In this document: positions 1 through 64,000 of the stretch, piece after piece | How the letters are laid out: every line of letters begins with the position of its first letter | Numbering within the stretch: position 1 is the first letter of the stretch | Assembly (NCBI RefSeq): GCF_018069865.1 | Contig: NZ_JAGQDG010000002.1 | Coordinates: 1-64,000, forward strand | Direction: 5' to 3' | DNA length: 64,000 nt | Origin: Ideonella paludis | GTDB lineage: Bacteria; Pseudomonadota; Gammaproteobacteria; Burkholderiales; Burkholderiaceae_C | The notes under the pieces: model-generated | Seen by the model: only the letters and a program-made list of their open reading frames with translations | Told to the model about the DNA's origin: nothing | Database searches by the model: none | Made by a program: the position numbers and the translations under genes

Positions 1-489
1 GGGGCCGCAGCGGCGGCCGGCGCCGCAGCCGGCGCGGGCGCTGGTGCCGCTGGGGCGAGCGCCGCCGGCGCCGGGGCCGCCGTGGCCAGCGGGGCGCGCT
101 TTGCCCGCTTTGGCGTAGCCGGTGCCGCCCTCTTCGCAGGCTGGCAGGGCACACGCCTCTACAGCGCCCTGGACGATTGGTACAACGCCGCCAACCGCGA
201 CAGCATGGGCAAGGGCGTGGTGCTCACTGAAGACGCCCGCCGCCGCCTGGGGCAAACCACCCCCACCATGCGCGAGCGCGCAGCCCGTGGCGCCTACCTG
301 GGCTCTATCGGCCTGCCGCAAGACATCACCAGCCTGGGCGCTGGCGGCGGCCTCTCGCTGGGCACCGGCAAGCTGGACGTGGCCGTGCGGGTGACGGATG
401 ACCGCGTCACCGCCACCACCCAAGTCACCCAGCCCATGAGCCTGGTCAAGATCAACCCCGGCAACACCAACCCAGGGAGCTACAAGTAA
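1..489 (+). CDS. Phage tail tape measure protein, C-terminal part
   Basis: Open in frame from the first base of the window, so the gene starts upstream; 162 codons are visible. The first 30 residues are almost only Ala and Gly, a low-complexity run common near the end of tape-measure proteins. A globular end of about 60 residues with a beta-rich segment and an NPGNTNPG turn follows. Tape-measure proteins set tail length and sit inside the tail tube. The identification rests on this composition and on lying directly upstream of a gpN homologue, with the TAA stop sharing its last A with the next ATG. The internal Met at 82 is not the start. Confidence 0.7.
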   Translation, partial: GAAAAAGAAAGAGAGAAGASAAGAGAAVASGARFARFGVAGAALFAGWQGTRLYSALDDWYNAANRDSMGKGVVLTEDARRRLGQTTPTMRERAARGAYLGSIGLPQDITSLGAGGGLSLGTGKLDVAVRVTDDRVTATTQVTQPMSLVKINPGNTNPGSYK

Positions 490-1787
490 TGGCGTGGCTG
501 GATCAACTGCGGCCCGCCTCCTTTCGGGGCGTGCCCTTCCAGGTAGACACCATCGAGCACCTGGCCGGAGACAACGTGGTGCTGCGCGAGTACCCCTTCC
601 AAGACTTGCCCACCGTCTTCCGTATGGGCGAGGCGGCAGAGGAGATCAAGCTCAGCGCCTACGTGATCGGCGAGGACTACATCGAGCAGCGCGACGCCCT
701 GCGCCAAGTGCTCAGCGGCCAAGGCGAGCTGGTGCACCCCACAGCCGGGCGCATGCTCGTCTACGTGGCGGGCCGCTTCACCACACGCGAGGCGCCCACG
801 GCCGAGGGCGGCGTGTGCCGCTTTGACCTCACCTTCATCCGCGCCGAGGCCCGCCGCTACCCCACCCAAGGCCCCAACACCCGCACCCAAGCCACCACCG
901 CCGCGCAAGCGGGCAAGCAGGCCGCGCAAGAGGCCTTTGCTGCGAGCTGGAGCCTGGCCGGCGCCCCCGGCTGGGTGGCCGCCAACGCGGTGGAGCGCCT
1001 GCGCGCCACGCTGGAGCCCACCTACAGCCGCCTGGCCGCAGTGAGCGCCCAGCTCGGCGCCTTCAACAGCAGCCAGATCGCATCCATGCAAGCCCTGCGC
1101 GGCGGGCTAGAGAGCCTGGTGGCCACACCCCGCCAACTGGCCGCCAACATCGCCACGCTGTTTGAGCTGCCCAGCGAGATGACAACAGCCACAGCAAGGG
1201 CCTTTCAAAGCGCCTTTGCGTGGGCTTTTGACCTGGGCACCGCCGTGCCCGTGCGCGCCTTTGAGGTGAGCACCATCAGCGCTGGCTTGGCCATGTATGG
1301 CGCTGGCCAGGGCGCCCCGCTGCAAGTGGCCACCAGCGCCAAGCGGCAGCAAGCCGCCCTGCAAGCCGCGAGTGATGGCTTGCTGCAAACCCTGGCCACG
1401 GCCGCGTGGATTGAAGCCGCCGCCCAGGCCGAGCTGGCCAACTACGACGAGGCCCTGGCCCTGCGCGCCACCATCCACACCCAATGCCTGCGCCTGGCGC
1501 AAACCGCCAGCACCGAGGCCCCCACCAGCGCCCAGCCCACCACGCACCTGCCCGAGGCGATTGCAGCCATGCACACCGCCGCCCTGGCAGACCTGCAAGC
1601 CCGCAGCCGCGACCTGGTGCGCCTGAGCACCTACACCCCCGGCGTGTGGGAGCCCGCGCTCGTCATCAGCCACCGCCTCTTCGGCACCGCCCAGTGGGCC
1701 GACGAAATCCTGGCCATGAACCCGCACATCGAACACCCGCTACTTGCGCCCCCCGGGCGCGAGTTGCGGATCATCCGGCACGAGTGA
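489..1787 (+). CDS. Mu gpN-like DNA circularisation / tail assembly protein
   Basis: 432 aa. Residues 1-125 match the DNA-circularisation N-terminal family of Mu protein N: a short entry helix, a SFRGVPF-like segment and an ERRDALRQ-type helix (here EQRDALRQVL). The rest is Ala-rich and helical, and the last 60 residues (NPHIEHPLLAPPGRELRII) look like a LysM-like or P-loop-free carbohydrate-type end often seen in this family. Mu gpN is needed for tail assembly; the 'circularisation' name is historical. The start overlaps the tape-measure stop (TAATG). Family assignment is firm, exact role less so. Confidence 0.85.
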   Translation: MAWLDQLRPASFRGVPFQVDTIEHLAGDNVVLREYPFQDLPTVFRMGEAAEEIKLSAYVIGEDYIEQRDALRQVLSGQGELVHPTAGRMLVYVAGRFTTREAPTAEGGVCRFDLTFIRAEARRYPTQGPNTRTQATTAAQAGKQAAQEAFAASWSLAGAPGWVAANAVERLRATLEPTYSRLAAVSAQLGAFNSSQIASMQALRGGLESLVATPRQLAANIATLFELPSEMTTATARAFQSAFAWAFDLGTAVPVRAFEVSTISAGLAMYGAGQGAPLQVATSAKRQQAALQAASDGLLQTLATAAWIEAAAQAELANYDEALALRATIHTQCLRLAQTASTEAPTSAQPTTHLPEAIAAMHTAALADLQARSRDLVRLSTYTPGVWEPALVISHRLFGTAQWADEILAMNPHIEHPLLAPPGRELRIIRHE

Positions 1788-1813
1788 GCCGCAACCCTGA
1801 AGAGAAAGCCAAC

Positions 1814-2347
1814 ATGAGCACCGACCAAGCCATCGAAAAAGAGATTCAAGCCAAGGGCCTGACCGCACCTCGCATCACGCCTGCGGACATTGAGGCGAAC
1901 ATTGCCAGCGAGCACTACTTCACAGCGGACGACGGCGTGACGGGAGACTCCTTTAAGCAAAAGGCTGAGGTGAAGTGCCCAGCGCCGCTTGCTCTGCTGA
2001 CCTTTTGCGTCTTGGTCCTGCGCAACGGCTTCACCGTGACAGGCGAGAGCGCTTGCGCCAGCCCCGAGAACTTCGACGCCGAAATGGGCCGCAAGATCGC
2101 CCGCCAGAACGCGATCAATAAGGTGTGGCCTCTGATGGGCTATGAACTGCGCAGCAAGCTCGCGGCGGGCGACAAACCCGATCATGCGGCCAGCTTGAGA
2201 GCCGCACTGGCGGCCCTTGTCGGCGCTTCGACCAAAGCGCAGCTTCAGGGCCTACGCTTTGGCTTGTCGGTCGTGGGCGCGCCCTCCGCTGACCGCGCGA
2301 TGATGGAGGCCGCCCTCCAAGCCCTTGAAGCCACCGCCACCGAGTAA
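1814..2347 (+). CDS. Gp49-family phage protein of unknown function
   Basis: 177 aa. The segment from about residue 30 to 115 carries the family pattern: TADDG near the start, then GFTVTGESACASPENFD and MGYELRSKL. This is the Gp49/gp66-type family spread across unrelated phages; no function is established. The start at 1814 follows GAGAAAGCC at ribosome-binding distance, and the longer open frame to 1484 only runs antisense-like through gpN. It is not overlapped with either neighbour and looks less GC-rich than the flanking tail genes, so it may be an inserted accessory gene rather than a tail part. Confidence 0.75.
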   Translation: MSTDQAIEKEIQAKGLTAPRITPADIEANIASEHYFTADDGVTGDSFKQKAEVKCPAPLALLTFCVLVLRNGFTVTGESACASPENFDAEMGRKIARQNAINKVWPLMGYELRSKLAAGDKPDHAASLRAALAALVGASTKAQLQGLRFGLSVVGAPSADRAMMEAALQALEATATE

Positions 2348-2352
2348 GCCCC

Positions 2353-3468
2353 ATGGCCGGCCCCGAGCGCTACACCCGCGACGCCGCCCAGATCACGCTC
2401 AGCGTGAACGGGCAGGCCTATGTGGGCTGGCTGCAAAGCGAAGTCTCGCGGGACCTTGAAAGCATCAGCGCCACCTTCAGCGTGCCCATCAGCCTGCCCG
2501 CGGGCTTTGTGCCGCCGATCAAGCGGCAAGACCTGGTGCGGGTAGAGATCGGCAGCACGCTGGTGTGCACGGGCTATGTGCTGGCCGCCCAGGCCTTCTA
2601 CAACGCGCGGGACTGTGGCGTGGTCGTCATGGGGCGCGACCGCACGGGCGACCTCATTCGTGCCAGCGCCATCCACGCGGGTGGCCAGTGGCGCAATGTG
2701 GGCCTAGACCGCATCTGCCGCGACATCCTGGCCCCCTTCGGCCTGGAGCTGATGGTGGAGGCCGACATCGGCGCCCCGGTGGTGGACTTCAAGCTCGCCC
2801 ACGGCGAGACGGCCCTAGACGCCCTGGCCCGCGCTGCCAAGCTGCGCGGCGTCATCCTGAGCCGTGACGCAGCCGGGCGCGTGGTGCTGGCCAAGGCGGG
2901 CACCAAGCGCTTTAAGGGCACCATCCGGCGCGGCTGGAACGTGATCGAGATGCGCGACATCGGCACGGACGAGCAGCGCCACAGCGAGTACATCGTCTAC
3001 GGCCAAAGCCACACCGTGGCCAGCTTTGAGCAGGCGCGGGGCCTCAAGGCCCGGGCCTTCGACACTGAGATGCAGCGCTATAGCCCGCTCATCATCAACG
3101 CCCAGGGCAACACCACCCAGGCCGAGCTGCAGGCCCTGGCAGACCACACCGCCCGCGTGCGGCGCGGCCACAGCATGGGCTTGGCCTACACCCTAGAAGG
3201 CTGGACGTTTGAGGGCGAGGCCTGGCCGTTGAACGAGCGCGTGGCCATCTATGACGACGTGGCAGGCCTGGCCGGTGACGAGTGGCTCATCACCAGCGTG
3301 CGCCAAACCTGCAGCCTGCAAAACGGCGATGTCACCGAGCTGGTGGTGCGCCCCGTGGAGGCCTACGACAGCGTGCCCCTGAAGAGCAAGCCCGTGCGCC
3401 GCAACTGGGGTAACAAGGGCAACACCACGAACCACGACACAGGCCCCAGCGACGGGGCACGCTCATGA
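2353..3468 (+). CDS. Mu gpP-like baseplate hub protein
   Basis: 371 aa. The N-terminal 100 residues (SEVSRDLESISATFSV, then MGRDRTGDLI) and the middle beta-rich part match the Mu gp44/P hub family, which forms the trimeric ring between tail tube and spike. Position directly before the gp45 spike gene supports this. The stop overlaps the next start by ATGA at 3465-3468. The last 30 residues are polar and low in structure (KSKPVRRNWGNKGN), as usual for the family. Confidence 0.87.
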   Translation: MAGPERYTRDAAQITLSVNGQAYVGWLQSEVSRDLESISATFSVPISLPAGFVPPIKRQDLVRVEIGSTLVCTGYVLAAQAFYNARDCGVVVMGRDRTGDLIRASAIHAGGQWRNVGLDRICRDILAPFGLELMVEADIGAPVVDFKLAHGETALDALARAAKLRGVILSRDAAGRVVLAKAGTKRFKGTIRRGWNVIEMRDIGTDEQRHSEYIVYGQSHTVASFEQARGLKARAFDTEMQRYSPLIINAQGNTTQAELQALADHTARVRRGHSMGLAYTLEGWTFEGEAWPLNERVAIYDDVAGLAGDEWLITSVRQTCSLQNGDVTELVVRPVEAYDSVPLKSKPVRRNWGNKGNTTNHDTGPSDGARS

Positions 3469-4007
3469 GCTGGTTTGAGAACATCATCCGCCGCGCCCGC
3501 CTGCGCACCCTGACCGAGGGACAGGTGCAAAAGGCCCGCGCCGAAGCCCTGGACGACGACGCCAAAGACGACGCCGAGCGCTTCCAAGACTATGGCTTTG
3601 CCGCAAACCCCGTGGAAGGCCAAGGCCTGGTCATCAATGCCGGCGGCCACACAATCGTGCTGCGCATGGACCGCCTGGCCGAGCGCCCCCAGCTGGCCGA
3701 GTACGAGGTGAGCGTGTGGCACAAAGAAGGCCACCGCGTGACGCTGAAGGCGGGCAAGCTGGTGCAGGTGGATTGCGACGAGCTGGTGATCAATGCCGCC
3801 AACCGCGTGGCGATCAACACCGCCCAGCTCGACGTGGCCGCCACCGGCGGGGCGGCCTTCACGACGCCCGAGCTACAGGCCAGCGCCAAGCTGACCGCGC
3901 CCACCATTGAGGCCGGGGTAAGCCTGAAAGTGCAGGGCAAGGAGATGCACCAGCACAAGCACGGCGGTGTTGATATTGGCAATGATCAATCAGGGCCGCC
4001 GGTTTGA
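3465..4007 (+). CDS. Mu gp45-like baseplate spike (membrane-puncturing) protein
   Basis: 180 aa, similar in length to Mu gp45. An N-terminal OB-like region (residues 35-95) is followed by a repetitive beta part (LKAGKLVQVDCDELVINAA) typical of the trimeric beta-helix. Near the end is MHQHKHGG, an overlapping HxH pair. In related spikes the HxH motif at the tip binds an iron ion. The protein is expected to form the needle that pierces the outer membrane. Transcription after this gene must cross the reverse gene at 4015-4752 to reach gp46. Confidence 0.87.
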   Translation: MSWFENIIRRARLRTLTEGQVQKARAEALDDDAKDDAERFQDYGFAANPVEGQGLVINAGGHTIVLRMDRLAERPQLAEYEVSVWHKEGHRVTLKAGKLVQVDCDELVINAANRVAINTAQLDVAATGGAAFTTPELQASAKLTAPTIEAGVSLKVQGKEMHQHKHGGVDIGNDQSGPPV

Positions 4008-4014
4008 CGGGCGC

Positions 4015-4752
4015 TTACCTACGATTCAGCACCAGGTCATCTATCCCGAGTTCATTGGCCAACAATAAAACCTCTTCCCTCGGGGCTAACTGAAGTTCGT
4101 CCACCAGCGAAAGCAGCAGTTTCAGGCGCGAGCGAATCTCCAGCCAGTAAACTGAAGAGAGGAAGGGCCGGGCGGCTACGGCCGCGAGTGTAAGTGTCCC
4201 CACCTGTTGAGAGATCCTGGCAGCGTATAACTTGGCTCGCTCATCGCGGCTGCCAACGGCGTAGGAGCGCCACCACAAGAGGCACCCGTCTGGGGCCGCT
4301 CCGTCAAGCGCTTGAAGGATGGAAAACCGCCGCTCTTTCTCCGGCGCGTCCCAGGGCAAGACCGGGCGGTCAAGCAAGTCTTCAGTCCTACGTAGGGTCA
4401 TTTCGAAGGTGTCCAGCGCCTTGGCTTTGTCCCTTTCATCCTGGTGCGCCTTTTCTGTCTTGGCGCTTTCCTCCGCCCGCTGTCGCGCCTCGGATTCCGC
4501 AAGCAACAAGGCCTGTCGGGTCAGTCGCAAGGTTTCGTTTTGCGTCTTTACTGTCCATGCAAGGGCGCCAAGAGTCACAGCGCCGATGACGGGGTTCAGA
4601 ACTCCTCCAAGAAAGTCGCCAAACTGGCCACACCTCTCCTGGTCACATATTCCGTACCAATAGGCGTAAGCCATAGCCGCTAGTGCCGCCGCGACGGCCA
4701 CAGCAATGCCAAAGGCCAGCCATTTGCCACTTGGCAAGTTTTCATCTTTCAT
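4015..4752 (-). CDS. Putative phage abortive-infection membrane protein (putAbiC-like)
   Basis: 245 aa, encoded against the tail operon. Two membrane segments (about residues 11-30 and 50-68) enclose a short loop with two Cys. The second contains GQFGDFLGGVLNPVIG followed by a charged coiled coil (about 72-115). A (G/W)xFGDFxGGxLNP segment plus TM and coiled coil is how I recognise the putative phage abortive infection family. The C-terminal 130 residues are helical and unrecognised. GAGAAG lies at ribosome-binding distance before the ATG. Opposite orientation, lower GC and lack of a tail role mark it as an inserted accessory (moron) gene, possibly expressed in the lysogen to exclude other phages. 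Function is inference. Confidence 0.6.
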   Translation of the reverse strand: MKDENLPSGKWLAFGIAVAVAAALAAMAYAYWYGICDQERCGQFGDFLGGVLNPVIGAVTLGALAWTVKTQNETLRLTRQALLLAESEARQRAEESAKTEKAHQDERDKAKALDTFEMTLRRTEDLLDRPVLPWDAPEKERRFSILQALDGAAPDGCLLWWRSYAVGSRDERAKLYAARISQQVGTLTLAAVAARPFLSSVYWLEIRSRLKLLLSLVDELQLAPREEVLLLANELGIDDLVLNRR

Positions 4753-4842
4753 AGTCGCTTCTCGCGCTGTTTAGTTTGATGGTGGGGGCGGTGTGAACCG
4801 CTTCACAGGGCTCATTCTGCCCCCCGTCGCGATGATGGGCGC

Positions 4843-5415
4843 ATGTTCGACATTGCCACCCGCCTACAGCCCGCGTCCCTTGGCACGCCCGCGCTGACGG
4901 TGCCGTTTGACTGGCGCCTGGCACAGCCCGCACCGGCCCGGGGCTACCCGTTCACTACCGTGCTGGCCACGCCGCCCACCCCTGGTGTGGAGGTGCTGGC
5001 CACGTATGCCATGGAGCTGGAAGACACGCTGGCCACGGCAGTCGTCATCAGCCTGTTTACCGACCGCCGCGCTGGCCGCGACGATGCCCTGGCCCCCGGC
5101 AACACCGAGCGCCGGGGCTGGGTGGGCGAGGAGTTCGTTAGCACCACGGGCGAGGCCTGGGGCTCGGCCCTGTGGCTGCTCTACAGCGGCAAGGTGATTG
5201 CGGGCAAGCTGGAGCAAGCCCAGTTTGCCGCCCGCGAGGCCCTGGCCTGGCTGGTGCGCGACGGCATCGCCAGCCGGGTGGATGTGACCGCCGAGTGGGC
5301 GGGCGAGCGGGGCGACCGTCTGGCCATTCGCGCCGCCGTTTACCAAGCCAACAACCCGTCCCCCGTCTATGACGTGCTGTGGGGCACCTCAATCACTCGC
5401 TGGGCAGAGCTATGA
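4843..5415 (+). CDS. Mu gp46-like baseplate protein
   Basis: 190 aa. The family pattern is visible in the centre: a disordered start, then LFTDRRAGRDD, RRGWVGEE and GSALWLL followed by a lysine. The latter part (EALAWLVRDGIASRV) is the helix that precedes the C-terminal beta hairpin. Gp46/gpW-like proteins belong to the wedge of the baseplate. The gene restarts the tail operon after the reverse gene, with about 90 bases between them that may hold a promoter. Its stop overlaps the gp47 start by ATGA (5412-5415). Confidence 0.85.
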   Translation: MFDIATRLQPASLGTPALTVPFDWRLAQPAPARGYPFTTVLATPPTPGVEVLATYAMELEDTLATAVVISLFTDRRAGRDDALAPGNTERRGWVGEEFVSTTGEAWGSALWLLYSGKVIAGKLEQAQFAAREALAWLVRDGIASRVDVTAEWAGERGDRLAIRAAVYQANNPSPVYDVLWGTSITRWAEL

Positions 5416-6539
5416 CCGCACCGCAGATCAATGTGCCCATCCCCACCGTGGCCGACGCCACGGCCAACGCCGCCCGCCTGTTGCAGCAGAGCCTGGCCAG
5501 CGCCGCGCAGGCCGCAGACCCGGCCGCACTGACCCCGCGCGACCTGGAGCTGGCCCGCTCCAACGTGGCCGCGCTGGCCTTTGTGCTGGGCGCCGGGCTG
5601 CACGGGGCCTATCGCTACTTAAGGGACTTTGTCGCCCGTCAAGCCATCCCCACCCGCAGCAGCGGGGAGTTTCTCGACGCCTGGCTGGCGACCTACGGCC
5701 TCACCCGCAAGCCCGCAAGCGCCGCCACCGGCCTAGTGCTGGGCTCGGGTGTCACCGGCACAGTGCTGCCCGCCAACACCCTGCTGCAAGGCGCCACGGG
5801 GCAAAAGTACAAGGTCAGCGCAGACGCTACGGTGGTGGCCGGTGCGGTGCAAGCCACGGTGGTGGCCCTGGTGCCCGGTACAGAGGCGCTGGCGGCAGAG
5901 GGCGCGGTGCTTAACCTGGTTAGCCCCGTGCCCGGCATCAATACCGGCTTCACGGTGGCCGCCGGAGGCATTGCAGGCGGCTCCAACGCCGAGAGCGACG
6001 ACCAGGCCATCTACCGCCTGCGCCAGCGCCTGAGCGCCCAGCCCATGGGCGGCAGCCCCGCAGACTATGCCCGCTGGGCGCTGGAGGTGCCCGGCATCAC
6101 CCGCGCCTGGGGCGTGCGCAACCCCGGCGGCCCCACCACGGCGGGCGTCATCATCATGGCCGACGCCAACGCCAGCCCCGGCCTGCCCACCAGCGGCCAG
6201 CGCGACGCCGTCTATGCGTATATCCGCGACCCACTGCGCGGCCCGCCTGACGAGCTGTTTGTCATCATCCCCGCGCCCGTGGTGGTCAACGTCAGCCTTA
6301 CGATCAGCCCCGACACCCCCGCGCTGCGCGCCGATGTGACGGCCGCGCTTCAAGACCTCTTCTTCCGCGAGGCCGTGCCCGGCAGCTCGATCCCCCACAG
6401 CCACCTGGTGGAGGCCATCGCCACCGTGCTGGGCGAGTACAACCACCAGGTCATCAGCCCCACCATCACCAGCGGGGCTTTCTTCACCACGGCGGCCTAT
6501 AACGAGCTGCTGGTGCTGGGCAGCGTGACGTTCGTATGA
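5412..6539 (+). CDS. Mu gp47-like baseplate J protein
   Basis: 375 aa. It is a baseplate J/gp47 family protein: an N-terminal helical part, then a jelly-like beta core (SGVTGTVLPANTLLQ, residues 110-125) and the conserved GGSNAESDDQAIYRLR segment with arginines. The C-terminal segment includes FREAVPGSSIPHSHL, again typical. Baseplate J proteins form the wedge that connects to fibres. The in-frame Met at 5379 would extend into gp46 and was rejected in favour of 5412, which overlaps the gp46 stop. The stop overlaps gp48 by ATGA. Confidence 0.9.
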   Translation: MTAPQINVPIPTVADATANAARLLQQSLASAAQAADPAALTPRDLELARSNVAALAFVLGAGLHGAYRYLRDFVARQAIPTRSSGEFLDAWLATYGLTRKPASAATGLVLGSGVTGTVLPANTLLQGATGQKYKVSADATVVAGAVQATVVALVPGTEALAAEGAVLNLVSPVPGINTGFTVAAGGIAGGSNAESDDQAIYRLRQRLSAQPMGGSPADYARWALEVPGITRAWGVRNPGGPTTAGVIIMADANASPGLPTSGQRDAVYAYIRDPLRGPPDELFVIIPAPVVVNVSLTISPDTPALRADVTAALQDLFFREAVPGSSIPHSHLVEAIATVLGEYNHQVISPTITSGAFFTTAAYNELLVLGSVTFV

Positions 6540-7099
6540 GCACCACGCCCACCGTCGAGCGCTTTACCCAGGCCCTAGCCGCGCTGCTGCCCACCGGCTG
6601 GGCCTGGCCAAGGGCTGAGTCATCCACCCTCATGCGCGTGCTGCGCGGCCTGGCCAGCGCTTTTGCCGAGCACCACGCCTGGGCGCAACTGGCGTTTGAG
6701 CAGTGGCTGCCCCACAAGACCACCAGCCGCCTGGAGGAGTGGGAATACGCCTGCGGCCTGCCCGACAAGTGCTACGGCGCCACCCAGCCCTATGAAGACC
6801 GGCGTGACCGCCTTTTAGCCCGCCTGCGCGGCCCCACCGGGGCCTATGCCGACAGCAGCCCCGCCGCCCCCGGCGCCCTGGCCGCTCTGCTGGCCGACAT
6901 GGGCTACACCGCCACAGTTACCTACACCCAGCCCTTCCGCTTCGGCCGCGAGCGCTTCGGCGCCCGCTTTGGGGCCAGCGGCGTCTTGCACGTGGGCGTC
7001 TCAGGCGTCACCGGCACCGCCCCGCTCGACGCCGCCGTCATCGCCTGCGCGCTGGAGGACTACATCCCCGCCCGCTTTCGGATCACCATCACCCTGTAA
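6536..7099 (+). CDS. Mu gp48-like tail protein (YmfQ / DUF2313 family)
   Basis: 187 aa. The N-terminal LLPTGWAWPR and the EEWEYACGLPDKC segment are the hallmarks of the YmfQ/DUF2313 family, which includes Mu gp48. The C-terminal third is beta-rich and ends in a short hydrophobic strand. It is believed to lie at the baseplate edge where tail fibres attach, fitting its place between gp47 and the fibre gene. Confidence 0.87.
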   Translation: MSTTPTVERFTQALAALLPTGWAWPRAESSTLMRVLRGLASAFAEHHAWAQLAFEQWLPHKTTSRLEEWEYACGLPDKCYGATQPYEDRRDRLLARLRGPTGAYADSSPAAPGALAALLADMGYTATVTYTQPFRFGRERFGARFGASGVLHVGVSGVTGTAPLDAAVIACALEDYIPARFRITITL

Positions 7100-7105
7100 A
7101 GAGCC

Positions 7106-7786
7106 ATGGACTACACCCAAGCCAGCGCCTACGTCACCCACCCCGGCACGGGCCAGCGCATGGCCCAGGACACTCTCCCGGTGCCTACCGCCAGCACGGC
7201 CAAAGACTTCAACATGGTGGTCTGGAGCCTGATGGAGGTGGTCAAAGCGGCAGGCATCGAGGGCGCACAGTTCGACCCCAACGTGCCCTCCACCTACCAA
7301 AAGCTGCTGCAGGCCGTCCGTAAGATGGGCGTGCCCCCCGGCACCGTGGCCCCTATGGCGCGCTTGTCAGTGCCCGAGGGCTGGCTGGTGGCCAACGGCC
7401 AAAGCGTGCTTAAAGCCTCTTTCCCGGACCTTTACAGCGCCATTGGCGACGTCTTTAAGCTGGCTGGAGACCCCGCCACCGAGTTCCGCGTTCCTGATCT
7501 GCGTGGGGAGTTCATCCGAGGCTTGGACTCCGGGCGCGGTATAGACACCGGGCGGGCTCTTGGTTCAGCCCAGGCGGAGCAGGTCGGCCCCCACACCCAC
7601 CAGCTTCAGGTTCAGGGGAGCGACCGCGACAACGGCGACCCCGGCCCCTTGGTGGTGACCGGCCCCGATGTCGTCGGGGAAAACAACGGCACCAACGCCC
7701 TGCACACCAACTCCAAGGCCCTGGCCAGCACCAACACCGAAACCCGGCCCCGAAACGTGGCGCTGCTCTACATGATCAAGACCTGA
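7106..7786 (+). CDS. Short tail fibre with phage tail collar domain
   Basis: 226 aa. Residues about 75-150 form a tail collar domain (GTVAPMARLSVPEGWLVANG and FRVPDLRGEFIRG). After this comes a His-rich GPHTHQL and a short C-terminal tip ending RNVALLYMIKT, the usual end of collar-type receptor-binding tips. It is short for a full fibre, and no chaperone gene follows before the prophage ends. It likely recognises the cell surface. It begins six bases after gp48. Confidence 0.85.
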   Translation: MDYTQASAYVTHPGTGQRMAQDTLPVPTASTAKDFNMVVWSLMEVVKAAGIEGAQFDPNVPSTYQKLLQAVRKMGVPPGTVAPMARLSVPEGWLVANGQSVLKASFPDLYSAIGDVFKLAGDPATEFRVPDLRGEFIRGLDSGRGIDTGRALGSAQAEQVGPHTHQLQVQGSDRDNGDPGPLVVTGPDVVGENNGTNALHTNSKALASTNTETRPRNVALLYMIKT

Positions 7787-7902
7787 GCCGAAAATGCTGG
7801 TTCAGATCAAACGTTCCCCTGGATCAAATTAAACGGCGCGCTACTTCAAAACTCCCCGACCCTGGGAACTTGGGCCATTTACCCCACCCAGTGTCCTGAA
7901 AA

Positions 7903-7920
7903 GTGGGGCAATTGCCCCAC
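7903..7920. repeat. Perfect 18-bp palindrome at the prophage/chromosome boundary
   Basis: GTGGGGCAATTGCCCCAC reads the same on both strands. Just upstream (7871-7889) is a partly similar GGGCCATTTACCCCACCC stretch. No T-run follows, so it is a poor intrinsic terminator. It lies in the only non-coding stretch (7787-7924) between phage fibre and chromosomal hydrolase. It may mark the attachment region or be a remnant of an IS21-type end, whose termini carry repeated GGGGCAA-like motifs. Neither is proven. Confidence 0.45.
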
Positions 7921-7924
7921 GTCC

Positions 7925-8725
7925 TCACACCAACGACGCGCGCAGAGCGGCCAAGGTCTGCTCTGGACACTCGTGCATCAGCCCGTGACCGCAGGGCAGC
8001 AGCGTGACCGCGGCGTTGAGCGCCTGAGCCAGCGCCTTGACCGCCTTTGGAGGGGTCATTTGGTCGGCCTGCCCGGCGATCACATGGCTTTTGCAGCGCA
8101 CGGCCGCTGCAGCTTGCAAGCCGCCGTCGTAGCGATTGCACAGATCGAAGTCGTGCACAAACACCTCACTACCCGGCTTGGAGGCCATCACGCTGGACAT
8201 GAGTCGGCGGTTGCCTCCATGCAGCCAGAAGCCTGGCCCCGGGTAGGAAGGCTTGGAAGCCTGCGTTGAGATCGACAGCGCATTGACCAGGTCCATGCCT
8301 GCCTCCGGGGTGTCTCGGGCCAGGGTCAGCAGGGCGTCCGAAACCTTCATGGGGAAAGCCGAGCCCATCAGCACCAAATGGCTGGCCCGCTCAGGCGCCC
8401 GGCCTGCTGCAGCCAGTGCGATCAGTGATCCCATGCTGTGGCCGACCCAAGCGGCCTGTCGCACGCCTGCGGCATCCAGCAGTGCCAGGCACCAGTCGGC
8501 AATGGCTTCGACGCTGGGCAGCAGCGGCCCGCCCGAGCGACCATGCCCCGGCTGATCGACGGCCAGCACGGCCCAGCCATGGTGGGCGTACCAGCGCGCT
8601 AACAGGTTCCAGACACTGTGGTCATGCAAGGCGCCGTGAATGAAGACCACGCAGGGCAGGGCCGGGTCAAAGGGTTTGCCGCCGGTGTAGGCATAGGCCT
8701 CATGGCCTTGAACAGTCAGCTTCAT
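7925..8725 (-). CDS. Alpha/beta hydrolase
   Basis: 266 aa. Fold motifs are in order: HGALHDHSVW (oxyanion region), DQPGHGRSGG, GHSMGSLIAL with the nucleophile Ser, a cap region of about 90 residues, GQADQMTPP with the acid Asp, and GHGLMHE with the catalytic His. Substrate is unknown. The start at 8725 overlaps the metY stop by ATGA, so it is translationally coupled to metY; the longer open frame to 8920 only overlaps metY. A serine-hydrolase role beside O-acetylhomoserine sulfhydrylase, for example acyl transfer or ester cleavage, is plausible but not shown. Confidence 0.85.
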   Translation of the reverse strand: MKLTVQGHEAYAYTGGKPFDPALPCVVFIHGALHDHSVWNLLARWYAHHGWAVLAVDQPGHGRSGGPLLPSVEAIADWCLALLDAAGVRQAAWVGHSMGSLIALAAAGRAPERASHLVLMGSAFPMKVSDALLTLARDTPEAGMDLVNALSISTQASKPSYPGPGFWLHGGNRRLMSSVMASKPGSEVFVHDFDLCNRYDGGLQAAAAVRCKSHVIAGQADQMTPPKAVKALAQALNAAVTLLPCGHGLMHECPEQTLAALRASLV

Positions 8726-10053
8726 GGGCGATCTCCGGTAGCAGGGGCAGCGCGCTCGGCCGCCTTGAGCGCGCGCTTCAGGTCGTCCAGCAGGTCGGCC
8801 GGGTCTTCTAAACCAATCGACAAACGAATGGTGCCGGGCGCGATGCCGGCTTGCGCCAGCGCCGCGTTGTCCATGCGGAAGTGAGTGGTCGAGGCGGGGT
8901 GGATCACCAAGGAGCGGCAATCGCCCACATTGGCCAGGTGCGAAAAAATCTTCAGGCTCTCGACAAAGGCCACGCCTTGCTCGCGTGTGCCTTTGAGGTC
9001 AAAACTGAACACCGAACTGGCGCCCTTGGGCAGCAGCTTAGCCGCCAGCGCTTGGCTCGGGTGGCCGTCCACCTCGGGGTGGTGGACTCGCTCAACCATG
9101 GCATGCTGGCTGAGGAAGCGCAGCACGGCGCGGGTGTTCTCCACATGGCGCTGCATGCGCAGCGGCAGAGTCTCTATGCCTTGCAAGATGAGCCAGGCCG
9201 TGTGCGGGCTCATGCAGGCGCCAAAGTCCCGCAGGCCTTCGCGGCGGGCGCGCAGCAAGAAGGCACCCACGGTACTTTCCTCCTTGAACACCATGTCATG
9301 AAAGCCCGCATAAGGCTCGCACAGGCTGGCAAACAGGCCGTGCTTGGCGTGGGCTGCGTCCCAATCGAAGCGGCCCGAATCCACCAGCACGCCGCCGATG
9401 ACGGTGCCGTGGCCGCTCAAGAACTTGGTGGCCGAATGGAAGAGCAGGTCTGCGCCGTGCTCAAAGGGCTTGAGCAAGCAAGGCGGGGTGAAGGTGGCGT
9501 CCACCAGCAGGGGCAAGCCCGCCGCATGAGCGATGGCACTGATGGACGGGATGTCCAGCACATCGCCACCCGGGTTGCCAACGGTTTCACCAAACAGCAT
9601 CACGGTGTTGGGGCGAATGGCGTTGCGCCAAGCGGCCAGGTCGCCAGGGCGCACAAAGGTGGTCTCAATCCCTAAGCGCCGCAAGGTGTAGTGCAGCAAG
9701 TTGTGCGAGCCCCCATAAAGCGCCGAGCTGGCCACGATGTGGCTGCCCGCGCCCGCCAAGGTAGTGACGGCCAAGGCCAGTGCCGCTTGGCCGCTGGCGG
9801 TGGCGATGGCCCCCACACCCCCTTCCAAGGCCGCCATGCGTTCCTCAAAAACGGCGGTGGTGGGGTTGGAGATACGGCTGTAGACATGCCCAGCTCGCTC
9901 CAGGTTGAACAACGAGGCGGCATGCTCGCTGGACTCAAACACAAAAGAGGTGCTGAGGTGAATGGGCGTGGCGCGCGCGCCCGTCGCAGGGTCTGGCGCG
10001 GCACCAGCATGCAGGGCGAGGGTGTCGAACCCAGGGTCTTGATATCCGGGCAT
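8722..10053 (-). CDS. metY: O-acetylhomoserine sulfhydrylase / aminocarboxypropyltransferase
   Basis: 443 aa, the usual length. It is a Cys/Met-metabolism PLP enzyme: FDTLALHAG start, YSRISNPT, SGQAALAL, SSALYGG, and the PLP-lysine segment HSATKFLSGHG near residue 205. FRMDN and RLSIGLED lie near the end. It joins O-acetylhomoserine and sulfide to make homocysteine (methionine synthesis). The ATG at 10053 has AGGAAG at good distance; upstream Met at 10119 lacks support. It is divergent to the CBS-protein gene, with about 90 bases between them. Confidence 0.92.
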   Translation of the reverse strand: MPGYQDPGFDTLALHAGAAPDPATGARATPIHLSTSFVFESSEHAASLFNLERAGHVYSRISNPTTAVFEERMAALEGGVGAIATASGQAALALAVTTLAGAGSHIVASSALYGGSHNLLHYTLRRLGIETTFVRPGDLAAWRNAIRPNTVMLFGETVGNPGGDVLDIPSISAIAHAAGLPLLVDATFTPPCLLKPFEHGADLLFHSATKFLSGHGTVIGGVLVDSGRFDWDAAHAKHGLFASLCEPYAGFHDMVFKEESTVGAFLLRARREGLRDFGACMSPHTAWLILQGIETLPLRMQRHVENTRAVLRFLSQHAMVERVHHPEVDGHPSQALAAKLLPKGASSVFSFDLKGTREQGVAFVESLKIFSHLANVGDCRSLVIHPASTTHFRMDNAALAQAGIAPGTIRLSIGLEDPADLLDDLKRALKAAERAAPATGDRP

Positions 10054-10145
10054 AGGGTCTTCCTGTGTAGGGGAGCGGTCGGGATTGTGTGCTATGTTGC
10101 CCACCAGTAAGATTCCCACGAACCATCCGCTGCGAAGGAGACCCC

Positions 10146-10619
10146 ATGAAAGTCAGCGACATCCTGCGTGTCAAAGGCAATACCCTCTACACCCTCAGCC
10201 CTGATGAGCCTTTGGCCACAGCGGTCACGGTGATGGCCGAGAAGGACATCGGCTCACTGGTGGTGATGGACAAAGGCAGTCTGGCCGGGATGCTGACCTT
10301 TCGCGAGGTCTTGACCGCCATCGTTCGCAGTGGCGGCCAAGTGGGGACGGCCTCGGTTCGTTCGGTCATGGACCCCGCACCGCTGACCTGCAGCCCCGAA
10401 ACTGAGATTGACGAGGTCCGGCGCATGATGCTGGGCCGGCACGCGCGCTACATGCCCGTCATGGACGAGCGGACGCTGATGGGGGTGATTTCGTTCTACG
10501 ACGTGGCCAAGACCGTGGTGGATGCGCAGGACTTCGAAAACCGCATGCTCAAGGCCTACATCCGCGACTGGCCTGCCGAAGACAGTCAAGCCGCTGCCGC
10601 GGAAGCCAAGGGCGGTTGA
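10146..10619 (+). CDS. Protein with two CBS domains
   Basis: 157 aa, little more than a tandem CBS pair (residues about 8-65 and 75-130), each with the SxxDxxxxA/VxxMxxxxIGSLxV pattern. Bateman modules bind adenine nucleotides and act as energy or metabolite sensors; the partner is unknown. AAGGAG precedes the ATG. The last 34 bases overlap the tail of the convergent GGDEF-EAL gene. Confidence 0.88.
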   Translation: MKVSDILRVKGNTLYTLSPDEPLATAVTVMAEKDIGSLVVMDKGSLAGMLTFREVLTAIVRSGGQVGTASVRSVMDPAPLTCSPETEIDEVRRMMLGRHARYMPVMDERTLMGVISFYDVAKTVVDAQDFENRMLKAYIRDWPAEDSQAAAAEAKGG

Positions 10620-12919
10620 GCTGTACGCTCCTGCAGCCACAGCAGGGCGGCTTGGGGCTCAATGGGGCGGCAGAAGCGATAGCCCTGCAACATGTCGCAG
10701 CCATTGGCGCGTAGGAAGTCCGCCTGCTCGTCGGTCTCCACGCCTTCGGCAATCGTCGTCAAGTTCAGGGCATGGGCCATCTGAATGATGGCTTGAACGA
10801 TGGCGCGGTCATCCGGGTCGCTGTGGATATCGCGCACAAAGGACTGGTCGATCTTCAGCGTGTCGATGCGGAAGCGCTTGAGGTAGTTGAGCGACGAGTA
10901 GCCAGTCCCGAAATCGTCAATGGACAGGCGCAAACCAAGGGCATGGAGCCTGTCCATCATCACGATGGCGGCGGTCGGGTTCCCAGTCGCCACGCTCTCG
11001 GTCAACTCCAACTCCAGGTTGCACGCCGGCAAGCCGGTTTCGTTCAAGATGGCTTGCACGCGCTCGGGCAGCGTGGGGTCCCGAAACTGCACTGCGGACA
11101 AGTTAACCGCCATCACCAAGGGCGGCAAGCCCTGATTCATCCACGACTTCATTTGCTGGGCGGCGGTGCGCATCACCCATTCACCGATGGCCACAATCTG
11201 ACCGTTATGTTCGGCCAGCGGAATGAACTCGCCGGGCGAGACCATGCCCAGTTCGGGGTGGCGCCAGCGCACCAGAGCCTCTAGGCCCACCACACGGCCC
11301 GTCGCGGTGTCGAGCTGCGGTTGGTAGTGCAGCAGCAACTCGTCTCGCTCTATGGCCCGGCGCAGGTGCGCTTCCAGTTGCAGGTGCCGCACAGAGCGCG
11401 GCTGCATGCCCTCCGTGAAGAAGCAGGTGGACGCGCGCCCCTCCTGCTTGGCCCGATACATCGCGGTTTCGGCATTGCGGGTGATCAGCTCGACACTGTC
11501 CCCGTCGTCCGGGAAGATGGCAATGCCCACCGAGGCGGTGAGGCTCAGCTCATGGCTGTCGATCATGCACGGCTGCGCCAGGCGCTCCTGCAACTTCAGC
11601 GCCACTTGGTGGGCTGCCTGGGCATGCGCACCGGGTAAGCAGACAGCGAACTCATCGCCACCCAGCCGGGCCACCACATCAGCCTCGCGGAGGTCTTCAC
11701 GCAGGCGGTGAGCCATCTCCACCAACACGGCGTCGCCCGTCCGGTGGCCAAAGTTGTCGTTGATGTCGCGGAACTGGTTCAAGTCCATGAACAAGACGCT
11801 CACCGGTTCCGCGTCTCGGCCGCGCTTTTGCATGGCGAGCTGCAGCCTTTGCTCAAACAGGCGGCGGTTGGGCAAGTCGGTCAACGGGTCATAGTGCGCT
11901 TGTCGGTGCAGTTTGAGCTCGGCCTCGCGCGAGCGCGTGATGTCGTTGATGATGCCGATCAGGTGCGTGGGCTGGCCGTCTGCACTCAGGCGGCGTGTCA
12001 ACGACACCCAGGCCGTGAAGACCTCGCCATTGCGGCGCAGGCTGCGAAGCTCGCCTTGCCAATGGCCTTTGCGCTCCAGGGCACTTCGGATGCGGCGGTG
12101 CACCTGCGGACGTTCTAGGGCCTGGGTGAGCAGGCCCGGATACTGCCCTTGAGCATCCTCTGGGCTGTAGCCTGTGATGTCGCTGAAGGCTTGATTGATC
12201 GAGAGGATTTCACCCTTGGCATCCGTGATCATGATGCCCTCGCGGGCTTGCTCGAACACTGTGGCAGCCAGCATCAGCTTGTCTTCGGTTTGGCGCCGCA
12301 ATGTCACATCACGGCCTTCGATCAGCACACAGGGGCTGGTGGATGTTGAGCCACAGTTGACTGCTCGGAGGTGGATCTCGACGTACCTGGGGTCTTGCTG
12401 AGGAGGGGCCAGCTTGAGCTCAATGCGCTTAGCCTGGCCGCCACGAGCGACATCGATGGCGGCCTTTAAGGCGTCCGCTTGCTCACCTGACGCGAGGCCC
12501 GGCAATGTCCAGATGGCTTGCATTTGGGCTTGAAGCAGGTCTTCGGATTGCAGCCACAAAAGGCCGGTGCGGTTCATGTGCAAGACGATGCCATCGCCAT
12601 CGACCCAGCCAAACATCTGGCTGCTTTGGTCCAGCATGGTGGGGGCGGCCTGCGCCATGGGCAAACTCGCAAACGGCTCAGGGGCGAGATCGCTGAGATG
12701 CTGCGCCGCAGGGTCACGGCGGCCGCGGCTGAGCCAAGCGCCCACGCCGCCCGCGGCGGCCATGAGCAAGAGGATGGTTGTCCAAGGCAGCCCCTGCTGG
12801 GCAGCCATCGGTGTGGCAGCCAGGGCATGGGGGCAAGCCAACCAGCCCGCCAGCCATGCGCTGGTGGCTGCCGGGCGGCCCCGCCTTGAGCAGTGAAACA
12901 AATCGTGCATCTTGGGCAT
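10586..12919 (-). CDS. PAS-GGDEF-EAL cyclic-di-GMP protein
   Basis: 777 aa from the Met at 12919; the start is uncertain because ribosome-binding signals are weak. A membrane segment lies near residues 35-60. Two PAS-type domains follow (about 90-200 and 215-330), then GGDEF (RLGGDEFAVCL intact, with an RxxD inhibitory site, READ, five residues before) and EAL (GLEALVRW, DDFGTGYSSL, AEGVE intact). Both c-di-GMP synthesis and hydrolysis are possible; the net direction cannot be read from sequence. Its 3' end overlaps the CBS gene by 34 bases. Confidence 0.9.
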   Translation of the reverse strand: MPKMHDLFHCSRRGRPAATSAWLAGWLACPHALAATPMAAQQGLPWTTILLLMAAAGGVGAWLSRGRRDPAAQHLSDLAPEPFASLPMAQAAPTMLDQSSQMFGWVDGDGIVLHMNRTGLLWLQSEDLLQAQMQAIWTLPGLASGEQADALKAAIDVARGGQAKRIELKLAPPQQDPRYVEIHLRAVNCGSTSTSPCVLIEGRDVTLRRQTEDKLMLAATVFEQAREGIMITDAKGEILSINQAFSDITGYSPEDAQGQYPGLLTQALERPQVHRRIRSALERKGHWQGELRSLRRNGEVFTAWVSLTRRLSADGQPTHLIGIINDITRSREAELKLHRQAHYDPLTDLPNRRLFEQRLQLAMQKRGRDAEPVSVLFMDLNQFRDINDNFGHRTGDAVLVEMAHRLREDLREADVVARLGGDEFAVCLPGAHAQAAHQVALKLQERLAQPCMIDSHELSLTASVGIAIFPDDGDSVELITRNAETAMYRAKQEGRASTCFFTEGMQPRSVRHLQLEAHLRRAIERDELLLHYQPQLDTATGRVVGLEALVRWRHPELGMVSPGEFIPLAEHNGQIVAIGEWVMRTAAQQMKSWMNQGLPPLVMAVNLSAVQFRDPTLPERVQAILNETGLPACNLELELTESVATGNPTAAIVMMDRLHALGLRLSIDDFGTGYSSLNYLKRFRIDTLKIDQSFVRDIHSDPDDRAIVQAIIQMAHALNLTTIAEGVETDEQADFLRANGCDMLQGYRFCRPIEPQAALLWLQERTAQPPLASAAAA

Positions 12920-13108
12920 CGTGTTGGATCTCTGGTGCAACCTCCAAACACCACACCAGGATGCCCAGACTGTGACATATTGACACTTCGGTGCATTCGG
13001 CGAAATGAACCCTGAAAGGACGGGTAACTCGCGGCCATCAGCGTGGACCGATAGAATCAAACGCTTGTTTCAATTCCTTGGACGGTGACGTCCACACCCA
13101 TCCCCATC

Positions 13109-14209
13109 ATGTCTGGCAGCACTTTTGGCGAGTTGTTTCGCGTCACCAACTTTGGGGAGAGTCACGGGCCTGCCATTGGTTGCGTGATTGACGGCTGCCC
13201 ACCCAATTTAGAGTTGTCCGAGGCGGACATTCAGCCGGAGCTGGATCGGCGCCGGCCAGGCACGTCCCGGCATGTCACCCAACGCAACGAGCCTGATTCA
13301 GTCGAGATCCTGTCCGGGGTCTACGAAGGCAAGACCACCGGTGCGCCCATTTGCCTGCTGATCCGCAACACCGACCAGCGCAGCAAAGACTATGGCAACA
13401 TCGTCCAGACCTTTCGGCCTGGGCATGCCGACTACACCTACTGGCACAAATACGGCATCCGCGACCCTCGCGGCGGTGGCCGCAGCTCAGCCCGTCTGAC
13501 CGCGCCCATGGTGGCCGCCGGCGCGGTGGCTCGCAAATGGCTGGGCGAGCGCCATGGCATCTCCATCCGGGGCTGCATGACCGCATTGGGGTCTGTGGAG
13601 ATCCCCATCGAGGACTGGAGCGAGGTCCATAACAACCCGTTTTTCGCGGCAACCGCCAACGGCATTGACGCACTCGAAGCGGCCATGGATGCGCTGCGCA
13701 AGTCGGGTGACTCAGTGGGCGCGCGTTTGTATGTCGAAGCCTCCGGCTTGCCGGTGGGCTGGGGCGCCCCCTTGTTTGACAAGCTCGATGCAGACATCGC
13801 CTACGCCATGATGGGCATCAATGCCGTCAAGGGCGTCGAGATCGGTGCGGGGTTCAAAGCCGTGCAGCAGCGGGGCAGCGAGCATGGCGACGAGCTGACC
13901 CTGGAAGGCTTCATGTCCAACCAGTCAGGTGGCGTGTTGGGCGGCATCTCGACCGGACAAGACCTGCGCGTCAATGTGGCGATCAAGCCCACCAGTTCGA
14001 TCCGGGTGCCGCGGCGGTCTATCGACTTGCAAGGCCAAGCCGCGACCGTCGAAACCTTTGGCCGTCACGACCCTTGTGTTGGCATTCGGGCCACGCCCAT
14101 TGTCGAGGCCATGCTGGCCCTGGTCTTGATCGACCATGCCATGCTGCATCGGGCGCAATGCGCGGACGTCGAAGTCTTCACGCCCGCCATTCCCGCAGGC
14201 TTGGGCTGA
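13109..14209 (+). CDS. aroC: Chorismate synthase
   Basis: 366 aa, usual length. It converts 5-enolpyruvylshikimate-3-phosphate to chorismate using reduced FMN. Signatures seen: [50 protein letters not shown] and [11 protein letters not shown] chose ATG 13109 because the family starts MSGNTFG; the GTG at 13085 adds eight residues. The gene is a single chromosomal copy with no aro neighbours, and converges on cheB. Confidence 0.95.
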
Positions 14210-14239
14210 TCGGCAAGGCGGCTAAGCGCCCTGCGGGCC

Positions 14240-15328
14240 TCAGGCTTTCTTGGCGGGGGTGCGTTGGGACGCGGTGTGCAAGATCCAATTGGCAATATCG
14301 CTCAGCGGTAGCACGTGATCCACACCGCCGAGGCGAATGGCCTCTTTGGGCATGCCAAAGACCACGCAGCTGGCCTCGTCTTGGGCCGCTGTGACGGCGC
14401 CTGCATCATGCATTTCTTTGAGGCCACGGGCGCCGTCGTCACCCATTCCCGTCATGATCACGCCAATGGCGTTGCGACCGGCTTGGGCTGCGACTGAGCG
14501 AAACAGCACGTCCACAGAGGGGCGGTGGTGGTTGATCAACGGGCCATCGACGACCTCTGCCACGTACTGCGCACCACTGCGACGCAGCCGCATGTGCTTG
14601 CCGCCCGGCGCAATCAGCGCTCGCCCAGGAATGACACGGTCGCCGTCCTTGGCCTCCACCACATCAATCTCGCACAAGGAGTTCAGGCGAGAGGCATAGG
14701 ACGCGGTGAACTTCTCGGGCATGTGCTGCACGATCATGATGCCCGGCGTATTGCGGGGCAGGGCGCGCAGCACCACCTCGGTCGACTGCACACCACCGGT
14801 CGACACGCCCATCACCACCACGCGGTCGGTGGTTTCAGCCATCGCCCCCACGGCGGTAGGGGGGGCAATGAAAGGCCTGGGCGCAGGCTTGCCGCCGGCC
14901 GGCGCCGGGGCAGAGCGCGGCAAGGCCTTGAGGTTGGCTTTGGCCGCTGCCTTGACGGCATCCACCAAGCCATTCGAGCGCTCACCCAAAAACTCACGCA
15001 AACCCATGCGAGGCTTGGTGACGAAGCTCACGGCGCCCGCGGCCAGAGCTTGCATGGTGGTTTCGCACCCCGCCTCGGTCAGCGTAGAGCACATGACGAC
15101 GGGGGTGGGCCGCTCTGACATCAGCTTGCGCAGAAAGGTGATGCCGTCCATGCGCGGCATCTCAACGTCCAAGACGATCACGTCAGGACAGGCGCTGTCG
15201 AGTTTGGGCCAAGCGAACACCGGGTCTTGGGCGGTGGCCACGACATCAATCCCTCCCGCGGTCAGCAAGTCGGACAGGTGCTTGCGCACGACGGCCGAGT
15301 CGTCAATGATCATCACCTTGATGGCCAT
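14240..15328 (-). CDS. cheB: Chemotaxis protein-glutamate methylesterase
   Basis: 362 aa. It has a receiver domain (residues 1-120, with acidic pair D9/D10, phosphoacceptor D54 and TKP) and a C-terminal methylesterase (170-350) with the catalytic GVSTGG Ser, QHMP His and TGMGDDG Asp. It removes methyl groups from receptors and may deamidate Gln. It is the last gene of the leftward che operon. Confidence 0.95.
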
Positions 15329-15347
15329 GTTTTTTTACTCCTTTGAT

Positions 15348-15941
15348 TTAGGCGTGGCGTGAACCCCGCTTGACCTGGACTTCCCCCGACTCCAGCTTGA
15401 GCGTCACCGTGCGCGGCACATGGTCCCCCACATCCACACCGTCGAGCTGAAAGCCATACTTGTCGATCAAGGTCCAGCCCATTTCAATATTGCGCTCACC
15501 CACATTCAGCTTGACCCCCGTTTGGTCGGGCATGGTGTCGGCCCCGCCGTAGAGGTGGGCGATGTATTCCGAGGGTTGGGTGCGGGCACGCTTCAAGCTT
15601 TGGACGAGCAGCTCAATGGCTTCGTCGCCATAGCGTCCGTCCATTTGCCCGGGCTGCGGCTCGCGCCGCTGCGGCAGCAGAAAGTGGCACATCCCGCCCC
15701 AATGGCGCTCGGGGTGCCACAGCGTGACGGCCACGCAGGAGCCCAGCAACGTGCGCAGGCTGGCCACGCGGCTGCCAAAGTGCCATTGGCCCGGCATCAG
15801 GAACAGGCTTTGCCCCGGCGTCGCCGGCACCCAGCCGTGTATGCCGCTCTCAGCTTCTTTCGTAGACCGCTGTGCGGACGGTTTTGAGACCGTGGTCGAG
15901 ATGGCTGAGCGATTCGGCGTGACCAGTGAAGAGATAGCCAT
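15348..15941 (-). CDS. cheD: Chemoreceptor glutamine deamidase
   Basis: Up to 197 aa. Family motifs: PGQWHFGS, RTLLGSCVAV with the catalytic Cys, GGMCHFLLP with the catalytic His, GGAD and VGDHVPRT. It deamidates receptor Gln and may be linked with CheY or CheC in other bacteria. The start is uncertain: the ATG at 15941 lies 92 bases inside cheR and has no clear ribosome site. A GTG at 15830 would give a 160-aa protein beginning just before the conserved part. Confidence 0.92.
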   Translation of the reverse strand: MAISSLVTPNRSAISTTVSKPSAQRSTKEAESGIHGWVPATPGQSLFLMPGQWHFGSRVASLRTLLGSCVAVTLWHPERHWGGMCHFLLPQRREPQPGQMDGRYGDEAIELLVQSLKRARTQPSEYIAHLYGGADTMPDQTGVKLNVGERNIEMGWTLIDKYGFQLDGVDVGDHVPRTVTLKLESGEVQVKRGSRHA

Positions 15942-16644
15942 GGGGTTTCAGAAGCTGGATGACTCTTCGCACAATGGCTTCCTTGCCCGGAGGATCAAAG
16001 TAGATCAACACATTGCGAAGGAAGATGACATCAAATCGACCGAGGTCCGGGAGCTTCTCGGTCAGGTTGGCACTGCTGAAGTGAACGTTTTCTTTGAGCG
16101 CCTTGCTGATGAGCAACTGACCGCTGTGCTCACCCTGGCCACGCAGACAGTAGCGCTTCAAGTACTCCTTGGGCACAAAGCGCGCGCGCTCCATGCTGTA
16201 GAGGCCTCTTTGAGCCGAGCTGACCATGGCGGTAGACAGGTCCGTCCCGACCACCTCCCAGCCTGTCGGCCCCAGCTTTTCCGACAGCAACATGGCGATG
16301 CTGTAGGCCTCTTCGCCGGAGGAGCTGGCAGCGCTCCACACGCGGAAGGGCTCTGGCTTGTCGTACTGCGCCAGTTCCTGCGCGAGGAACTCAAAGTGCT
16401 GCGGCTCGCGAAAGAAATAGGTTTCGTTGGTGGTCAGCTTGTCCACCACCCGAACAATCTCCTGAGGGTCCTGCTCATCAAGCAACTGGGAGACATAGGC
16501 ATCCAGGCTGCGCACCCCCTTGTCCTGGGCCAGCTTCTGAAGCCGGCCCTCCACGAGCGGACGCTTGGCCGGCGTGAGGCGAATGCCAGAGATGTTGTGG
16601 AAGAGGTCGGCGACGGCGTCAAACGAGGCCTGTGACAGGCTCAT
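15850..16644 (-). CDS. cheR: Chemotaxis receptor methyltransferase
   Basis: 264 aa. It has a small helical N-domain (1-75) and a SAM-binding domain: TNETYFFREP, WSAASSSGEEAYS and the FDVIFLRNVLIYF segment. It methylates receptor Glu residues using SAM. No TPR or tether domain is fused. Position between cheW and cheD in a leftward operon supports the call. Confidence 0.95.
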   Translation of the reverse strand: MSLSQASFDAVADLFHNISGIRLTPAKRPLVEGRLQKLAQDKGVRSLDAYVSQLLDEQDPQEIVRVVDKLTTNETYFFREPQHFEFLAQELAQYDKPEPFRVWSAASSSGEEAYSIAMLLSEKLGPTGWEVVGTDLSTAMVSSAQRGLYSMERARFVPKEYLKRYCLRGQGEHSGQLLISKALKENVHFSSANLTEKLPDLGRFDVIFLRNVLIYFDPPGKEAIVRRVIQLLKPHGYLFTGHAESLSHLDHGLKTVRTAVYERS

Positions 16645-16662
16645 GCTGGGCTCCTTTTTGCC

Positions 16663-17187
16663 TTAGGCATGAGCAGTGTCTTTGGCGATGAGCAGCGCAA
16701 GCTCCTCATCATCCAAAGACCGCGGCAGGTCCAGCACCAGCACCATGGTGCCGTGCGCCCGGGTAATGCCCGCGATGTAATGCGGCGAGATGCGCGTGCC
16801 CAGGGTTGGTGGGTCTTCCATGTCGGCAGTGGACGCCTCCAGCACCTCATGGACCGCATCGACCAGCAGGCCCAGAACTTGGCGCGAGCCATCATGTTCA
16901 CCGCTGGGCGTCACCTCAACCACCACGATGCAGGTGCGGCGGCCGGGTATGGTCGGCGGCAGGTTGTAGCGGGCGGCCAAGTCGATGACGGGCACCACCG
17001 CGCCGCGCAGGTTCATCACGCCTCGCACAAAGCTGGGCATCATGGGCAGGGCCGTGGTGGGGCCGAGTTCCAGAATCTCTCGCACTGAGTCAATGGGCAC
17101 GGCAAACACAGCGTCGGCCAAAACAAAGCGCAAGTACTGCCGCATCTCTGCAGGCGCATCGACTTCACGTTCTAGGGTGGCATGCAT
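16663..17187 (-). CDS. cheW: Chemotaxis coupling protein
   Basis: 174 aa. It is a single CheW domain (about 15-160): RFVLADAVFAVPIDSVREI, RGVMNLRGAVVPVIDL and GLLVDAVHEVLE. It couples receptors to CheA. It is longer than minimal CheW by an acidic entry and C-terminal helix. CheW is downstream of the receptor at 17204. Confidence 0.95.
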   Translation of the reverse strand: MHATLEREVDAPAEMRQYLRFVLADAVFAVPIDSVREILELGPTTALPMMPSFVRGVMNLRGAVVPVIDLAARYNLPPTIPGRRTCIVVVEVTPSGEHDGSRQVLGLLVDAVHEVLEASTADMEDPPTLGTRISPHYIAGITRAHGTMVLVLDLPRSLDDEELALLIAKDTAHA

Positions 17188-17203
17188 GGTCGTTCGGTCT
17201 CAG

Positions 17204-19420
17204 TTAAAACGGAGCAAAGTGGGCCTCGTCAACGGTCTCAGCCTGCGCCTCCTGACGGGCACGCTGATTGGCCGTGGCAGGGCCTGACGCACGGCGCTTC
17301 GGGCTGGACTTTTTGGCGGAAGCCGCTTGTGGACGCGCTGCCGTGGCAGAGAGTTCACCGTCCTCTTCGTCGGCCAGGCGGAAGAAGGCCATCAGCTCTT
17401 GCAGTTGCGTGGCTTGGGCCGCCAGCTCCTCAGCCGTGGCGGACAGCTCTTCCGAGGCCGAGGCGTTTTGCTGAGTGGCCGTGTTGAGATGGTTCATGGC
17501 CGAGGTGATTTGCGCCACGCCACCGGATTGCTCCGAAGAGGCTGCGGCAATCTCCTGCACCAGCTCAGAGGTCTTGTTGATCGAGGGCAACATGCCGCCG
17601 AGCAGGGTGCCGGCCTTTTCGGCCAAGGTGACCGAGGAGCTGGCCAGTTGGCCAATCTCTTGAGCGGCAACCTGGCTGCGTTCTGCGAGTTTGCGCACCT
17701 CGGCCGCCACCACCGCGAAGCCCTTGCCGTGTTCCCCTGCACGGGCGGCCTCAATGGCTGCATTCAAGGCCAGCAAATTGGTTTGGTAGGCGATGTCGTC
17801 GATGATGCTGATCTTCGTGGCGATGGACTTCATCGCATCCACGGTGCTGCTCACGGCGCGTCCACCTTCAGCCGCCTCTCGGGCCGCCTGGCCCGCCATG
17901 CGGTCCGTGGTGCTGGCGTTCTCGGCGTTCTGGTTCACCGAGGAGGCCATTTGCTGAAGCGATGCGGTGGTTTGCTCCACGCTGGCAGCCTGCTCGGAAG
18001 CCGATTGGGAGAGCGACTGTGACGTCGAAGACACCTGACCCGATGCTGCGCTCAGTTGATTGGCTGCAGCACGCACTTCCACGATCGTGCGACTGACGGT
18101 CTCCACCAAGTCGTTGAACACGCGGCCCAAGGTCGCGAAGAAGGGCTCCTTGCCTTCCGTCTCCAAACGCTTGGAGAAGTCGCCTTGAGAAGCGCCCTCG
18201 GCAATGCCTGAAAGCTCATGCTCTGCCGCCAGTTCGGCCGTGCGGTCTTTCCATTCCACGACCGTGCCCAGGCGCTGGCCTTTGGGGTCAATGATCGGCG
18301 TGGCAATCAATTGGAAGGTGAGACTTGCGACTTTGATCTCGACCTTGTGCACCCCTGTCAGATTGCCCAATAGATTGCGCTGATGGCTGGGGTTGCGGTG
18401 GAAGTTGTCAAAGCTGGACCCCAGAATGCGCTTGACCTCAAAGCCCGGCAAGGCCTTGCGCAGCGTGGCCTCATTGCGGCTGAGCATGTCCTTGACGGAC
18501 TGGTTCATGTAGATGATGGTCGAGTCCGTGTCGGCAATCATCACGTTGGTCGTGCAGGTGTCGAGCGCCTGACGCACACGGCCAGACTCTGCAGCCAGAC
18601 GTTTGATGTCTGAGAACTCAAAGCCCAAGCGGATCTGGACGCGTTTGAGGGCCAACATCATGTCAGCCAGCTCATCTCGGCCTTCTGCGGTCACCACGCC
18701 GTCGAAGCGCGCTTGTGCGAAGTTTTCGAAATGGCGCTTGGCCTGGCCCAAGGTCTTGGTCAGGCGGCGAGCCATGGCTGCGCCTGCGCCCAGTGTGGCG
18801 AGCCCACAGGCCGCAGCAGCTGCGGCCGCAATGACGGACTGCCCAGCGGCTGCGGCGGCGCTCAGCGCTGCCGTCGCCACCAGGCCGCCACCCAGCAGGC
18901 CAAACTTGAGGGCCAAGCCTTGGTGAGTGACCGCCGCGGGGATGGCCAACAGCTTGGCCACGGCTCCGTTATCGACGGCCGAACCCTCACGAATGATCAA
19001 AGTGCCGGCTTGCCCGTCGCGAATGCGCTTGTACAAGGCTTCGGCGGCTTCCACCTGGGCTCGCGTGGGTACGGTTCGCACCGACATATAGCCCACCACC
19101 TGGTCGCCCTCGGTCACGGGCGTTGCGTTGGCCACCACCCAGTAGTGGTCACCATCCTTGCGGCGGTTTTTGACCATGCCGGTCCAAGGCCGCCCCGCCT
19201 TGAGCGTGGTCCACATGTCGGCAAACGCACTCTCTGGCATGTCGGGATGACGGACCAAATTGTGCGGTTGGCCAATCAGCTCCGACTCCACAAAGCCAGA
19301 GGCTTCGATGAAGTCGGGGTTGACGTAGGTGATCCGTCCCTTGAGGTCGGTACGCGACACGATGGCAGAGCCCTCGCGCAGCATGTACTCCCGCTGGGTG
19401 ATGGGCAGATTCGTGCGCAT
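17204..19420 (-). CDS. Aer-like methyl-accepting protein with two PAS domains
   Basis: 738 aa. The N-terminal PAS (about 8-120) is Aer-like. It lacks a periplasmic domain: a short Gly/Ala-rich double membrane segment lies at about 165-215. A second PAS (about 285-400: [17 protein letters not shown], then FDNFHRNP) comes before the signalling domain (about 430-670) with the hairpin tip [20 protein letters not shown]. It ends in AHFAPF. This architecture fits cytoplasmic redox or energy sensing as in Aer; the cofactor is not proven. Confidence 0.9.
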
Positions 19421-19453
19421 GATCTTCGATACCTCAGTCGTTCATCGAGAAAT

Positions 19454-21631
19454 TCAGAAGGGCGCGAAGGCCTCTTCGTTGACGGATTCATCACCAGCCG
19501 CAGCCTGGGCTCGCTGGGGGCGAGACTTGGCGGCCGACCGTGTGGGGGCCGCTTTGGCCGCCGATCGCTGGCCAGGACGCCGCGCGGCGCCATCCTCGGC
19601 CACCTGGAAGAAGGCCATCAGTTCTTGCAACTGGTTGGCCTGGGCTGACAGCTCTTCTGCGGTGGCGGAGAGCTGCTCTGCAGCCGAAGCGTTCTGCTGG
19701 GTGGCGGTGTTCAGATGGTCCATGGCCGAGGTGATCTGCGACACACCGCTGGCCTGTTCGCTCGACGCCGCAGAGATCTCTTGCACCAAGTCCGATGTCT
19801 TGTTGATCGACGGCACCATATTGCTCAGCAGATTGCCAGCCTTCTCCGCCAGATTGACCGAGGTGCTGGCCAGCTCGCCAATCTCCTGAGCCGCCACTTG
19901 GCTGCGCTCGGCCAGCTTGCGCACTTCGGCCGCCACCACGGCAAAGCCCTTGCCGTGCTCGCCTGCGCGGGCCGCTTCAATGGCGGCGTTCAGGGCCAGC
20001 AGGTTGGTTTGGTAGGCAATGTCATCAATGATGGAGATCTTGGTGGCGATGGACTTCATGGCCTCGGCGGTGCGGGCCACAGCGTCGCCGCCTTCTTCGG
20101 CTTCCTTGGCTGCCTTGGAGGCCATGCTGTCGGTGACCGAGGCGTTCTCGGAGTTCTGCTTGACTGAAGACGCCATCTCTTGCAGCGAGGCCGTGGTTTC
20201 TTCCAGGCTGGCGGCCTGCTCAGAGGCCGACTGCGACAACGACTGGGAGGTCGACGAGACTTGCGAAGAGGCCGAGGTCAGCTGGTCTGCAGCCGAGCGC
20301 ACTTCCACAATGGTCTTGCTGACGGTTTCAACCAGCTCATTGAACAGTCGACCCAAGGTGGCAAAGAAGGGGTCCTTGCCTTCGGTGGACAGGCGGGAGG
20401 CGAAGTCACCGTCCGCAGCACCCTTGACCATGCTGGAGAGTTCAGCCTCCGCCGCGACTTCCCCGGTGCGGTCCTTCCATTCCACGACCGTGCCGATGCG
20501 CAGACCATGCTCATCGAAGATCGGGTTGGCGATCAGCGAGAAGTGCAGATTGGCTACCTTGATCTGAACCTTGTGAGTGTTCTTGAGGTTGCTCAGCAGG
20601 CTGCGCTGATGCGCCGGGTTGCGGTGGAAGTTGTCAAAGCTTTGGCCAATGATCTTGCGCACCTCGAAGCCGGGCAGGGCCTTGCGTAGCTCCATCTCGT
20701 TTTGGCTGAGCATGTCGGTGACCGACTGGTTCATGTAGATGATGTTCGAGTCCGCGTCGGCGATCATCACGTTCGTGGAGCAGGAGTCCAAGGCCTGCTT
20801 GACGCGTGCGTTCTCGGCAGCGGCTGCGGCCGTGCTCTCCGTGCGCTGACGAAGCTGCGATTGCATATGCTTCATGCTGGCCATCAGCGGCGAGAACTCG
20901 TCGCTGCGTTCGTCCTTGATCTCAGTGCTCAGGTCGCCGTCCCGCACCAGCTCCGCCACACGCTGCGCGACCGCCACACGGCGGCGCAGGCCAATCGCTG
21001 TCATCCAGGCGACCACCAGTGTCACCGTGGCGCAGAAGGCCACCATGGCCGTGATGAGCATGCTCATTTGGGCGGCCTGCTTGTCGATCTCGGCCAGGTC
21101 ACTGTCCAAGGCTTCGGACAAGCTCTTTTTCTTGTCAGCCAAGGCCACCAGCACCTTGTTGCGTGCGGGAATGGTCTTGTCGATCAGCGCATCCACGGCG
21201 GCATCCTTCTGACCCGCGGTGATCAAGCTGACGTTTTGACCGGCAATGGTCCAGAAGGACGCCATCGAGGCTTTCAGGGTCGCGAACTTTTCGCGCTCAG
21301 AAGCTTCGGTGGAGCGCTTGCCAATGCGCTCCAACACCTCATCAATATGCTTTTTCTTGCTGCCAATATCCTCCAGCGTGGCCTGCAATTCTTTGTCATT
21401 GCGAGCCAGCATGGCGTGGCGAACTTGGAGTGAGGAGCGTGTGACATTGAGTTCAATGTCCGCAATGTCTTGCAAGAACGGGACGCGCTCACTCTTGGTT
21501 TCAGCGCTGAGCTGCTTCACCTGGTCCAAGCGGTTCCAAGAGAAGGCCGCCAATCCGCCCATCAGCACAGCGATGGTGATGCCAACGGCTTGAAGCTTGC
21601 GACCCATGCCAAAGTTAAATTGAGTTGCCAT
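19454..21631 (-). CDS. Methyl-accepting chemotaxis protein, 4HB-PAS type
   Basis: 725 aa. TM1 lies near 13-32, a helical-bundle periplasmic domain near 35-185, TM2 near 190-210, then HAMP-like and PAS ([17 protein letters not shown]) and a full MA signalling domain with hairpin tip. The end is NEEAFAPF. It shares a 626-bp segment (19686-20311) with the receptor at 26117 that differs at only three bases, so the signalling half has been duplicated or converted recently, while the periplasmic parts differ completely. It sits directly before cheA in the leftward order. Confidence 0.92.
19686..20311 (-). repeat. Near-identical MCP segment, copy 1
   Basis: 626 bp, offset by 6,663 bp from copy 2 at 26349-26974, in the same orientation. 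By eye only three bases differ. It covers most of the signalling domain of two receptors and flanks cheA, STAS and cheY. It is a substrate for deletion or duplication of that segment by homologous recombination. Confidence 0.85.
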
Positions 21632-21658
21632 GTTGACTCCAGAGACTGACGGGAAAGA

Positions 21659-23908
21659 TCAGGCGGCGACTTTGTCGTCGGACCCAATGCGCTGTGAATA
21701 GAGACCTAGACCAGGGGCTAGGCGCGTGTCTTGACGAGTGGCTGCTTGCACCACCCCTTGCATGTCCAACACCAGTGCCACAGCGCCGGATCCCAGAATC
21801 GTGCTTCCCGCCAAAGCCTTGATGTGACGGAAGATCCCGGCGAGCGGCTTGATGACGGTCTGGTGTTCGCCCAAGAGCCGGTCGACCACCAGGCCGATGC
21901 GGACCGTACCGTCGCGCACCACAATCAGGCTGCGCCGGCGGGCCAGGCCAGGCTCCACGCCATAGAAGCGCGCCAAGTCCAGGTAGGGCAAGACTTCGCC
22001 ACGCAGGTCGAATGTCCCGCACACGCGATCAGGGTCTGCCAAGCATTCCTGCGGCACGTCGATGCACTCGGACACCACCGACAAGGGCAAGACATAGTGG
22101 ACATCGCCCACCATCGTCAGGAAGCCATCAATCATGGCCAGGGTCAGCGGCAGACGAATCTGCATCGTTGCGCCCCGTCCCGGCTGGCTGGCCACGCGGA
22201 TGTGGCCCCGCAGCGATTCGATGTTGCGCTTGACTACATCCATGCCGACGCCACGTCCGGAGACGTTGGTGACGGCCTCTGCCGTTGAGAAGCCAGGCAG
22301 GAAAATCAGCTGATAGATGGCTTCGTCGTCCAGCACGGCGTCATGCGGGATCAGATTGCGTTCGATGGCCTTCTTCAAGATCCGGTCACGGTCGAGCCCT
22401 TTGCCATCGTCGCTGACTTCGATCACGATGGAGCCGGACTCATGGTAGGCATTGAAGGCCAAGCGTCCCTGGGCTGACTTGCCCACCGCAATGCGCTGCT
22501 CTGTCGGTTCAATGCCGTGGTCCAGGCTGTTGCGCACCAGGTGCATCAGTGGGTCGGCAATCGTCTCGACCATGGACTTGTCCAGCTCGGTATCACCGCC
22601 GGTGATCACCAATTCGATGTCCTTGCCCAGCTGCTTGCTGAGGTCTCTGACGACGCGGTGGAAGCGGGCGAAAGTGTCTCCGATGGGCACCATGCGCAAG
22701 CCCAGGGCACCATCACGGGCCTCTTCGACGATATCGCTGATGCGTTGGGCCGCCTCCATGAAGGACGGAGACTGCTCGGTGTGCGCCACCAGTTGCGCAC
22801 CCGAGCTGGCAATGACCAACTCACCAATCAGGTCGATCAGCCGGTCGAGCTTGTCGGCCCTGACGCGAATGAAGCGTGACTCTTCGCTCTTGCGCTCTTT
22901 GGGCGCAGCTTTGGCAGAGGGCGCGGCAGCGGCGATGTGCGCCGCAGGTGCTGCTTCGCTCACAGGCTCGGGGGCGGCCGCCGCAGCGATGGGGGTGGGC
23001 GCAGGTGCGGGCGTCAGCTCGGGCTCAGGCAACAGGTCAGCTTCGGCCGGCGCAACCAAACCCATGCGGTCCCACAAGCTAGACAAAGCCTCGCGGGCTT
23101 CGCTGTCTTCCGCGCGGCGCTCTAGCAGGGCTTGGCGGCTCGCGGCGTCAGCATTGGGCGCCAAGACGGCCACATCGCAGTCGTCATGGCAGAAGTCAAA
23201 AACCTGTTCAATCGCTTGCTGAGAGGCGCTGCTCTCGAAGGCCACCTCAACACCAACGTAGCAGTTCTCTGGATCCATGCCCTCCAAGGGGGGGATCAGC
23301 GCTTGGACCAAGTGCATGTGCTTGACCGCACCCAAAGAGTCCAGATAGCGAATGAAGGCCAGTGGGTCGAGGCCGTTGCGCAGCGCGTCCAGCCCGAATC
23401 GCAGGGAGATGTGCCAATAGCCCGGTCCTTGAGCTGCCGTGGTCACCTCCGCGGCCTCGGAGGGGGCGGCACTCGGAGCGCTTGGGGCCGCAGGCGCGGA
23501 AGTGGCCGTCATGGCGGCTCGCAGCTCAGCCCCCAAAGAGTGACTCACCGCGGCCACTTCAGGGTCGCTCTCGCCACTGCGGACTTCCTCCAGCAGTGCC
23601 TCCATCTGGTCGCGGCTGCGGAGCAGCAGGGCGGTCAAATGTTCATTGACGGCCAGTTGGCCAGAGCGCAGACACTCCAGCAGCGTCTCCGCCTCATGCG
23701 TGAAGTGAACAACAGCGTCAAAGCCAAACAGCCCGGCGGTGCCCTTGATCGTGTGTGCAGCCCGAAACGCTGCGTTGAGATTCTCTGCGTCGGTGGGGTC
23801 TTCCTCCATGATCAGCAGAGCCTGCTCGAACTGCCGCAGCATGTCCGAGGCCTCGTCCAGGAAGCCTGCCCGGGCAACGGCCAATATCTCTTCGTCGTCA
23901 TGCATCAT
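21659..23908 (-). CDS. cheA: Chemotaxis histidine kinase
   Basis: 749 aa. An Hpt domain comes first with the phospho-His H52 in AAHTIKGTAG. A second region (about 170-290, GYWHISLRFG) may be the P2-type docking part. Dimerisation, ATP-binding (VRNSLDHGIE, ISDDGKGLD-type DDGKGLDRD, GRGVGMDVV) and the CheW-like end follow. It autophosphorylates and passes phosphate to CheY and CheB. The start at 23908 overlaps the STAS gene stop (ATGA); the longer open frame was rejected. Confidence 0.95.
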   Translation of the reverse strand: MMHDDEEILAVARAGFLDEASDMLRQFEQALLIMEEDPTDAENLNAAFRAAHTIKGTAGLFGFDAVVHFTHEAETLLECLRSGQLAVNEHLTALLLRSRDQMEALLEEVRSGESDPEVAAVSHSLGAELRAAMTATSAPAAPSAPSAAPSEAAEVTTAAQGPGYWHISLRFGLDALRNGLDPLAFIRYLDSLGAVKHMHLVQALIPPLEGMDPENCYVGVEVAFESSASQQAIEQVFDFCHDDCDVAVLAPNADAASRQALLERRAEDSEAREALSSLWDRMGLVAPAEADLLPEPELTPAPAPTPIAAAAAPEPVSEAAPAAHIAAAAPSAKAAPKERKSEESRFIRVRADKLDRLIDLIGELVIASSGAQLVAHTEQSPSFMEAAQRISDIVEEARDGALGLRMVPIGDTFARFHRVVRDLSKQLGKDIELVITGGDTELDKSMVETIADPLMHLVRNSLDHGIEPTEQRIAVGKSAQGRLAFNAYHESGSIVIEVSDDGKGLDRDRILKKAIERNLIPHDAVLDDEAIYQLIFLPGFSTAEAVTNVSGRGVGMDVVKRNIESLRGHIRVASQPGRGATMQIRLPLTLAMIDGFLTMVGDVHYVLPLSVVSECIDVPQECLADPDRVCGTFDLRGEVLPYLDLARFYGVEPGLARRRSLIVVRDGTVRIGLVVDRLLGEHQTVIKPLAGIFRHIKALAGSTILGSGAVALVLDMQGVVQAATRQDTRLAPGLGLYSQRIGSDDKVAA

Positions 23909-24195
23909 GAGGCACGCTCCTGGCTTGCGCCGTCCAGCAGGCTCGTCATGCCGTAGCTCTGCAAGGCTTGGCGAACCGCGTCTGAGGCGGCGGAGATCAC
24001 ACATTGACCGCCGCGCTGGGCGGCGGACTTTTGAGCCGCAATCAGCAGTTGCACGCCACTGCTGTCGCAGGCCTCAATGGCGGACAAATCCAACGTGCAG
24101 TCGGACTCACTTGTGGGCCAAGCCGCCAGCAATTGCTCGCGCTGTTGCGCGGCGTAGCCGATGCTCAGTTCACCCTGCAGCGTGACGGTGCTCAT
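23905..24195 (-). CDS. STAS-domain protein in the chemotaxis operon
   Basis: 96 aa, a single STAS domain: LQGELSIGYAAQ, then CTLDLSAIEACDSSGVQLL, with the conserved DSSG serine that is phosphorylated in anti-anti-sigma proteins. No anti-sigma kinase lies nearby. It is coupled to cheA by an ATGA overlap and follows cheY, so it probably serves the array. Its role is unknown. Confidence 0.85.
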   Translation of the reverse strand: MSTVTLQGELSIGYAAQQREQLLAAWPTSESDCTLDLSAIEACDSSGVQLLIAAQKSAAQRGGQCVISAASDAVRQALQSYGMTSLLDGASQERAS

Positions 24196-24213
24196 GGCGC
24201 TGTGCTCGCGAGG

Positions 24214-24579
24214 TCAGACGCAGAGGCGGTTCACCGCATCGACGAGCTGTGAGGGCTGGAAGGGCTTGGTGATCCACGCGCGCGCACCAGCCGCCTTGCC
24301 CTCGGCCTTCTTGGCCTCTTGGGACTCGGTGGTCAGCATGATGACGGGCGTGAACTTGTACGCCGTGGTGGTCTTGAGATGGCGCAAGAAGGTCAGACCA
24401 TCCATTTGCGGCATGTTCACGTCGCAGACGATCAGGTTCAGCTTTTGGCCATTGAGTTTGCCCACAGCATCTTTGCCATCGCAAGCCTCAACCACGGTGT
24501 AGCCGGCCTTCTGCAAAGCCAGCTTCACCACTGTTCTAAAGCTACCGGAATCGTCCACCACCATGATGGTCTTGCTCAT
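24214..24579 (-). CDS. cheY: Chemotaxis response regulator
   Basis: 121 aa, a stand-alone receiver. Acidic pair D9/D10, phosphoacceptor D53 (IVCDVNMPQMDG), MLTTES Thr and TKPF Lys are in place. It carries the signal to the flagellar motor or another output; no flagellar genes are in the window. GGAGAG precedes the ATG. A second CheY is not seen here. Confidence 0.95.
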   Translation of the reverse strand: MSKTIMVVDDSGSFRTVVKLALQKAGYTVVEACDGKDAVGKLNGQKLNLIVCDVNMPQMDGLTFLRHLKTTTAYKFTPVIMLTTESQEAKKAEGKAAGARAWITKPFQPSQLVDAVNRLCV

Positions 24580-24707
24580 TGCATCTCTCCTGAGAAAAAG
24601 TAATTCATCCTGAAATCGGTCGGGTAGGGTGGGCGCCTGACGCCCTCATGTGGGCGCTTCATGGTGGTCCTGCCGGTGGGTGTTGCCAGGGCGTGCGGGC
24701 TCTCATG

Positions 24708-25904
24708 TCAGAAGAACTCCACCGAAGAGGCCTTGTTGACTTGGGCGGTCTCGTGATGGGAGGAGCGCAGGTCTTCCATGGTGTAGCTGGCCTCCAAGCG
24801 GTCCAGCCAACGAGGGATGGAGCTGGCCGCTTCGTCCTCACCGCCTTCCAACCAGTCTTGCAAGCGCGTCATGTCGTCGGTGACGGAGACCAGCATCTGG
24901 CTCATGCGGTCCTGGGACTGCAGGCTGACGAGGATGCGCTCCATCTCGGATTGCACCTGGGTACCGGCTTCGCGCAAGGTGCGCTGGGCGCGGGAGACAT
25001 CAGAAATACTGGCCAGCAGGCCGCCCACCAAATGGCGAGCGTTCTGTTCGGCCTGCAGCACCAACTCGTCGTCGGACGTGTTGAGGTGGGAGCCTTGCTG
25101 GCGGATCAAGCGCACGCGCTCTTGCATGTCTGCCAGGTGCTTGCCCAGGGCAGCTCCGGCCTGTCGAGACTGATTTGCTAGGTTGCGCACCTCTTGGGCA
25201 ACCACTGCAAAGCCCGAGGCCGACGCACCTGCGCCCGAGGCTCGAGCCGCCTCGACCGAGGCGTTCAAGGCCAAGAGCCGGGTGGCCCGGCTGATGATTT
25301 GAATCTCTTTGCTCAGCCTCAGCATCTCGTCCAGGCTGGTGGCCAGCTCGGTGACGCCGGCCATCATGGTGTTCTTGACCAAGGCGATTTGGCGCGTGCT
25401 TTGCAACAGACGCTCTACGTCCGGGCCGTGGCGCTGCAGCAAGGTATCCAGCGATTGCGAGTCCATGGACAGGTCACTGCCGCTGACGCTCAAGGCCTGA
25501 TCCAGCTCGGCAGACACCGAGCCAAAGCTCTCCAGCAAGGCCGTCATGCTTTGCTCGGCATGCAGGCGAGCGGTGTCCACATTGCGGCGCCAGATGGGCA
25601 CGATTTGGCGGGCCAGGTTGTTGGCGGGGGTGGCCGCGGCGCTCACCGGGGCCTTGGGGTCGTCCGCTTGCGCTGCGGCCTCGGCTGCTTGGCGCTGGTT
25701 CAGCACGCGCCAGGCCAAGCCGACACCAGCCCCACCCATGACCAGGGATGCGGCAAGGGTATAGCCGTTGCCCAAGGAGTGAACAGCACTCCCCACGGCC
25801 ACAGCCATGACCCCCAGGGCACCGAACGCCAGAACGCGCATGCTGTGAATGCGCAGCGTTGACTCGGCGTCAGAAGGCTTGGGAGCAGGTGAAAATTGAA
25901 CCAT
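24708..25904 (-). CDS. Short, degenerate MCP-like membrane protein
   Basis: 398 aa from ATG 25904; the upstream Met at 25949 is not needed. Two membrane helices near 25-45 and 50-65 leave almost no periplasmic loop. A helical region and a reduced signalling domain follow, with RATRLLALNASVEAARASGAG and an extra ASA-rich insertion at the point where the usual receptor has a plain AGE/GEQG turn. It ends SSVEFF, not in FAPF. It may be a soluble-domain modulator or an evolved receptor. It lies between cheY and the receptor at 26117, with 128 and 212 non-coding bases on its sides. Confidence 0.75.
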   Translation of the reverse strand: MVQFSPAPKPSDAESTLRIHSMRVLAFGALGVMAVAVGSAVHSLGNGYTLAASLVMGGAGVGLAWRVLNQRQAAEAAAQADDPKAPVSAAATPANNLARQIVPIWRRNVDTARLHAEQSMTALLESFGSVSAELDQALSVSGSDLSMDSQSLDTLLQRHGPDVERLLQSTRQIALVKNTMMAGVTELATSLDEMLRLSKEIQIISRATRLLALNASVEAARASGAGASASGFAVVAQEVRNLANQSRQAGAALGKHLADMQERVRLIRQQGSHLNTSDDELVLQAEQNARHLVGGLLASISDVSRAQRTLREAGTQVQSEMERILVSLQSQDRMSQMLVSVTDDMTRLQDWLEGGEDEAASSIPRWLDRLEASYTMEDLRSSHHETAQVNKASSVEFF

Positions 25905-26116
25905 TAGCGGGTGCTCCGACTCGGATTTCCTTGGTGACTCAGTGCCCACACGCGTGGCGCATGCCAGGGCCGATGGAGGGGCCCTGTGGTGTATTCGGAC
26001 GTTCAGGGCCAGTGTGTAGCGTTGCCGTCCACCGTGTTCGTCCGATCAAGCGGCCAATCAAGGCACTCTTTGTGCATTGACTCACGGCCAGCGCCCTCGT
26101 GCAGGGTGTCAGCGGC

Positions 26117-28669
26117 TTAGAACGGGGCGAAGGCATCTTCGTCCACCGATTCGTCGGCCGCGGTGGGCAGAGACCTTGCGGTGCGCGATTTGGCAGCGGC
26201 CCGCACCGGCGCTGCCTTGGGCGTCGAGCGGCTGCCGGGGCGGTGTGCGGCGCCATCCTCGGCCACCTGGAAGAAGGCCATCAGTTCCTGCAACTGGCTG
26301 GCTTGGGCTGACAGCTCTTCGGCGGTGGCCGAGAGCTGCTCTGCAGCGGAAGCGTTCTGCTGGGTGGCGGTGTTCAGATGGTCCATGGCCGAGGTGATCT
26401 GCGACACACCGCTGGCCTGTTCGCTCGACGCCGCAGAGATCTCTTGCACCAAGTCCGATGTCTTGTTGATCGACGGCACCATATTGCTCAGCAGATTGCC
26501 AGCCTTCTCCGCCAGATTGACCGAGGTGCTGGCCAGCTCGCCAATCTCCTGAGCCGCCACTTGGCTGCGCTCGGCCAGCTTGCGCACTTCGGCCGCCACC
26601 ACGGCAAAGCCCTTGCCGTGCTCGCCTGCGCGGGCCGCTTCAATGGCGGCGTTCAGGGCTAGCAGGTTGGTTTGGTAGGCAATGTCATCAATGATGGAGA
26701 TCTTGGTGGCGATGGACTTCATGGCCTCGGCGGTGCGGGCCACAGCGTCGCCGCCTTCTTCGGCTTCCTTGGCGGCCTTGGAGGCCATGCTGTCGGTGAC
26801 CGAGGCGTTCTCGGAGTTCTGCTTGACTGAAGACGCCATCTCTTGCAGCGAGGCCGTGGTTTCTTCCAGGCTGGCGGCCTGCTCAGAGGCCGACTGCGAC
26901 AGCGACTGGGAGGTCGACGAGACTTGCGAAGAGGCCGAGGTCAGCTGGTCTGCAGCCGAGCGCACTTCCACAATCGTCTTGCTGACCGTGTCCATCAAGT
27001 CATTGAAGGAGCGACCCAAGGTGGCAAAGAAAGGCTCTTTACCTTCCACACTCAGCCGGGTGGCGAAGTCGCCCTCGGTGGCCCCCTTGACCATGCCGGA
27101 AATCTCTGCCTCAGCAGCCACTTCTGCGGTGCGGTCTTTCCACTCCACGACCGTGCCGATGCGCAGGCCTTGATCATCGAAAATCGGGTTAGCGATCAGC
27201 GCGAAGTGCAGATTGGCCACCTTGATCTGCACCTTGTGGGTGTTCTTGAGGTTGCTCAGCAGGCTGCGCTGATGCGCCGGGTTGCGGTGGAAATTGTCAA
27301 AGCTCTGGCCAATGACCTTGCGCACCTCGAAGCCGGGCAGGGCCTTGCGCAGTTCCATCTCGTTTTGGCCGAGCATGTCGGTGACCGACTGGTTCATGTA
27401 GATGATGTTCGAGTCCGCGTCGGCGATCATCACGTTCGTGGTGCAAGAGTCCAAGGCCTGCTTGACGCGTGAGTTCTCGGCGGCTGCAGCACTCTCACGT
27501 TCGTTGCGCTCCTTGAGCATCTGTTGCATCTGTCCGAAGCGCTTGAGCAATTGACCCGCCTCGTCGCTGCCCTTATCGCTGATCACGTGCCCCAAGTCTC
27601 CCGACGCCACGGCATCGGCGGCTGCGATGGCCATGTTCAAGGGGCGAGTCACAGAGCGGATGATGGCCAAGGCCGTCGCCAAGAAGCCCAGAGCCAGCAC
27701 GGTCAGGCCGACGACAATCATGAGCCGTTGGCGCTCTAAGTCGGAGATTCGGTCATGCAACTGAGTCTCAACCGCCTCAATGGCGACCTCCGTCAGCTTG
27801 AGCATGCTGTCGTTGCTGGCTGCAGCGGCGCGATAGAAATCACCCGAGGACATCCGGGGGCCAGACTCACTGAATTGCTGAGCGACCAGCGCAAAGAATT
27901 GGTCCGATTGCGCCACGGCCGTCTTCTGGGCCGCCGCCAGTGCGTCCTGCATGCCCGAGTCGGCCGCAGCGGCCTTTTGCAGTTGGCTGATGGATCGATC
28001 GCGCTCTTGCTGCACGGCTCTGAGCTGCGCCAGCATTTCAGCCTTCTCGGAGCCCGTCGGCGCTTGGCCCGAAGCAAGCACTTGGCTGCCTCTGACGCGG
28101 ATTTGCGCAGCCCCTTCGCTGGCACGCGGCAGTAGGCTGGTGAACGCCGTGATCGCGTAGTAGGTCTCAGGCTTGGGGTCCAGAATCAGGCCAGACTCAT
28201 CCGCTACACGTTCCATCACCAACAACAGCTTGCCCAGCACTTCGGCGTGAGCCTCCAGGCTCTCCTGCGCGGAATGTCCTTTTGAGTCTGCGGCGGCGAT
28301 CAGCTTGCCCCAGGCGGTTCGGGTGTCCGCAATGGCGGTGAGTGTCTTGGCGTAATCCCGCTCTTTGGCTTGGCCTTCCAGGCTGGCCAGGGCTTCGTTG
28401 GCCTTTTGGGCCAAGGCCTTGCGTTCAGTGTCTGCATCCGCTTGGCCGGCCAACGCCAAGGAGGTATGGCCGCGGTGAGCCTGCAAATGACGCTGCAGCA
28501 CAAAAGCGGTTCTCAAGGGGTCCAAGCCCAGGTCTTCGGCCTCGGCAGAGGCCTGCTGACCGTGCTGCTCCTTCAGGATATGCGCCGTGGGAATGGCACA
28601 GGCAATCGCACCCAGTGCGCCCAGCACACCGAATTTTTGCCAAAGCTTGATGCTTCTGAGAATGTTCAT
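26117..28669 (-). CDS. Methyl-accepting chemotaxis protein with nitrate/helical sensor
   Basis: About 850 aa from the Met at 28669; another Met at 28681 is possible, and neither has a clear ribosome site. A TM segment (about 13-35) precedes a large helical periplasmic domain (about 35-330, nitrate-sensor-like: [18 protein letters not shown]). TM2 near 320-345, HAMP, PAS ([17 protein letters not shown]) and the MA domain follow, ending EDAFAPF. Its signalling half is almost identical at DNA level to the receptor at 19454. Role and ligand are inference. Confidence 0.9.
26349..26974 (-). repeat. Near-identical MCP segment, copy 2
   Basis: Partner of the copy at 19686-20311. Identity breaks abruptly at both ends, which fits recent gene conversion better than slow divergence. 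A second shorter block of high identity lies farther into the PAS region of both genes. Confidence 0.85.
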
Positions 28670-28881
28670 GGGATGGACCATTCGAAAGAGGTTGGGAGTA
28701 ATCCGCTCCGGGTATTTCGGATGCAAGCCGAGAGTCTGTAGCGAGCGCTTCGGGCTCAGTCTTCGGATCAGGCCGGAATTCAAGGTGTTCTTCGCGCATC
28801 GCTCAGGGGAGTACCCCCCTAGGATCTGCCTGAATCCGTTCCTGTGGTGGAGCGGTGTGTCCTATTACCGAGAGCGACCTG

Positions 28882-30948
28882 ATGTTCAGGATATGGGCCC
28901 AAAGATTCCGCGAATTCCTGCGTGGCAACGCGAGAGTGGCTGCCCTGCGGCAAACCCTTGGCCGTGTTCGATACCACGGCGTTTGGACGCCTGGCGTGCG
29001 CTTGATGCAGGGGCTGAGATTCAGAGCCAAGTCGCTCTTGATCGTGCTGACCCTGGTCATGCCCTTGGCCGTCATGCTCTATCACGACTGGGTCGCACAC
29101 TTGCACCAAGCCCACGACATCGCCCGAGCGCAAAACGGGCTGAGCTTGGTCGTGTCCTTGCATCAAGCCCAAGACGCGGCGCAGGACTTGGAGCGCGTTG
29201 CCTTCAAGCGCGCGGTGATGGACGATCAGTCCGAGTCATTCACTCAACTCTTGGCCGCGGAACAACGCATCTTTGAGACGCTGCAATCGCAGATCCAGGC
29301 CCAAGGCACCATTGAGCAGGGCTTGGGCGGGCAGATCACCCTGTTGGGCGAGCAGCGGGTTGCCGCCCTGAAGCTCTTGGCGGCAAGTGCCAAGCCGGGC
29401 GGCTACAACCCCTTAGCGCATCGCGCCATGGACATCTACATGAAGCGGCTCGAAGCCCTGCGCATGCGCATGCTGCGGCAAGCAGATTTCGACTCGCTGG
29501 GCGACCCCGAGCTGACCGCCTTGTTGCATGCCGGCCTGGAGACCTTGCCGTCCTTGATCAGACACCTGCATCTGAGTATCGGGGCCTCGACACAAGTCTT
29601 TCAGAGCAAGCCCAAGACCCTGAGCAATGTTCACCGCTTGCTGCAACTCTCTGCCATGCTGGACCTCGAGACTGGCCAGCTTGAAAGGGATGCAGAGATG
29701 GCGGTTGCAGCGGGCTTGGTCGGGCGTGACCAGGTGCAGACCCTGTACGACAGTCTCGGTGCCGTCCGATCCATGATCAATGCCATCGTCAAGGCCGGCA
29801 TCCAACAAGACACTGCAGCGGACCTGCAGGTGGCGGCGGGCGTTGATGCGGCGGCCTTCCGCGTGAAGACAGAAGCCGCCATGAAGTTGGCGGAGGGCCT
29901 TCTGCACGGCGTCGGTGGCCAGAGCCAAGCGCGCATCGCGCTGCTGAGTGCCCAGCTAGAGCAGGAGATGAAGATCGGCCTTGGCACTGTCCTGTTGGGT
30001 TTGACGCTGGCCATGTATCTGATGGTCTGCATGAACAAGGTCGTGGGCGGCGGCCTGAAAGAGCTGTGCAGCCGTGTCGCGGCGGTGGCTGAAGGCGATC
30101 TGAGCGAGCGCCCCGAAGCGCGTGGCACCGACGAGGTGGGCGAGGCGATGACCTCGCTGGCCGCATCCGTGAGGCGCATGAATACCTTGTTCGAGGCCGT
30201 CACTCAAGGCGTGGCTGCTGTCTCCCATGCCTCGCGTGAGGTGGCCAACGGGAATGCAGGGCTCACCGGACGCACCGCCGAAATCCGTCAAGCCATTGGT
30301 GATGTCGGCGAACGTGCCAGGGTGTTCATGGACGCCATGAACCGCTGTGATGTGGAGGTGGAGCGCATCGCTGAGCACATGCGAGATGTGCGCTCGGACG
30401 CTCGACGCAGCAGGATTGCCATGGGCGAGCTGCAAGAGTGCATGACGGGCCTGCGCCAGAACAGCCGTGACATTGCCCGCGTCATCACCTTGGTGGAAGT
30501 GGTGGCACATCAGACCCGCTTGTTGTCCTTGAATGCTTCGGTCGAGGCCGCCCGTGCGGGCGCCGCCGGCAAGGGCTTTGCGGTGGTGGCCGCCGAAGTG
30601 CGCGATCTGGCGCGGCGCAGCGAAGATGCGGCCCGCAAAATTCACGACATCGTGAATGCCTCGATCAATGAAATTGAGCAAGGGGCCCTGCTGAGCGATC
30701 GGGTTGATGCCTCTGTGCGCGGCACCGACGAGCGCATCAGCGAGGTCAGCTCCATCGTCAGCGACATCGTCAGCCTGACTCGTACAGGTCGTGATCAGTC
30801 GCAAGAGGTGGTGGGGATCACCCGAGATGTTGAAGGATCCGCAGATGGCAATGCGCGCATGGTCGAGCAACTCGCGCATGCCTCCGCAGACTTGCGCAAC
30901 CACGGCGACAACCTCAAGCGCTCCATCCAACACTTCGTCTTCACCTAA
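28882..30948 (+). CDS. Methyl-accepting chemotaxis protein
   Basis: About 688 aa, divergent from the leftward che operon. An N-terminal basic stretch and TM1 (about 48-70) precede a long helical periplasmic domain, with a second TM near 370-390, then HAMP and an MA domain (HQTRLLSLNASVEAARAG). It ends in IQHFVFT. The start at 28882 has GAGAGCG before it; an in-frame Met at 28855 is possible. The ligand is not visible. The next receptor starts 18 bases after. Confidence 0.87.
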   Translation: MFRIWAQRFREFLRGNARVAALRQTLGRVRYHGVWTPGVRLMQGLRFRAKSLLIVLTLVMPLAVMLYHDWVAHLHQAHDIARAQNGLSLVVSLHQAQDAAQDLERVAFKRAVMDDQSESFTQLLAAEQRIFETLQSQIQAQGTIEQGLGGQITLLGEQRVAALKLLAASAKPGGYNPLAHRAMDIYMKRLEALRMRMLRQADFDSLGDPELTALLHAGLETLPSLIRHLHLSIGASTQVFQSKPKTLSNVHRLLQLSAMLDLETGQLERDAEMAVAAGLVGRDQVQTLYDSLGAVRSMINAIVKAGIQQDTAADLQVAAGVDAAAFRVKTEAAMKLAEGLLHGVGGQSQARIALLSAQLEQEMKIGLGTVLLGLTLAMYLMVCMNKVVGGGLKELCSRVAAVAEGDLSERPEARGTDEVGEAMTSLAASVRRMNTLFEAVTQGVAAVSHASREVANGNAGLTGRTAEIRQAIGDVGERARVFMDAMNRCDVEVERIAEHMRDVRSDARRSRIAMGELQECMTGLRQNSRDIARVITLVEVVAHQTRLLSLNASVEAARAGAAGKGFAVVAAEVRDLARRSEDAARKIHDIVNASINEIEQGALLSDRVDASVRGTDERISEVSSIVSDIVSLTRTGRDQSQEVVGITRDVEGSADGNARMVEQLAHASADLRNHGDNLKRSIQHFVFT

Positions 30949-30965
30949 GCCTTGCGGTTCCCGTC

Positions 30966-33464
30966 ATGCCATTGATTAAAGCCGTCCTGAGATATGCCTT
31001 TGAGGGGATGCGGAATCGTCCGCTCTCTCACAAGGTTGGCGCCTTGGTGGTGGCCATGGTGCTGCCGCTGCTGTTGCTGTTGGTCCTTGAGTGGCAACAA
31101 CATCAGCGCCTGATTGAGTTTTCTCGCAAGGAGTTGCAGGGGCTGGCCGTGGTGGAGCGGGTGGCTGATGTCGCCACTCATGTCGAGCGCCTGCGTGGGG
31201 CGGTGGCGGCCGCAGCCGCGCGTGATCCCAACGCTGCGGCACCGGTGGCCGTGGACGTGCACGCCAAGGCGCTGACCCAGAGCGCGCAGGCGCTGCGGGC
31301 CGCCGTGGCGAATGGTGAGCTGGCTGATCTCAGCAAAGAGGTGGACTTGGCCTTGCAGCCGGTCGCCCGCCTGACGCAGGATCCGCAGTCCATGGCGAGG
31401 CAGCAGTTTGAGGCCTCTCACAGCAGAGCTGCAGCAAGCCTCAAAGACTTCAATTTGAGGGTGGCGGAGCGGGCGGGTTTGCTGTTTGACCCAGATGCGC
31501 AGTCTTACTTTTTGATGGACATGCTGGTGGAGAGACTGCTTGTGCTGCTGGAGTCCTCGGGTCGCTCCACAGCGGCCACGCTGGGCGTGCTGAGCACCAC
31601 CGAAGCCAGCCCCGCCGACCGTGAACGGGCTCTCGCCTTGCTTCAACACACCCGCGAGCATCTGCTCCATGTGCGTGGTCGCTTAGAGGCGCTCAGGCGC
31701 AGCGGCGGCGAGCTGCCCGGACAGTGGCCCGACAGCTATCGTCAGGTGGATGAGTCGGCGCAACTCGCCCGCGCTGCGGTCTCGGGCGAGACCCATGCGG
31801 CAGACCCCAAAGAGGTCGCGGCGGCTGGCGGTCGTGCGCTTCACGCCGTAGAGCTTTTGCATGCAGAGTTGCTGCGTGAGTTGCGCGGCCTGCTGGAGGC
31901 CCGTGTCCAGCAAGAAGGCTTTATGCAACTGGTCTCCACGCTGCTGGTCGTCCTGGCGGTACTGCTCTCAAGCACCATTGCCTGGGTGTTCTTCCGCAGC
32001 TTCGTGGGCTCCACCAAGGCCTTGGTCAAGGACCTGGAGCTGGCCTCCCGGGGCAACCTCTCTATCCCGGTTGAGATTCGGGGGCGCGATGAGGTGGCGC
32101 ACATGGGTCAACTGGTGGAGTTGCTCTGCCGCAATATGTCTGCCCTGGTGGCCGACATCCGCACCAGCGCGACGCGGCTGGGCGAAGCCGGCCAGACTGT
32201 GGCATCGGAGGGGGTTGCATTGGCGCGCCGTACCGACGCCCAGGCCCACAGCCTGCGTCAATCGGTCGAGGTCATGGAGCACTTGGTGGGCCAAGTGACC
32301 ACCACAGCGGACGGGATTCAACAGATCACAGAGCTGACGGAGTCGTTGCATGAGCAGGCGACGGCCGGCAATATGGCCATGATGACGGCAGTCCAGTCCA
32401 TCGATTGCCTGCAGGCCAGTGCCAAGCGAGTCGCCGAGATCAACGGCGTGATTGACGACATTGCCTTTGAGACCAATCTTGTCGCCCTGAATGCCTCGGT
32501 GGAAGCCGCCAAAAGCGGGGAGAGTGGCCGAGGCTTTGCGGTGGTGGCTGCCGAGATCCGCCAGCTCGCGCAACGCTGCGTGGCGGCAGCCGCCGAGGTG
32601 CGGGATCTGATTGACACCACCAACAGCCAGGTGGACGTCACCTCCACCCACGTTCAAACGGTGGGGGGCTCCCTCATCGGATTGCAGACCGGGCTGGAGC
32701 AGGCCTTGGGGCGGCTGCGACTCATCACCAACGCCAGCGCCGAGCAGAGCGCGGGTTTGGAAGAGGTTTCGGCAGAGATTTTGTCCCTGCAAGGCCTGAC
32801 GCAGGAAGGTGCTGCTGCGGTCGCGCGGTGCGAGGTTGCCGCTGCGTCCTTGTTGGGTCAGGCGAGCAGCCTCAGCAAGTCTGTCAAGGCCGTCAGGCTG
32901 CGCCAGGGCGGCGCCGATGAAGCCAAGGCCATGGTGCTTCATGCCCGGGATTTGGTGGCTGCTGTGGGCTGGGAGAACGCTGCCGATGAGTTCAATGAAG
33001 AGCATGGCCCGTGGCATGACCGCGGCATGTACATCTTTGCCTGGGACGATGAAGGCGTGTGCCTGGCCTATGGCGTGAAGCCGCAATGGGTGGGTCGCAA
33101 CATCTACGAGTTCCCCAATGGCTCCATCGACATGGTGGAAGACTTCTTGCAAAAGGCCTTTGCCATCTTGAGCACGCCAGAGCGTGAAGGCTGGGTCGAT
33201 TACCGTCAATTGGATGCCAACACCATGGTGCCGGTGGCCAAGTCAGCCTATATCGTGGGTCTGGCTGGCGGCGGCTTCATGGGCTGCTCGGTGGTGCGCA
33301 ATGCCGCGGAAGAGTCCGTGGATGCGCCTTGTGCGGACCTGACGGAGCCTCTGACGCCGGCTCAAGCCGAGGCGCTGTGTGCCAGCTGCGATCAGGCCGA
33401 TGTGTGTGCGGGTCAAACCCCTGCATCAAGCGCTGCCGAGCGCCACACCGCAGAGACGGTTTGA
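30966..33464 (+). CDS. Chemoreceptor with a cytoplasmic C-terminal Cache domain and Cys tail
   Basis: 832 aa. TM1 (about 25-45), a helical periplasmic part to about 320, TM2 (about 325-345), HAMP, and an MA domain (about 400-650, with DDIAFETNLVALNASVEAAKS) are followed by a segment (about 660-790) that reads as a single Cache domain: WHDRGMYIFAWDDEGVCL, GRNIYEFPN, YRQLDANTMVPVAKSAYIV. Cache domains normally lie outside the cell, before HAMP. The end has LCASCDQADVC, which could bind metal. It may sense a cytoplasmic ligand. The pairing with the preceding receptor (18 bases) suggests one transcript. Confidence 0.88.
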   Translation: MPLIKAVLRYAFEGMRNRPLSHKVGALVVAMVLPLLLLLVLEWQQHQRLIEFSRKELQGLAVVERVADVATHVERLRGAVAAAAARDPNAAAPVAVDVHAKALTQSAQALRAAVANGELADLSKEVDLALQPVARLTQDPQSMARQQFEASHSRAAASLKDFNLRVAERAGLLFDPDAQSYFLMDMLVERLLVLLESSGRSTAATLGVLSTTEASPADRERALALLQHTREHLLHVRGRLEALRRSGGELPGQWPDSYRQVDESAQLARAAVSGETHAADPKEVAAAGGRALHAVELLHAELLRELRGLLEARVQQEGFMQLVSTLLVVLAVLLSSTIAWVFFRSFVGSTKALVKDLELASRGNLSIPVEIRGRDEVAHMGQLVELLCRNMSALVADIRTSATRLGEAGQTVASEGVALARRTDAQAHSLRQSVEVMEHLVGQVTTTADGIQQITELTESLHEQATAGNMAMMTAVQSIDCLQASAKRVAEINGVIDDIAFETNLVALNASVEAAKSGESGRGFAVVAAEIRQLAQRCVAAAAEVRDLIDTTNSQVDVTSTHVQTVGGSLIGLQTGLEQALGRLRLITNASAEQSAGLEEVSAEILSLQGLTQEGAAAVARCEVAAASLLGQASSLSKSVKAVRLRQGGADEAKAMVLHARDLVAAVGWENAADEFNEEHGPWHDRGMYIFAWDDEGVCLAYGVKPQWVGRNIYEFPNGSIDMVEDFLQKAFAILSTPEREGWVDYRQLDANTMVPVAKSAYIVGLAGGGFMGCSVVRNAAEESVDAPCADLTEPLTPAQAEALCASCDQADVCAGQTPASSAAERHTAETV

Positions 33465-33502
33465 AAGATCTGCGCCTGAGCGGGGAGTCTTGGGCCGCAG
33501 TT

Positions 33503-33520
33503 TGGGGCGTTTTAGCCCCA
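33503..33520. terminator. Small GC hairpin after the receptor gene
   Basis: TGGGGC, loop of six, GCCCCA. It lies about 40 bases after the receptor stop and lacks a T-run, so factor-independent termination is only possible. The remaining bases to 33615 contain no gene; an AT-richer stretch at 33552-33576 might carry the promoter of the next gene. Confidence 0.35.
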
Positions 33521-33615
33521 CTCCTGCACAGAAAAGCGCCCGTAACGGTGTCGTAATTCATACAAATTGATACACTTGCGCCTTGCAGGTGCCGCCGTGG
33601 CGCCCGGGGTGTGAT

Positions 33616-34266
33616 GTGGGCAACAGCGTCAATCGATATGTTCTGGCTTGGGTCAGCTTGGCCATTCTGGCTGTGGCTGCCGCCAGCGCTTGGTGGGCGC
33701 TGACACAGCCTACTCCGCCTGATTCGCCCCTCTGGGGCAACCCCCATGCGGCGCAGACAGCGCCCGCTGCGGCCTCAACGCCAGGCCTGTGGCATCCGCC
33801 GCCCGTTGGGCAAGCATTGAAGAGCGCTTCGGCCCCTTCGACCCAGCCTTCCAGCACTACCGCTCAGGCCGCCGATGCACAAGGTTTGGCTCGGGACGAC
33901 GTGTTAAGCCATGGCTTTGTGTCGGCGTCGCTCGCGGCGCTCTCGGCCCACGGGTTGCGCTTGAATCAACCCCAGGTGTCGTTGCACACGGTCCAAACCG
34001 TCGATTTGCCAGCCGCACAGGCATTGGGCCGCTGGGCCCGAACCCAAGGTTTTGCTGTGCACGCGCCGATCAAGGTGCTGGAGCATGGCGGAGAGGTCAA
34101 CTGGCTCCTGCCGATTGAGCGGCGCGCTGTGTTGGATGTGGCGCAAATCCTGGCCGATGGGCAGCACATCCGCGCCCGCGCTCAACAAACGCCAGGCGCG
34201 CGATACCACACCTGGCAGGTTCCCGTCGGTGGCCGATCGACCCTGGCCGGTGCCGCCCAATCCTGA
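33616..34266 (+). CDS. Membrane-anchored protein of unknown function
   Basis: About 216 aa. I do not recognise it. A signal-anchor helix (about 8-28, LAWVSLAILAVAAASAWWAL) is followed by a Pro/Ser/Thr-rich linker (30-90) and a globular domain of about 110 residues. The latter (SLHTVQTVDLPAAQALGRWA to YHTWQVPVG) has a weak resemblance to RraB-like ferredoxin folds, too weak to name. The start is uncertain: GTG at 33616 gives a clean anchor; TTG at 33583 adds 11 residues. It lies 30 bases before the di-haem gene, so both may be cotranscribed. Confidence 0.7.
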   Translation: MGNSVNRYVLAWVSLAILAVAAASAWWALTQPTPPDSPLWGNPHAAQTAPAAASTPGLWHPPPVGQALKSASAPSTQPSSTTAQAADAQGLARDDVLSHGFVSASLAALSAHGLRLNQPQVSLHTVQTVDLPAAQALGRWARTQGFAVHAPIKVLEHGGEVNWLLPIERRAVLDVAQILADGQHIRARAQQTPGARYHTWQVPVGGRSTLAGAAQS

Positions 34267-34296
34267 GCCCCGCAATTTGCAGAGAACGAGAAAACC

Positions 34297-37221
34297 ATGA
34301 TCAAGTCGCTCACCTCACGTCTCATGGGCTGGCCTCAAGCATTGGGCTTTGCGGTGGTGGCCGTTGCCGCGGTGGTCTGGCCGTTGGCCAGCCAGTCGGA
34401 CACCCGTCCCACCGAGGGAACGGTGAACCTCGAAACCGCCCATGTCCACCCATTGGATGTGGCCAGCGACATGAAGCGCCTTTTGGTGGCCAACACGGCA
34501 GCCCACACCGTCGAGGTCTACGACAGCAGCGACCCCCGCAACCCGCGCCATCTGGCTGCCATTCCGGTGGGCTTGGAGCCGGTGTCAGTACGCCTGCGTG
34601 GCACCGGGGAAGCCTGGGTGGTGAATCAACTGTCAGACAGCATCAGCATCATCGATGTGTATGGCTTGTCGGTGGTGCGCACCCTGAAGACCAGCAACGA
34701 GCCTGCTGACGTGGTGTTTGCCGGCAGCCGGGCCTTTGTGTCGTGTGCGGATGCCAATGTGGTGGAGGTGTTTGACCTGAACAACCTGGCTGCTGCGCCA
34801 CAGCGCGTGGCGATTGCCGGTGAAGAGCCGCGCGCGATGGCGGTGAGCTCAGATGGCACCAAGGTCTACGCGGCCATCTTTGAGTCGGGCAATGGCACGA
34901 CGGTGTTGAATGGCCGCAGTGGCGACAGCATCAATGTGGTGTCGCGCACCGAAGGCCCTTACCAAGGCCAGAACCCGCCCCCCAATGCGGGCAATGCCTT
35001 CAACCCGCCGCTGTCCAGCCCGTCGAACGCCGTGCCGGTGAGCCTGATTGTGCGCAAGTCCGCCAGTGGCACCTGGCTGGACGACAACCAGCGCGATTGG
35101 TCCAGCTTCGTCAGCGGCGGTTTGGCCAGTGCCAGCGGCCGGGTGGCCGGCTGGAACTTGGCGGACAACGATGTGGCCGTGATCGACACCAGCTCGCTGG
35201 CAGTGAGCTACCAGCAGCGGCTGATGAACATCAATATGGCCATGGCCATCCACCCGCCCAGTGGCATGGTGACGGTGGTGGGCACCGACGCGCTGAACGA
35301 GGTGCGCTATGAGCCCAATCTGCGCGGCCGCTTCATCAAGGTGATGGTCACTGGTTTTTACCCGGGCGGCACGCCGGTGTTCGCGGACTTGAACCCGCAC
35401 CTCGACTACCGCAGCGCCAGCGTCGCCCCGGCGCTCAAGGCGCAGTCCATTGGCGACCCGCGCGGCATGGCCTGGCGCCAAGACGGCAGCCAGGCCTTCA
35501 TCACCGGCATGGGCTCCAACAATGTGGTGGTCATGGACAGCAGCGGCAACCGCGTGGGCCACATTCCGGTGGGGCAGGGGCCCACGGGCATTGCCTTGAA
35601 TGACGCTGCGGGCGTGGGCTATGTGGTCAACAAGTTCAGTGGTTCTGTGTCGGTGCTGGATCTGAACGCCCGCCAGGTCCTCAAGACCATGGCCTATCAC
35701 GACCCCACCCCGGCCGTCATCAAGGCCGGGCGTCCGTTCTTGTACGACACGATGTTGGGCTCGGGCACCGGCCACACCTCTTGTGCCTCCTGCCATGTGG
35801 ACGGTAAGACCGACCGCTTGGCCTGGGACCTGGGCGACCCGCGCGGCAGCTTCACGGCGGTGCGCGATGCCGACAACTTCACCGGCGCGTTCAGCGGCAA
35901 GATGGTCAATGTCACGCCCATGAAGGGCCCGATGCTGACCCAAACCCTGCAAGACATTGGCCGCCACGGCAACTTGCATTGGCGCGGCGACAAGACGGAC
36001 CTGGCCTCGTTCTCCGGCACCTTCGTCAATCTGCAAGGCCTAGACACCGCCCCGAGTGCGGCCGGCATGGCCAAGTTCAAAGCTTTTTTGGACACGCTCC
36101 ATTTGCCGCCCAACCCCTATCGCGCGCTGAACAACACGCGGCCCAGCACCGTGACGCTGCCGGCCGCAGACAGCCGCACGGTGACAAGCGCGTCGATGAA
36201 CGCACTGCGCGGCACGAACAGCCGCAACAACAACTGCCTGCAGTGCCACCTGCGCAGTGGCTCGCGCAATGATGCGGCCAACCTGGAGTTGGGCCAGTCC
36301 TTTGTCGCGCCCTCTCTGGCGGGCTTTTACAAGCGCTTGGGCTATTGGCCCAAGAATGCCGGCGGCTCATGGGTCGGCACAGGCTTCTTCCATGATGGCT
36401 CTGACTCTGTGGACCGCGCCGCCCGCACCAACACGGCTGAGTCCCAGAACGACATGCTGGCTGAGTTGATGAGCCTGGAAGGCCCTGAAGGCCCGCTGGT
36501 CGGTGGCGAGAAGAGGCAGGACATGCACGCGGGCGTCGGGCGGCAAGTGACGCTCATGGGCAGCCTGCCCATGGCCGACAGCGCCTTGCTCGACCAGATG
36601 GTCAGCATCGCCAAGGGTAATGCGCATGTGGCCTTGGTCGCCAAAGCCATGGTCGGCAGTGCATCGCGCGGTGTGGTGATGCGCAGCGATGGCAGCTTCC
36701 AAGCCGACCGTTTGGGCGAGGTGATCTCGCTGCAAGGCCTGAAGGACTACGCCGCAGGGGGGCTTCCCATCACCTTCACTCTGGTGGCCAAGGGCACTGA
36801 GTACCGCTTGGGGCTGGACCGCGACCAAGACGGCATTCTGGACACCGAAGAAGTGGACCGCGGCCTGAACCCCGCCGATCCGACCACCCCCGTGGCGCGC
36901 ACCTCTTGTGGCGCGGAGGGCGGGCAATGCGTGGTCGGCGGCAAGGCGGTGGTGCGCTTTGGTTCTGGCACGCAGTGGGCTTACGCGGTGCAAGAGGGCA
37001 CGGTGTCTTGCACTGTGCTGGCGTTTGGCGAGCCTGGCGGCGCGGCTGGCACCCGGGTGTGTGAGGTGGTGCGCCCTCAAGTGGCCGCCAACAGCACCAA
37101 GGCCGCTCAGAACCGTCTGGCCTTGGCCAAGCCTTCCGTGGTGGTGCGTGCTCAAAGCATGGTGAGTGGCTGGCGGGATGGGCTGCCTCAGGCTTCAACG
37201 ACGAAAGCCCTTTGGCACTGA
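34297..37221 (+). CDS. Di-haem YVTN beta-propeller protein
   Basis: 974 aa, exported: signal peptide at 1-32 (PQALGFAVVAVAAVVWPLASQ). Residues about 40-480 form repeated beta-propeller blades with YVTN-like segments (KRLLVANTAAHTVEVYD; GVGYVVNKFSGSVSVLDL). Two CxxCH haem sites follow (CASCH near 500 and CLQCH near 650). A Ca-binding LDRDQDGILDTEE lies near 850. The combination is like periplasmic di-haem electron-transfer or peroxidase-like proteins of the YncE/cytochrome c type. Substrate unknown. An intrinsic terminator follows. Confidence 0.8.
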   Translation: MIKSLTSRLMGWPQALGFAVVAVAAVVWPLASQSDTRPTEGTVNLETAHVHPLDVASDMKRLLVANTAAHTVEVYDSSDPRNPRHLAAIPVGLEPVSVRLRGTGEAWVVNQLSDSISIIDVYGLSVVRTLKTSNEPADVVFAGSRAFVSCADANVVEVFDLNNLAAAPQRVAIAGEEPRAMAVSSDGTKVYAAIFESGNGTTVLNGRSGDSINVVSRTEGPYQGQNPPPNAGNAFNPPLSSPSNAVPVSLIVRKSASGTWLDDNQRDWSSFVSGGLASASGRVAGWNLADNDVAVIDTSSLAVSYQQRLMNINMAMAIHPPSGMVTVVGTDALNEVRYEPNLRGRFIKVMVTGFYPGGTPVFADLNPHLDYRSASVAPALKAQSIGDPRGMAWRQDGSQAFITGMGSNNVVVMDSSGNRVGHIPVGQGPTGIALNDAAGVGYVVNKFSGSVSVLDLNARQVLKTMAYHDPTPAVIKAGRPFLYDTMLGSGTGHTSCASCHVDGKTDRLAWDLGDPRGSFTAVRDADNFTGAFSGKMVNVTPMKGPMLTQTLQDIGRHGNLHWRGDKTDLASFSGTFVNLQGLDTAPSAAGMAKFKAFLDTLHLPPNPYRALNNTRPSTVTLPAADSRTVTSASMNALRGTNSRNNNCLQCHLRSGSRNDAANLELGQSFVAPSLAGFYKRLGYWPKNAGGSWVGTGFFHDGSDSVDRAARTNTAESQNDMLAELMSLEGPEGPLVGGEKRQDMHAGVGRQVTLMGSLPMADSALLDQMVSIAKGNAHVALVAKAMVGSASRGVVMRSDGSFQADRLGEVISLQGLKDYAAGGLPITFTLVAKGTEYRLGLDRDQDGILDTEEVDRGLNPADPTTPVARTSCGAEGGQCVVGGKAVVRFGSGTQWAYAVQEGTVSCTVLAFGEPGGAAGTRVCEVVRPQVAANSTKAAQNRLALAKPSVVVRAQSMVSGWRDGLPQASTTKALWH

Positions 37222-37243
37222 ACCTGGCAAATGCCCCCTCTGA

Positions 37244-37268
37244 AAGCCCCGCGAGGACGGGGCTTTTT
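37244..37268 (+). terminator. Intrinsic terminator after the di-haem gene
   Basis: AAGCCCC, a loop of about ten bases, GGGGCTT, then a run of T's ending at 37268. It lies 22 bases after the stop and separates this unit from the paa operon. Confidence 0.85.
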
Positions 37269-37387
37269 TCGTCCCTCAGGCGGATGCGAAGGGGCTGTGG
37301 GTGGGTGTCAGCCATGGTTTTCCTCCCCACTAGGGTTTCCCCGAGCGGTGTTTGACTTGCGTCAACGCAAGGCCTGGAATTACATTA

Positions 37388-37401
37388 ACCGACCGGTCGG
37401 T
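37388..37401. promoter_or_regulatory. PaaR-type operator before paaA
   Basis: ACCGACCGGTCGGT is a perfect 14-bp palindrome. It lies 46 bases before the paaA start, in a short AT-rich stretch. Such CCGACCGGTCGG sites are bound by PaaR, the TetR-family repressor of betaproteobacterial paa genes, released by phenylacetyl-CoA. No paaR gene is in the window. Confidence 0.75.
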
Positions 37402-37447
37402 AAATTAATTCCGGACCCCTGCGACTTTCCACGAAAGGGAGAGACCT

Positions 37448-38458
37448 ATGTACACGCAAGCCATGGACACCATGGGTAAAGAGGCCAGCGACGGCAACAA
37501 GCCCGTGCGTTCGGCCGAAGAGATGCAACGTCAAGAGCGCTTTGATGAGCGCATTGACGCCGGCGACTTCATCGAAGCCAAAGACTGGATGCCGGAGCAC
37601 TATCGCAAGACCTTGCTGCGCCAGATCAGCCAGCACGCGCACAGCGAGATCGTGGGCATGCTGCCCGAGGGCAACTGGGTCACGCGGGCGCCTACGCTCA
37701 AGCGCAAGGCCATTTTGCTGGCCAAGATCCAAGACGAAGGCGGCCACGGCCTCTACCTCTACGCCGCCGCCGAAACCTTGGGCCAGAGCCGCGACCAGAT
37801 GCTGGACGCCCTGCACACCGGCAAGGCCAAGTACAGCTCCATCTTCAACTACCCCACGCTGAACTGGGCCGACATCGGCACCATTGGCTGGCTGGTGGAT
37901 GGCGCGGCCATCATGAACCAGGTGCCCATCTGCCGCTGCTCTTACGCGCCATACGCCCGGGCCATGATCCGCATCTGCCGCGAAGAGAGCTTCCACCAAC
38001 GCCAAGGCTATGACAGCCTCTTGGTGATGATGGAGAAGGGCACCGAGGCCCAAAAAGCCATGGTGCAAGACGCGGTGAACCGCTGGTGGTGGCCCTGCTT
38101 GATGATGTTCGGCCCGCCCGATGCCGAGAGCACCCACACCGCGCAAAGCATGCGCTGGGGCATCAAGCGCATCTCCAATGACGACCTGCGCCAGAAGTTC
38201 ATCGACGCCACCGTGCAGCAAGCCCAAGTCTTGGGTGTGACCTTGCCGGACCCGGACCTGAAATGGAACGAGGCCCGCGGCCACTGGGACTTTGGCGCCA
38301 TCGACTGGGCGGAGTTCTGGCGCGTGGTGGGCGGCGAGGGCCCTTGCAACCGCGAGCGTTTGAACAAGCGTGTGCGCGCCTGGGAAGAGGGCGCCTGGGT
38401 GCGTGAGGCGGCCTTGGCCCACGCCCGCAAACAAGAACCCACCGCCCAAGCGGCCTGA
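37448..38458 (+). CDS. paaA: 1,2-phenylacetyl-CoA epoxidase, catalytic subunit
   Basis: 336 aa. It is the diiron subunit of the PaaABCE epoxidase: iron ligands sit in [15 protein letters not shown] and [11 protein letters not shown] (E, EXXH). It uses oxygen and electrons from PaaE to make the ring-1,2-epoxide of phenylacetyl-CoA. GGGAGAGACC precedes the ATG. It opens the operon behind the PaaR-type site. Confidence 0.96.
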
Positions 38459-38487
38459 GGCTGGGCCCAAGAGAAAAGGACAACACC

Positions 38488-38784
38488 ATGAGCAATAGCA
38501 CTCAAAACGAATGGCCCCTGTGGGAAATCTTTGTGCGCAGCAAGGCCGGCCTGGACCACAAGCACTGCGGCAGCCTGCACGCCCCTGACGCCAAGATGGC
38601 CCTGCAAATGGCCCGCGACGTCTACACCCGCCGCCAAGAGGGCACCAGTGTGTGGGCCGTGCGCTCGGACCAGATCGTGGCCAGCGACCCCAGCGACAAG
38701 GACATGTACTTCGACCCGATGGAAGACAAGGTCTACCGTCACCCCACCTTCTATCAACTGCCCAAGGCAGTGGATCACATGTGA
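38488..38784 (+). CDS. paaB: 1,2-phenylacetyl-CoA epoxidase, subunit B
   Basis: 98 aa, usual length. The family starts PLWEIFVRSKAGLDHKHCGS and has the VWAVRSDQI middle. PaaB bridges the catalytic parts of the complex. It follows paaA by 29 bases with AAAAGGA before the ATG. Confidence 0.95.
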   Translation: MSNSTQNEWPLWEIFVRSKAGLDHKHCGSLHAPDAKMALQMARDVYTRRQEGTSVWAVRSDQIVASDPSDKDMYFDPMEDKVYRHPTFYQLPKAVDHM

Positions 38785-38795
38785 GGTCGGCGCCC

Positions 38796-39614
38796 ATGTC
38801 TACGCCTTCTGTTCGCCCCAGCACCGCGCCCCAAGTGCGCTATGTGCTGCGCATTGCTGACACCTGTTTGATCCTGGCTCAGCGGCTCTCTGAGTGGTGC
38901 GGTCACGCCCCCATCTTGGAAGAAGACATCGCGCTGACCAATATGTCGCTGGACTTGGTGGGCCAGGCGCGCGCCTTGTTCACCCATGCGGGCCAGTTGG
39001 GTGCGGCCGAGACCCAGGGCGTGGCCCTGGACGAAGACCAGCTCGCCTTTTTGCGTGAAGAGCGCGACTACCTCAACCCCACCCTGGTGGAGTTGCCCAA
39101 TGCCTTCTACCGCGCGGGCGCCCAGCCGGGCGACTTTGCCTTCACGGTGCTGCGCAATGCCGTGGTGTCGACCTGGTTGCTGGCATTGTGGTCGCGCCTG
39201 GCCGACTCCAGCGACAGCGAGTTGGTGGCCATCGCCGGCAAGGCCGTCAAAGAAGCCCGCTATCACCAGCAACATGCCGCCGACTGGGTGGTGCGCTTGG
39301 GTGATGGCACGGCAGACTCGGCCGCCCGCATGCAGGCCGCACTCAATGAAATGTGGCGTTATTTGCCCGAGCTGTTCCAAGACGATGAGGTGGATGCCTT
39401 TGCCGTGCAGGCTCAGTTGGGCCCCGCTTGGTCGAGCTTGAAAGAAGAGGTCATGGGCCAGATGGGCTCGCTGCTGGCCGAGGCCAAGCTCACGCCGCCG
39501 CCGGACTCCAGCTTCCGCACCACGGGCCGCAATGGCATTCACAGCGAACACCTGGGCTTTATCTTGAGCGAGATGCAATACCTGCAGCGCGCCTACCCCG
39601 GGGGCGTGTGGTGA
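38796..39614 (+). CDS. paaC: 1,2-phenylacetyl-CoA epoxidase, subunit C
   Basis: 272 aa. Ferritin-like, partner of PaaA, with the family segments DEDQLAFLREERDYLN and KAVKEARYHQQHA; it lacks full diiron ligands and is structural. ATG 38796 is used because the longer frame to 38652 only overlaps paaB. The stop overlaps the paaD start. Confidence 0.95.
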   Translation: MSTPSVRPSTAPQVRYVLRIADTCLILAQRLSEWCGHAPILEEDIALTNMSLDLVGQARALFTHAGQLGAAETQGVALDEDQLAFLREERDYLNPTLVELPNAFYRAGAQPGDFAFTVLRNAVVSTWLLALWSRLADSSDSELVAIAGKAVKEARYHQQHAADWVVRLGDGTADSAARMQAALNEMWRYLPELFQDDEVDAFAVQAQLGPAWSSLKEEVMGQMGSLLAEAKLTPPPDSSFRTTGRNGIHSEHLGFILSEMQYLQRAYPGGVW

Positions 39615-40150
39615 GCACTGCGCAGGCGGCACCGTCAGAGGGCCGCATCGCCCAAGCCTGGGCGGTGTTGGCCGAGGTGCCCGACCCGGAGGTGCCGGCC
39701 ATCTCCGTCTGCGATTTGGGCATTGTGCGCGAGGTGCAGATCGCGGCTGACGGCGCCTTGGAAGTGGTGCTCACGCCCACCTACAGCGGCTGCCCGGCCA
39801 CCGAAGTGATTGAGCAATCGGTGCTGGCGGCGGTGGACGCCGCTGGGCTGGGGCCGGCCCGCGCCGTGACCCGCAGACACCCCGCCTGGACGACCGACTG
39901 GATCAGCGAAGACGGGCGCCGCAAGCTCTTGGCCTACGGCATCGCGCCGCCCGGTGCTTGCGCAGCACCGCCGGCCAACAGCAGCGCGGTCGTGCGCTGG
40001 CTGGGGCGCGGTGGCGAGCCTGTGGTGGCCTGCCCGCGCTGCGCCAGCCCGCGCACCGAGCGGCTCTCGGCCTTTGGCTCCACCGCCTGCAAGGCGCTCT
40101 ACCGATGCTTGGCCTGCCGCGAGCCCTTTGAACATTTCAAACCCATCTAA
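39611..40150 (+). CDS. paaD: PaaD, iron-sulfur maturation factor for the epoxidase
   Basis: 179 aa from GTG 39611, which overlaps the paaC stop (GTGA). An MIP18/DUF59-type domain comes first (VPDPEVPAISVCDLGIVRE, PTYSGCPATEVI) and a Cys pair end (CPRCASPRTE, CLAC) follows, which binds zinc or iron. It is thought to help assemble the PaaE cluster. The upstream part of the longer open frame only overlaps paaC. Confidence 0.93.
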   Translation: MSTAQAAPSEGRIAQAWAVLAEVPDPEVPAISVCDLGIVREVQIAADGALEVVLTPTYSGCPATEVIEQSVLAAVDAAGLGPARAVTRRHPAWTTDWISEDGRRKLLAYGIAPPGACAAPPANSSAVVRWLGRGGEPVVACPRCASPRTERLSAFGSTACKALYRCLACREPFEHFKPI

Positions 40151-40171
40151 CAAACCTCGGAAGGTCTGCTT

Positions 40172-41257
40172 GTGAGCGTTCTCTTTCATCCTCTGCGGGT
40201 GCTCTCCATCGAGCCCGACACCCAAGAAGCCGTGGTCGTCAGCTTTGAAGTCCCCAGCGAGCTGCGTGAGACTTTCGGCTTCACCCAAGGCCAGTACCTG
40301 ACTTTGCGCGCCACCATCGACGGCCAGGATTTGCGCCGCTCCTACTCGATCTGCGCGGGGGTGGACGATGCTCAACTGCGCGTGGGCGTGCGCAAGGTGC
40401 GCGGCGGTGTGTTCTCCAATTGGATCAACACCCAGCTCAAGGTGGGCGACACCGTGCAGGTCATGGCCCCGCAAGGCCGCTTCTATGTGCCGCTGAAGCC
40501 CGACGAGCGCCGCCGCCATGTGGGCATTGCCGGCGGCAGTGGCATCACGCCCATCTTGTCCATCATGAAGACCGTGCTGGCGCGTGAGCCTCGCTCGGAG
40601 TTCACGCTGATCTACGGCAACCGCGCACTGGCCTCGACCATGTTCAAGGAAGAGCTGGAGGACTTGAAGAACAAGTACCTGACCCGCCTGACCTTGCACC
40701 ATGTTTTTTCGGATGAGCACACCGATGCGGCCATCAACCACGGCGTGATGAACCGTGACAAGCTGGGTGAGTTCTTGAGCAGCTTGGTGCCCGCCGCCAG
40801 CATCTCGCACGCCTACATCTGCGGCCCCTTCCAGATGAACGATGAGGCCGAAGCAGCACTGCGCGCGGCGGGCGTGCCCGAAGAGCGCATCCACATCGAG
40901 CGCTTTGGCGTGGCGCCCAGTGGCGAGCAGGCTGCGGGCGCTGTGGTCCATGCACCGCAGCCCGGGGATGCCGAACATGCCAAGGTGGTCATCATCCGTG
41001 ACGGCCTGAAGCGCGAGATCGAGTTCCGCAAAGAGCAGCCCAGCATTCTGGATTGCGCCTCAGCCGCAGGGCTGGAGATGCCGTTCTCCTGCACCTCGGG
41101 CGTGTGCGGCACCTGCCGGGCCAAGGTGGTGGAGGGCAAGGTGCGCATGGAGCGCAACTTTGCGCTGGACAAGGCCGAGGTCGAAGCTGGCTTTGTGCTG
41201 ACTTGCCAAGCCCATCCGCTGACCGAGCGCTTGATCTTGTCGTTCGACGAGCGCTGA
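40172..41257 (+). CDS. paaE: 1,2-phenylacetyl-CoA epoxidase, reductase subunit
   Basis: 361 aa from GTG 40172, with GGAAGG before it. It has an FAD domain (RRSYSICAG), an NAD(P)H part (GGSGITPILSI) and a C-terminal plant-type 2Fe-2S domain (CTSGVCGTC, later LTC). It feeds electrons to PaaA. Confidence 0.95.
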   Translation: MSVLFHPLRVLSIEPDTQEAVVVSFEVPSELRETFGFTQGQYLTLRATIDGQDLRRSYSICAGVDDAQLRVGVRKVRGGVFSNWINTQLKVGDTVQVMAPQGRFYVPLKPDERRRHVGIAGGSGITPILSIMKTVLAREPRSEFTLIYGNRALASTMFKEELEDLKNKYLTRLTLHHVFSDEHTDAAINHGVMNRDKLGEFLSSLVPAASISHAYICGPFQMNDEAEAALRAAGVPEERIHIERFGVAPSGEQAAGAVVHAPQPGDAEHAKVVIIRDGLKREIEFRKEQPSILDCASAAGLEMPFSCTSGVCGTCRAKVVEGKVRMERNFALDKAEVEAGFVLTCQAHPLTERLILSFDER

Positions 41258-41269
41258 CGCCGCGCCAGT

Positions 41270-41293
41270 GTTTGCCCGAGTCCTCGGGCAAAC
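41270..41293. terminator. Perfect 11-bp hairpin after paaE
   Basis: GTTTGCCCGAG, two bases, CTCGGGCAAAC, placed 12 bases after the paaE stop. There is no T-run; a second hairpin, GCCACCC/GGGTGGC, is at 41306-41327. These may slow or stop transcription, or protect the paaABCDE message, before the thiolase gene. Confidence 0.5.
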
Positions 41294-41396
41294 CCGCATG
41301 ATCCTGCCACCCGATTTCCGGGGTGGCGCAATATACTGCACCAAACACTTGTGTATGGTGGTCGTTTGAAGCGGCCCCAACACCCAGGAGACAGAC

Positions 41397-42611
41397 ATGA
41401 GCTTGAGCCGCAATGCGTGGATTGTTGATGGCATCCGCAGCCCTTTCGGCCGCTACGGCGGAGCCCTCTCGGGCGTGCGTGCCGACGACCTGGCCGCTCA
41501 CCCCATCCGTGCCCTGATGGCACGCCAGCCCTCGGTGGATTGGGCCGCGGTGGACGATGTGATCTACGGCTGCGCCAACCAAGCCGGTGAAGACAATCGC
41601 AACGTCGCCCGCATGGCGGCCTTGTTGGCGGGCTTGCCGGTGGAGGTGCCGGGGGTCACGCTGAACCGCTTGTGTGCGTCGGGCCTGGATGCCATCGCCT
41701 TTGCTGCCCGCACCATTGCGGCCGGCGAGGCTGACCTGCTGATTGCCGGCGGTGTGGAGAGCATGAGCCGTGCCCCTTTTGTGATGGGCAAGGCCGACAG
41801 CGCTTTTTCGCGCAGCGCCAAAATTGAAGACACCACCATCGGCTGGCGTTTTGTGAACCCCAAGATGAAGGCGGCACACGGCATCGACTCCATGCCTGAA
41901 ACGGCAGAGAACGTGGCCCAAGACTTCGGGGTGGCTCGGGCCGACCAAGACGCTTTTGCCATCCGCTCTCAGCAGCGCTGGGCGGCAGCCCAGGCCGCTG
42001 GCTTCTTTGACGGCGAGATTGAGCCCGTCACGATCCCAAAAGCCAAGGGCGACCCGGTGGTGGTGCGCCACGACGAACACCCGCGCCCCGAGACGACCCT
42101 GGAGCAACTGGCCAAGCTCAAGGGCGTGGTCAAGCCGGATGGATCCGTGACGGCGGGCAACGCCAGCGGCGTGAACGACGGCTCGGTGGCCTTGCTCTTG
42201 GCGTCCGATGCGGCCGTGGCCAAGTACGGGCTAAAGCCCCGGGGCCGCGTGGTGGGCTCGGCCGTGGCCGGCGTGCCGCCGCGCATCATGGGCATTGGCC
42301 CTGCACCCGCCACGCAAAAGCTCTTGGCGCGCTTGGGCTGGAGCCTGGAGTCGGTGGATGTGATCGAGCTGAACGAGGCCTTTGCCGCCCAAGGACTGGC
42401 CGTGACGCGCCAGTTGGGCTTGGCCGACGACGATGCCCGCGTCAACCCCAATGGCGGCGCCATTGCCCTGGGTCATCCGCTGGGGGCCTCCGGCGCCCGC
42501 CTGGCCTTGACGGCCCTGCGCCACTTGGAGCGCACCCGCGGCAAGCGCGCCTTGGCCACCATGTGTATTGGCGTGGGGCAGGGCATTGCCTTGGCCGTCG
42601 AGCGCGCTTGA
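41397..42611 (+). CDS. paaJ: 3-oxoadipyl-CoA / 3-oxo-5,6-dehydrosuberyl-CoA thiolase
   Basis: 404 aa. It is a degradative thiolase: RLCASGLD with the acyl-Cys (near residue 92), GGVESMSRAP, GGAIALGHPLG with catalytic His, and CIGVGQG with the second Cys. The N-terminal pattern DGIRSPFGRYGGALS is that of PaaJ/PcaF, which cleaves 3-oxoadipyl-CoA to succinyl-CoA and acetyl-CoA. CAGGAGACAGAC gives a strong ribosome site. A choice between paaJ and pcaF is by context. Confidence 0.9.
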   Translation: MSLSRNAWIVDGIRSPFGRYGGALSGVRADDLAAHPIRALMARQPSVDWAAVDDVIYGCANQAGEDNRNVARMAALLAGLPVEVPGVTLNRLCASGLDAIAFAARTIAAGEADLLIAGGVESMSRAPFVMGKADSAFSRSAKIEDTTIGWRFVNPKMKAAHGIDSMPETAENVAQDFGVARADQDAFAIRSQQRWAAAQAAGFFDGEIEPVTIPKAKGDPVVVRHDEHPRPETTLEQLAKLKGVVKPDGSVTAGNASGVNDGSVALLLASDAAVAKYGLKPRGRVVGSAVAGVPPRIMGIGPAPATQKLLARLGWSLESVDVIELNEAFAAQGLAVTRQLGLADDDARVNPNGGAIALGHPLGASGARLALTALRHLERTRGKRALATMCIGVGQGIALAVERA

Positions 42612-42650
42612 TCTTGCGCGTCTGAACCCTTCAATTTGGCATTCCACACC

Positions 42651-44693
42651 ATGACCGTTCTTCAGAGTTTCATTGGCGGCCGCTGGGTCGGCTCGCAAGC
42701 CGCCCAAACCCTGCGCAGCGCCATCAACGGCCAAGCCGTGGCCCAGACCCATGCGGAAGCGCTGGACTTTGGCGAGGCCTTGCACTTCGCCCGAACAACC
42801 GGCTTGCCCGCCTTGCTGGCCCTGAACTTTCAGCAGCGAGCGCAAATCCTCAAGGCCCTGGCCAAGTACATCATGGAGCGCAAAGAGCAGCTCTATGCCA
42901 TCTCGGCCCACACCGGTGCCACACGGGCGGACAGTTGGGTGGACATCGAAGGTGGCGCGGGCACCCTGTTTGCCTACGCCAGCATGGGTTCGGCCGAGCT
43001 GCCCAGCAGCAATGTGCTGCACGAAGGCCCCGCCGTTCCGCTGGGAAAAAAAGGCGGCTTTGCTGGCACCCATATCCTGGTGCCGCGCCGGGGCGTGGTG
43101 GTGCACATCAACGCCTTCAACTTCCCCATTTGGGGCTTGTTGGAAAAGTTCGCGCCCAGCTTCTTGGCCGGCATGCCCACCATTGGCAAGCCGGCCACCG
43201 CCACCAGCTATTTGACTGAAGCCGTGGTGCGCATGATGAACGAGAGCGGTTTGCTGCCCCCGGGCGCACTGCAGCTCATCATTGGCGGCACCGGCGACCT
43301 GCTGGACCGCCTCACGGGCTCGGACGTGGTGACCTTCACCGGCTCGGCCGACACGGCGGCCAAACTGCGCGTGCACCCGAACGTGATCCGCCACTCCATC
43401 CCTTTCAACGCCGAGGCCGACTCGCTCAACTGCGCCATCCTCGGGCCTGATGTGAGCCCGGACGACGAAGAGTTTGATCTCTTCGTCAAAGAAGTCGCCC
43501 GCGAAATGACGGTCAAGGCCGGGCAGAAGTGCACCGCCATTCGGCGCAGCATCGTCCCGGCCCAACACCTGGACGCGGTGATTGAGCGCCTGAGCAAACG
43601 ACTGGCCGGCGTGGTGGTGGGCGACCCGGCCATTGAGGGCGTGCGCATGGGCGCCTTGGCCTCGCACGCGCAACAGGCCGATGTGGCTGAGCGCGTGGCG
43701 CTGCTGCGCCAAAGTGCCGAGTGCGTGTTTGGCGGCGAGCCCATCAGCCCACGCGGCGAGGGCACCGAGGCGGGCGCCTTCTTTGGCCCCACCGTGCTGC
43801 TGGCCCGCAAGCCACTGGAGACCACAGCGGTGCACGACGTGGAAGCCTTTGGCCCGGTCACCACCTTGATGCCCTACAGTGATATTGAGGAGGCCCTGGC
43901 CTTGGCGGCTCGCGGCCAAGGCAGCTTGGTCGGCAGCCTGGTGACCCGCAACCCCCAAGTGGCGGCGCGGGTGGTGCCTGAGGTGGCCGCTTTGCATGGC
44001 CGCATCTTGGTGCTGGACCGCGAAGCGGCGGTGGAGAGCACCGGCCACGGCAGCCCCTTGCCCATGCTCAAGCATGGCGGCCCGGGGCGCGCGGGCGGTG
44101 GCGAAGAGCTGGGCGGCATCCGCGCCGTCAAGCATTTGCTGCAACGCACGGCGGTGCAGGGCTCGCCCACCATGCTGGCGGCCGTGACGGGTGAGTTTGT
44201 GCGGGGTGCCGCGCGCATCGAGACCGAGGTTCACCCCTTCCGCCGCTGCTTTGAAGACCTGCAGATTGGCGAGAGCTTGACCACCCACCGACGCACGGTG
44301 AGTGAAGCCGACATCGTCAACTTCGGAGGCATCTCCGGCGACTATTTCTACATGCACTTTGACGAGATCGCCGCCAAAGACACGCAGTTTGGCCAGCGCA
44401 TTGCGCACGGCTACTTTGTGTTGTCGGCCGCTGCAGGCTTGTTTGTCAGCCCGGCGCCTGGCCCCGTGTTGGCCAACTATGGCTTGGACACGCTGCGCTT
44501 CGTCAAGCCTGTGGCCATTGGCGACACCATTCAAGCCCGCTTGACCGCCAAGCGCAAGATCGACCGCATGAAGGTCGATGACAAGGGCCGCGGCCAGGGC
44601 GTGGTGGCTTGGGACGTCGAAGTGCTGAACCAGGATGGCGAGCTGGTGGCCAGCTACGACATCCTGACCCTGGTGTCTAAACGCAGCGTGTAA
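42651..44693 (+). CDS. paaZ: Bifunctional ring-opening hydrolase / semialdehyde dehydrogenase
   Basis: 680 aa, the usual PaaZ length. An ALDH domain (to about 520) with [11 protein letters not shown] (catalytic Cys) is joined to a MaoC-type hydratase (about 540-680) with [15 protein letters not shown] and [10 protein letters not shown]. It opens the oxepin ring and oxidises the resulting aldehyde. ATG 42651 fits the family start ([11 protein letters not shown]); TTG 42636 would add five residues. Confidence 0.95.
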
Positions 44694-44728
44694 GCGCGCT
44701 AGAACCTCCGCTTGAGCAAGGCCTGACC

Positions 44729-45766
44729 ATGGACTTTTCCATTGCAAGCATCCTGGCACTGGACGGTGTCACCAACGGCGCGGTGTACGCCCTGTTGGCC
44801 TTGGCCACCGTGCTGGTGTTCACCGTCACCCGGGTGATCTTCATCCCCCAAGGCGAGTTCGTCACGTTTGGCGCCTTGACCTTGGCGGTGCTGCAAACCG
44901 GCAAGACGCCCGATACCGTCTGGTTCTTGCTGGCCCTGGCCGTGCTGGTGGCGGTGATGGATGCGGTGGCGGGGGTGCGTGGCGGGCGCGCGCCGGGCGA
45001 GGTGGTGAAGGGCGTGGTCAAGACCTTGGTCTTGCCGGTCGCGCTGGCGGTGCTGGTGCCCTGGGCCGCGCCGCAGCAGTTGCCCTTGAGCATCCAGGCC
45101 TTGATGACCTTGGCCATCGTCACACCCATGGGCGGCTTGATCTACCGGGTGGCGTATGAGTCGCTGGCGGATGCGTCGGTGCTGGTGCTGCTGATTGTGT
45201 CGGTCGGCGTGCACATCGCACTCACCGGTTTGGGCCTGTACTTCTTCGGCGCTGAGGGCTCACGCAATCCCTCCTTCTGGGACGAGCGCTTCAATGTGGG
45301 CGCCTTGGCGATCTCGGGGCAAGCCTTGATCATGTTCGCCGCCTCCGGTGCCTTGATCCTGGCGCTCTATCTGTTCTTTGAGCGCAGCCTCTGGGGCAAG
45401 GCCTTGCGCGCCACGGCGGTGAACCGCTTGGGGGCGCGACTGATGGGTATCTCGGCCACCGGTGCTGGGCGCTTGGCCTTCACCCTGGCGGCCTTCTTGG
45501 GCGTGTTGTCTGGCCTCTTGATTGGGCCGACGACCACCATCTTTTATGAGTCAGGCTTTCTGATCGGCCTCAAGGGCTTTGTGGCCGCTGTGGTCGCTGG
45601 CTTGGCCAGCTATCCCTTGGCCTTGGTGGGCGCCTTGGGTGTGGGCCTGCTGGAGAGCTTCGCGTCGTTCTGGGCCAGTTCGTTCAAAGAGGTGATTGTG
45701 TTTGCATCCATCTTGCCCGTGCTGCTCTGGCGCTCGCTGCGTGACCCTCATGGGGAGGAACACTGA
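44729..45766 (+). CDS. livH: Branched-chain-type ABC transporter permease (LivH)
   Basis: 345 aa with about eight to nine hydrophobic segments. It fits the LivH permease family by [19 protein letters not shown] at the start and [20 protein letters not shown] near the end. A loop insert around residues 60-110 makes it longer than E. coli LivH. Its stop overlaps the next start. The substrate is not readable; context suggests an aromatic acid. Confidence 0.85.
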
Positions 45767-47529
45767 TGCGCCGTCAATGGATCTTGCCGCTGTTTTGTGC
45801 GGCCATGTTGCTGCTGCCGGCCTTGCCGGTGCCTGATTTCTGGATCACCCAGCTCAACTACATTGGGCTGTCGGCCATCGTCTCGCTGGGCCTGGTGGTC
45901 TTGACGGGCGTGGCCGGGCTGACCTCTTTCGGTCAAGCTGCGTTTGTGGGCGTGGGGGCCTATACCTCGGCCTACTTGTCCGTCACGCTGGGCATCTCGC
46001 CGTGGCTCACGCTGTTTGTGGGCTTGGGTCTGTCGGTGGCGGTGGCCGTGGTCTTGGGGGCGCTGACGCTGCGTATGTCTGGCCACTATCTGCCCTTGGC
46101 CACGATTGCTTGGGGCTTGGCGCTGAACTACAGCATGGCCAATATGGAGTTCTTGGGCAAGTACGACGGCATTTTGGGCGTGCCGCCCTTGATGATCGGC
46201 GACATGAGCCTGGGCAGCGGACGCGCCATTTATGTGCTGATTTGGGTGGTCGCACTGGCCTCGGCCATTGCGGTGATCAATCTGCTGGACTCCCGCCCCG
46301 GCCGCGCGATTCGCTCGCTCAAGAACGGCACGACCATGGCCGAGGCCATGGGCATCTCGACCTTCCGCTACAAGATGATCGCCTTTGTGCTGGCGGCCAT
46401 GCTGGCGGCCTTGTCGGGCTGGCTGTTTGCGCACTTCCAACGCACGGTCAACCCCTCACCCTTCAGCTTGAACAAGGGCATTGAGGTCTTGTTCATGGCG
46501 GTCCTAGGCGGCATTGGCCACGTTTGGGGTGCCTTCTTGGGCTCGGGCGTGGTCAAGCTGCTGGAAGATCAGTTGCAAGTCTTGCTGCCCAAGCTGCTGG
46601 GCGGCAGTGGCAACTTCGAAACCATTGTTTTTGGCGTTATCTTGGTGTTGGTGCTGAAGTACGCCCCCGACGGCCTGTGGACCTTTGTGCAGCGTTGGTT
46701 CCCTAAACCACCGCGTGTGCGCGATTGGGAAGGCGCCGAAGCGCTGCCCTCGCGCAGCAAGCCTGCGGTGGGCGAGCCACTGCTAGAGGCCCGTGCGGTG
46801 CGCAAGGAGTTTGGCGGCTTGGTGGCGGTCAACGATGTGAGCTTCACCATCCGCGCCGGCGACATCATGGGCTTGATCGGGCCGAATGGCGCGGGCAAGT
46901 CCACCACCTTCAACTTGGTGTCGGGGGTGCTCTCGCTGACCAAGGGCGAGGTGATCTTCCGGGGCCAGAACGTGGGTGGCATGAGCAGCCGCGAGATTGC
47001 CCGCAAGGGCATGAGCCGCACCTTCCAGCACGTGAAGATGATCCCCGAGATGACGGTGCTGGAGAACGTGGCCCTGGGCGGCTATCTGCGCTCCAGCAGC
47101 GGCACCGCGCGCGCCATGCTGCGCTTAGATAGGGCTGAGGAGAAGCGCTTGTTCGCGGAGGCCGAGCGCCAACTCACCCGCATTGGCATGGCCGACAAGA
47201 TGCATGAGCTGGCAGGCAACCTGGCCTTGGGGCCGCAGCGCCTGATGGAGATTGCCCGCGCCCTGGCCACGGACCCCGCCTTGCTGCTCTTGGACGAGCC
47301 CGCGGCCGGCCTTCGCCTCAAAGAGAAGCAAGCCTTGGCCGAGGTGCTGAGGCAATTGAAGCGCGAAGGGCTGTCCATCTTGCTGGTGGAACACGACATG
47401 GACTTTGTGATGGGCTTGGTGGATCACATCACGGTGATGGAATTTGGCACCAAGCTGATCTCTGGCACGCCCGCTGAAGTGCAGGCCAGCCCCGTGGTTC
47501 GCGCGGCCTACTTGGGCACGGAGCATTGA
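45766..47529 (+). CDS. Fused LivM permease / LivG ATPase
   Basis: 587 aa. The N-terminal half (1-320) is a LivM-type permease (GLVVLTGVAGLTSFGQAAFVGVG). The rest is a LivG-type ATPase with Walker A (GPNGAGKSTT), a signature segment replaced by LALGPQRLMEIARAL, Walker B (LLLLDEPAAGL) and EHDM His. Fusions of this type are known. It starts one base into the livH stop and its own stop shares its last A with the livF ATG (TGATG). Confidence 0.9.
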   Translation: MRRQWILPLFCAAMLLLPALPVPDFWITQLNYIGLSAIVSLGLVVLTGVAGLTSFGQAAFVGVGAYTSAYLSVTLGISPWLTLFVGLGLSVAVAVVLGALTLRMSGHYLPLATIAWGLALNYSMANMEFLGKYDGILGVPPLMIGDMSLGSGRAIYVLIWVVALASAIAVINLLDSRPGRAIRSLKNGTTMAEAMGISTFRYKMIAFVLAAMLAALSGWLFAHFQRTVNPSPFSLNKGIEVLFMAVLGGIGHVWGAFLGSGVVKLLEDQLQVLLPKLLGGSGNFETIVFGVILVLVLKYAPDGLWTFVQRWFPKPPRVRDWEGAEALPSRSKPAVGEPLLEARAVRKEFGGLVAVNDVSFTIRAGDIMGLIGPNGAGKSTTFNLVSGVLSLTKGEVIFRGQNVGGMSSREIARKGMSRTFQHVKMIPEMTVLENVALGGYLRSSSGTARAMLRLDRAEEKRLFAEAERQLTRIGMADKMHELAGNLALGPQRLMEIARALATDPALLLLDEPAAGLRLKEKQALAEVLRQLKREGLSILLVEHDMDFVMGLVDHITVMEFGTKLISGTPAEVQASPVVRAAYLGTEH

Positions 47530-48281
47530 TGATGAGCGCAACTTCTTCCACCCCTGCGGCCCCTCTCTTGCGCATCGAAGGCCTGCATGCGGGCTATGGC
47601 AAGGCCGAGGTGCTGTCCGGCCTCAACATCAATTTGCCCAAGGGCTCGGTCGTCACGGTGATCGGCCCCAACGGCGCGGGCAAGTCCACCACCTTGAACG
47701 CCATCATGGGCGTGCTGCCCTCGCGTGGCGTGATCTCCTTTGACGGCCAAGACCTGGCGCAGGTCAGTCTGGAAGACCGGGTGATGGCCGGCCTGGCCCT
47801 GGTGCCTGAAAAGCGCGAGCTCTTCACCACCATGGCCGTCGAAGACAACCTGGTCTTGGGCGGCTTCAAGCCCATGCGTCAGCGCGTGCCGCAATGGCGC
47901 AGCACCTTGGAGGAGGTCTACACCCTGTTCCCCCGGCTCAAAGAGCGCCGTGCACAACTGGCCGGCACCCTGTCCGGCGGCGAGCGGCAGATGCTGGCCG
48001 TGGGCCGCGCGCTGATGAGCCGCCCCAAGGTGCTGATGCTGGACGAGCCCAGCCTGGGCCTGGCGCCGCTGGTGGTGCGGGAGATCTTCCGCACCGTGAC
48101 CCAACTCCGCGCCACCGGCGTGAGCATTTTGCTGATCGAGCAGAACGCGCGCGCTGCCCTGGAGGTGGCCGACTACGGCTATGTGCTGGAGACCGGCGCC
48201 ATTGCCCTGGAAGGGCCGGCCAGTGACCTGGCCACGGATCACCGAGTGATTGAGACCTATCTGGGCGCCAAGCGCGCTTGA
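47529..48281 (+). CDS. livF: Branched-chain-type ABC transporter ATPase (LivF)
   Basis: 250 aa. Walker A (GPNGAGKSTT), signature LSGGERQMLAVGRAL, Walker B (LMLDEPSLGLAP) and the EQN loop are present. It pairs with the fused ATPase. I took ATG 47529, which overlaps the upstream stop; TTG at 47526 adds one residue. No periplasmic binding protein follows in the window. Confidence 0.92.
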   Translation: MMSATSSTPAAPLLRIEGLHAGYGKAEVLSGLNINLPKGSVVTVIGPNGAGKSTTLNAIMGVLPSRGVISFDGQDLAQVSLEDRVMAGLALVPEKRELFTTMAVEDNLVLGGFKPMRQRVPQWRSTLEEVYTLFPRLKERRAQLAGTLSGGERQMLAVGRALMSRPKVLMLDEPSLGLAPLVVREIFRTVTQLRATGVSILLIEQNARAALEVADYGYVLETGAIALEGPASDLATDHRVIETYLGAKRA

Positions 48282-48366
48282 TCCAGAAGCCTCAAGCGCA
48301 CGCCAAAAGATCCGACATCCTTGAAGACCGCCGCACTTCGCCTTACTGGGGCGGCGCTCTTCATCA

Positions 48367-50865
48367 GTGCAACTCCAACAAACCTCATCCACCCATTGGT
48401 GGTCGCGTTTTGCGGCACGCCATCTTCACGACTACAACGCGCCCGCCATCCGTCTTTGGCTGGGCATTGTGGGCTGTGGGGCTGCTGTCGGCCTGTGGAG
48501 CGTGCTGCATTTGGCTCAAAGTGCCACGCTGCCCTGGGCCGCCATTGCGCTGGCGACCGCGATGGCGGTGCTGGCCTCTTGGGTGCCAGTTCGCATTCCG
48601 CGTAGCAAGACCTCGTTCACCGTCTCTGACTTCTTCCTGTTTTACCTGCTGCTCAGTCATGGGCCCGCTGCCGCTGCGCTGGCCGCCGGCGTGGAAGGGG
48701 CCTTCGCCGCTGTCCGAACCTCCCAAAGACTCAGCAGCCGACTGAGCACACCGGCGGCCGCCTTGGTGGGCTTTGCGGCGGCGGGCTTGGTGCTGGAGCA
48801 CACCCGCCTGCTGCTGGCCCCTTGGCTGCGGCCCGAAGTGGCTGCCATGGTGGGCTTGTGCATCGCGGCTTTCTTGCCCTTTGTCTGCACCACCTTGCCT
48901 TTGACCTCCCTGTTGGCGCTCAAGCGAGGACGCTCTGTATCGCTGCGACAGTGGTGGCACCAGTGCAGTTGGTTCGGCGCGATCTATTTGGGCTCGGCCA
49001 TGGCAGCCGCCATTGCCCACATGAACACGCTGCAATTCGGGCCGACGGCGCTGGTCACGACGGTCTTGGTGGTGTTCGCCATCATCCTGCTGCTGCGGGT
49101 TTCGCTGGAGCGTCAAGAGGCCGAGCACCAGGCTCAGGAGGTGCGACTGCGGGACGCGCAGCGTGAAGCAGAACTCGGCCAGTTGCGCTTCACGGCTTCC
49201 TTCACGCATGCCGGCGTGGGCATGGCCATCGTGAACCCAGAAGGGCACGTGGTACAGGTCAACAAGGCGCTGTGTCGGCTGCTCAAGTCCACCGAGGCGA
49301 GCCTGCTGGGGCATCCCTTCAGTGCCTTTTTGCACGATGGGGATGTTGACCTTTTCAGCCGCACCTTACGCGATGCCACTCAGCGCGAAGAGCAAGCGTT
49401 CTCCATTGAGTTGCGCTGCATCACACCGACCGGTGATGAGCCTTGGGTGACGTTGCATTGCAGTCAGTTTGACGACCCTGGCCATCTGGGCACCTTCCGC
49501 ATTTATCAGCTGCATGACATCACCTCGCAGCGCGAAGCCGAAAGCCGCTTGCAGCACATTGCCTATCACGACAGCTTGACGGACCTCGCCAATCGCAATT
49601 GCTTTGGTGCGGCCCTGACCGTGGCGGTCGAACGCAGCCGCAGCGACGCAAACATCCGCTTTGCCGTGATGTTTCTCGATCTTGACCGTTTCAAGATCGT
49701 CAACGACAGCTTGGGGCATTTGGCGGGCAATGAGCTGCTGCGAGAGGTGGCGCATCGCCTGCGGCGCTGTGTGCGGCCTAGCGATTTGGTGGCTCGTCTG
49801 GGCGGCGATGAGTTCGCGATTTTGCTCAACGCGGTCAGCAGCATCGAGATGGGCACGCGATTGGCCGAGCGCGTGTTGGAGGCGCTCACCCGCCCCGTGT
49901 CCATCAATGGCACGGAATTGATTCCGGGCGCCAGCATCGGCATCACCTTCAGTGACCTGGGCTACCGCACGGTCGACGAAGTCTTGCGCGACGCAGACCT
50001 GGCCATGTATGAAGCCAAAGGCGCAGGGCGCGGACGGGTGGTGGTGTTTGACCAATCCATGCACGAGCGCATCGCGGACAAGCTGGCCCTTGAAGCCGAT
50101 CTGCGCAAAGCCATTGGGGCTGGGCAGTTGAGCGTGGTGTTCCAGCCTATTTTTGACCTGGACCCTTATCGCTTGAGCGGCTTTGAAGCCTTGGCGCGCT
50201 GGGAGCACCCCGAGCGCGGCCCCATCAGCCCCTCGGTGTTCATTGCCCTGGCTGAGGAGTCGGGGCGTATCGAGGCGCTGACGCGTTGGGTCATTGACCA
50301 CGCGGTGGCTCAGTTGGCCCAGTGGCTGCACGAGATGCCCAGCATGAGCCATTTGGACATGCATGTGAACATTTCCAGCCATGACTTGACGCGCCCTGGT
50401 CTGGTGGAACACGTGCAGCAGGTCCTGACCCGCCACGGATTGCCGGCACACCACCTGACCTTGGAGATCACCGAAACCATGCTGATGAATGACCTGGAGG
50501 TCTCGCTGGGATACCTGCAGGGCCTTCGAGACGCCGGGATTCGTTTCTCGATTGACGATTTCGGAACAGGCTATTCCTCACTGGCCTATCTCAGCACCTT
50601 GCCGCTGGACAGTCTGAAGATCGACCGCTCGTTTGTGATGGGTATGGAAGCCCTGCCGCAAAACGTCGAGATCGTGCGGGCGGTGATGAACTTAGGCAAG
50701 TCGCTGGGCAAGACCGTCATTGCCGAGGGCATTGAGCAGCCTCAGCAGTTGCAGATCTTGCGCAGCCTGGGGGTGCCGCGAGGGCAGGGTTACTTGCTGA
50801 GCAAGCCCCTGAAGGCGGAACAGGTTCCGGCGCTGTTGGCCGTCCCGGCCCGCTCAGCGGCCTGA
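48367..50865 (+). CDS. Membrane-bound PAS-GGDEF-EAL protein
   Basis: 832 aa from a GTG at 48367; the start lacks a clear ribosome site. About seven or eight N-terminal TM segments form a MASE-like sensor (to about 245), followed by a PAS domain (about 270-385) with TASFTHAGVGMAIVNPEG. GGDEF (RLGGDEFAILL intact; RPSD I-site) and EAL (GFEALARWEHP, DDFGTGYSSL, EGIE intact) follow. It may make or break c-di-GMP. It converges with the DUF3563 gene, overlapping by 12 bases. Confidence 0.9.
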   Translation: MQLQQTSSTHWWSRFAARHLHDYNAPAIRLWLGIVGCGAAVGLWSVLHLAQSATLPWAAIALATAMAVLASWVPVRIPRSKTSFTVSDFFLFYLLLSHGPAAAALAAGVEGAFAAVRTSQRLSSRLSTPAAALVGFAAAGLVLEHTRLLLAPWLRPEVAAMVGLCIAAFLPFVCTTLPLTSLLALKRGRSVSLRQWWHQCSWFGAIYLGSAMAAAIAHMNTLQFGPTALVTTVLVVFAIILLLRVSLERQEAEHQAQEVRLRDAQREAELGQLRFTASFTHAGVGMAIVNPEGHVVQVNKALCRLLKSTEASLLGHPFSAFLHDGDVDLFSRTLRDATQREEQAFSIELRCITPTGDEPWVTLHCSQFDDPGHLGTFRIYQLHDITSQREAESRLQHIAYHDSLTDLANRNCFGAALTVAVERSRSDANIRFAVMFLDLDRFKIVNDSLGHLAGNELLREVAHRLRRCVRPSDLVARLGGDEFAILLNAVSSIEMGTRLAERVLEALTRPVSINGTELIPGASIGITFSDLGYRTVDEVLRDADLAMYEAKGAGRGRVVVFDQSMHERIADKLALEADLRKAIGAGQLSVVFQPIFDLDPYRLSGFEALARWEHPERGPISPSVFIALAEESGRIEALTRWVIDHAVAQLAQWLHEMPSMSHLDMHVNISSHDLTRPGLVEHVQQVLTRHGLPAHHLTLEITETMLMNDLEVSLGYLQGLRDAGIRFSIDDFGTGYSSLAYLSTLPLDSLKIDRSFVMGMEALPQNVEIVRAVMNLGKSLGKTVIAEGIEQPQQLQILRSLGVPRGQGYLLSKPLKAEQVPALLAVPARSAA

Positions 50866-51060
50866 GCCGGCTGGGTAGATGGCCAAGTAGTGATTGGCGA
50901 CGACCGGCTGGCGGTGGCGATCGAGTTGACGCATGCGGCGTTCCAGATCGCTCATATCGGCCGATGCGGCCAAAAAGCGCTCGTCAGACGAGGTGGTGTG
51001 GTGGGCTTGGCGAGAAAAGGCGACACGCGTGGCGCCCATGAGTGCAGTGATGATGTTCAT
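50854..51060 (-). CDS. DUF3563 family protein
   Basis: 68 aa from the ATG at 51060. The RFLAASADMSDLERRMRQLD segment is the mark of the DUF3563 family, small proteins common in Burkholderiales, of unknown role. A longer frame to 51105 adds a basic stretch without support. Convergent overlap of 12 bases with the upstream GGDEF-EAL gene. The stretch from 51061 to 51235 holds no gene. Confidence 0.75.
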   Translation of the reverse strand: MNIITALMGATRVAFSRQAHHTTSSDERFLAASADMSDLERRMRQLDRHRQPVVANHYLAIYPAGSGR

Positions 51061-51235
51061 GATGTGTGATCCAGCAGGCAGCGGGTGACCCTGCGCTGCA
51101 AACAACAGCGACGAAACGGGTGGCTTCGCGCTGGTTTAGGTATAAACCCTGATCACCAGTGTAAACCCTAGTGCCCCCAGCGTGCCATGCTGAAAACGCA
51201 TGAACCCAGGCCAAATGTGGCTTTTGACCGGGCCG

Positions 51236-52783
51236 TTATGGGGTGGGCTGCAGCCGTTCAGGCGCCAAGTAGTGCTGGCGGAAGGCCTCAAACGGCCACT
51301 GCTCGGTGCTCTCGATGCGGGCCTGTTCGGCCAAGGAGTCGGCGGCAAGGCTTGCCCAATGCTGGGCTGCATCGACAGGCCAAGCCAGCGACTCCAAACG
51401 TGTTTGAACCTGGGCAGAGCGCTCGGCCACAAAGGGCATGAACTCGCCGCCATGCTGCGCGGTGATGGCTTCCAGCACCCGGGCCGAGGGCAGGGTGTGG
51501 GGAGCGCTCAAAGACGCTTGTGCCGCAGCCACCGCTGCTTGATGGGGCGCATCGGCCAGCCCTTGCGCATCATCCAGCGCTCGTGCGATGGGCATGCAGG
51601 CCTCGAGCAGCTCAGCCGCCCAGGCCGTCAGCACAACCGGCTGGCCCTCACGTTCCAGCATCAGGCCGGGCTCGCGGCCGCGTGCGGCGGTCAGGTGCTG
51701 GTTGCGGCCCAAGGCGGCGATCTCGGCCGGATGGTCAGGGGGGCTGTCAGCCAACAGGCAGTGCATCAAGAACACATCCAGAAAGCGCATGGTCGAGGTG
51801 GCGATGCCGACATCCTCAAAGGGGTCCAAGTCCATGCAACGCACTTCCACATACTCCACGCCCCGCTCACGCAGCGCGTGCAAGGGGCGCTCCCCCGAGC
51901 GGATGGGGCGCTTGGGACGGATGGTGCCGTAGAACTCGTTTTCGATCTGCAGCAAGGTGGTCGAGAGCTGCCGGTACACGCCTTGCGGCCCCTGCAGCCC
52001 AATGGCCTCGTAGGCTGGGTAGGGCTGGGTCATGGCCGCTTGCAGCGATGCGCCATAGCCTTCCAGGCCGTTGTAGCTCACGGCCAGCGTCGACTGCGCA
52101 TCACTCTGGTAGCCCAAGCGCCCCATGCGCAAGGACGTGCCATAAGGCATGTGCAGGGTGTTGGCGCCTAAGGCTTGCAGCTCATGGGCTTGGCCCTTGA
52201 CGAAGCAGCTACAGACGGCCGGTGAGGCACCAAACAGCCACAACAGCAAAAATGAGTGACGCCGGAAGTTACGGATCAGCGCAAAGTACTCGTCGCTGCT
52301 GGTGCCCGGCAGGGACCAGTTGTAATGGATGCCCGAGATGGTCTGCATGCGGCGGCCATAGCGATAGCCCAAGCCGCGCCGATACACGGTCTTGGCCATC
52401 CCAATATTGGAGCGGCCGTACTGCCCCAGCGGAATGTCAGTGTCCAGCTCAGGCAGGCGACAGGGCATGCTCGACACCCACAGGCGTTCCTCACCCTCGC
52501 CCGCCAAAGCCCGGGCGACGACCTGGTGCAGCGCCGTCAGCTCAGCGCTGCAGGCCTCGGCGCTGGGGTGAACACCGGTGACCATCTCGATCTGCGACTC
52601 GCAGAAATCAGTGGTGATGTGCGGGTGTGTCAGCGCCGAGCCTAGCGCCAAAGGGTGGGGCGTCATCGCCAACTGGCCGTCCGGCAGGCTGCGCAGACTC
52701 TCCTTCTCGACGCCGCGCTGCAGGCTTTGCAAACGGTGGGCGGGCAGGGCGTTCAAGCGCTTGAGCAAGTCAGTCAACGGCAC
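51236..52783 (-). CDS. gshA: Glutamate-cysteine ligase
   Basis: 515 aa, the length of E. coli-type class I GshA. Motifs: GVEKESLR, TTDFCESQIEMVTG, ISGIHYNWSLP, IENEFYGTIRPKRP and EVRCMDLDPFE. It makes gamma-glutamylcysteine, the first step of glutathione synthesis. The GTG at 52783 has AAGGAGAT before it; the longer frame to 52900 was rejected. Divergent from ylqF. Confidence 0.94.
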   Translation of the reverse strand: MPLTDLLKRLNALPAHRLQSLQRGVEKESLRSLPDGQLAMTPHPLALGSALTHPHITTDFCESQIEMVTGVHPSAEACSAELTALHQVVARALAGEGEERLWVSSMPCRLPELDTDIPLGQYGRSNIGMAKTVYRRGLGYRYGRRMQTISGIHYNWSLPGTSSDEYFALIRNFRRHSFLLLWLFGASPAVCSCFVKGQAHELQALGANTLHMPYGTSLRMGRLGYQSDAQSTLAVSYNGLEGYGASLQAAMTQPYPAYEAIGLQGPQGVYRQLSTTLLQIENEFYGTIRPKRPIRSGERPLHALRERGVEYVEVRCMDLDPFEDVGIATSTMRFLDVFLMHCLLADSPPDHPAEIAALGRNQHLTAARGREPGLMLEREGQPVVLTAWAAELLEACMPIARALDDAQGLADAPHQAAVAAAQASLSAPHTLPSARVLEAITAQHGGEFMPFVAERSAQVQTRLESLAWPVDAAQHWASLAADSLAEQARIESTEQWPFEAFRQHYLAPERLQPTP

Positions 52784-52892
52784 ATCTCCTTGGTGAAGCC
52801 TGCATTGGACGCGATTTCCGTGACATTTGCAGGGCGCGGGTCTTGGGCGGCGACAATCGGCACCTTTGTGCCTCCACCTGACTGACACGCTC

Positions 52893-53852
52893 ATGGCCAT
52901 TCAATGGTTTCCCGGCCACATGCACGCCACGCGCAAAGCGCTGGAAGAACGCATCAAGACCATCCACGTGGTCATCGAGATGCTGGACGCCCGCTTGCCC
53001 GGCTCCAGCAGCAACCCCTTGTTGGCGCAGTTGGCCCAAGGCAAGCCTGCGCTAAAGATTTTGAACAAGCAAGACCTGGCGGACCCCGCCATGACGGAGG
53101 TGTGGCTGGCGCACTTCAACGCCCAGTCGGGGACACGCGCTATCGGCCTGGACGCCAGCATGAAAGCGCCAGCCCGTCGCCTGGTGGATGAGTGCCGCTT
53201 GCTCGCGCCCAACCGGGGTGGCATGGCCAAGCCCTTGCGGGTGCTGATCTGCGGCATCCCCAATGTGGGCAAGTCCACCTTGATCAATACCTTGATGGGC
53301 AAGAAGGCTGCCAAGACCGGGGACGAGCCCGGTATCACCAAGAATGAACAGCCGCTGCAGTTGGCGTCGGATGTGATCCTCTACGACACACCGGGCATGC
53401 TCTGGCCGCGCATCAATGTCGAAGAAAGCGGCCTGCATCTGGCCGCCAGTGGCGCTGTGGGGCGCAATGCCTTTGATGAAGAAGAGGTGGCCTTGGGGCT
53501 GTTGGCCACCCTGCGGCGGCATTACCCCCAGGCCGTGGCGCAACGCTACGGCCTGAGTGGTCTGGAGGCCTTGCCAGACGATGAGGTGCTGTCAGCGGTC
53601 GGCCGCAAACGGGGCGCCGTGATGGCGGGCGGGCGCATCAACCTGCAAAAAGCAGCGGAGATTGTGCTCAACGACTTCAGAGCCACAGAATTGGGACGAA
53701 TCACACTGGAGACACCCGAGGAGTTAGCGGCGTGGGCGGCTCGAGCCACCGTGGCGGACGCCAAGCGCGAAGCCCGCAAAGCGGCCATCAAAGCCGGCAA
53801 AGCGGGCCGTGCACCCGTGATCTTGCCGCCCGACGGTGACGATGCACCCTGA
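52893..53852 (+). CDS. ylqF: Ribosome biogenesis GTPase YlqF/RbgA
   Basis: 319 aa. It is circularly permuted: G4 (NKQD, near residue 62) precedes G1 (GIPNVGKST) and G3 (DTPG). The start IQWFPGHMHATRKALEE is typical. It helps late assembly of the 50S subunit in relatives. ATG 52893 is used; a longer frame from 52827 overlaps the gshA promoter area. Confidence 0.94.
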   Translation: MAIQWFPGHMHATRKALEERIKTIHVVIEMLDARLPGSSSNPLLAQLAQGKPALKILNKQDLADPAMTEVWLAHFNAQSGTRAIGLDASMKAPARRLVDECRLLAPNRGGMAKPLRVLICGIPNVGKSTLINTLMGKKAAKTGDEPGITKNEQPLQLASDVILYDTPGMLWPRINVEESGLHLAASGAVGRNAFDEEEVALGLLATLRRHYPQAVAQRYGLSGLEALPDDEVLSAVGRKRGAVMAGGRINLQKAAEIVLNDFRATELGRITLETPEELAAWAARATVADAKREARKAAIKAGKAGRAPVILPPDGDDAP

Positions 53853-53961
53853 CAGTGCAAATCCGGGTCTGCCCGGGGTTTGTTGTTCCGTAGAATCGAC
53901 TCGCGAGCGCATCCCGCTCGTGTGTTGTTATCTCAGCTTTTCCCATCAGGAGTCCTGCTGC

Positions 53962-54549
53962 ATGCCTTCTACCCGCCGGGCACCTGCCGAAGCCGCCACC
54001 CCCACGCCAGAGGGCGTGCGTGTCCTCAAAAAGTACCCCAACCGGAGGCTTTACGACACGGCGGCCAGCAGCTACATCACCCTGGCGGACGTCAAGCAGA
54101 TGGTGCTTGAAGGCTTGGCCTTTGAGGTGCGTGATGCCAAGACCGGCGAAGACCTGACGCGCAGCATCTTGCTGCAAATCATCTTGGAAGAGGAGACCGG
54201 CGGCATGCCCATGTTCTCCTCGCAGATGCTGGCTCAGATCATTCGTTACTACGGTCATGCCATGCAGGGCATGATGGGCTCCTACCTGGAGAAGAACCTG
54301 CAGACCTTTGTGGACATGCAGGCCCGCCTGGCCGAGCAGACGCGCGGCATGGTGGATCCCAAGGCCTTCACGCCTGAAATGTGGACTCAGTTCATGAGCG
54401 GCCAAGCCCCCGTGATGCAGGCCTTGATGGGCAATTACTTGGAGCAATCCAAGAATTTGTTCGTGCAGATGCAAGACCAGGTGCAAAAGCAAGCCGGTGG
54501 CGTGTTCCCGGGCTTTCCGGGCTTTCCAGGCGTGCCGCCCAAGAGCTGA
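53962..54549 (+). CDS. phaR: Polyhydroxyalkanoate synthesis regulator
   Basis: 195 aa. The N-terminal PHB accumulation domain has KKYPNRRLYDT (DNA/PHB binding) and then LTLADVKQM-like segments, with the second phaR repeat (FSSQMLAQIIRYYG) after. It represses phasin genes and binds to polyhydroxybutyrate granules in relatives. AGGAGTCC precedes the ATG. It lies before rimO, a common Burkholderiales order. Confidence 0.93.
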   Translation: MPSTRRAPAEAATPTPEGVRVLKKYPNRRLYDTAASSYITLADVKQMVLEGLAFEVRDAKTGEDLTRSILLQIILEEETGGMPMFSSQMLAQIIRYYGHAMQGMMGSYLEKNLQTFVDMQARLAEQTRGMVDPKAFTPEMWTQFMSGQAPVMQALMGNYLEQSKNLFVQMQDQVQKQAGGVFPGFPGFPGVPPKS

Positions 54550-54619
54550 GTCTGGGCGGGCTGCCCTTGGGCGCCCTTAGGCGCGCGTTGTCGGGCGAGG
54601 TTTGCGACAATCGCGCCCC

Positions 54620-54712
54620 ATGACCACATCTCACACGACGGCCAGCGCTGACGCTAGCCGCACACCGACCATCGGTTTTGTCTCATTGGGCTGCGCGAAG
54701 GATAGCCGATAG
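54620..54712 (+). pseudogene. rimO: 5' fragment of rimO cut by prophage
   Basis: Thirty codons. TPTIGFVSLGCAKDSR then stop. RimO (S12 methylthiotransferase) starts with this segment, but after GC(P/A)K a conserved ALVDSE stretch and 430 more residues should follow. Here the frame reaches TAG at 54710-54712. The chromosomal match ends at about 54700, where the prophage begins. The rest of rimO may lie beyond the prophage. Confidence 0.75.
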
Positions 54713-54731
54713 AAACCGTCCGAGAGGGCGC

Positions 54732-54755
54732 AAAAAAGCCCGCCGAGGCGGGCTT
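54732..54755 (-). terminator. Intrinsic terminator of the leftward phage operon
   Basis: On the minus strand: AAGCCCGCC, two bases, GGCGGGCTT followed by a T-run (seen as A's at 54732-54737). It lies 20 bases after the last gene of the operon and 20 bases before the rimO fragment stop, so leftward phage transcription does not run antisense into rimO. Confidence 0.85.
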
Positions 54756-54775
54756 CGCAGGGTCGGATTGGGAGG

Positions 54776-55003
54776 TCAGAAGGTGGTCGGCTGAGCAACG
54801 CCGCGCGTCAGGGCCATCAGGCCAGTCTGCAGGTCAGTCGCGCCGATGCTCACCCAGCGTTGGTCCAGGCCATCTGTCGCTCGCAGTCTAGCCACCAGCT
54901 CGCCGAGCTTCACGCCCTCGGCTTTGATTTCGTTCATCAGCGCGGCTTCGGTTTCGTTGAGCTGGCGATAGCCCGTGATTTTGGGTTGGACGAAGGTTTC
55001 CAT
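54776..55003 (-). CDS. acb2: Acb2-like anti-CBASS protein
   Basis: 75 aa. The whole protein fits the Acb2/Tad1 helical-hairpin family: ITGYRQLNETEAALMNEIKA, then DQRWVSIGATDLQTGLMALT and the end RGVAQPT.F. Acb2 of Pseudomonas phage PaMx33 binds cyclic di- and trinucleotides and so blocks CBASS immunity. From memory, the ligand-binding Tyr and Lys are 15 residues apart; here Y12 and K27 have this spacing. It is the last gene of the leftward operon. Function by family, not shown. Confidence 0.72.
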   Translation of the reverse strand: METFVQPKITGYRQLNETEAALMNEIKAEGVKLGELVARLRATDGLDQRWVSIGATDLQTGLMALTRGVAQPTTF

Positions 55004-55043
55004 AGCTTTCTCTTGGTTATGGGCTGGTTGCCCGGTTAAGCGG

Positions 55044-55271
55044 CTATATGCCGCGAAGGTTTTGCAGGCGCCTGGACAGCTCTTGCATGTTGCGCTCGGT
55101 GGGTGCCTTGCTCAGCGTGACCACCACTTCGCTGGGGTTGGTGGTGGACCTGGCGAGGCTGACGAACTCAGTGCCCTGCAGGCGCTTCTTTCGGTGTTCG
55201 CACGGCGTGACGCCGCCACCTTGCAGCAGCGGGTCATCTCCGCAGTCGTTCAGGCAGTCGCATCGGGTCAC
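55044..55271 (-). CDS. Hypothetical phage protein with Cys-rich start
   Basis: 75 aa. I do not recognise it. The start has MTRCDCLNDCGDDP with three Cys, then CEHRKK, and a helix ending SRRLQNLRGI. The Cys may bind a metal. It overlaps the next upstream gene stop by ATGA and lies 40 bases before the Acb2-like gene. Confidence 0.55.
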   Translation of the reverse strand: MTRCDCLNDCGDDPLLQGGGVTPCEHRKKRLQGTEFVSLARSTTNPSEVVVTLSKAPTERNMQELSRRLQNLRGI

Positions 55272-55519
55272 CGGCCCACCTCGATGGGGTTGCTCACCAC
55301 GCGCAGGAATCCCTTGCCCTGCAAGAGGCTGCGGTAGCTGTTGACAGCGACGGCCTCGGCCTCGCGTGCGACCTGGTCACCGGCCGCAATGAGCTGGCCA
55401 TCCTCGGCCACGATGGCGAGCCGGGCAGGGCGGCCGTCCACAGTGACGACAAGCCCCTCGTGCGCGACCGCGCTGATGACGACACCGTCGATGCCGCCAA
55501 TGGGTTGTGTGCCGATCAT
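55268..55519 (-). CDS. Hypothetical phage protein
   Basis: 83 aa, no family recognised. Small, beta-rich and hydrophobic in the first half (DGVVISAVAHEGLVVTVDG). It overlaps both neighbours by ATGA, which supports it being a real translated gene of the operon. Confidence 0.55.
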   Translation of the reverse strand: MIGTQPIGGIDGVVISAVAHEGLVVTVDGRPARLAIVAEDGQLIAAGDQVAREAEAVAVNSYRSLLQGKGFLRVVSNPIEVGR

Positions 55520-56022
55520 GCTGGCTCCTTGGTTTGATTTGTGGTGACGACACGGATCTTGATCCGCCTAGCGTCTTTGCCCGTTGGCCGAGGCTGGTCT
55601 CTAATGGCCAGCCAAGCGCCATACGCTGAAGCTGGTGAGAGGCCGTAGCCTGCATGGCCATCAACGGTGGCGCACACCCAAGACCGGTGACGGCCGACAG
55701 ACCTGCGTGGCCTGATGTGTGGCTTGCGCGCCTTCACCATGTTTTCCGCCACGCGCTTACTCAAGTACACGCTCTCGCACACCGAGCACACAGCCATGTC
55801 TTGCCCATCCGCCACGGCCTGCTGTGGCTCGGCGCACCCGACGCAAGCCACCGCGCTCGGTGCCAAGAGATCTTTGCCTGCGGGGGTCGCCAGTAGGCGC
55901 ACTGTCGCAACGCACTGCAGCCACAGCCAATGCAGCCGGGCCGTCATCTTGCTGCTGTGGGTGGTGCGGCAGGTGCTGCAGCATGTCCAGCCAAGGCGCA
56001 GTCTGTGCTTGCGGCCGATCAT
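55516..56022 (-). CDS. Phage protein with three Cys pairs
   Basis: 168 aa. CCSTC, CVGC and CSVC suggest zinc ribbons. A C-terminal GYGLSPASAYGAWLA segment is often found in small phage proteins of unknown function. The start at 56022 overlaps the upstream stop by ATGA. It could bind nucleic acid, but that is not shown. Confidence 0.6.
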   Translation of the reverse strand: MIGRKHRLRLGWTCCSTCRTTHSSKMTARLHWLWLQCVATVRLLATPAGKDLLAPSAVACVGCAEPQQAVADGQDMAVCSVCESVYLSKRVAENMVKARKPHIRPRRSVGRHRSWVCATVDGHAGYGLSPASAYGAWLAIRDQPRPTGKDARRIKIRVVTTNQTKEPA

Positions 56023-56552
56023 GCTGATTCCTCGCAGTACGGCCTAATCGCATCGCGGCTAAAGTCGGGCTGAACCCCCAGACTGGCCCTCGCCCAGATT
56101 CCTTGAATCTGAGTCTCTGCCCAGAGCGCCGCGTCCTCGGCCAGAGCCAGCGATGTCTCGTCCACTAGTGCATCGCACACTTGAACGCCGAGCTTGGCCA
56201 GACTCAGTTCCTCCTTCGTCAATGAGACGTGGCCCGTGACCCCGAAGCGCTGCAGGATTGCTGTAGCCAGCGTGAGCTGCTCTTCCATCTCGACCTCGCC
56301 GCATCCCAGCCGGATCGATACGTAATGCCACAGCAGCAGACCTTCAGCCCACTGCATCATTACGCCTGGGTCACTTCCACCCTGGGCTAGTAGCTCGATG
56401 TTGGCGGTGTTTACCAAGCCCAGTCGCGTGCGCTGATCGCGCGCCAACCGTGGTCCCGTGTGCCGTGGGACCTCGGTTTTGGCCCGCGCCACCAGCCCCC
56501 TCAGCAGCCGAGGCACGGCGACGGTTCCTGTGCTGCTACGTGCGCGGGCCAT
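56019..56552 (-). CDS. Hypothetical phage protein
   Basis: 177 aa. I recognise no family. The N-terminal 30 residues are basic; the rest is mostly helical (GLLLWHYVSIRLG, EEQLTLATAILQRFG). It begins three bases after the ParB-like stop and ends in an ATGA overlap. Confidence 0.6.
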   Translation of the reverse strand: MARARSSTGTVAVPRLLRGLVARAKTEVPRHTGPRLARDQRTRLGLVNTANIELLAQGGSDPGVMMQWAEGLLLWHYVSIRLGCGEVEMEEQLTLATAILQRFGVTGHVSLTKEELSLAKLGVQVCDALVDETSLALAEDAALWAETQIQGIWARASLGVQPDFSRDAIRPYCEESA

Positions 56553-56555
56553 CTC

Positions 56556-58466
56556 TCATGCCTCCGCAGTAGCACCGGCATCGACGCCCTGGGCGTCGGT
56601 GCCTTCAATCAGCCCTTGCTCGGCGGAGCCGAGCACTGGATCTGTATTCCCTTGGGCGGCGGCTTGCCCGTCGCCGTCGGCCCCTACCGGCGCCAGCGCA
56701 GCGGGGCCGTCGGTTTTTTGCACCGCGAAGTCGGCCAGGGTCTTGCCATTTGCCAGCGCCACTTGCAACCACTTCGGCTTCAGGCCCCGGCCACTCCATG
56801 CTTGGCCGGAGTCGGGGCAGCGGTAGGCCACAGCTCGGGGATTTGCTTTAGCCGCCCCCTTATCCAGCGCGCGCGCAGCGGGGGGAAGGGGTTCGGAGGG
56901 TTTGGGCGTCTCGATGGGCACGCCGTAGCGCTTTGCGGCGCTCAGCAGTTCGGTGGGCTGCTCATTGGTCCAAGGGTTAGCTCGCACGTGCTTGACCAGG
57001 GCGCAATCCATCAGCAGCTTGGTGAGGTCTTGAACGGGCATGCTGCCGACCGATTTCTGCAAGTCGGTGTAGTCGTCATGGCCCCAAAGCTTTGTCAGCG
57101 TGCCTTTGTCCCAATGGCCGACTCCGCACAGTGCCGCGTGGCAAACCATAGCCAGGTCGATGTGATCGCGCGGCTGGGTGTGCATCACGGCCCGCGTGCG
57201 CAGCAGTAGCTCATATTGGGCCTCGGTCAATCGCTCGGCCTTTTCCTCCTTCTTCTGGCGCTCCGCCGCGTCGCGCGCCTGCCGGGCCTTCCAGTCGTCA
57301 TGCTCGCGCTGCTGCTTGGGGGTGGCTTGGCGCACACCCAACCCGATCAGCTCGGCTTCCTTCACAGCTTTAAACAGCTTCCCGGTGCGGGGGTCTTGAA
57401 TTGTCACCACGGTGGGCGCGCTGGTGGCCTGCTTGGCGGCTTCCTGTTTGGCCTTAGCCAGCTCAGCCTTCACATCGGCCAGCGCCACGTATGCGCCGGT
57501 GACCACGCCTCGGGCGCTGACTGCGGCGCGAGCCTTGTTGCCCTCGATCACCACCTCCCCCTTTGCGGCCAGCTTTTGGGCCTCTGCCTTCAGGTGGGCG
57601 GTCTTCTTGGCTTGGTAGCAGTCGGGGTCGGTGCACAGCCAAGCGTCTCCCTTCACTACACCACCCCAGCGACGCGCTGAGTCCTGCACCATGTCTTGAT
57701 ACTCTGGTGCGTTCTCGGTGCGCTTGGGGCATGTCGTGCAGGCGCCTGCACTGGGCAACAAGTCCGGGTCAGCAAACGGGAAGATGCAATCCTTAGCCGT
57801 CAGGTTGAGCGTGAACTCCTCGCGCAGTAGCCATTGGATGTCGCGATAGCTCTTCTTGCCGCCGTCGCCCATGTCCATGTTCTTTGCTTTGATGCGCGCC
57901 AGGGCCTTGCCCTGCAGCTTCTCTGTCGGGATGCGGGCCACCAGAAGGGCGGTCTCGCTGCCGATCTCTCCGGCTAAGCAGGCGTCGCGCACTTCTTTGC
58001 AGGCCTGCAGCAACTTCAAGCGGCCGTAGATGTAGCTGCGGCTCTTGCCGGTCTCGGCGACCAGGTCATCGGCACTCAGGCCGTGCTCGGCCATCAGCGC
58101 CTGGAAGCCCTCGGCCTCTTCAATCGGGTGGACGTCGTCCCGCTGCAGGTTCTCAGAGAGCTGCATGCGCTTGACCTGCTCATCCGTCAGGCTCTGCACC
58201 ATGGCTGGCATGGTCTCCAGGCCTGCCAGCACGGCCGCGCGGTACCGGCGGTGGCCAAAGACCAGCTCATATCCCGCCACTGCGTTTTCGTCGTCAATGC
58301 CATGGAACAGCTCGGGGATGCGGGGGCGCACCAGCACCGGCTGAAGCACGCCGAGCTGCTTGATGTCGGTGGCCAGTTCTTGAAGTCGTGTTTCGTTAAA
58401 GACGCGGCGGGGGTTGAAAGGCGACTCGTGGATGTGGTCGACGCGGATTTGTGGGGTTTGGCTCAT
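56556..58466 (-). CDS. ParB-like protein with H-NS-type C-terminal motif
   Basis: 636 aa from ATG 58466; 79 more codons upstream only overlap the dNMP kinase. ParB N-terminal domain (about 1-130): FNPRRVF, FGHRRYRA, and SENLQRDDVHPIEEAEGF. A helix-turn-helix follows (LVAETGKSRSYIYGRLKLL), then Cys pairs (CTTC, CTDPDC) and a charged coiled coil (about 350-440). Residues about 548-583 match the AT-hook-like H-NS core of Burkholderiales: Y-R-x-P..G..WSGRG..P.WL, ending in DFAV. It may bind phage or host DNA and silence it. The role is inference. Confidence 0.8.
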   Translation of the reverse strand: MSQTPQIRVDHIHESPFNPRRVFNETRLQELATDIKQLGVLQPVLVRPRIPELFHGIDDENAVAGYELVFGHRRYRAAVLAGLETMPAMVQSLTDEQVKRMQLSENLQRDDVHPIEEAEGFQALMAEHGLSADDLVAETGKSRSYIYGRLKLLQACKEVRDACLAGEIGSETALLVARIPTEKLQGKALARIKAKNMDMGDGGKKSYRDIQWLLREEFTLNLTAKDCIFPFADPDLLPSAGACTTCPKRTENAPEYQDMVQDSARRWGGVVKGDAWLCTDPDCYQAKKTAHLKAEAQKLAAKGEVVIEGNKARAAVSARGVVTGAYVALADVKAELAKAKQEAAKQATSAPTVVTIQDPRTGKLFKAVKEAELIGLGVRQATPKQQREHDDWKARQARDAAERQKKEEKAERLTEAQYELLLRTRAVMHTQPRDHIDLAMVCHAALCGVGHWDKGTLTKLWGHDDYTDLQKSVGSMPVQDLTKLLMDCALVKHVRANPWTNEQPTELLSAAKRYGVPIETPKPSEPLPPAARALDKGAAKANPRAVAYRCPDSGQAWSGRGLKPKWLQVALANGKTLADFAVQKTDGPAALAPVGADGDGQAAAQGNTDPVLGSAEQGLIEGTDAQGVDAGATAEA

Positions 58467-58476
58467 GGTGATTCGC

Positions 58477-59064
58477 TCAGCGGGTGGTCCAGTAGCCCGC
58501 ATGGCGGACTGCGAGGGTGGAGAGAGTGCAGGCCAGCATGGAAGGCAGTAGCTCAAGCGGGCCGCTGTTGTCGAGCGTGATATCGGGCTCGATGTAGTCG
58601 CGCTCACTGATGTGGTATCTCGCATCAGGTCTATCGCGCTCGACGCGGATGATGTGACCGCCCAGTCGGCGGACAAAGCGGGCCTCGTTCTCAAAGCGAA
58701 CATCAGTCAGAACGATGCGGTCATGGATGGGCGCGGCCTCTTCGCCGTCCAGGCCTAGGACCCGCGCCGCGTGGCGTACCCAAAAATCAGGGTGCAGGCG
58801 TCGGCCCCACTCTTTGCCCAAGGTTTCCATCATCGCCAGCGCGCTCACGTCGAGCGTCGGGATGGGCTGCCTTTTGAGGTCGCGCTCAAACAGGTGGGCA
58901 TAGTCGATGTTCGCACTGGTGAGCAGTGCCGTCAGCATGTCGTGCAGGGGCTCGGCAAAGGCGTGGCGCTGGAATCCGAGGTTGTTGCACAGGTGGTCGG
59001 CCACGGTGCCTTTGCCGCTGCCGGATTTGCCTGACAGGCCAATCAATACGCAAGGCTTAGTCAT
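58477..59064 (-). CDS. Deoxynucleoside monophosphate kinase
   Basis: 195 aa. P-loop GLSGKSGSGKGTVADHL at the start, lid region, and TDVRFENEARFVRRLGG, as in phage dNMP kinases (T4 gene 1-like / AAA_33 type). It supplies dNTP precursors to phage replication. The start at 59064 overlaps the upstream stop by ATGA; the longer frame to 59106 is rejected. Confidence 0.85.
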   Translation of the reverse strand: MTKPCVLIGLSGKSGSGKGTVADHLCNNLGFQRHAFAEPLHDMLTALLTSANIDYAHLFERDLKRQPIPTLDVSALAMMETLGKEWGRRLHPDFWVRHAARVLGLDGEEAAPIHDRIVLTDVRFENEARFVRRLGGHIIRVERDRPDARYHISERDYIEPDITLDNSGPLELLPSMLACTLSTLAVRHAGYWTTR

Positions 59065-59420
59065 GCCGCAATCCTCCGCATCGGCACCCAAGTGGGGTTG
59101 CCCCACACATCGCTCAGGTTGGTGGATACAGCCGTCTGCACTGCTGCAGCGCCGCTGAACTTGCGGTCAATCGACGCGGCAATCCAAGGCCCGTCCATGA
59201 CGATGGATGGCGGTGGCGTGCCGATCAGTGCGCGCAGGTCAAACACGGCAATCGCGTGCGGCAGCACCAGGGCGCGCAGCAGCGGGGCCAGTTGGCCATT
59301 GCGGGCCACGCGGTGCAGCGTGGTCACGGTGCCATCGGCCATGGTGATGGGCTGGCTGTCGGCCAGCACAGCGTGCGGGCCGTGCTGGTGGATGATGGTG
59401 TCTCGGTTCGTCGTGGTCAT
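59061..59420 (-). CDS. Hypothetical phage protein
   Basis: 119 aa from ATG 59420. No family recognised. It has an HRVARNGQLAPLLRAL middle and a Pro-rich loop (GTPPPSIVMDGPW). It is coupled to both neighbours by ATGA overlaps. Confidence 0.6.
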   Translation of the reverse strand: MTTTNRDTIIHQHGPHAVLADSQPITMADGTVTTLHRVARNGQLAPLLRALVLPHAIAVFDLRALIGTPPPSIVMDGPWIAASIDRKFSGAAAVQTAVSTNLSDVWGNPTWVPMRRIAA

Positions 59421-59752
59421 CAATCGTCCTCCTGGTCAAGGTCTCCTGCAGCGGCGCTGCGGGCGTCAAAGTAGCGCTTGGGGCGTGGTGCGGGTGGCCG
59501 CGCGGGCCGGGGCTGGGTGATGGGCGGTGGCCCAGCCGGAAAGCCCCAGCAGGGCGCGGCCTTGGGGCTCAGCCTGGGGTGCTTGCCCTGGGCGATCAGC
59601 AGCGCGTGCAGGTTGACGATGCGGGCTGCCAGTGGCATCTGCAGGACCATCTCCAGCGTCATGCCCTTACAGTGCTTGAGCTGGCCGGACCCGATCAGAT
59701 GCGTCAGCGCTGCTGTCTGCTGGGCTGTGGTGATAGCTGCGTATCGAGCCAT
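59420..59752 (-). CDS. Hypothetical phage protein
   Basis: 110 aa. No family recognised. Helical start (QQTAALTHLIGSGQL) and a Pro/Arg-rich second half (GPPPITQPRPARPPAPRPKR) that should be unstructured. The start at 59752 overlaps the upstream stop; the 196-aa frame extending to 60010 runs antisense-like through the next gene. Confidence 0.55.
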   Translation of the reverse strand: MARYAAITTAQQTAALTHLIGSGQLKHCKGMTLEMVLQMPLAARIVNLHALLIAQGKHPRLSPKAAPCWGFPAGPPPITQPRPARPPAPRPKRYFDARSAAAGDLDQEDD

Positions 59753-59991
59753 CACGCCACCTGCTGCAAAGCTTGAAACACAAGGTGCCGCGCCTCCCGG
59801 CCGCAGGGGCCGGTGTCTGCTCGGGCCTGGGCCACAGGCATGGGCCTGCTGCCCACCTCGGGGCAGTGGCAGTGCGTCGCGTTCACTGCACCGTTGTTGC
59901 ACTGCAGGCCATTGGCCCGGCCGTGGAAGCAAAACGCACAGGCGCGCTCGCTGACTCCGTTCAAGGAGTAGGGCGGGAAGTAGCTGCTCAT
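59752..59991 (-). CDS. Small Cys/His-rich phage protein
   Basis: 79 aa from ATG 59991. Cys/His pattern CAFCFHG, C, then HCHCP suggests one or two zinc sites. A TTG at 59997 would overlap the upstream stop (TTGA) and could be the true start given the coupling in this operon. Function unknown. Confidence 0.55.
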   Translation of the reverse strand: MSSYFPPYSLNGVSERACAFCFHGRANGLQCNNGAVNATHCHCPEVGSRPMPVAQARADTGPCGREARHLVFQALQQVA

Positions 59992-59993
59992 CG

Positions 59994-60380
59994 TCAAAAC
60001 CTCCGCTCAAGGGCTATGTGCAGGCCGTGGGCGGTGCCCACGCAGGGCGCTTTGGGCAGATAGGCCACGCGCAGGGCGTAGCCGTCATCACCCAGGGGCA
60101 AGCGCACGGATGGCGAGACGACAGGCAACACTTTGGCGGCGGGGTATCCCGTCACCCCGCCCACCGTCAGCGCGAAGCGGCCATCGCTGGTCTGCCAGGT
60201 CATGCCCGCATAAGCACTGGCCCGGCCATAGCTGTTGCGGTAGGCGCCCACAGTGGCCCCGCTCTCGGCCCGGAAATAGATGCCGGGGTTCACCGGCTGC
60301 AGGTGCTCGGCGGCGGCATCCCCGCCCACGTGGGCAGTGAAGAGATGCAGGCCGAGCGTCATGGCGGTGGACATGCTCAT
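59994..60380 (-). CDS. Phage beta-barrel-like protein (lysogenic conversion candidate)
   Basis: 128 aa from ATG 60380, which overlaps the upstream stop. A pattern of alternating residues, NPGIYFRAESGATVGAYRNS and YAGMTWQTSDGRF, and the final aromatic residue F after RR resemble small outer-membrane barrels found in phage operons (similar shape to PagP-like proteins). No signal peptide is present, so surface location is not proven. Function unknown. Confidence 0.6.
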   Translation of the reverse strand: MSMSTAMTLGLHLFTAHVGGDAAAEHLQPVNPGIYFRAESGATVGAYRNSYGRASAYAGMTWQTSDGRFALTVGGVTGYPAAKVLPVVSPSVRLPLGDDGYALRVAYLPKAPCVGTAHGLHIALERRF

Positions 60381-60571
60381 GACGCGAACCCCCAGGGCCA
60401 GATCGCTGAACCGGCCAAAACCAGCACGATGGCCAGCGCATAGACCAGCAGCGACAGCCGGGGGTTCTTGCGCTCGATCTCCCACATGTCGCTGTTGGCA
60501 GCGTTCGAGTCGTGCCACGTGTGGGGTGTAGGGCCGGTGGTGGGCCAGCGGGGGATGCGGGGGGCGCTCAT
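60377..60571 (-). CDS. Small single-span membrane protein
   Basis: 64 aa. A polar start (to about 38) precedes one hydrophobic helix (LSLLVYALAIVLVLAGSAIW). Overlaps both neighbours by ATGA. It lies directly before the barrel-like gene, so the two may act together in the envelope. No family recognised. Confidence 0.6.
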   Translation of the reverse strand: MSAPRIPRWPTTGPTPHTWHDSNAANSDMWEIERKNPRLSLLVYALAIVLVLAGSAIWPWGFAS

Positions 60572-60921
60572 GCCGCGTTCCCGACGTGCTCGATGGAAGT
60601 GCGGGGAAGCGCGGCGGGGCTGAACGTCACCTCAGCCATGTCATTTGCAAGCGCTCGATAGCTGCTACCGGCCCAAGGCTGCGATGCGAGGTCGGTTTCA
60701 GCTTGTTCGGCCGCTCTGAGCAGGCGCTCGCCCAACTCGCGCGCTTCAGCGGGGGTCAGCGTGGACGAGGTCCGGAAGTGGCCGTCGGTGGTTCCGATCG
60801 CCAAGCGAACCTCGCCATGCATTGCGTACGGCGCTGTTGGATTTGGCGTGTACGTGTAGACCTCAACGCTCTGGCTCGGCGTCAATTGAGGCCTGGTCTC
60901 GTGACTAAAGCTCCGACACAT
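60568..60921 (-). CDS. First gene of the leftward phage operon, unknown function
   Basis: 117 aa from ATG 60921, which has AGGAG eight bases upstream. The longer frame to 60987 would start inside the promoter. A beta-rich N-half and a helix (AEARELGERLLRAAEQAE) follow. It occupies the place of N in lambda but has no resemblance to it. Function unknown. Confidence 0.65.
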   Translation of the reverse strand: MCRSFSHETRPQLTPSQSVEVYTYTPNPTAPYAMHGEVRLAIGTTDGHFRTSSTLTPAEARELGERLLRAAEQAETDLASQPWAGSSYRALANDMAEVTFSPAALPRTSIEHVGNAA

Positions 60922-60977
60922 GATTGCGCTCCTGTCGCGTTCCCCGCGATGTGCAGGCGTCTGGACGCGACGGGCGC

Positions 60978-61015
60978 ATTTAAGCAATGCTTTTCTTTGG
61001 TGTCAAGCAATGCTT
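60978..61015 (-). promoter_or_regulatory. PL-like promoter with two operator copies
   Basis: On the minus strand TTGACA (61006-61001), 17 bases, TTAAAT (60983-60978). AAGCAATGCTT occurs at 60982-60992, touching the -10, and at 61005-61015, touching the -35; the centres are 23 bases apart. This fits repression of the leftward operon by the phage repressor. Confidence 0.8.
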
Positions 61016-61065
61016 TATATGTGGTTCAAAAAAAAGAGCCGCTGTGGCGGCCCGTCAACTTAGTC

Positions 61066-61584
61066 TCAGCGGGAAATCAGCCTCGCGGCGAGCCCTGTAA
61101 TGTCCTCTCCGCCAGCCTTTGTGCAGCGCTCATTCCAGGCTTTGACGAAGCGGTTGGAATCACGCTCCTCAAGTAGTAGCTGGGGTGTCTTCCCTGGGAT
61201 CAACACGGCAGCCGACTCAATCGATGCATTGAATGCATTTTTGGCTCTGATCGTGTAGCAGCTGCTCCCGTCGTCTTTGACAACCAACGACTTCAGCTCA
61301 AATGAAGACGGGTCTTTCATGCTTGCCTTCAGCAGTTGAGCGGCACGAATGGCGGCGTTTTGGTTCGCACCAATAACTGCGTTGCGGGCGGTCTCTGCCG
61401 GGTCTGGTGGTGCCTTCTCGCGTTGGGCGTTGGAGATCGCTCCTGCGGTTGCGGCCACGATGATGAGTGCCACCACCCAGGTAAGCAGACTAGTCTTCTT
61501 GGGCACGGGTGACCCGCATGACGGGCATGCCTTTGCTGTGCTGCTAACGCTATGAGTGCATTCTTTGCATGTGATGAGAGCCAT
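61066..61584 (-). CDS. Zinc-ribbon membrane protein in the rex position
   Basis: 172 aa. Zinc ribbon (CKEC, later CPSCG; Cys 6, 9, 20 and 23), one TM helix (about 32-51), then a domain (about 70-172) with LLKASMKDPSSFE and two further Cys. AGGAGG precedes the ATG. In lambda the genes between cI and PL are rexAB, expressed in the lysogen and excluding other phages. A similar role is possible here, but it is inference from position. Confidence 0.75.
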   Translation of the reverse strand: MALITCKECTHSVSSTAKACPSCGSPVPKKTSLLTWVVALIIVAATAGAISNAQREKAPPDPAETARNAVIGANQNAAIRAAQLLKASMKDPSSFELKSLVVKDDGSSCYTIRAKNAFNASIESAAVLIPGKTPQLLLEERDSNRFVKAWNERCTKAGGEDITGLAARLISR

Positions 61585-61682
61585 TGACTCCTCCTGTGAA
61601 GTATTGCGCGATTACTGCTCTGGGGCAGCAAACAGGAGTCTACTCACTTAAATCGAAAGCAAACGTGACGAAGATTTCTGCC

Positions 61683-62123
61683 ATGAGTGAAGCTGGCTAT
61701 TGGGTTCATGAACGCACGTGCACAGCCACAGCGGAGGGCGATGGCAAAACGCTGGTGGTTCAGTTCCATGGCACCGTTCATCACAAGTCATTGAGCAAGT
61801 TAATGGCAGAGGTGGGCTGGCTGATGAAGCCGCCGCCTGTCTACCTGGGTGTGCTGCTTGACTTCTCTGGTGCGTTGCTTGTGATGGAGGACTTGGCACT
61901 AGCGCAGGCCCTTAGCCGCCCGGCCTATCTCGGCCCTTGGTGCCCTTTGGCTGTAGTCGCAGGTCACCAGATCCAGCGGTTTCGGCTTTTCGCTTCGCAC
62001 TGCGCTTCACCGTTGGTGGCTCGGACGGCGCGCGTTTTCTTGGCTGATGGTCCGGCGTGCCGCGACTGGTTGTTGGAGCGCCAGTGGGTACACGCACGTA
62101 TGTCGGAGTTGGCAGCGGGGTGA
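61683..62123 (+). CDS. STAS-like protein opposite the repressor tail
   Basis: 146 aa. LGVLLDFSGA with a hydrophobic strand, then PLAVVAGHQIQRFRLFASHC and ARVFLADGPACRDWL give a STAS/SpoIIAA-like layout. The last 212 bases overlap the repressor on the other strand. Ribosome signal is weak. It may be real and convergent, but the overlap lowers confidence. Confidence 0.5.
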   Translation: MSEAGYWVHERTCTATAEGDGKTLVVQFHGTVHHKSLSKLMAEVGWLMKPPPVYLGVLLDFSGALLVMEDLALAQALSRPAYLGPWCPLAVVAGHQIQRFRLFASHCASPLVARTARVFLADGPACRDWLLERQWVHARMSELAAG

Positions 62124-62631
62124 CGCTCGGCCAAGCACCGTACTCCAGCAAGTAATCAATCCCAACGCCAATTTGGCGCAATCGATCAAGTGGAACCGCC
62201 TGCAGGTTGAGTGCGATGCGCTCCGCTTCTGCGTTGGGGGCCTCCGACTGCATGGGCTGGGCCCGGCCTTCTTCAAAGCGTTCAATCCTGTCGCGGACAA
62301 CACCCTGAATCTCCAAGCGCTGCTCGGTTGACAGTGCCTGAAACCTCGTCCGCGATATTCCGGGGAAAGGCCAGTCCGAGGCCTCTTCTTTGGCCGTCAA
62401 CGGCGGCGCACCGCTAAAGCTCGGCCCTTCGCCGAAGTAGGCAGCGGCCTTCGCCAGATTGGTCTTTGTGATCCGCCCCGTCTTTTTCCAGCCTGACACG
62501 GCCTGGGGGGACGTTGCGCAGTGCTCAGCAAGCCCGGCGGCAGTCTTGCCCCTCGATTTGCCCTCTTCAAGGACGCGCACCAGCCAATTTTTGACCGTCT
62601 CGGTGTCGCTGGGGTCTTGGTTGTAAAGCAT
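61912..62631 (-). CDS. Phage repressor without peptidase domain
   Basis: 239 aa from ATG 62631. The HTH is at about 30-60 (AGLAEHCATSPQAVSGWKK), of Cro/CI type. The rest lacks the S24/LexA self-cleaving domain (no Ser/Lys dyad motif); the last 60 residues are Pro/Arg/Lys-rich and overlap the opposite gene. A TTG start at 62658 would add nine residues. The operator at 62626-62636 covers its start codon, so it may regulate itself. Confidence 0.75.
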   Translation of the reverse strand: MLYNQDPSDTETVKNWLVRVLEEGKSRGKTAAGLAEHCATSPQAVSGWKKTGRITKTNLAKAAAYFGEGPSFSGAPPLTAKEEASDWPFPGISRTRFQALSTEQRLEIQGVVRDRIERFEEGRAQPMQSEAPNAEAERIALNLQAVPLDRLRQIGVGIDYLLEYGAWPSVTPLPTPTYVRVPTGAPTTSRGTPDHQPRKRAPSEPPTVKRSAKRKAETAGSGDLRLQPKGTKGRDRPGG

Positions 62632-62704
62632 TGCTAATTCTTTGGCATGAGTAATCAATCATCCAATGCTTGTTTTTGACTAAAGCAATGCTTTATCATT
62701 CCGC
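62626..62704. promoter_or_regulatory. OR-like operator cluster with rightward promoter
   Basis: AAGCATTGCTA at 62626-62636, ATCCAATGCTT at 62661-62671 and a perfect AAGCAATGCTT at 62683-62693. A rightward promoter may use TTGTTT (62670-62675), 18 bases, TATCAT (62694-62699), giving a start of transcription at about 62706, which is also the cro ATG. This would make the cro message leaderless. Confidence 0.7.
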
Positions 62705-62705
62705 C

Positions 62706-62990
62706 ATGAGCTTGATTGACTACCTCAATGGTGAGCGTGGGCGAGGCAGGGCTGTCGCCAAGGCTGCTGGCCTTAGCACGTCTTTTCTCTCTCAACTGGC
62801 GAGGGGCAAGCGCCCCATACCGGCTGAGCACTGTGCGCCCATTGAGCGAGCCACCGGCTTTGCGGTCATGAGATGGCACATGAGGCCGCATGACTGGCAT
62901 CGCGTGTGGCCCGAGCTGCTGCATAGCCCTGGTGCCCCCGAACCGGGGACGCAAGGGGATGACGGCTGCGGTAGTCGACCAACTGACTGA
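62706..62990 (+). CDS. Cro-like YdaS-family regulator
   Basis: 94 aa. LIDYLNGERGRGRAVAKAAG and SFLSQLARGKRPIPAEHC form the helix-turn-helix of the YdaS/Cro family; RPHDWHRVWPEL is also typical. It should compete with the repressor at the operators. No Shine-Dalgarno is seen before the ATG, which fits a leaderless message. An in-frame Met at 62670 would read through the operator. Confidence 0.8.
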   Translation: MSLIDYLNGERGRGRAVAKAAGLSTSFLSQLARGKRPIPAEHCAPIERATGFAVMRWHMRPHDWHRVWPELLHSPGAPEPGTQGDDGCGSRPTD

Positions 62991-63072
62991 GGGGGCTAAA
63001 GGGCATGACTTCATGCCCTTCATTTGGCCCGCCGGGCAACTGGTAACTCAACAGGTAACAGGGTGGGGACCC

Positions 63073-63438
63073 ATGAATTTATTCAATGACAAGCAATCGC
63101 CACTCCCCCTAATGGGGGGGGTGGTCCAGGCTCAACGCCTATTTGTGCCGCCCGTGGTCATCGACCGCCTGGGTGGCTTTCGTCATGCCTGCCGCTTGGC
63201 GTGGAAGCTTCGGTCAAACCGGCGGCTCACAAAGCGCCAGTTGGCCGAGGTCTGCGGGCTCTATTACAGCCACGTCACCGATTACTTCAGCGTCCACGAG
63301 GCCCGGCGCGAGCTGCCCGCCCGCCACGTTGCAGCGGTAGAGCGAGTACTTGGCAATGCAGTCATCAGCCAGTGGCTTGCTCACCAAGCCCAAGTCACCT
63401 TGCTTGAAGAGATGCAAGCCCAACGGAGGGCCGCGTAA
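63073..63438 (+). CDS. Phage HTH regulator
   Basis: 121 aa from ATG 63073. The C-terminal 80 residues form an HTH (LTKRQLAEVCGLYYSHVTDYF, then ELPARHVAAVERVLG), probably DNA-binding. It lies where cII does in lambda, but no resemblance beyond HTH is visible. A long frame back to 62890 overlaps the cro gene and was rejected. The stop shares its last A with the next start (TAATG). Confidence 0.65.
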   Translation: MNLFNDKQSPLPLMGGVVQAQRLFVPPVVIDRLGGFRHACRLAWKLRSNRRLTKRQLAEVCGLYYSHVTDYFSVHEARRELPARHVAAVERVLGNAVISQWLAHQAQVTLLEEMQAQRRAA

Positions 63439-63740
63439 TGCCCCGCCCCGCAGGCGAGATCCGCCAAGCCCTGGCCAGCGCCGCAGAGCGCTTGGCCCAA
63501 GAGGTCGACGGCGTCACATGGCGCGACCTGGCCGCAGCAGCACAGGTGGGCTCCCTGGCTGCCCGCCGCACTGTCGAGAACATGGCCCGCGCCGGTGACC
63601 TGGAGGTCATCGGCAGCACCAAGCGCGCCCACTCCCGCCGCTGGATGAAGCTCTACGCCCCGGCCCCCAAGCGCCAATCCAACTTCGCCACCAGCAGCAC
63701 CGCTGCCCTGGATGGTGTGGTGCGTGGGTGGAGGGGCTGA
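63438..63740 (+). CDS. Winged-helix phage protein
   Basis: 100 aa. VTWRDLAAAAQVGSLAARRTVENMARAGDLEVIG is a winged-helix pattern. Basic start and end. It overlaps the previous gene at TAATG. It precedes the primase-like gene and may act in replication or its control. Confidence 0.7.
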   Translation: MPRPAGEIRQALASAAERLAQEVDGVTWRDLAAAAQVGSLAARRTVENMARAGDLEVIGSTKRAHSRRWMKLYAPAPKRQSNFATSSTAALDGVVRGWRG

Positions 63741-63744
63741 CGCG

Positions 63745-64000
63745 GTGGCGTATCAACCGATTGACTTCGTAGGTCTCAACCAGACCTTGTTGAGTCGAGC
63801 GCTGGAGTTTGTCTCTAGTTGGCTCCCTGGTGGCAAGAAGGTCGCCAATGAATATGCCTGCGCTGACCTGAACGGTGGTGAGGGTGGTAGCTTGTCCGTT
63901 TGCATCAGTGGGAAGAACGCTGGCAAATGGGGGGACTTCGCCACTGGCGATAAGGGCAATGACCTGATCTCGCTGTATGCGGCTAAGCACAATCTGACCC
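63745..64000 (+). CDS. Primase/helicase-like protein, N-terminal part
   Basis: 85 codons from GTG 63745 are visible; the gene runs off the window. The segment LSVCISGKNAGKWGDFATGD and GNDLISLYAAKHNL is typical of phage primase (zinc-binding / Toprim or DUF927-type) starts. This places the rightward replication genes next to the control region. Confidence 0.65.
   Translation, partial: MAYQPIDFVGLNQTLLSRALEFVSSWLPGGKKVANEYACADLNGGEGGSLSVCISGKNAGKWGDFATGDKGNDLISLYAAKHNLT

What the first reader, a model, noticed from the sequence alone, without database searches (positions are those of the whole stretch)
54776..55003. Acb2-like anti-CBASS gene at the end of a prophage early operon
The 75-aa product fits the Acb2/Tad1 hairpin family over its full length (DQRWVSIGATDLQTG, AQPT end), with Tyr12 and Lys27 spaced as in the characterised PaMx33 Acb2 ligand site (recalled, not aligned here). 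It closes a 13-gene leftward operon behind an operator-controlled promoter, so the sponge would be made early in infection and on induction, when CBASS would act. It sits 76 bases from the broken rimO, at the prophage edge.
Basis: partly seen in the sequence, partly recalled or inferred. Interest (0 to 1): 0.75.

Follow-up and report, generated by a model that had tools for sequence, protein, structure and literature searches.

The report
Prophage sponge against bacterial immune signals
A dormant virus in this bacterium carries a small gene of a known family of proteins that soak up the alarm molecules bacteria use against viruses; the gene itself is an ordinary new member of that family, but a related virus seems to carry a different sponge protein in the same slot.

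Summary
The 75-aa ORF at 54776-55003 (-) is a real Acb2-family protein. It matches Pfam Acb2_Tad1_hairpin over the whole profile (E 1.1e-16, 61 bits, cut-off 27). Its predicted fold finds Acb2 and T4 Vs.4 structures in the top 9 rows and nothing else with confidence. Residues aligned with Vs.4 Y8, K23, R79 and T68 are invariant in 79 of 79 relatives read. It is under purifying selection. Its hairpin tip is 18 residues shorter than in PaMx33 Acb2.

It closes a 13-gene leftward operon that starts at a promoter-like site with two operator copies, also found between repressor and cro-like genes. It is the last gene of a ~40.4-kb prophage placed by a serine integrase inside rimO; the phage supplies rimO with a new 5' end.

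Beyond the finding: in a related rimO-phage the end-of-operon slot holds Tad1, another nucleotide sponge; two relatives have no gene there. The slot looks like a cargo site where sponges can be exchanged, on few examples. Binding was not tested. New member of a known kind.

The parts
54776..55003 (-). acb2-like gene, 75 aa, compact Acb2 hairpin protein
   Evidence: Pfam PF24729 E 1.1e-16; PDB phmmer hits to chains 8h2j and 8ixz, molecule name 'p26', E about 1e-10, 8h2j being Acb2 with 3',3'-cGAMP; fold match to 8h2x/8h2j/7uq2; conservation; dN/dS
54732..54755 (-). intrinsic terminator just after acb2 (GC stem plus T6)
   Evidence: sequence; fold -18.9 kcal/mol for 41 nt, z -2.4, 4 of 200 shuffles as good; not listed by the consensus scan
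55044..55271 (-). g12, 75 aa, Cys-rich N terminus, no known family; lies between g11 and acb2
   Evidence: no PHROG, Pfam or PADLOC match; relatives, mostly of the N terminus, in 20 viral contigs
55268..55519 (-). g11, 83 aa, conserved gene near the operon end that marks the slot
   Evidence: relatives in 21 viral contigs and in related rimO phages
55516..60921 (-). rest of the leftward operon: g10, g9, ParB-like g8 (56556-58466), dNMP kinase g7, g6, g5, g4, PagP-like g3, g2, g1
   Evidence: PHROG matches for g8, g7, g3; none for g1, g4, g5, g6, g9, g10; g2 was not scanned; spacing
60978..61006 (-). candidate early leftward promoter, TTGACA-17-TTAAAT (10 of 12 to consensus, read by eye)
   Evidence: the tool scan, which demands A at position 2 of the -10 box, found none in the region, shuffles mean 1.6
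60982..61015 (.). two operator copies AAGCAATGCTT at 60982-60992 and 61005-61015
61036..61053 (-). terminator-like site between the upstream leftward gene (61066-61584) and the candidate promoter
   Evidence: 11 terminator-like sites in the region against 7.7, sd 3.1, in shuffles; fold -12.9 kcal/mol, z -1.54, 12 of 200 shuffles as good
61912..62658 (-). putative repressor gene
   Evidence: weak PHROG transcriptional-regulator match, E 0.0038; lies opposite a cro-like gene
62626..62693 (.). operator copies 62626-62636 (1 mismatch) and 62683-62693, at the start of the repressor and of the cro-like gene
62670..62990 (+). cro/CI-like repressor gene
   Evidence: PHROG 35 transcriptional repressor E 2.3e-12
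54620..54712 (+). rimO 5' stub left by integration (30 codons and stop)
54688..54694 (.). attL junction region (GGGCTGC); the matching attR lies outside the window at about C15:95116

Best explanation
The gene encodes a compact Acb2: a small two-helix hairpin protein, expected to assemble into a hexamer, that binds cyclic oligonucleotide alarm signals made by host CBASS enzymes and holds them without cutting them, so that the effectors which would kill the cell are not switched on. Shown here: family membership, predicted fold of the monomer, conservation of the cyclic-dinucleotide contact residues, selection, and position as the last gene of a leftward operon behind operator sites. Inferred: that the operon is repressed in the lysogen and made early in infection and on induction, that the protein is hexameric, and that it binds both cyclic di- and trinucleotides as the studied Acb2 does. 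The gene is accessory cargo in a slot between the conserved gene g11 and the attachment site.
For: Pfam PF24729 full-length match, E 1.1e-16. phrog_717 E 9.7e-16, the PHROG in which Jenson et al. found Vs.4 homologues (PMC10097602, passages). phmmer to chains 8h2j (Acb2) and 8ixz (same molecule name, p26), E 1.1e-10 and 1.2e-10. AlphaFold model pLDDT 90.4, helices 17-42 and 48-70. In the Foldseek search the top 9 rows are Acb2 (8h2x, 8h2j; E 1.2e-4 to 6.8e-4) or Vs.4 (7uq2; E 0.046 to 0.060, probability 0.99-1.00), and the next row has E 2.3. Vs.4 Y8, K23, R79 and T68 align with Y12, K27, R67 and T56, invariant in 79 of 79 relatives; interface positions L29, A66 and A73 align with L33, G54 and G61 (roles in Vs.4 from PMC10097602 and, for T68, PMC12657230, passages). 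Purifying selection. Operators, promoter-like site and terminators. A review states that Acb2 is active on lysogenic induction and not in maintenance (PMC12043709, passages). Slot with Tad1 in a relative.
Against: No binding, expression or protection data. The base-stacking F82 of Vs.4 is A70 here and H11 is L15, although PaMx33 Acb2 has A88 and L14 at those positions. The hairpin tip is 18 residues shorter than in PaMx33 (93 against 75 aa). The monomer superposition is only moderate (TM 0.66-0.70 on the query for Acb2 chains, rmsd 4.4-5.3). The sigma-70 scan found no promoter, and terminator-like sites in the region (11) are about one sd above shuffles (7.7, sd 3.1). The host genome has no SMODS, ThsB_TIR or mCpol match. 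Across 200 genomes of the host family, Acb2/Tad1-hairpin matches (7) and SMODS matches (21) coincide in only one (G105), about what chance gives.
Confidence: 0.85

Rival explanations
1. The same protein fold and sponge mechanism, but the signal that matters in this host clade is not a CBASS dinucleotide: it mainly sequesters cyclic trinucleotides (cA3/cAAG, CBASS or type III CRISPR) through the trimer-interface site.
For: Residues outside the dinucleotide contacts are as conserved as these: R49 and W50 in 77 and 78 of 79, T56 and Q59 in 79 of 79. A review says Acb2 binds cyclic trinucleotides with higher affinity than dinucleotides, at independent pockets (PMC12043709, passages). Which residues form that site was not available to me in print.
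Against: The dinucleotide contacts Y12, K27 and R67 are also invariant in 79 of 79, so that site is under selection as well. Type III CRISPR was not searched in the host.
Confidence: 0.2
2. It is a Tad1-like sponge for gcADPR and serves against Thoeris.
For: Acb2 and Tad1 share one Pfam hairpin model. A related phage has a true Tad1 in the slot.
Against: The protein is only the hairpin; the N-terminal beta-sheet of Tad1 (PMC12043709, passages) is absent in 75 aa. The structural neighbours are Acb2 and Vs.4, and no Tad1 entry is among the 50 rows printed of 87. No ThsB_TIR match in the host.
Confidence: 0.04
3. A degenerate or repurposed family member that no longer binds signals (for instance one that kept only a structural or regulatory role).
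For: Shortened hairpin tip; loss of the stacking Phe seen in Vs.4.
Against: Y12, K27 and R67 invariant in 79 of 79 relatives, dN/dS 0.012-0.077 for 9 of 11 pairs, intact start and stop. The compact form is widespread in phages, and PaMx33 Acb2 also lacks the Phe.
Confidence: 0.07

Closest known systems
Acb2 of Pseudomonas phages PaMx33/PaP2 (p26; PDB 8h2j, 8h2x)
   Same: Two-helix hairpin; N-terminal GYR motif; Y, K and R ligand residues; conserved RW and C-terminal helix; ends in Phe; both have Leu and Ala where Vs.4 has His and Phe
   Different: 75 against 93 aa: most of the tip between the helices is missing. Gene neighbours differ: beside a structural-protein gene in PaMx33, end of a repressor-associated leftward operon here
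Vs.4 (Acb2) of phage T4 (PDB 7uq2)
   Same: Y8, K23, R79, T68 equivalents kept; same hairpin
   Different: H11 is Leu, F82 is Ala; in the alignment T4 has a gap at the RW motif; lower similarity (Foldseek E 0.046-0.060)
Acb2-like protein of Acinetobacter phage Ab9 (PP763254)
   Same: 73.8% identical over residues 11-75; 74 aa, compact
   Different: Encoded between head-tail adaptor and head protease genes; annotated hypothetical
Tad1 (7uav, 8kbe)
   Same: Same Pfam hairpin model; lies in the slot of a related rimO phage (its hairpin scores 20.4 bits, below the cut-off of 27)
   Different: Has an N-terminal beta domain, about 130 aa, binds gcADPR; the window protein has no such domain

Membership tests
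Acb2 | Match to the family profile above its curated cut-off, over the whole domain | tested here: met
   PF24729 61.1 bits against 27, profile 1-58 of 58
Acb2 | Helical hairpin fold like 8h2j/8h2x/7uq2 | tested here: met
   Model pLDDT 90.4, two helices; the 9 top neighbours are Acb2 or Vs.4. Superposition moderate, TM 0.62-0.70 on the query
Acb2 | Cyclic-dinucleotide contact residues (Vs.4 Y8, K23, R79) | tested here: met
   Y12, K27, R67; invariant in 79 of 79 relatives; roles from PMC10097602, passages
Acb2 | Base-stacking Phe and His as in Vs.4 (F82, H11) | tested here: not met
   A70 and L15. PaMx33 Acb2, a proven member, also has Ala and Leu, so this is not a defining feature of the family
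Acb2 | Homo-hexamer with three dinucleotide sites | not testable with these tools
   Only monomers can be modelled; interface equivalents L33, V37, G54, G61, L65 read
Acb2 | Binds and releases cyclic oligonucleotides without cleavage; protects from CBASS | not testable with these tools
   needs purified protein
Tad1 | N-terminal beta-sheet domain before the hairpin, gcADPR pocket | tested here: not met
   Only 16 residues precede the first helix, no strand in the model
Cargo slot (rimO-integrating serine-integrase phages; my own term) | g11 towards the attachment site with variable genes between | tested here: met
   Window: g12 + acb2. G210: 59-aa ORF + Tad1 (attL not on the contig). L138, L140: no gene. 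L142: two other ORFs. G212: one open frame on the other strand. G218: about 6.7 kb between g11 and the integrase end, only partly read

The most novel reading that the evidence does not exclude
The space between g11 and the attachment site of these rimO-integrating phages is an exchange slot for nucleotide-sponge cargo at the end of the early operon: related phages swap Acb2, Tad1 or other genes there, so that the set of host alarm signals neutralised on infection and induction can change without touching the rest of the phage. In one further phage (L209) acb2 and tad1 stand next to each other.
Probability: 0.4. Interest if true: 0.6.

Novelty: new member of a known kind. Interest (0 to 1): 0.38.

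Why it matters
The gene adds a well-supported compact Acb2, encoded by what looks like a complete temperate phage. A 75-aa form with a clipped hairpin tip would show how little of Acb2 is needed to bind signals. The slot gives a natural comparison: phages that share an integrase, an attachment site and an operon end, and that differ in whether they carry Acb2, Tad1 or neither. That makes it directly testable which host signalling systems select for which sponge, and whether sponge cargo is exchanged to dodge systems such as Panoptes, which punish phages that carry Acb2 (PMC12657218, abstract and passages).

Tried and rejected
Tad1 identity for the window protein was considered and rejected: no N-terminal beta domain. 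Chance ORF was rejected. A conserved gene neighbourhood for acb2 was looked for and not found: apart from the acb2 cluster itself (113 loci) and two large clusters centred on it that I take for shadow frames (70 and 45 loci), the largest neighbour clusters within 3.5 kb cover 9 loci each. With my own iterated seed profiles 30 of 114 loci have a terminase, portal or head/protease gene within 3.5 kb, a rough count. Of the window's operon genes other than acb2, 11 were searched (g2 was left out) in 112 loci of relatives: only a dNMP-kinase relative in L010 and L057 and a g9 relative in L065 were found. An association of CBASS with acb2 in the host family was tested and not seen; four of the six Acb2/Tad1-hairpin rows outside this genome are partial or below the cut-off (G105, G053, G188, G151), so this test is weak. 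PADLOC gave no match for 10 proteins, nine from the window and one slot ORF of L197. Relatives of g10 in viral contigs: none confirmed. Papers that I recall as the first PaMx33 Acb2 work, the trinucleotide site and Tad1/Tad2 as broad sponges are not held, so PaMx33 Y11 and K26 as ligand residues are recalled, while the Vs.4 ones are read in print.

Literature for novelty: the searches (listings and the starts of abstracts); none of the titles or abstract starts listed describes a sponge-exchange slot or a rimO-integrating phage with acb2. The search for serine integrase with rimO or prophage showed 10 of 85 papers, none holding the word rimO. Only an open-licence library was searched.

Full report
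WHAT IS THERE. The ORF 54776-55003 (-) encodes METFVQPKITGYRQLNETEAALMNEIKAEGVKLGELVARLRATDGLDQRWVSIGATDLQTGLMALTRGVAQPTTF, 75 aa. Pfam gives one family, PF24729 Acb2/Tad1 hairpin, at 61.1 bits (cut-off 27), E 1.1e-16, residues 11-71 on profile 1-58 of 58. PHROGs gives phrog_717 (E 9.7e-16), the group in which Jenson et al. found Vs.4 homologues (PMC10097602, passages). Among solved chains the best are 8h2j and 8ixz, both named 'p26', at E 1.1e-10 and 1.2e-10 (8h2j is Acb2 with 3',3'-cGAMP); the next, MICAL1, are at E 0.026 or worse. In phage records tblastn finds 222 of 50,697 records with a match at E 0.01 or better. Pattern-seeded scans, which are not exhaustive, confirm 114 relatives in viral contigs, of which the best 80 were kept, and 32 in the collection of 84,980 species genomes. 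In the window's own genome it is the only PF24729 match.

LIGAND SITE AND FOLD. I aligned the protein with PaMx33 Acb2 (locus L086), T4 Vs.4 (L088), Ab9 (L087) and 79 of the 80 viral relatives (L029 dropped because its match holds a stop). In Vs.4 the printed contacts with cGAMP are Y8, H11, K23, R79 and F82, and the hexamer interface includes L29, F33, A66, A73 and A77 (PMC10097602, passages); T68M lowers affinity (PMC12657230, passages). Y8, K23, R79 and T68 correspond to Y12, K27, R67 and T56, each invariant in 79 of 79. A66 and A73 correspond to G54 (79 of 79) and G61 (77 of 79). H11 and F82 correspond to L15 and A70, as they do in PaMx33 (L14, A88), and A77 to L65 (I83 in PaMx33), so the window protein is of the PaMx33 kind. 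The stretch between the two helices is 18 residues shorter than in PaMx33. AlphaFold with 53 aligned sequences gives pLDDT 90.4 and two helices, 17-42 and 48-70. Foldseek against the PDB ranks six Acb2 chains (E 1.2e-4 to 6.8e-4) and three Vs.4 chains (E 0.046 to 0.060) first, then nothing better than E 2.3. The superposition is moderate (TM 0.62-0.70 on the query, rmsd 4.3-5.3). No oligomer could be modelled here.

SELECTION. Against 11 relatives dN/dS was 0.012, 0.031, 0.030, 0.042, 0.077, 0.057, 0.075, 0.048 and 0.037 (L001, L002, L089, L090, L003, L004, L005, L008, L009), 0.207 (L010), and undefined for L012 because synonymous sites are saturated. The gene is maintained.

OPERON AND CONTROL. 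Thirteen leftward genes run from 60921 to 54776 with overlaps or gaps of -46 to +40 nt (several start codons were set by reading, and the 5' end used for g5 is not a start codon). A terminator-like site (61053-61036) follows the gene upstream (-12.9 kcal/mol, 12 of 200 shuffles as good). Directly after it lies TTGACA-17-TTAAAT at 61006-60978, read by eye; the tool's consensus scan lists no promoter in the region (1.6 expected in shuffles), because it requires an A that this -10 box lacks. Two copies of AAGCAATGCTT flank and overlap this site, and two more (one with a mismatch) lie at the repressor and cro-like genes. These four are the only matches with up to one mismatch in the 64-kb window (shuffles: mean 1.2, 3 of 100 reach four) and in 97.5 kb of contig; their number alone is modest evidence, their placing at the two expected control regions is the stronger part. 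After acb2 comes a terminator (-18.9 kcal/mol for 41 nt, 4 of 200 shuffles as good). Repression in the lysogen and early expression are inferred. A review states that Acb2 is active during induction and not in lysogenic maintenance (PMC12043709, passages).

THE PROPHAGE. The window is contig C15:1-64000 of a 4.8-Mb genome. The element runs from about 54694 to about 95116, 40.4 kb. It has a ParB-like protein and dNMP kinase, helicase-primase, terminase, portal, major head protein with protease, tape measure, tail proteins and a DNA methyltransferase, and a 539-aa serine integrase (Resolvase and Recombinase domains) whose start lies 12 nt from the restored rimO start. The left end cuts rimO after 30 codons; at the right end rimO runs full length (461 aa, no stop; profile positions 2-432 of 432), its first codons (MTATSPKIPSIGMVSLGC) supplied by the phage. 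Six rimO loci of the same genus (L127, L128, L130, L132, L133 and, nearest to the left end, L134) show the undisturbed 5' end; rimO in L134's genome is itself matched in two pieces, so only its 5' end is used. Of 13 integrase relatives' loci, five (L138, L140, L142, L145, L147; the last two print the same sequence there) read, beside the integrase, into an in-frame RimO-like 5' end that then leaves the rimO sequence, as an attP would; in L139 a full rimO follows and in L141 its first 34 residues up to the contig end; the other six do not reach that side. So this phage family restores its target gene, and 'broken rimO' should be dropped.

THE SLOT. g11 (55268-55519) has relatives in 21 viral contigs. 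In rimO-phages where both g11 and the attachment side could be placed, what lies between differs. Window: g12 + acb2. G210 (L139's contig, integrase 75% identical, g11 74%): a 59-aa ORF and then, at the contig's end, a 130-aa protein that matches solved Tad1 at E 5.5e-20 (7uav) and gp184 at 3.8e-21. L138 and L140: no gene, g11 being followed by a terminator-like stretch and the attachment site. L142: ORFs of 228 and 112 aa without Pfam family. G212: a 226-codon open frame on the other strand between g11 and its rimO stub. G218: about 6.7 kb lie between g11 and the integrase end (coordinates), of which I listed only the first 2.2 kb. Among the 13 integrase-bearing records PF24729 scores above its cut-off in none and below it in two: G210 (the Tad1, 21 bits) and G209 (14.8 bits, inside its integrase frame, so chance). 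Sponges of this kind were thus found in the slot of 2 of 7 phages. The attL of G210 is not on its contig, so its position at the prophage edge is inferred. A separate phage contig, L209, carries an 85-aa Acb2 and a Tad1 on the same strand: 1 of 78 Tad1 loci; none of 112 Acb2 loci holds a Tad1 in the stretch fetched.

MOBILITY OF ACB2. Relatives of the protein lie in quite different surroundings: 30 of 114 loci have a terminase, portal or head/protease gene within 3.5 kb by a rough profile count; L001, 97% identical, lies between terminase and portal genes; L005 and L091 directly after the portal gene, in L091 followed by the head maturation protease gene; L090 near an integrase gene. The gene seems to move between phages on its own.

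HOST DEFENCES. The host genome has no match to SMODS, ThsB_TIR or mCpol. Other CD-NTase families, type III CRISPR and other Thoeris forms were not searched. In 200 genomes of the family SMODS matches occur in 21 (20 over the cut-off) and Acb2/Tad1-hairpin matches in 7, this genome included (6 over the cut-off), both in one, G105; 0.7 would be expected by chance. mCpol is above its cut-off in 0 of 200.

VERDICT. Known kind, new member, firmly assigned at the level of family and fold; function by analogy. The slot with interchangeable sponges is the part that a specialist may not have seen, and it rests on few phages.

Noticed in passing
L192:1-393 (-), IMG/VR contig 3300022658_000326: A Tad1 protein (130 aa) sits in a related rimO-integrating phage downstream of the same gene g11, where the window has acb2.
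   Followed up: partly
L209:2322-2579 and 3001-3393 (+): Acb2 (85 aa) and Tad1 are encoded 0.4 kb apart on the same strand in one phage contig, with one small ORF between them.
   Followed up: partly
54620-54712 and C15:95050-96448: A large serine integrase places the phage inside rimO, and the phage carries a RimO-like 5' end with its own start codon that restores the gene after integration; the same arrangement is seen in several related phages.
   Followed up: partly
59994-60518: Early-operon protein with a match to PagP (antimicrobial peptide resistance, lipid A acylation; PHROG 3600, E 1.4e-8).
   Followed up: no
L084:10248-11948 (C15:74248-75948): A 567-aa lipase/esterase-like protein (PHROG 6102, E 1.2e-14) is encoded between portal and major head protein genes.
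   Followed up: no
61066-61584: Leftward gene with an N-terminal zinc-ribbon-like motif and a probable membrane helix (both read by eye), between repressor and early promoter; only PHROG families of unknown function match. Candidate lysogenic conversion gene.
   Followed up: no
55044-55271: g12, beside acb2, has a Cys-rich N terminus (TRCDCLNDCGDDP) with relatives in 20 viral contigs and no known family.
   Followed up: partly
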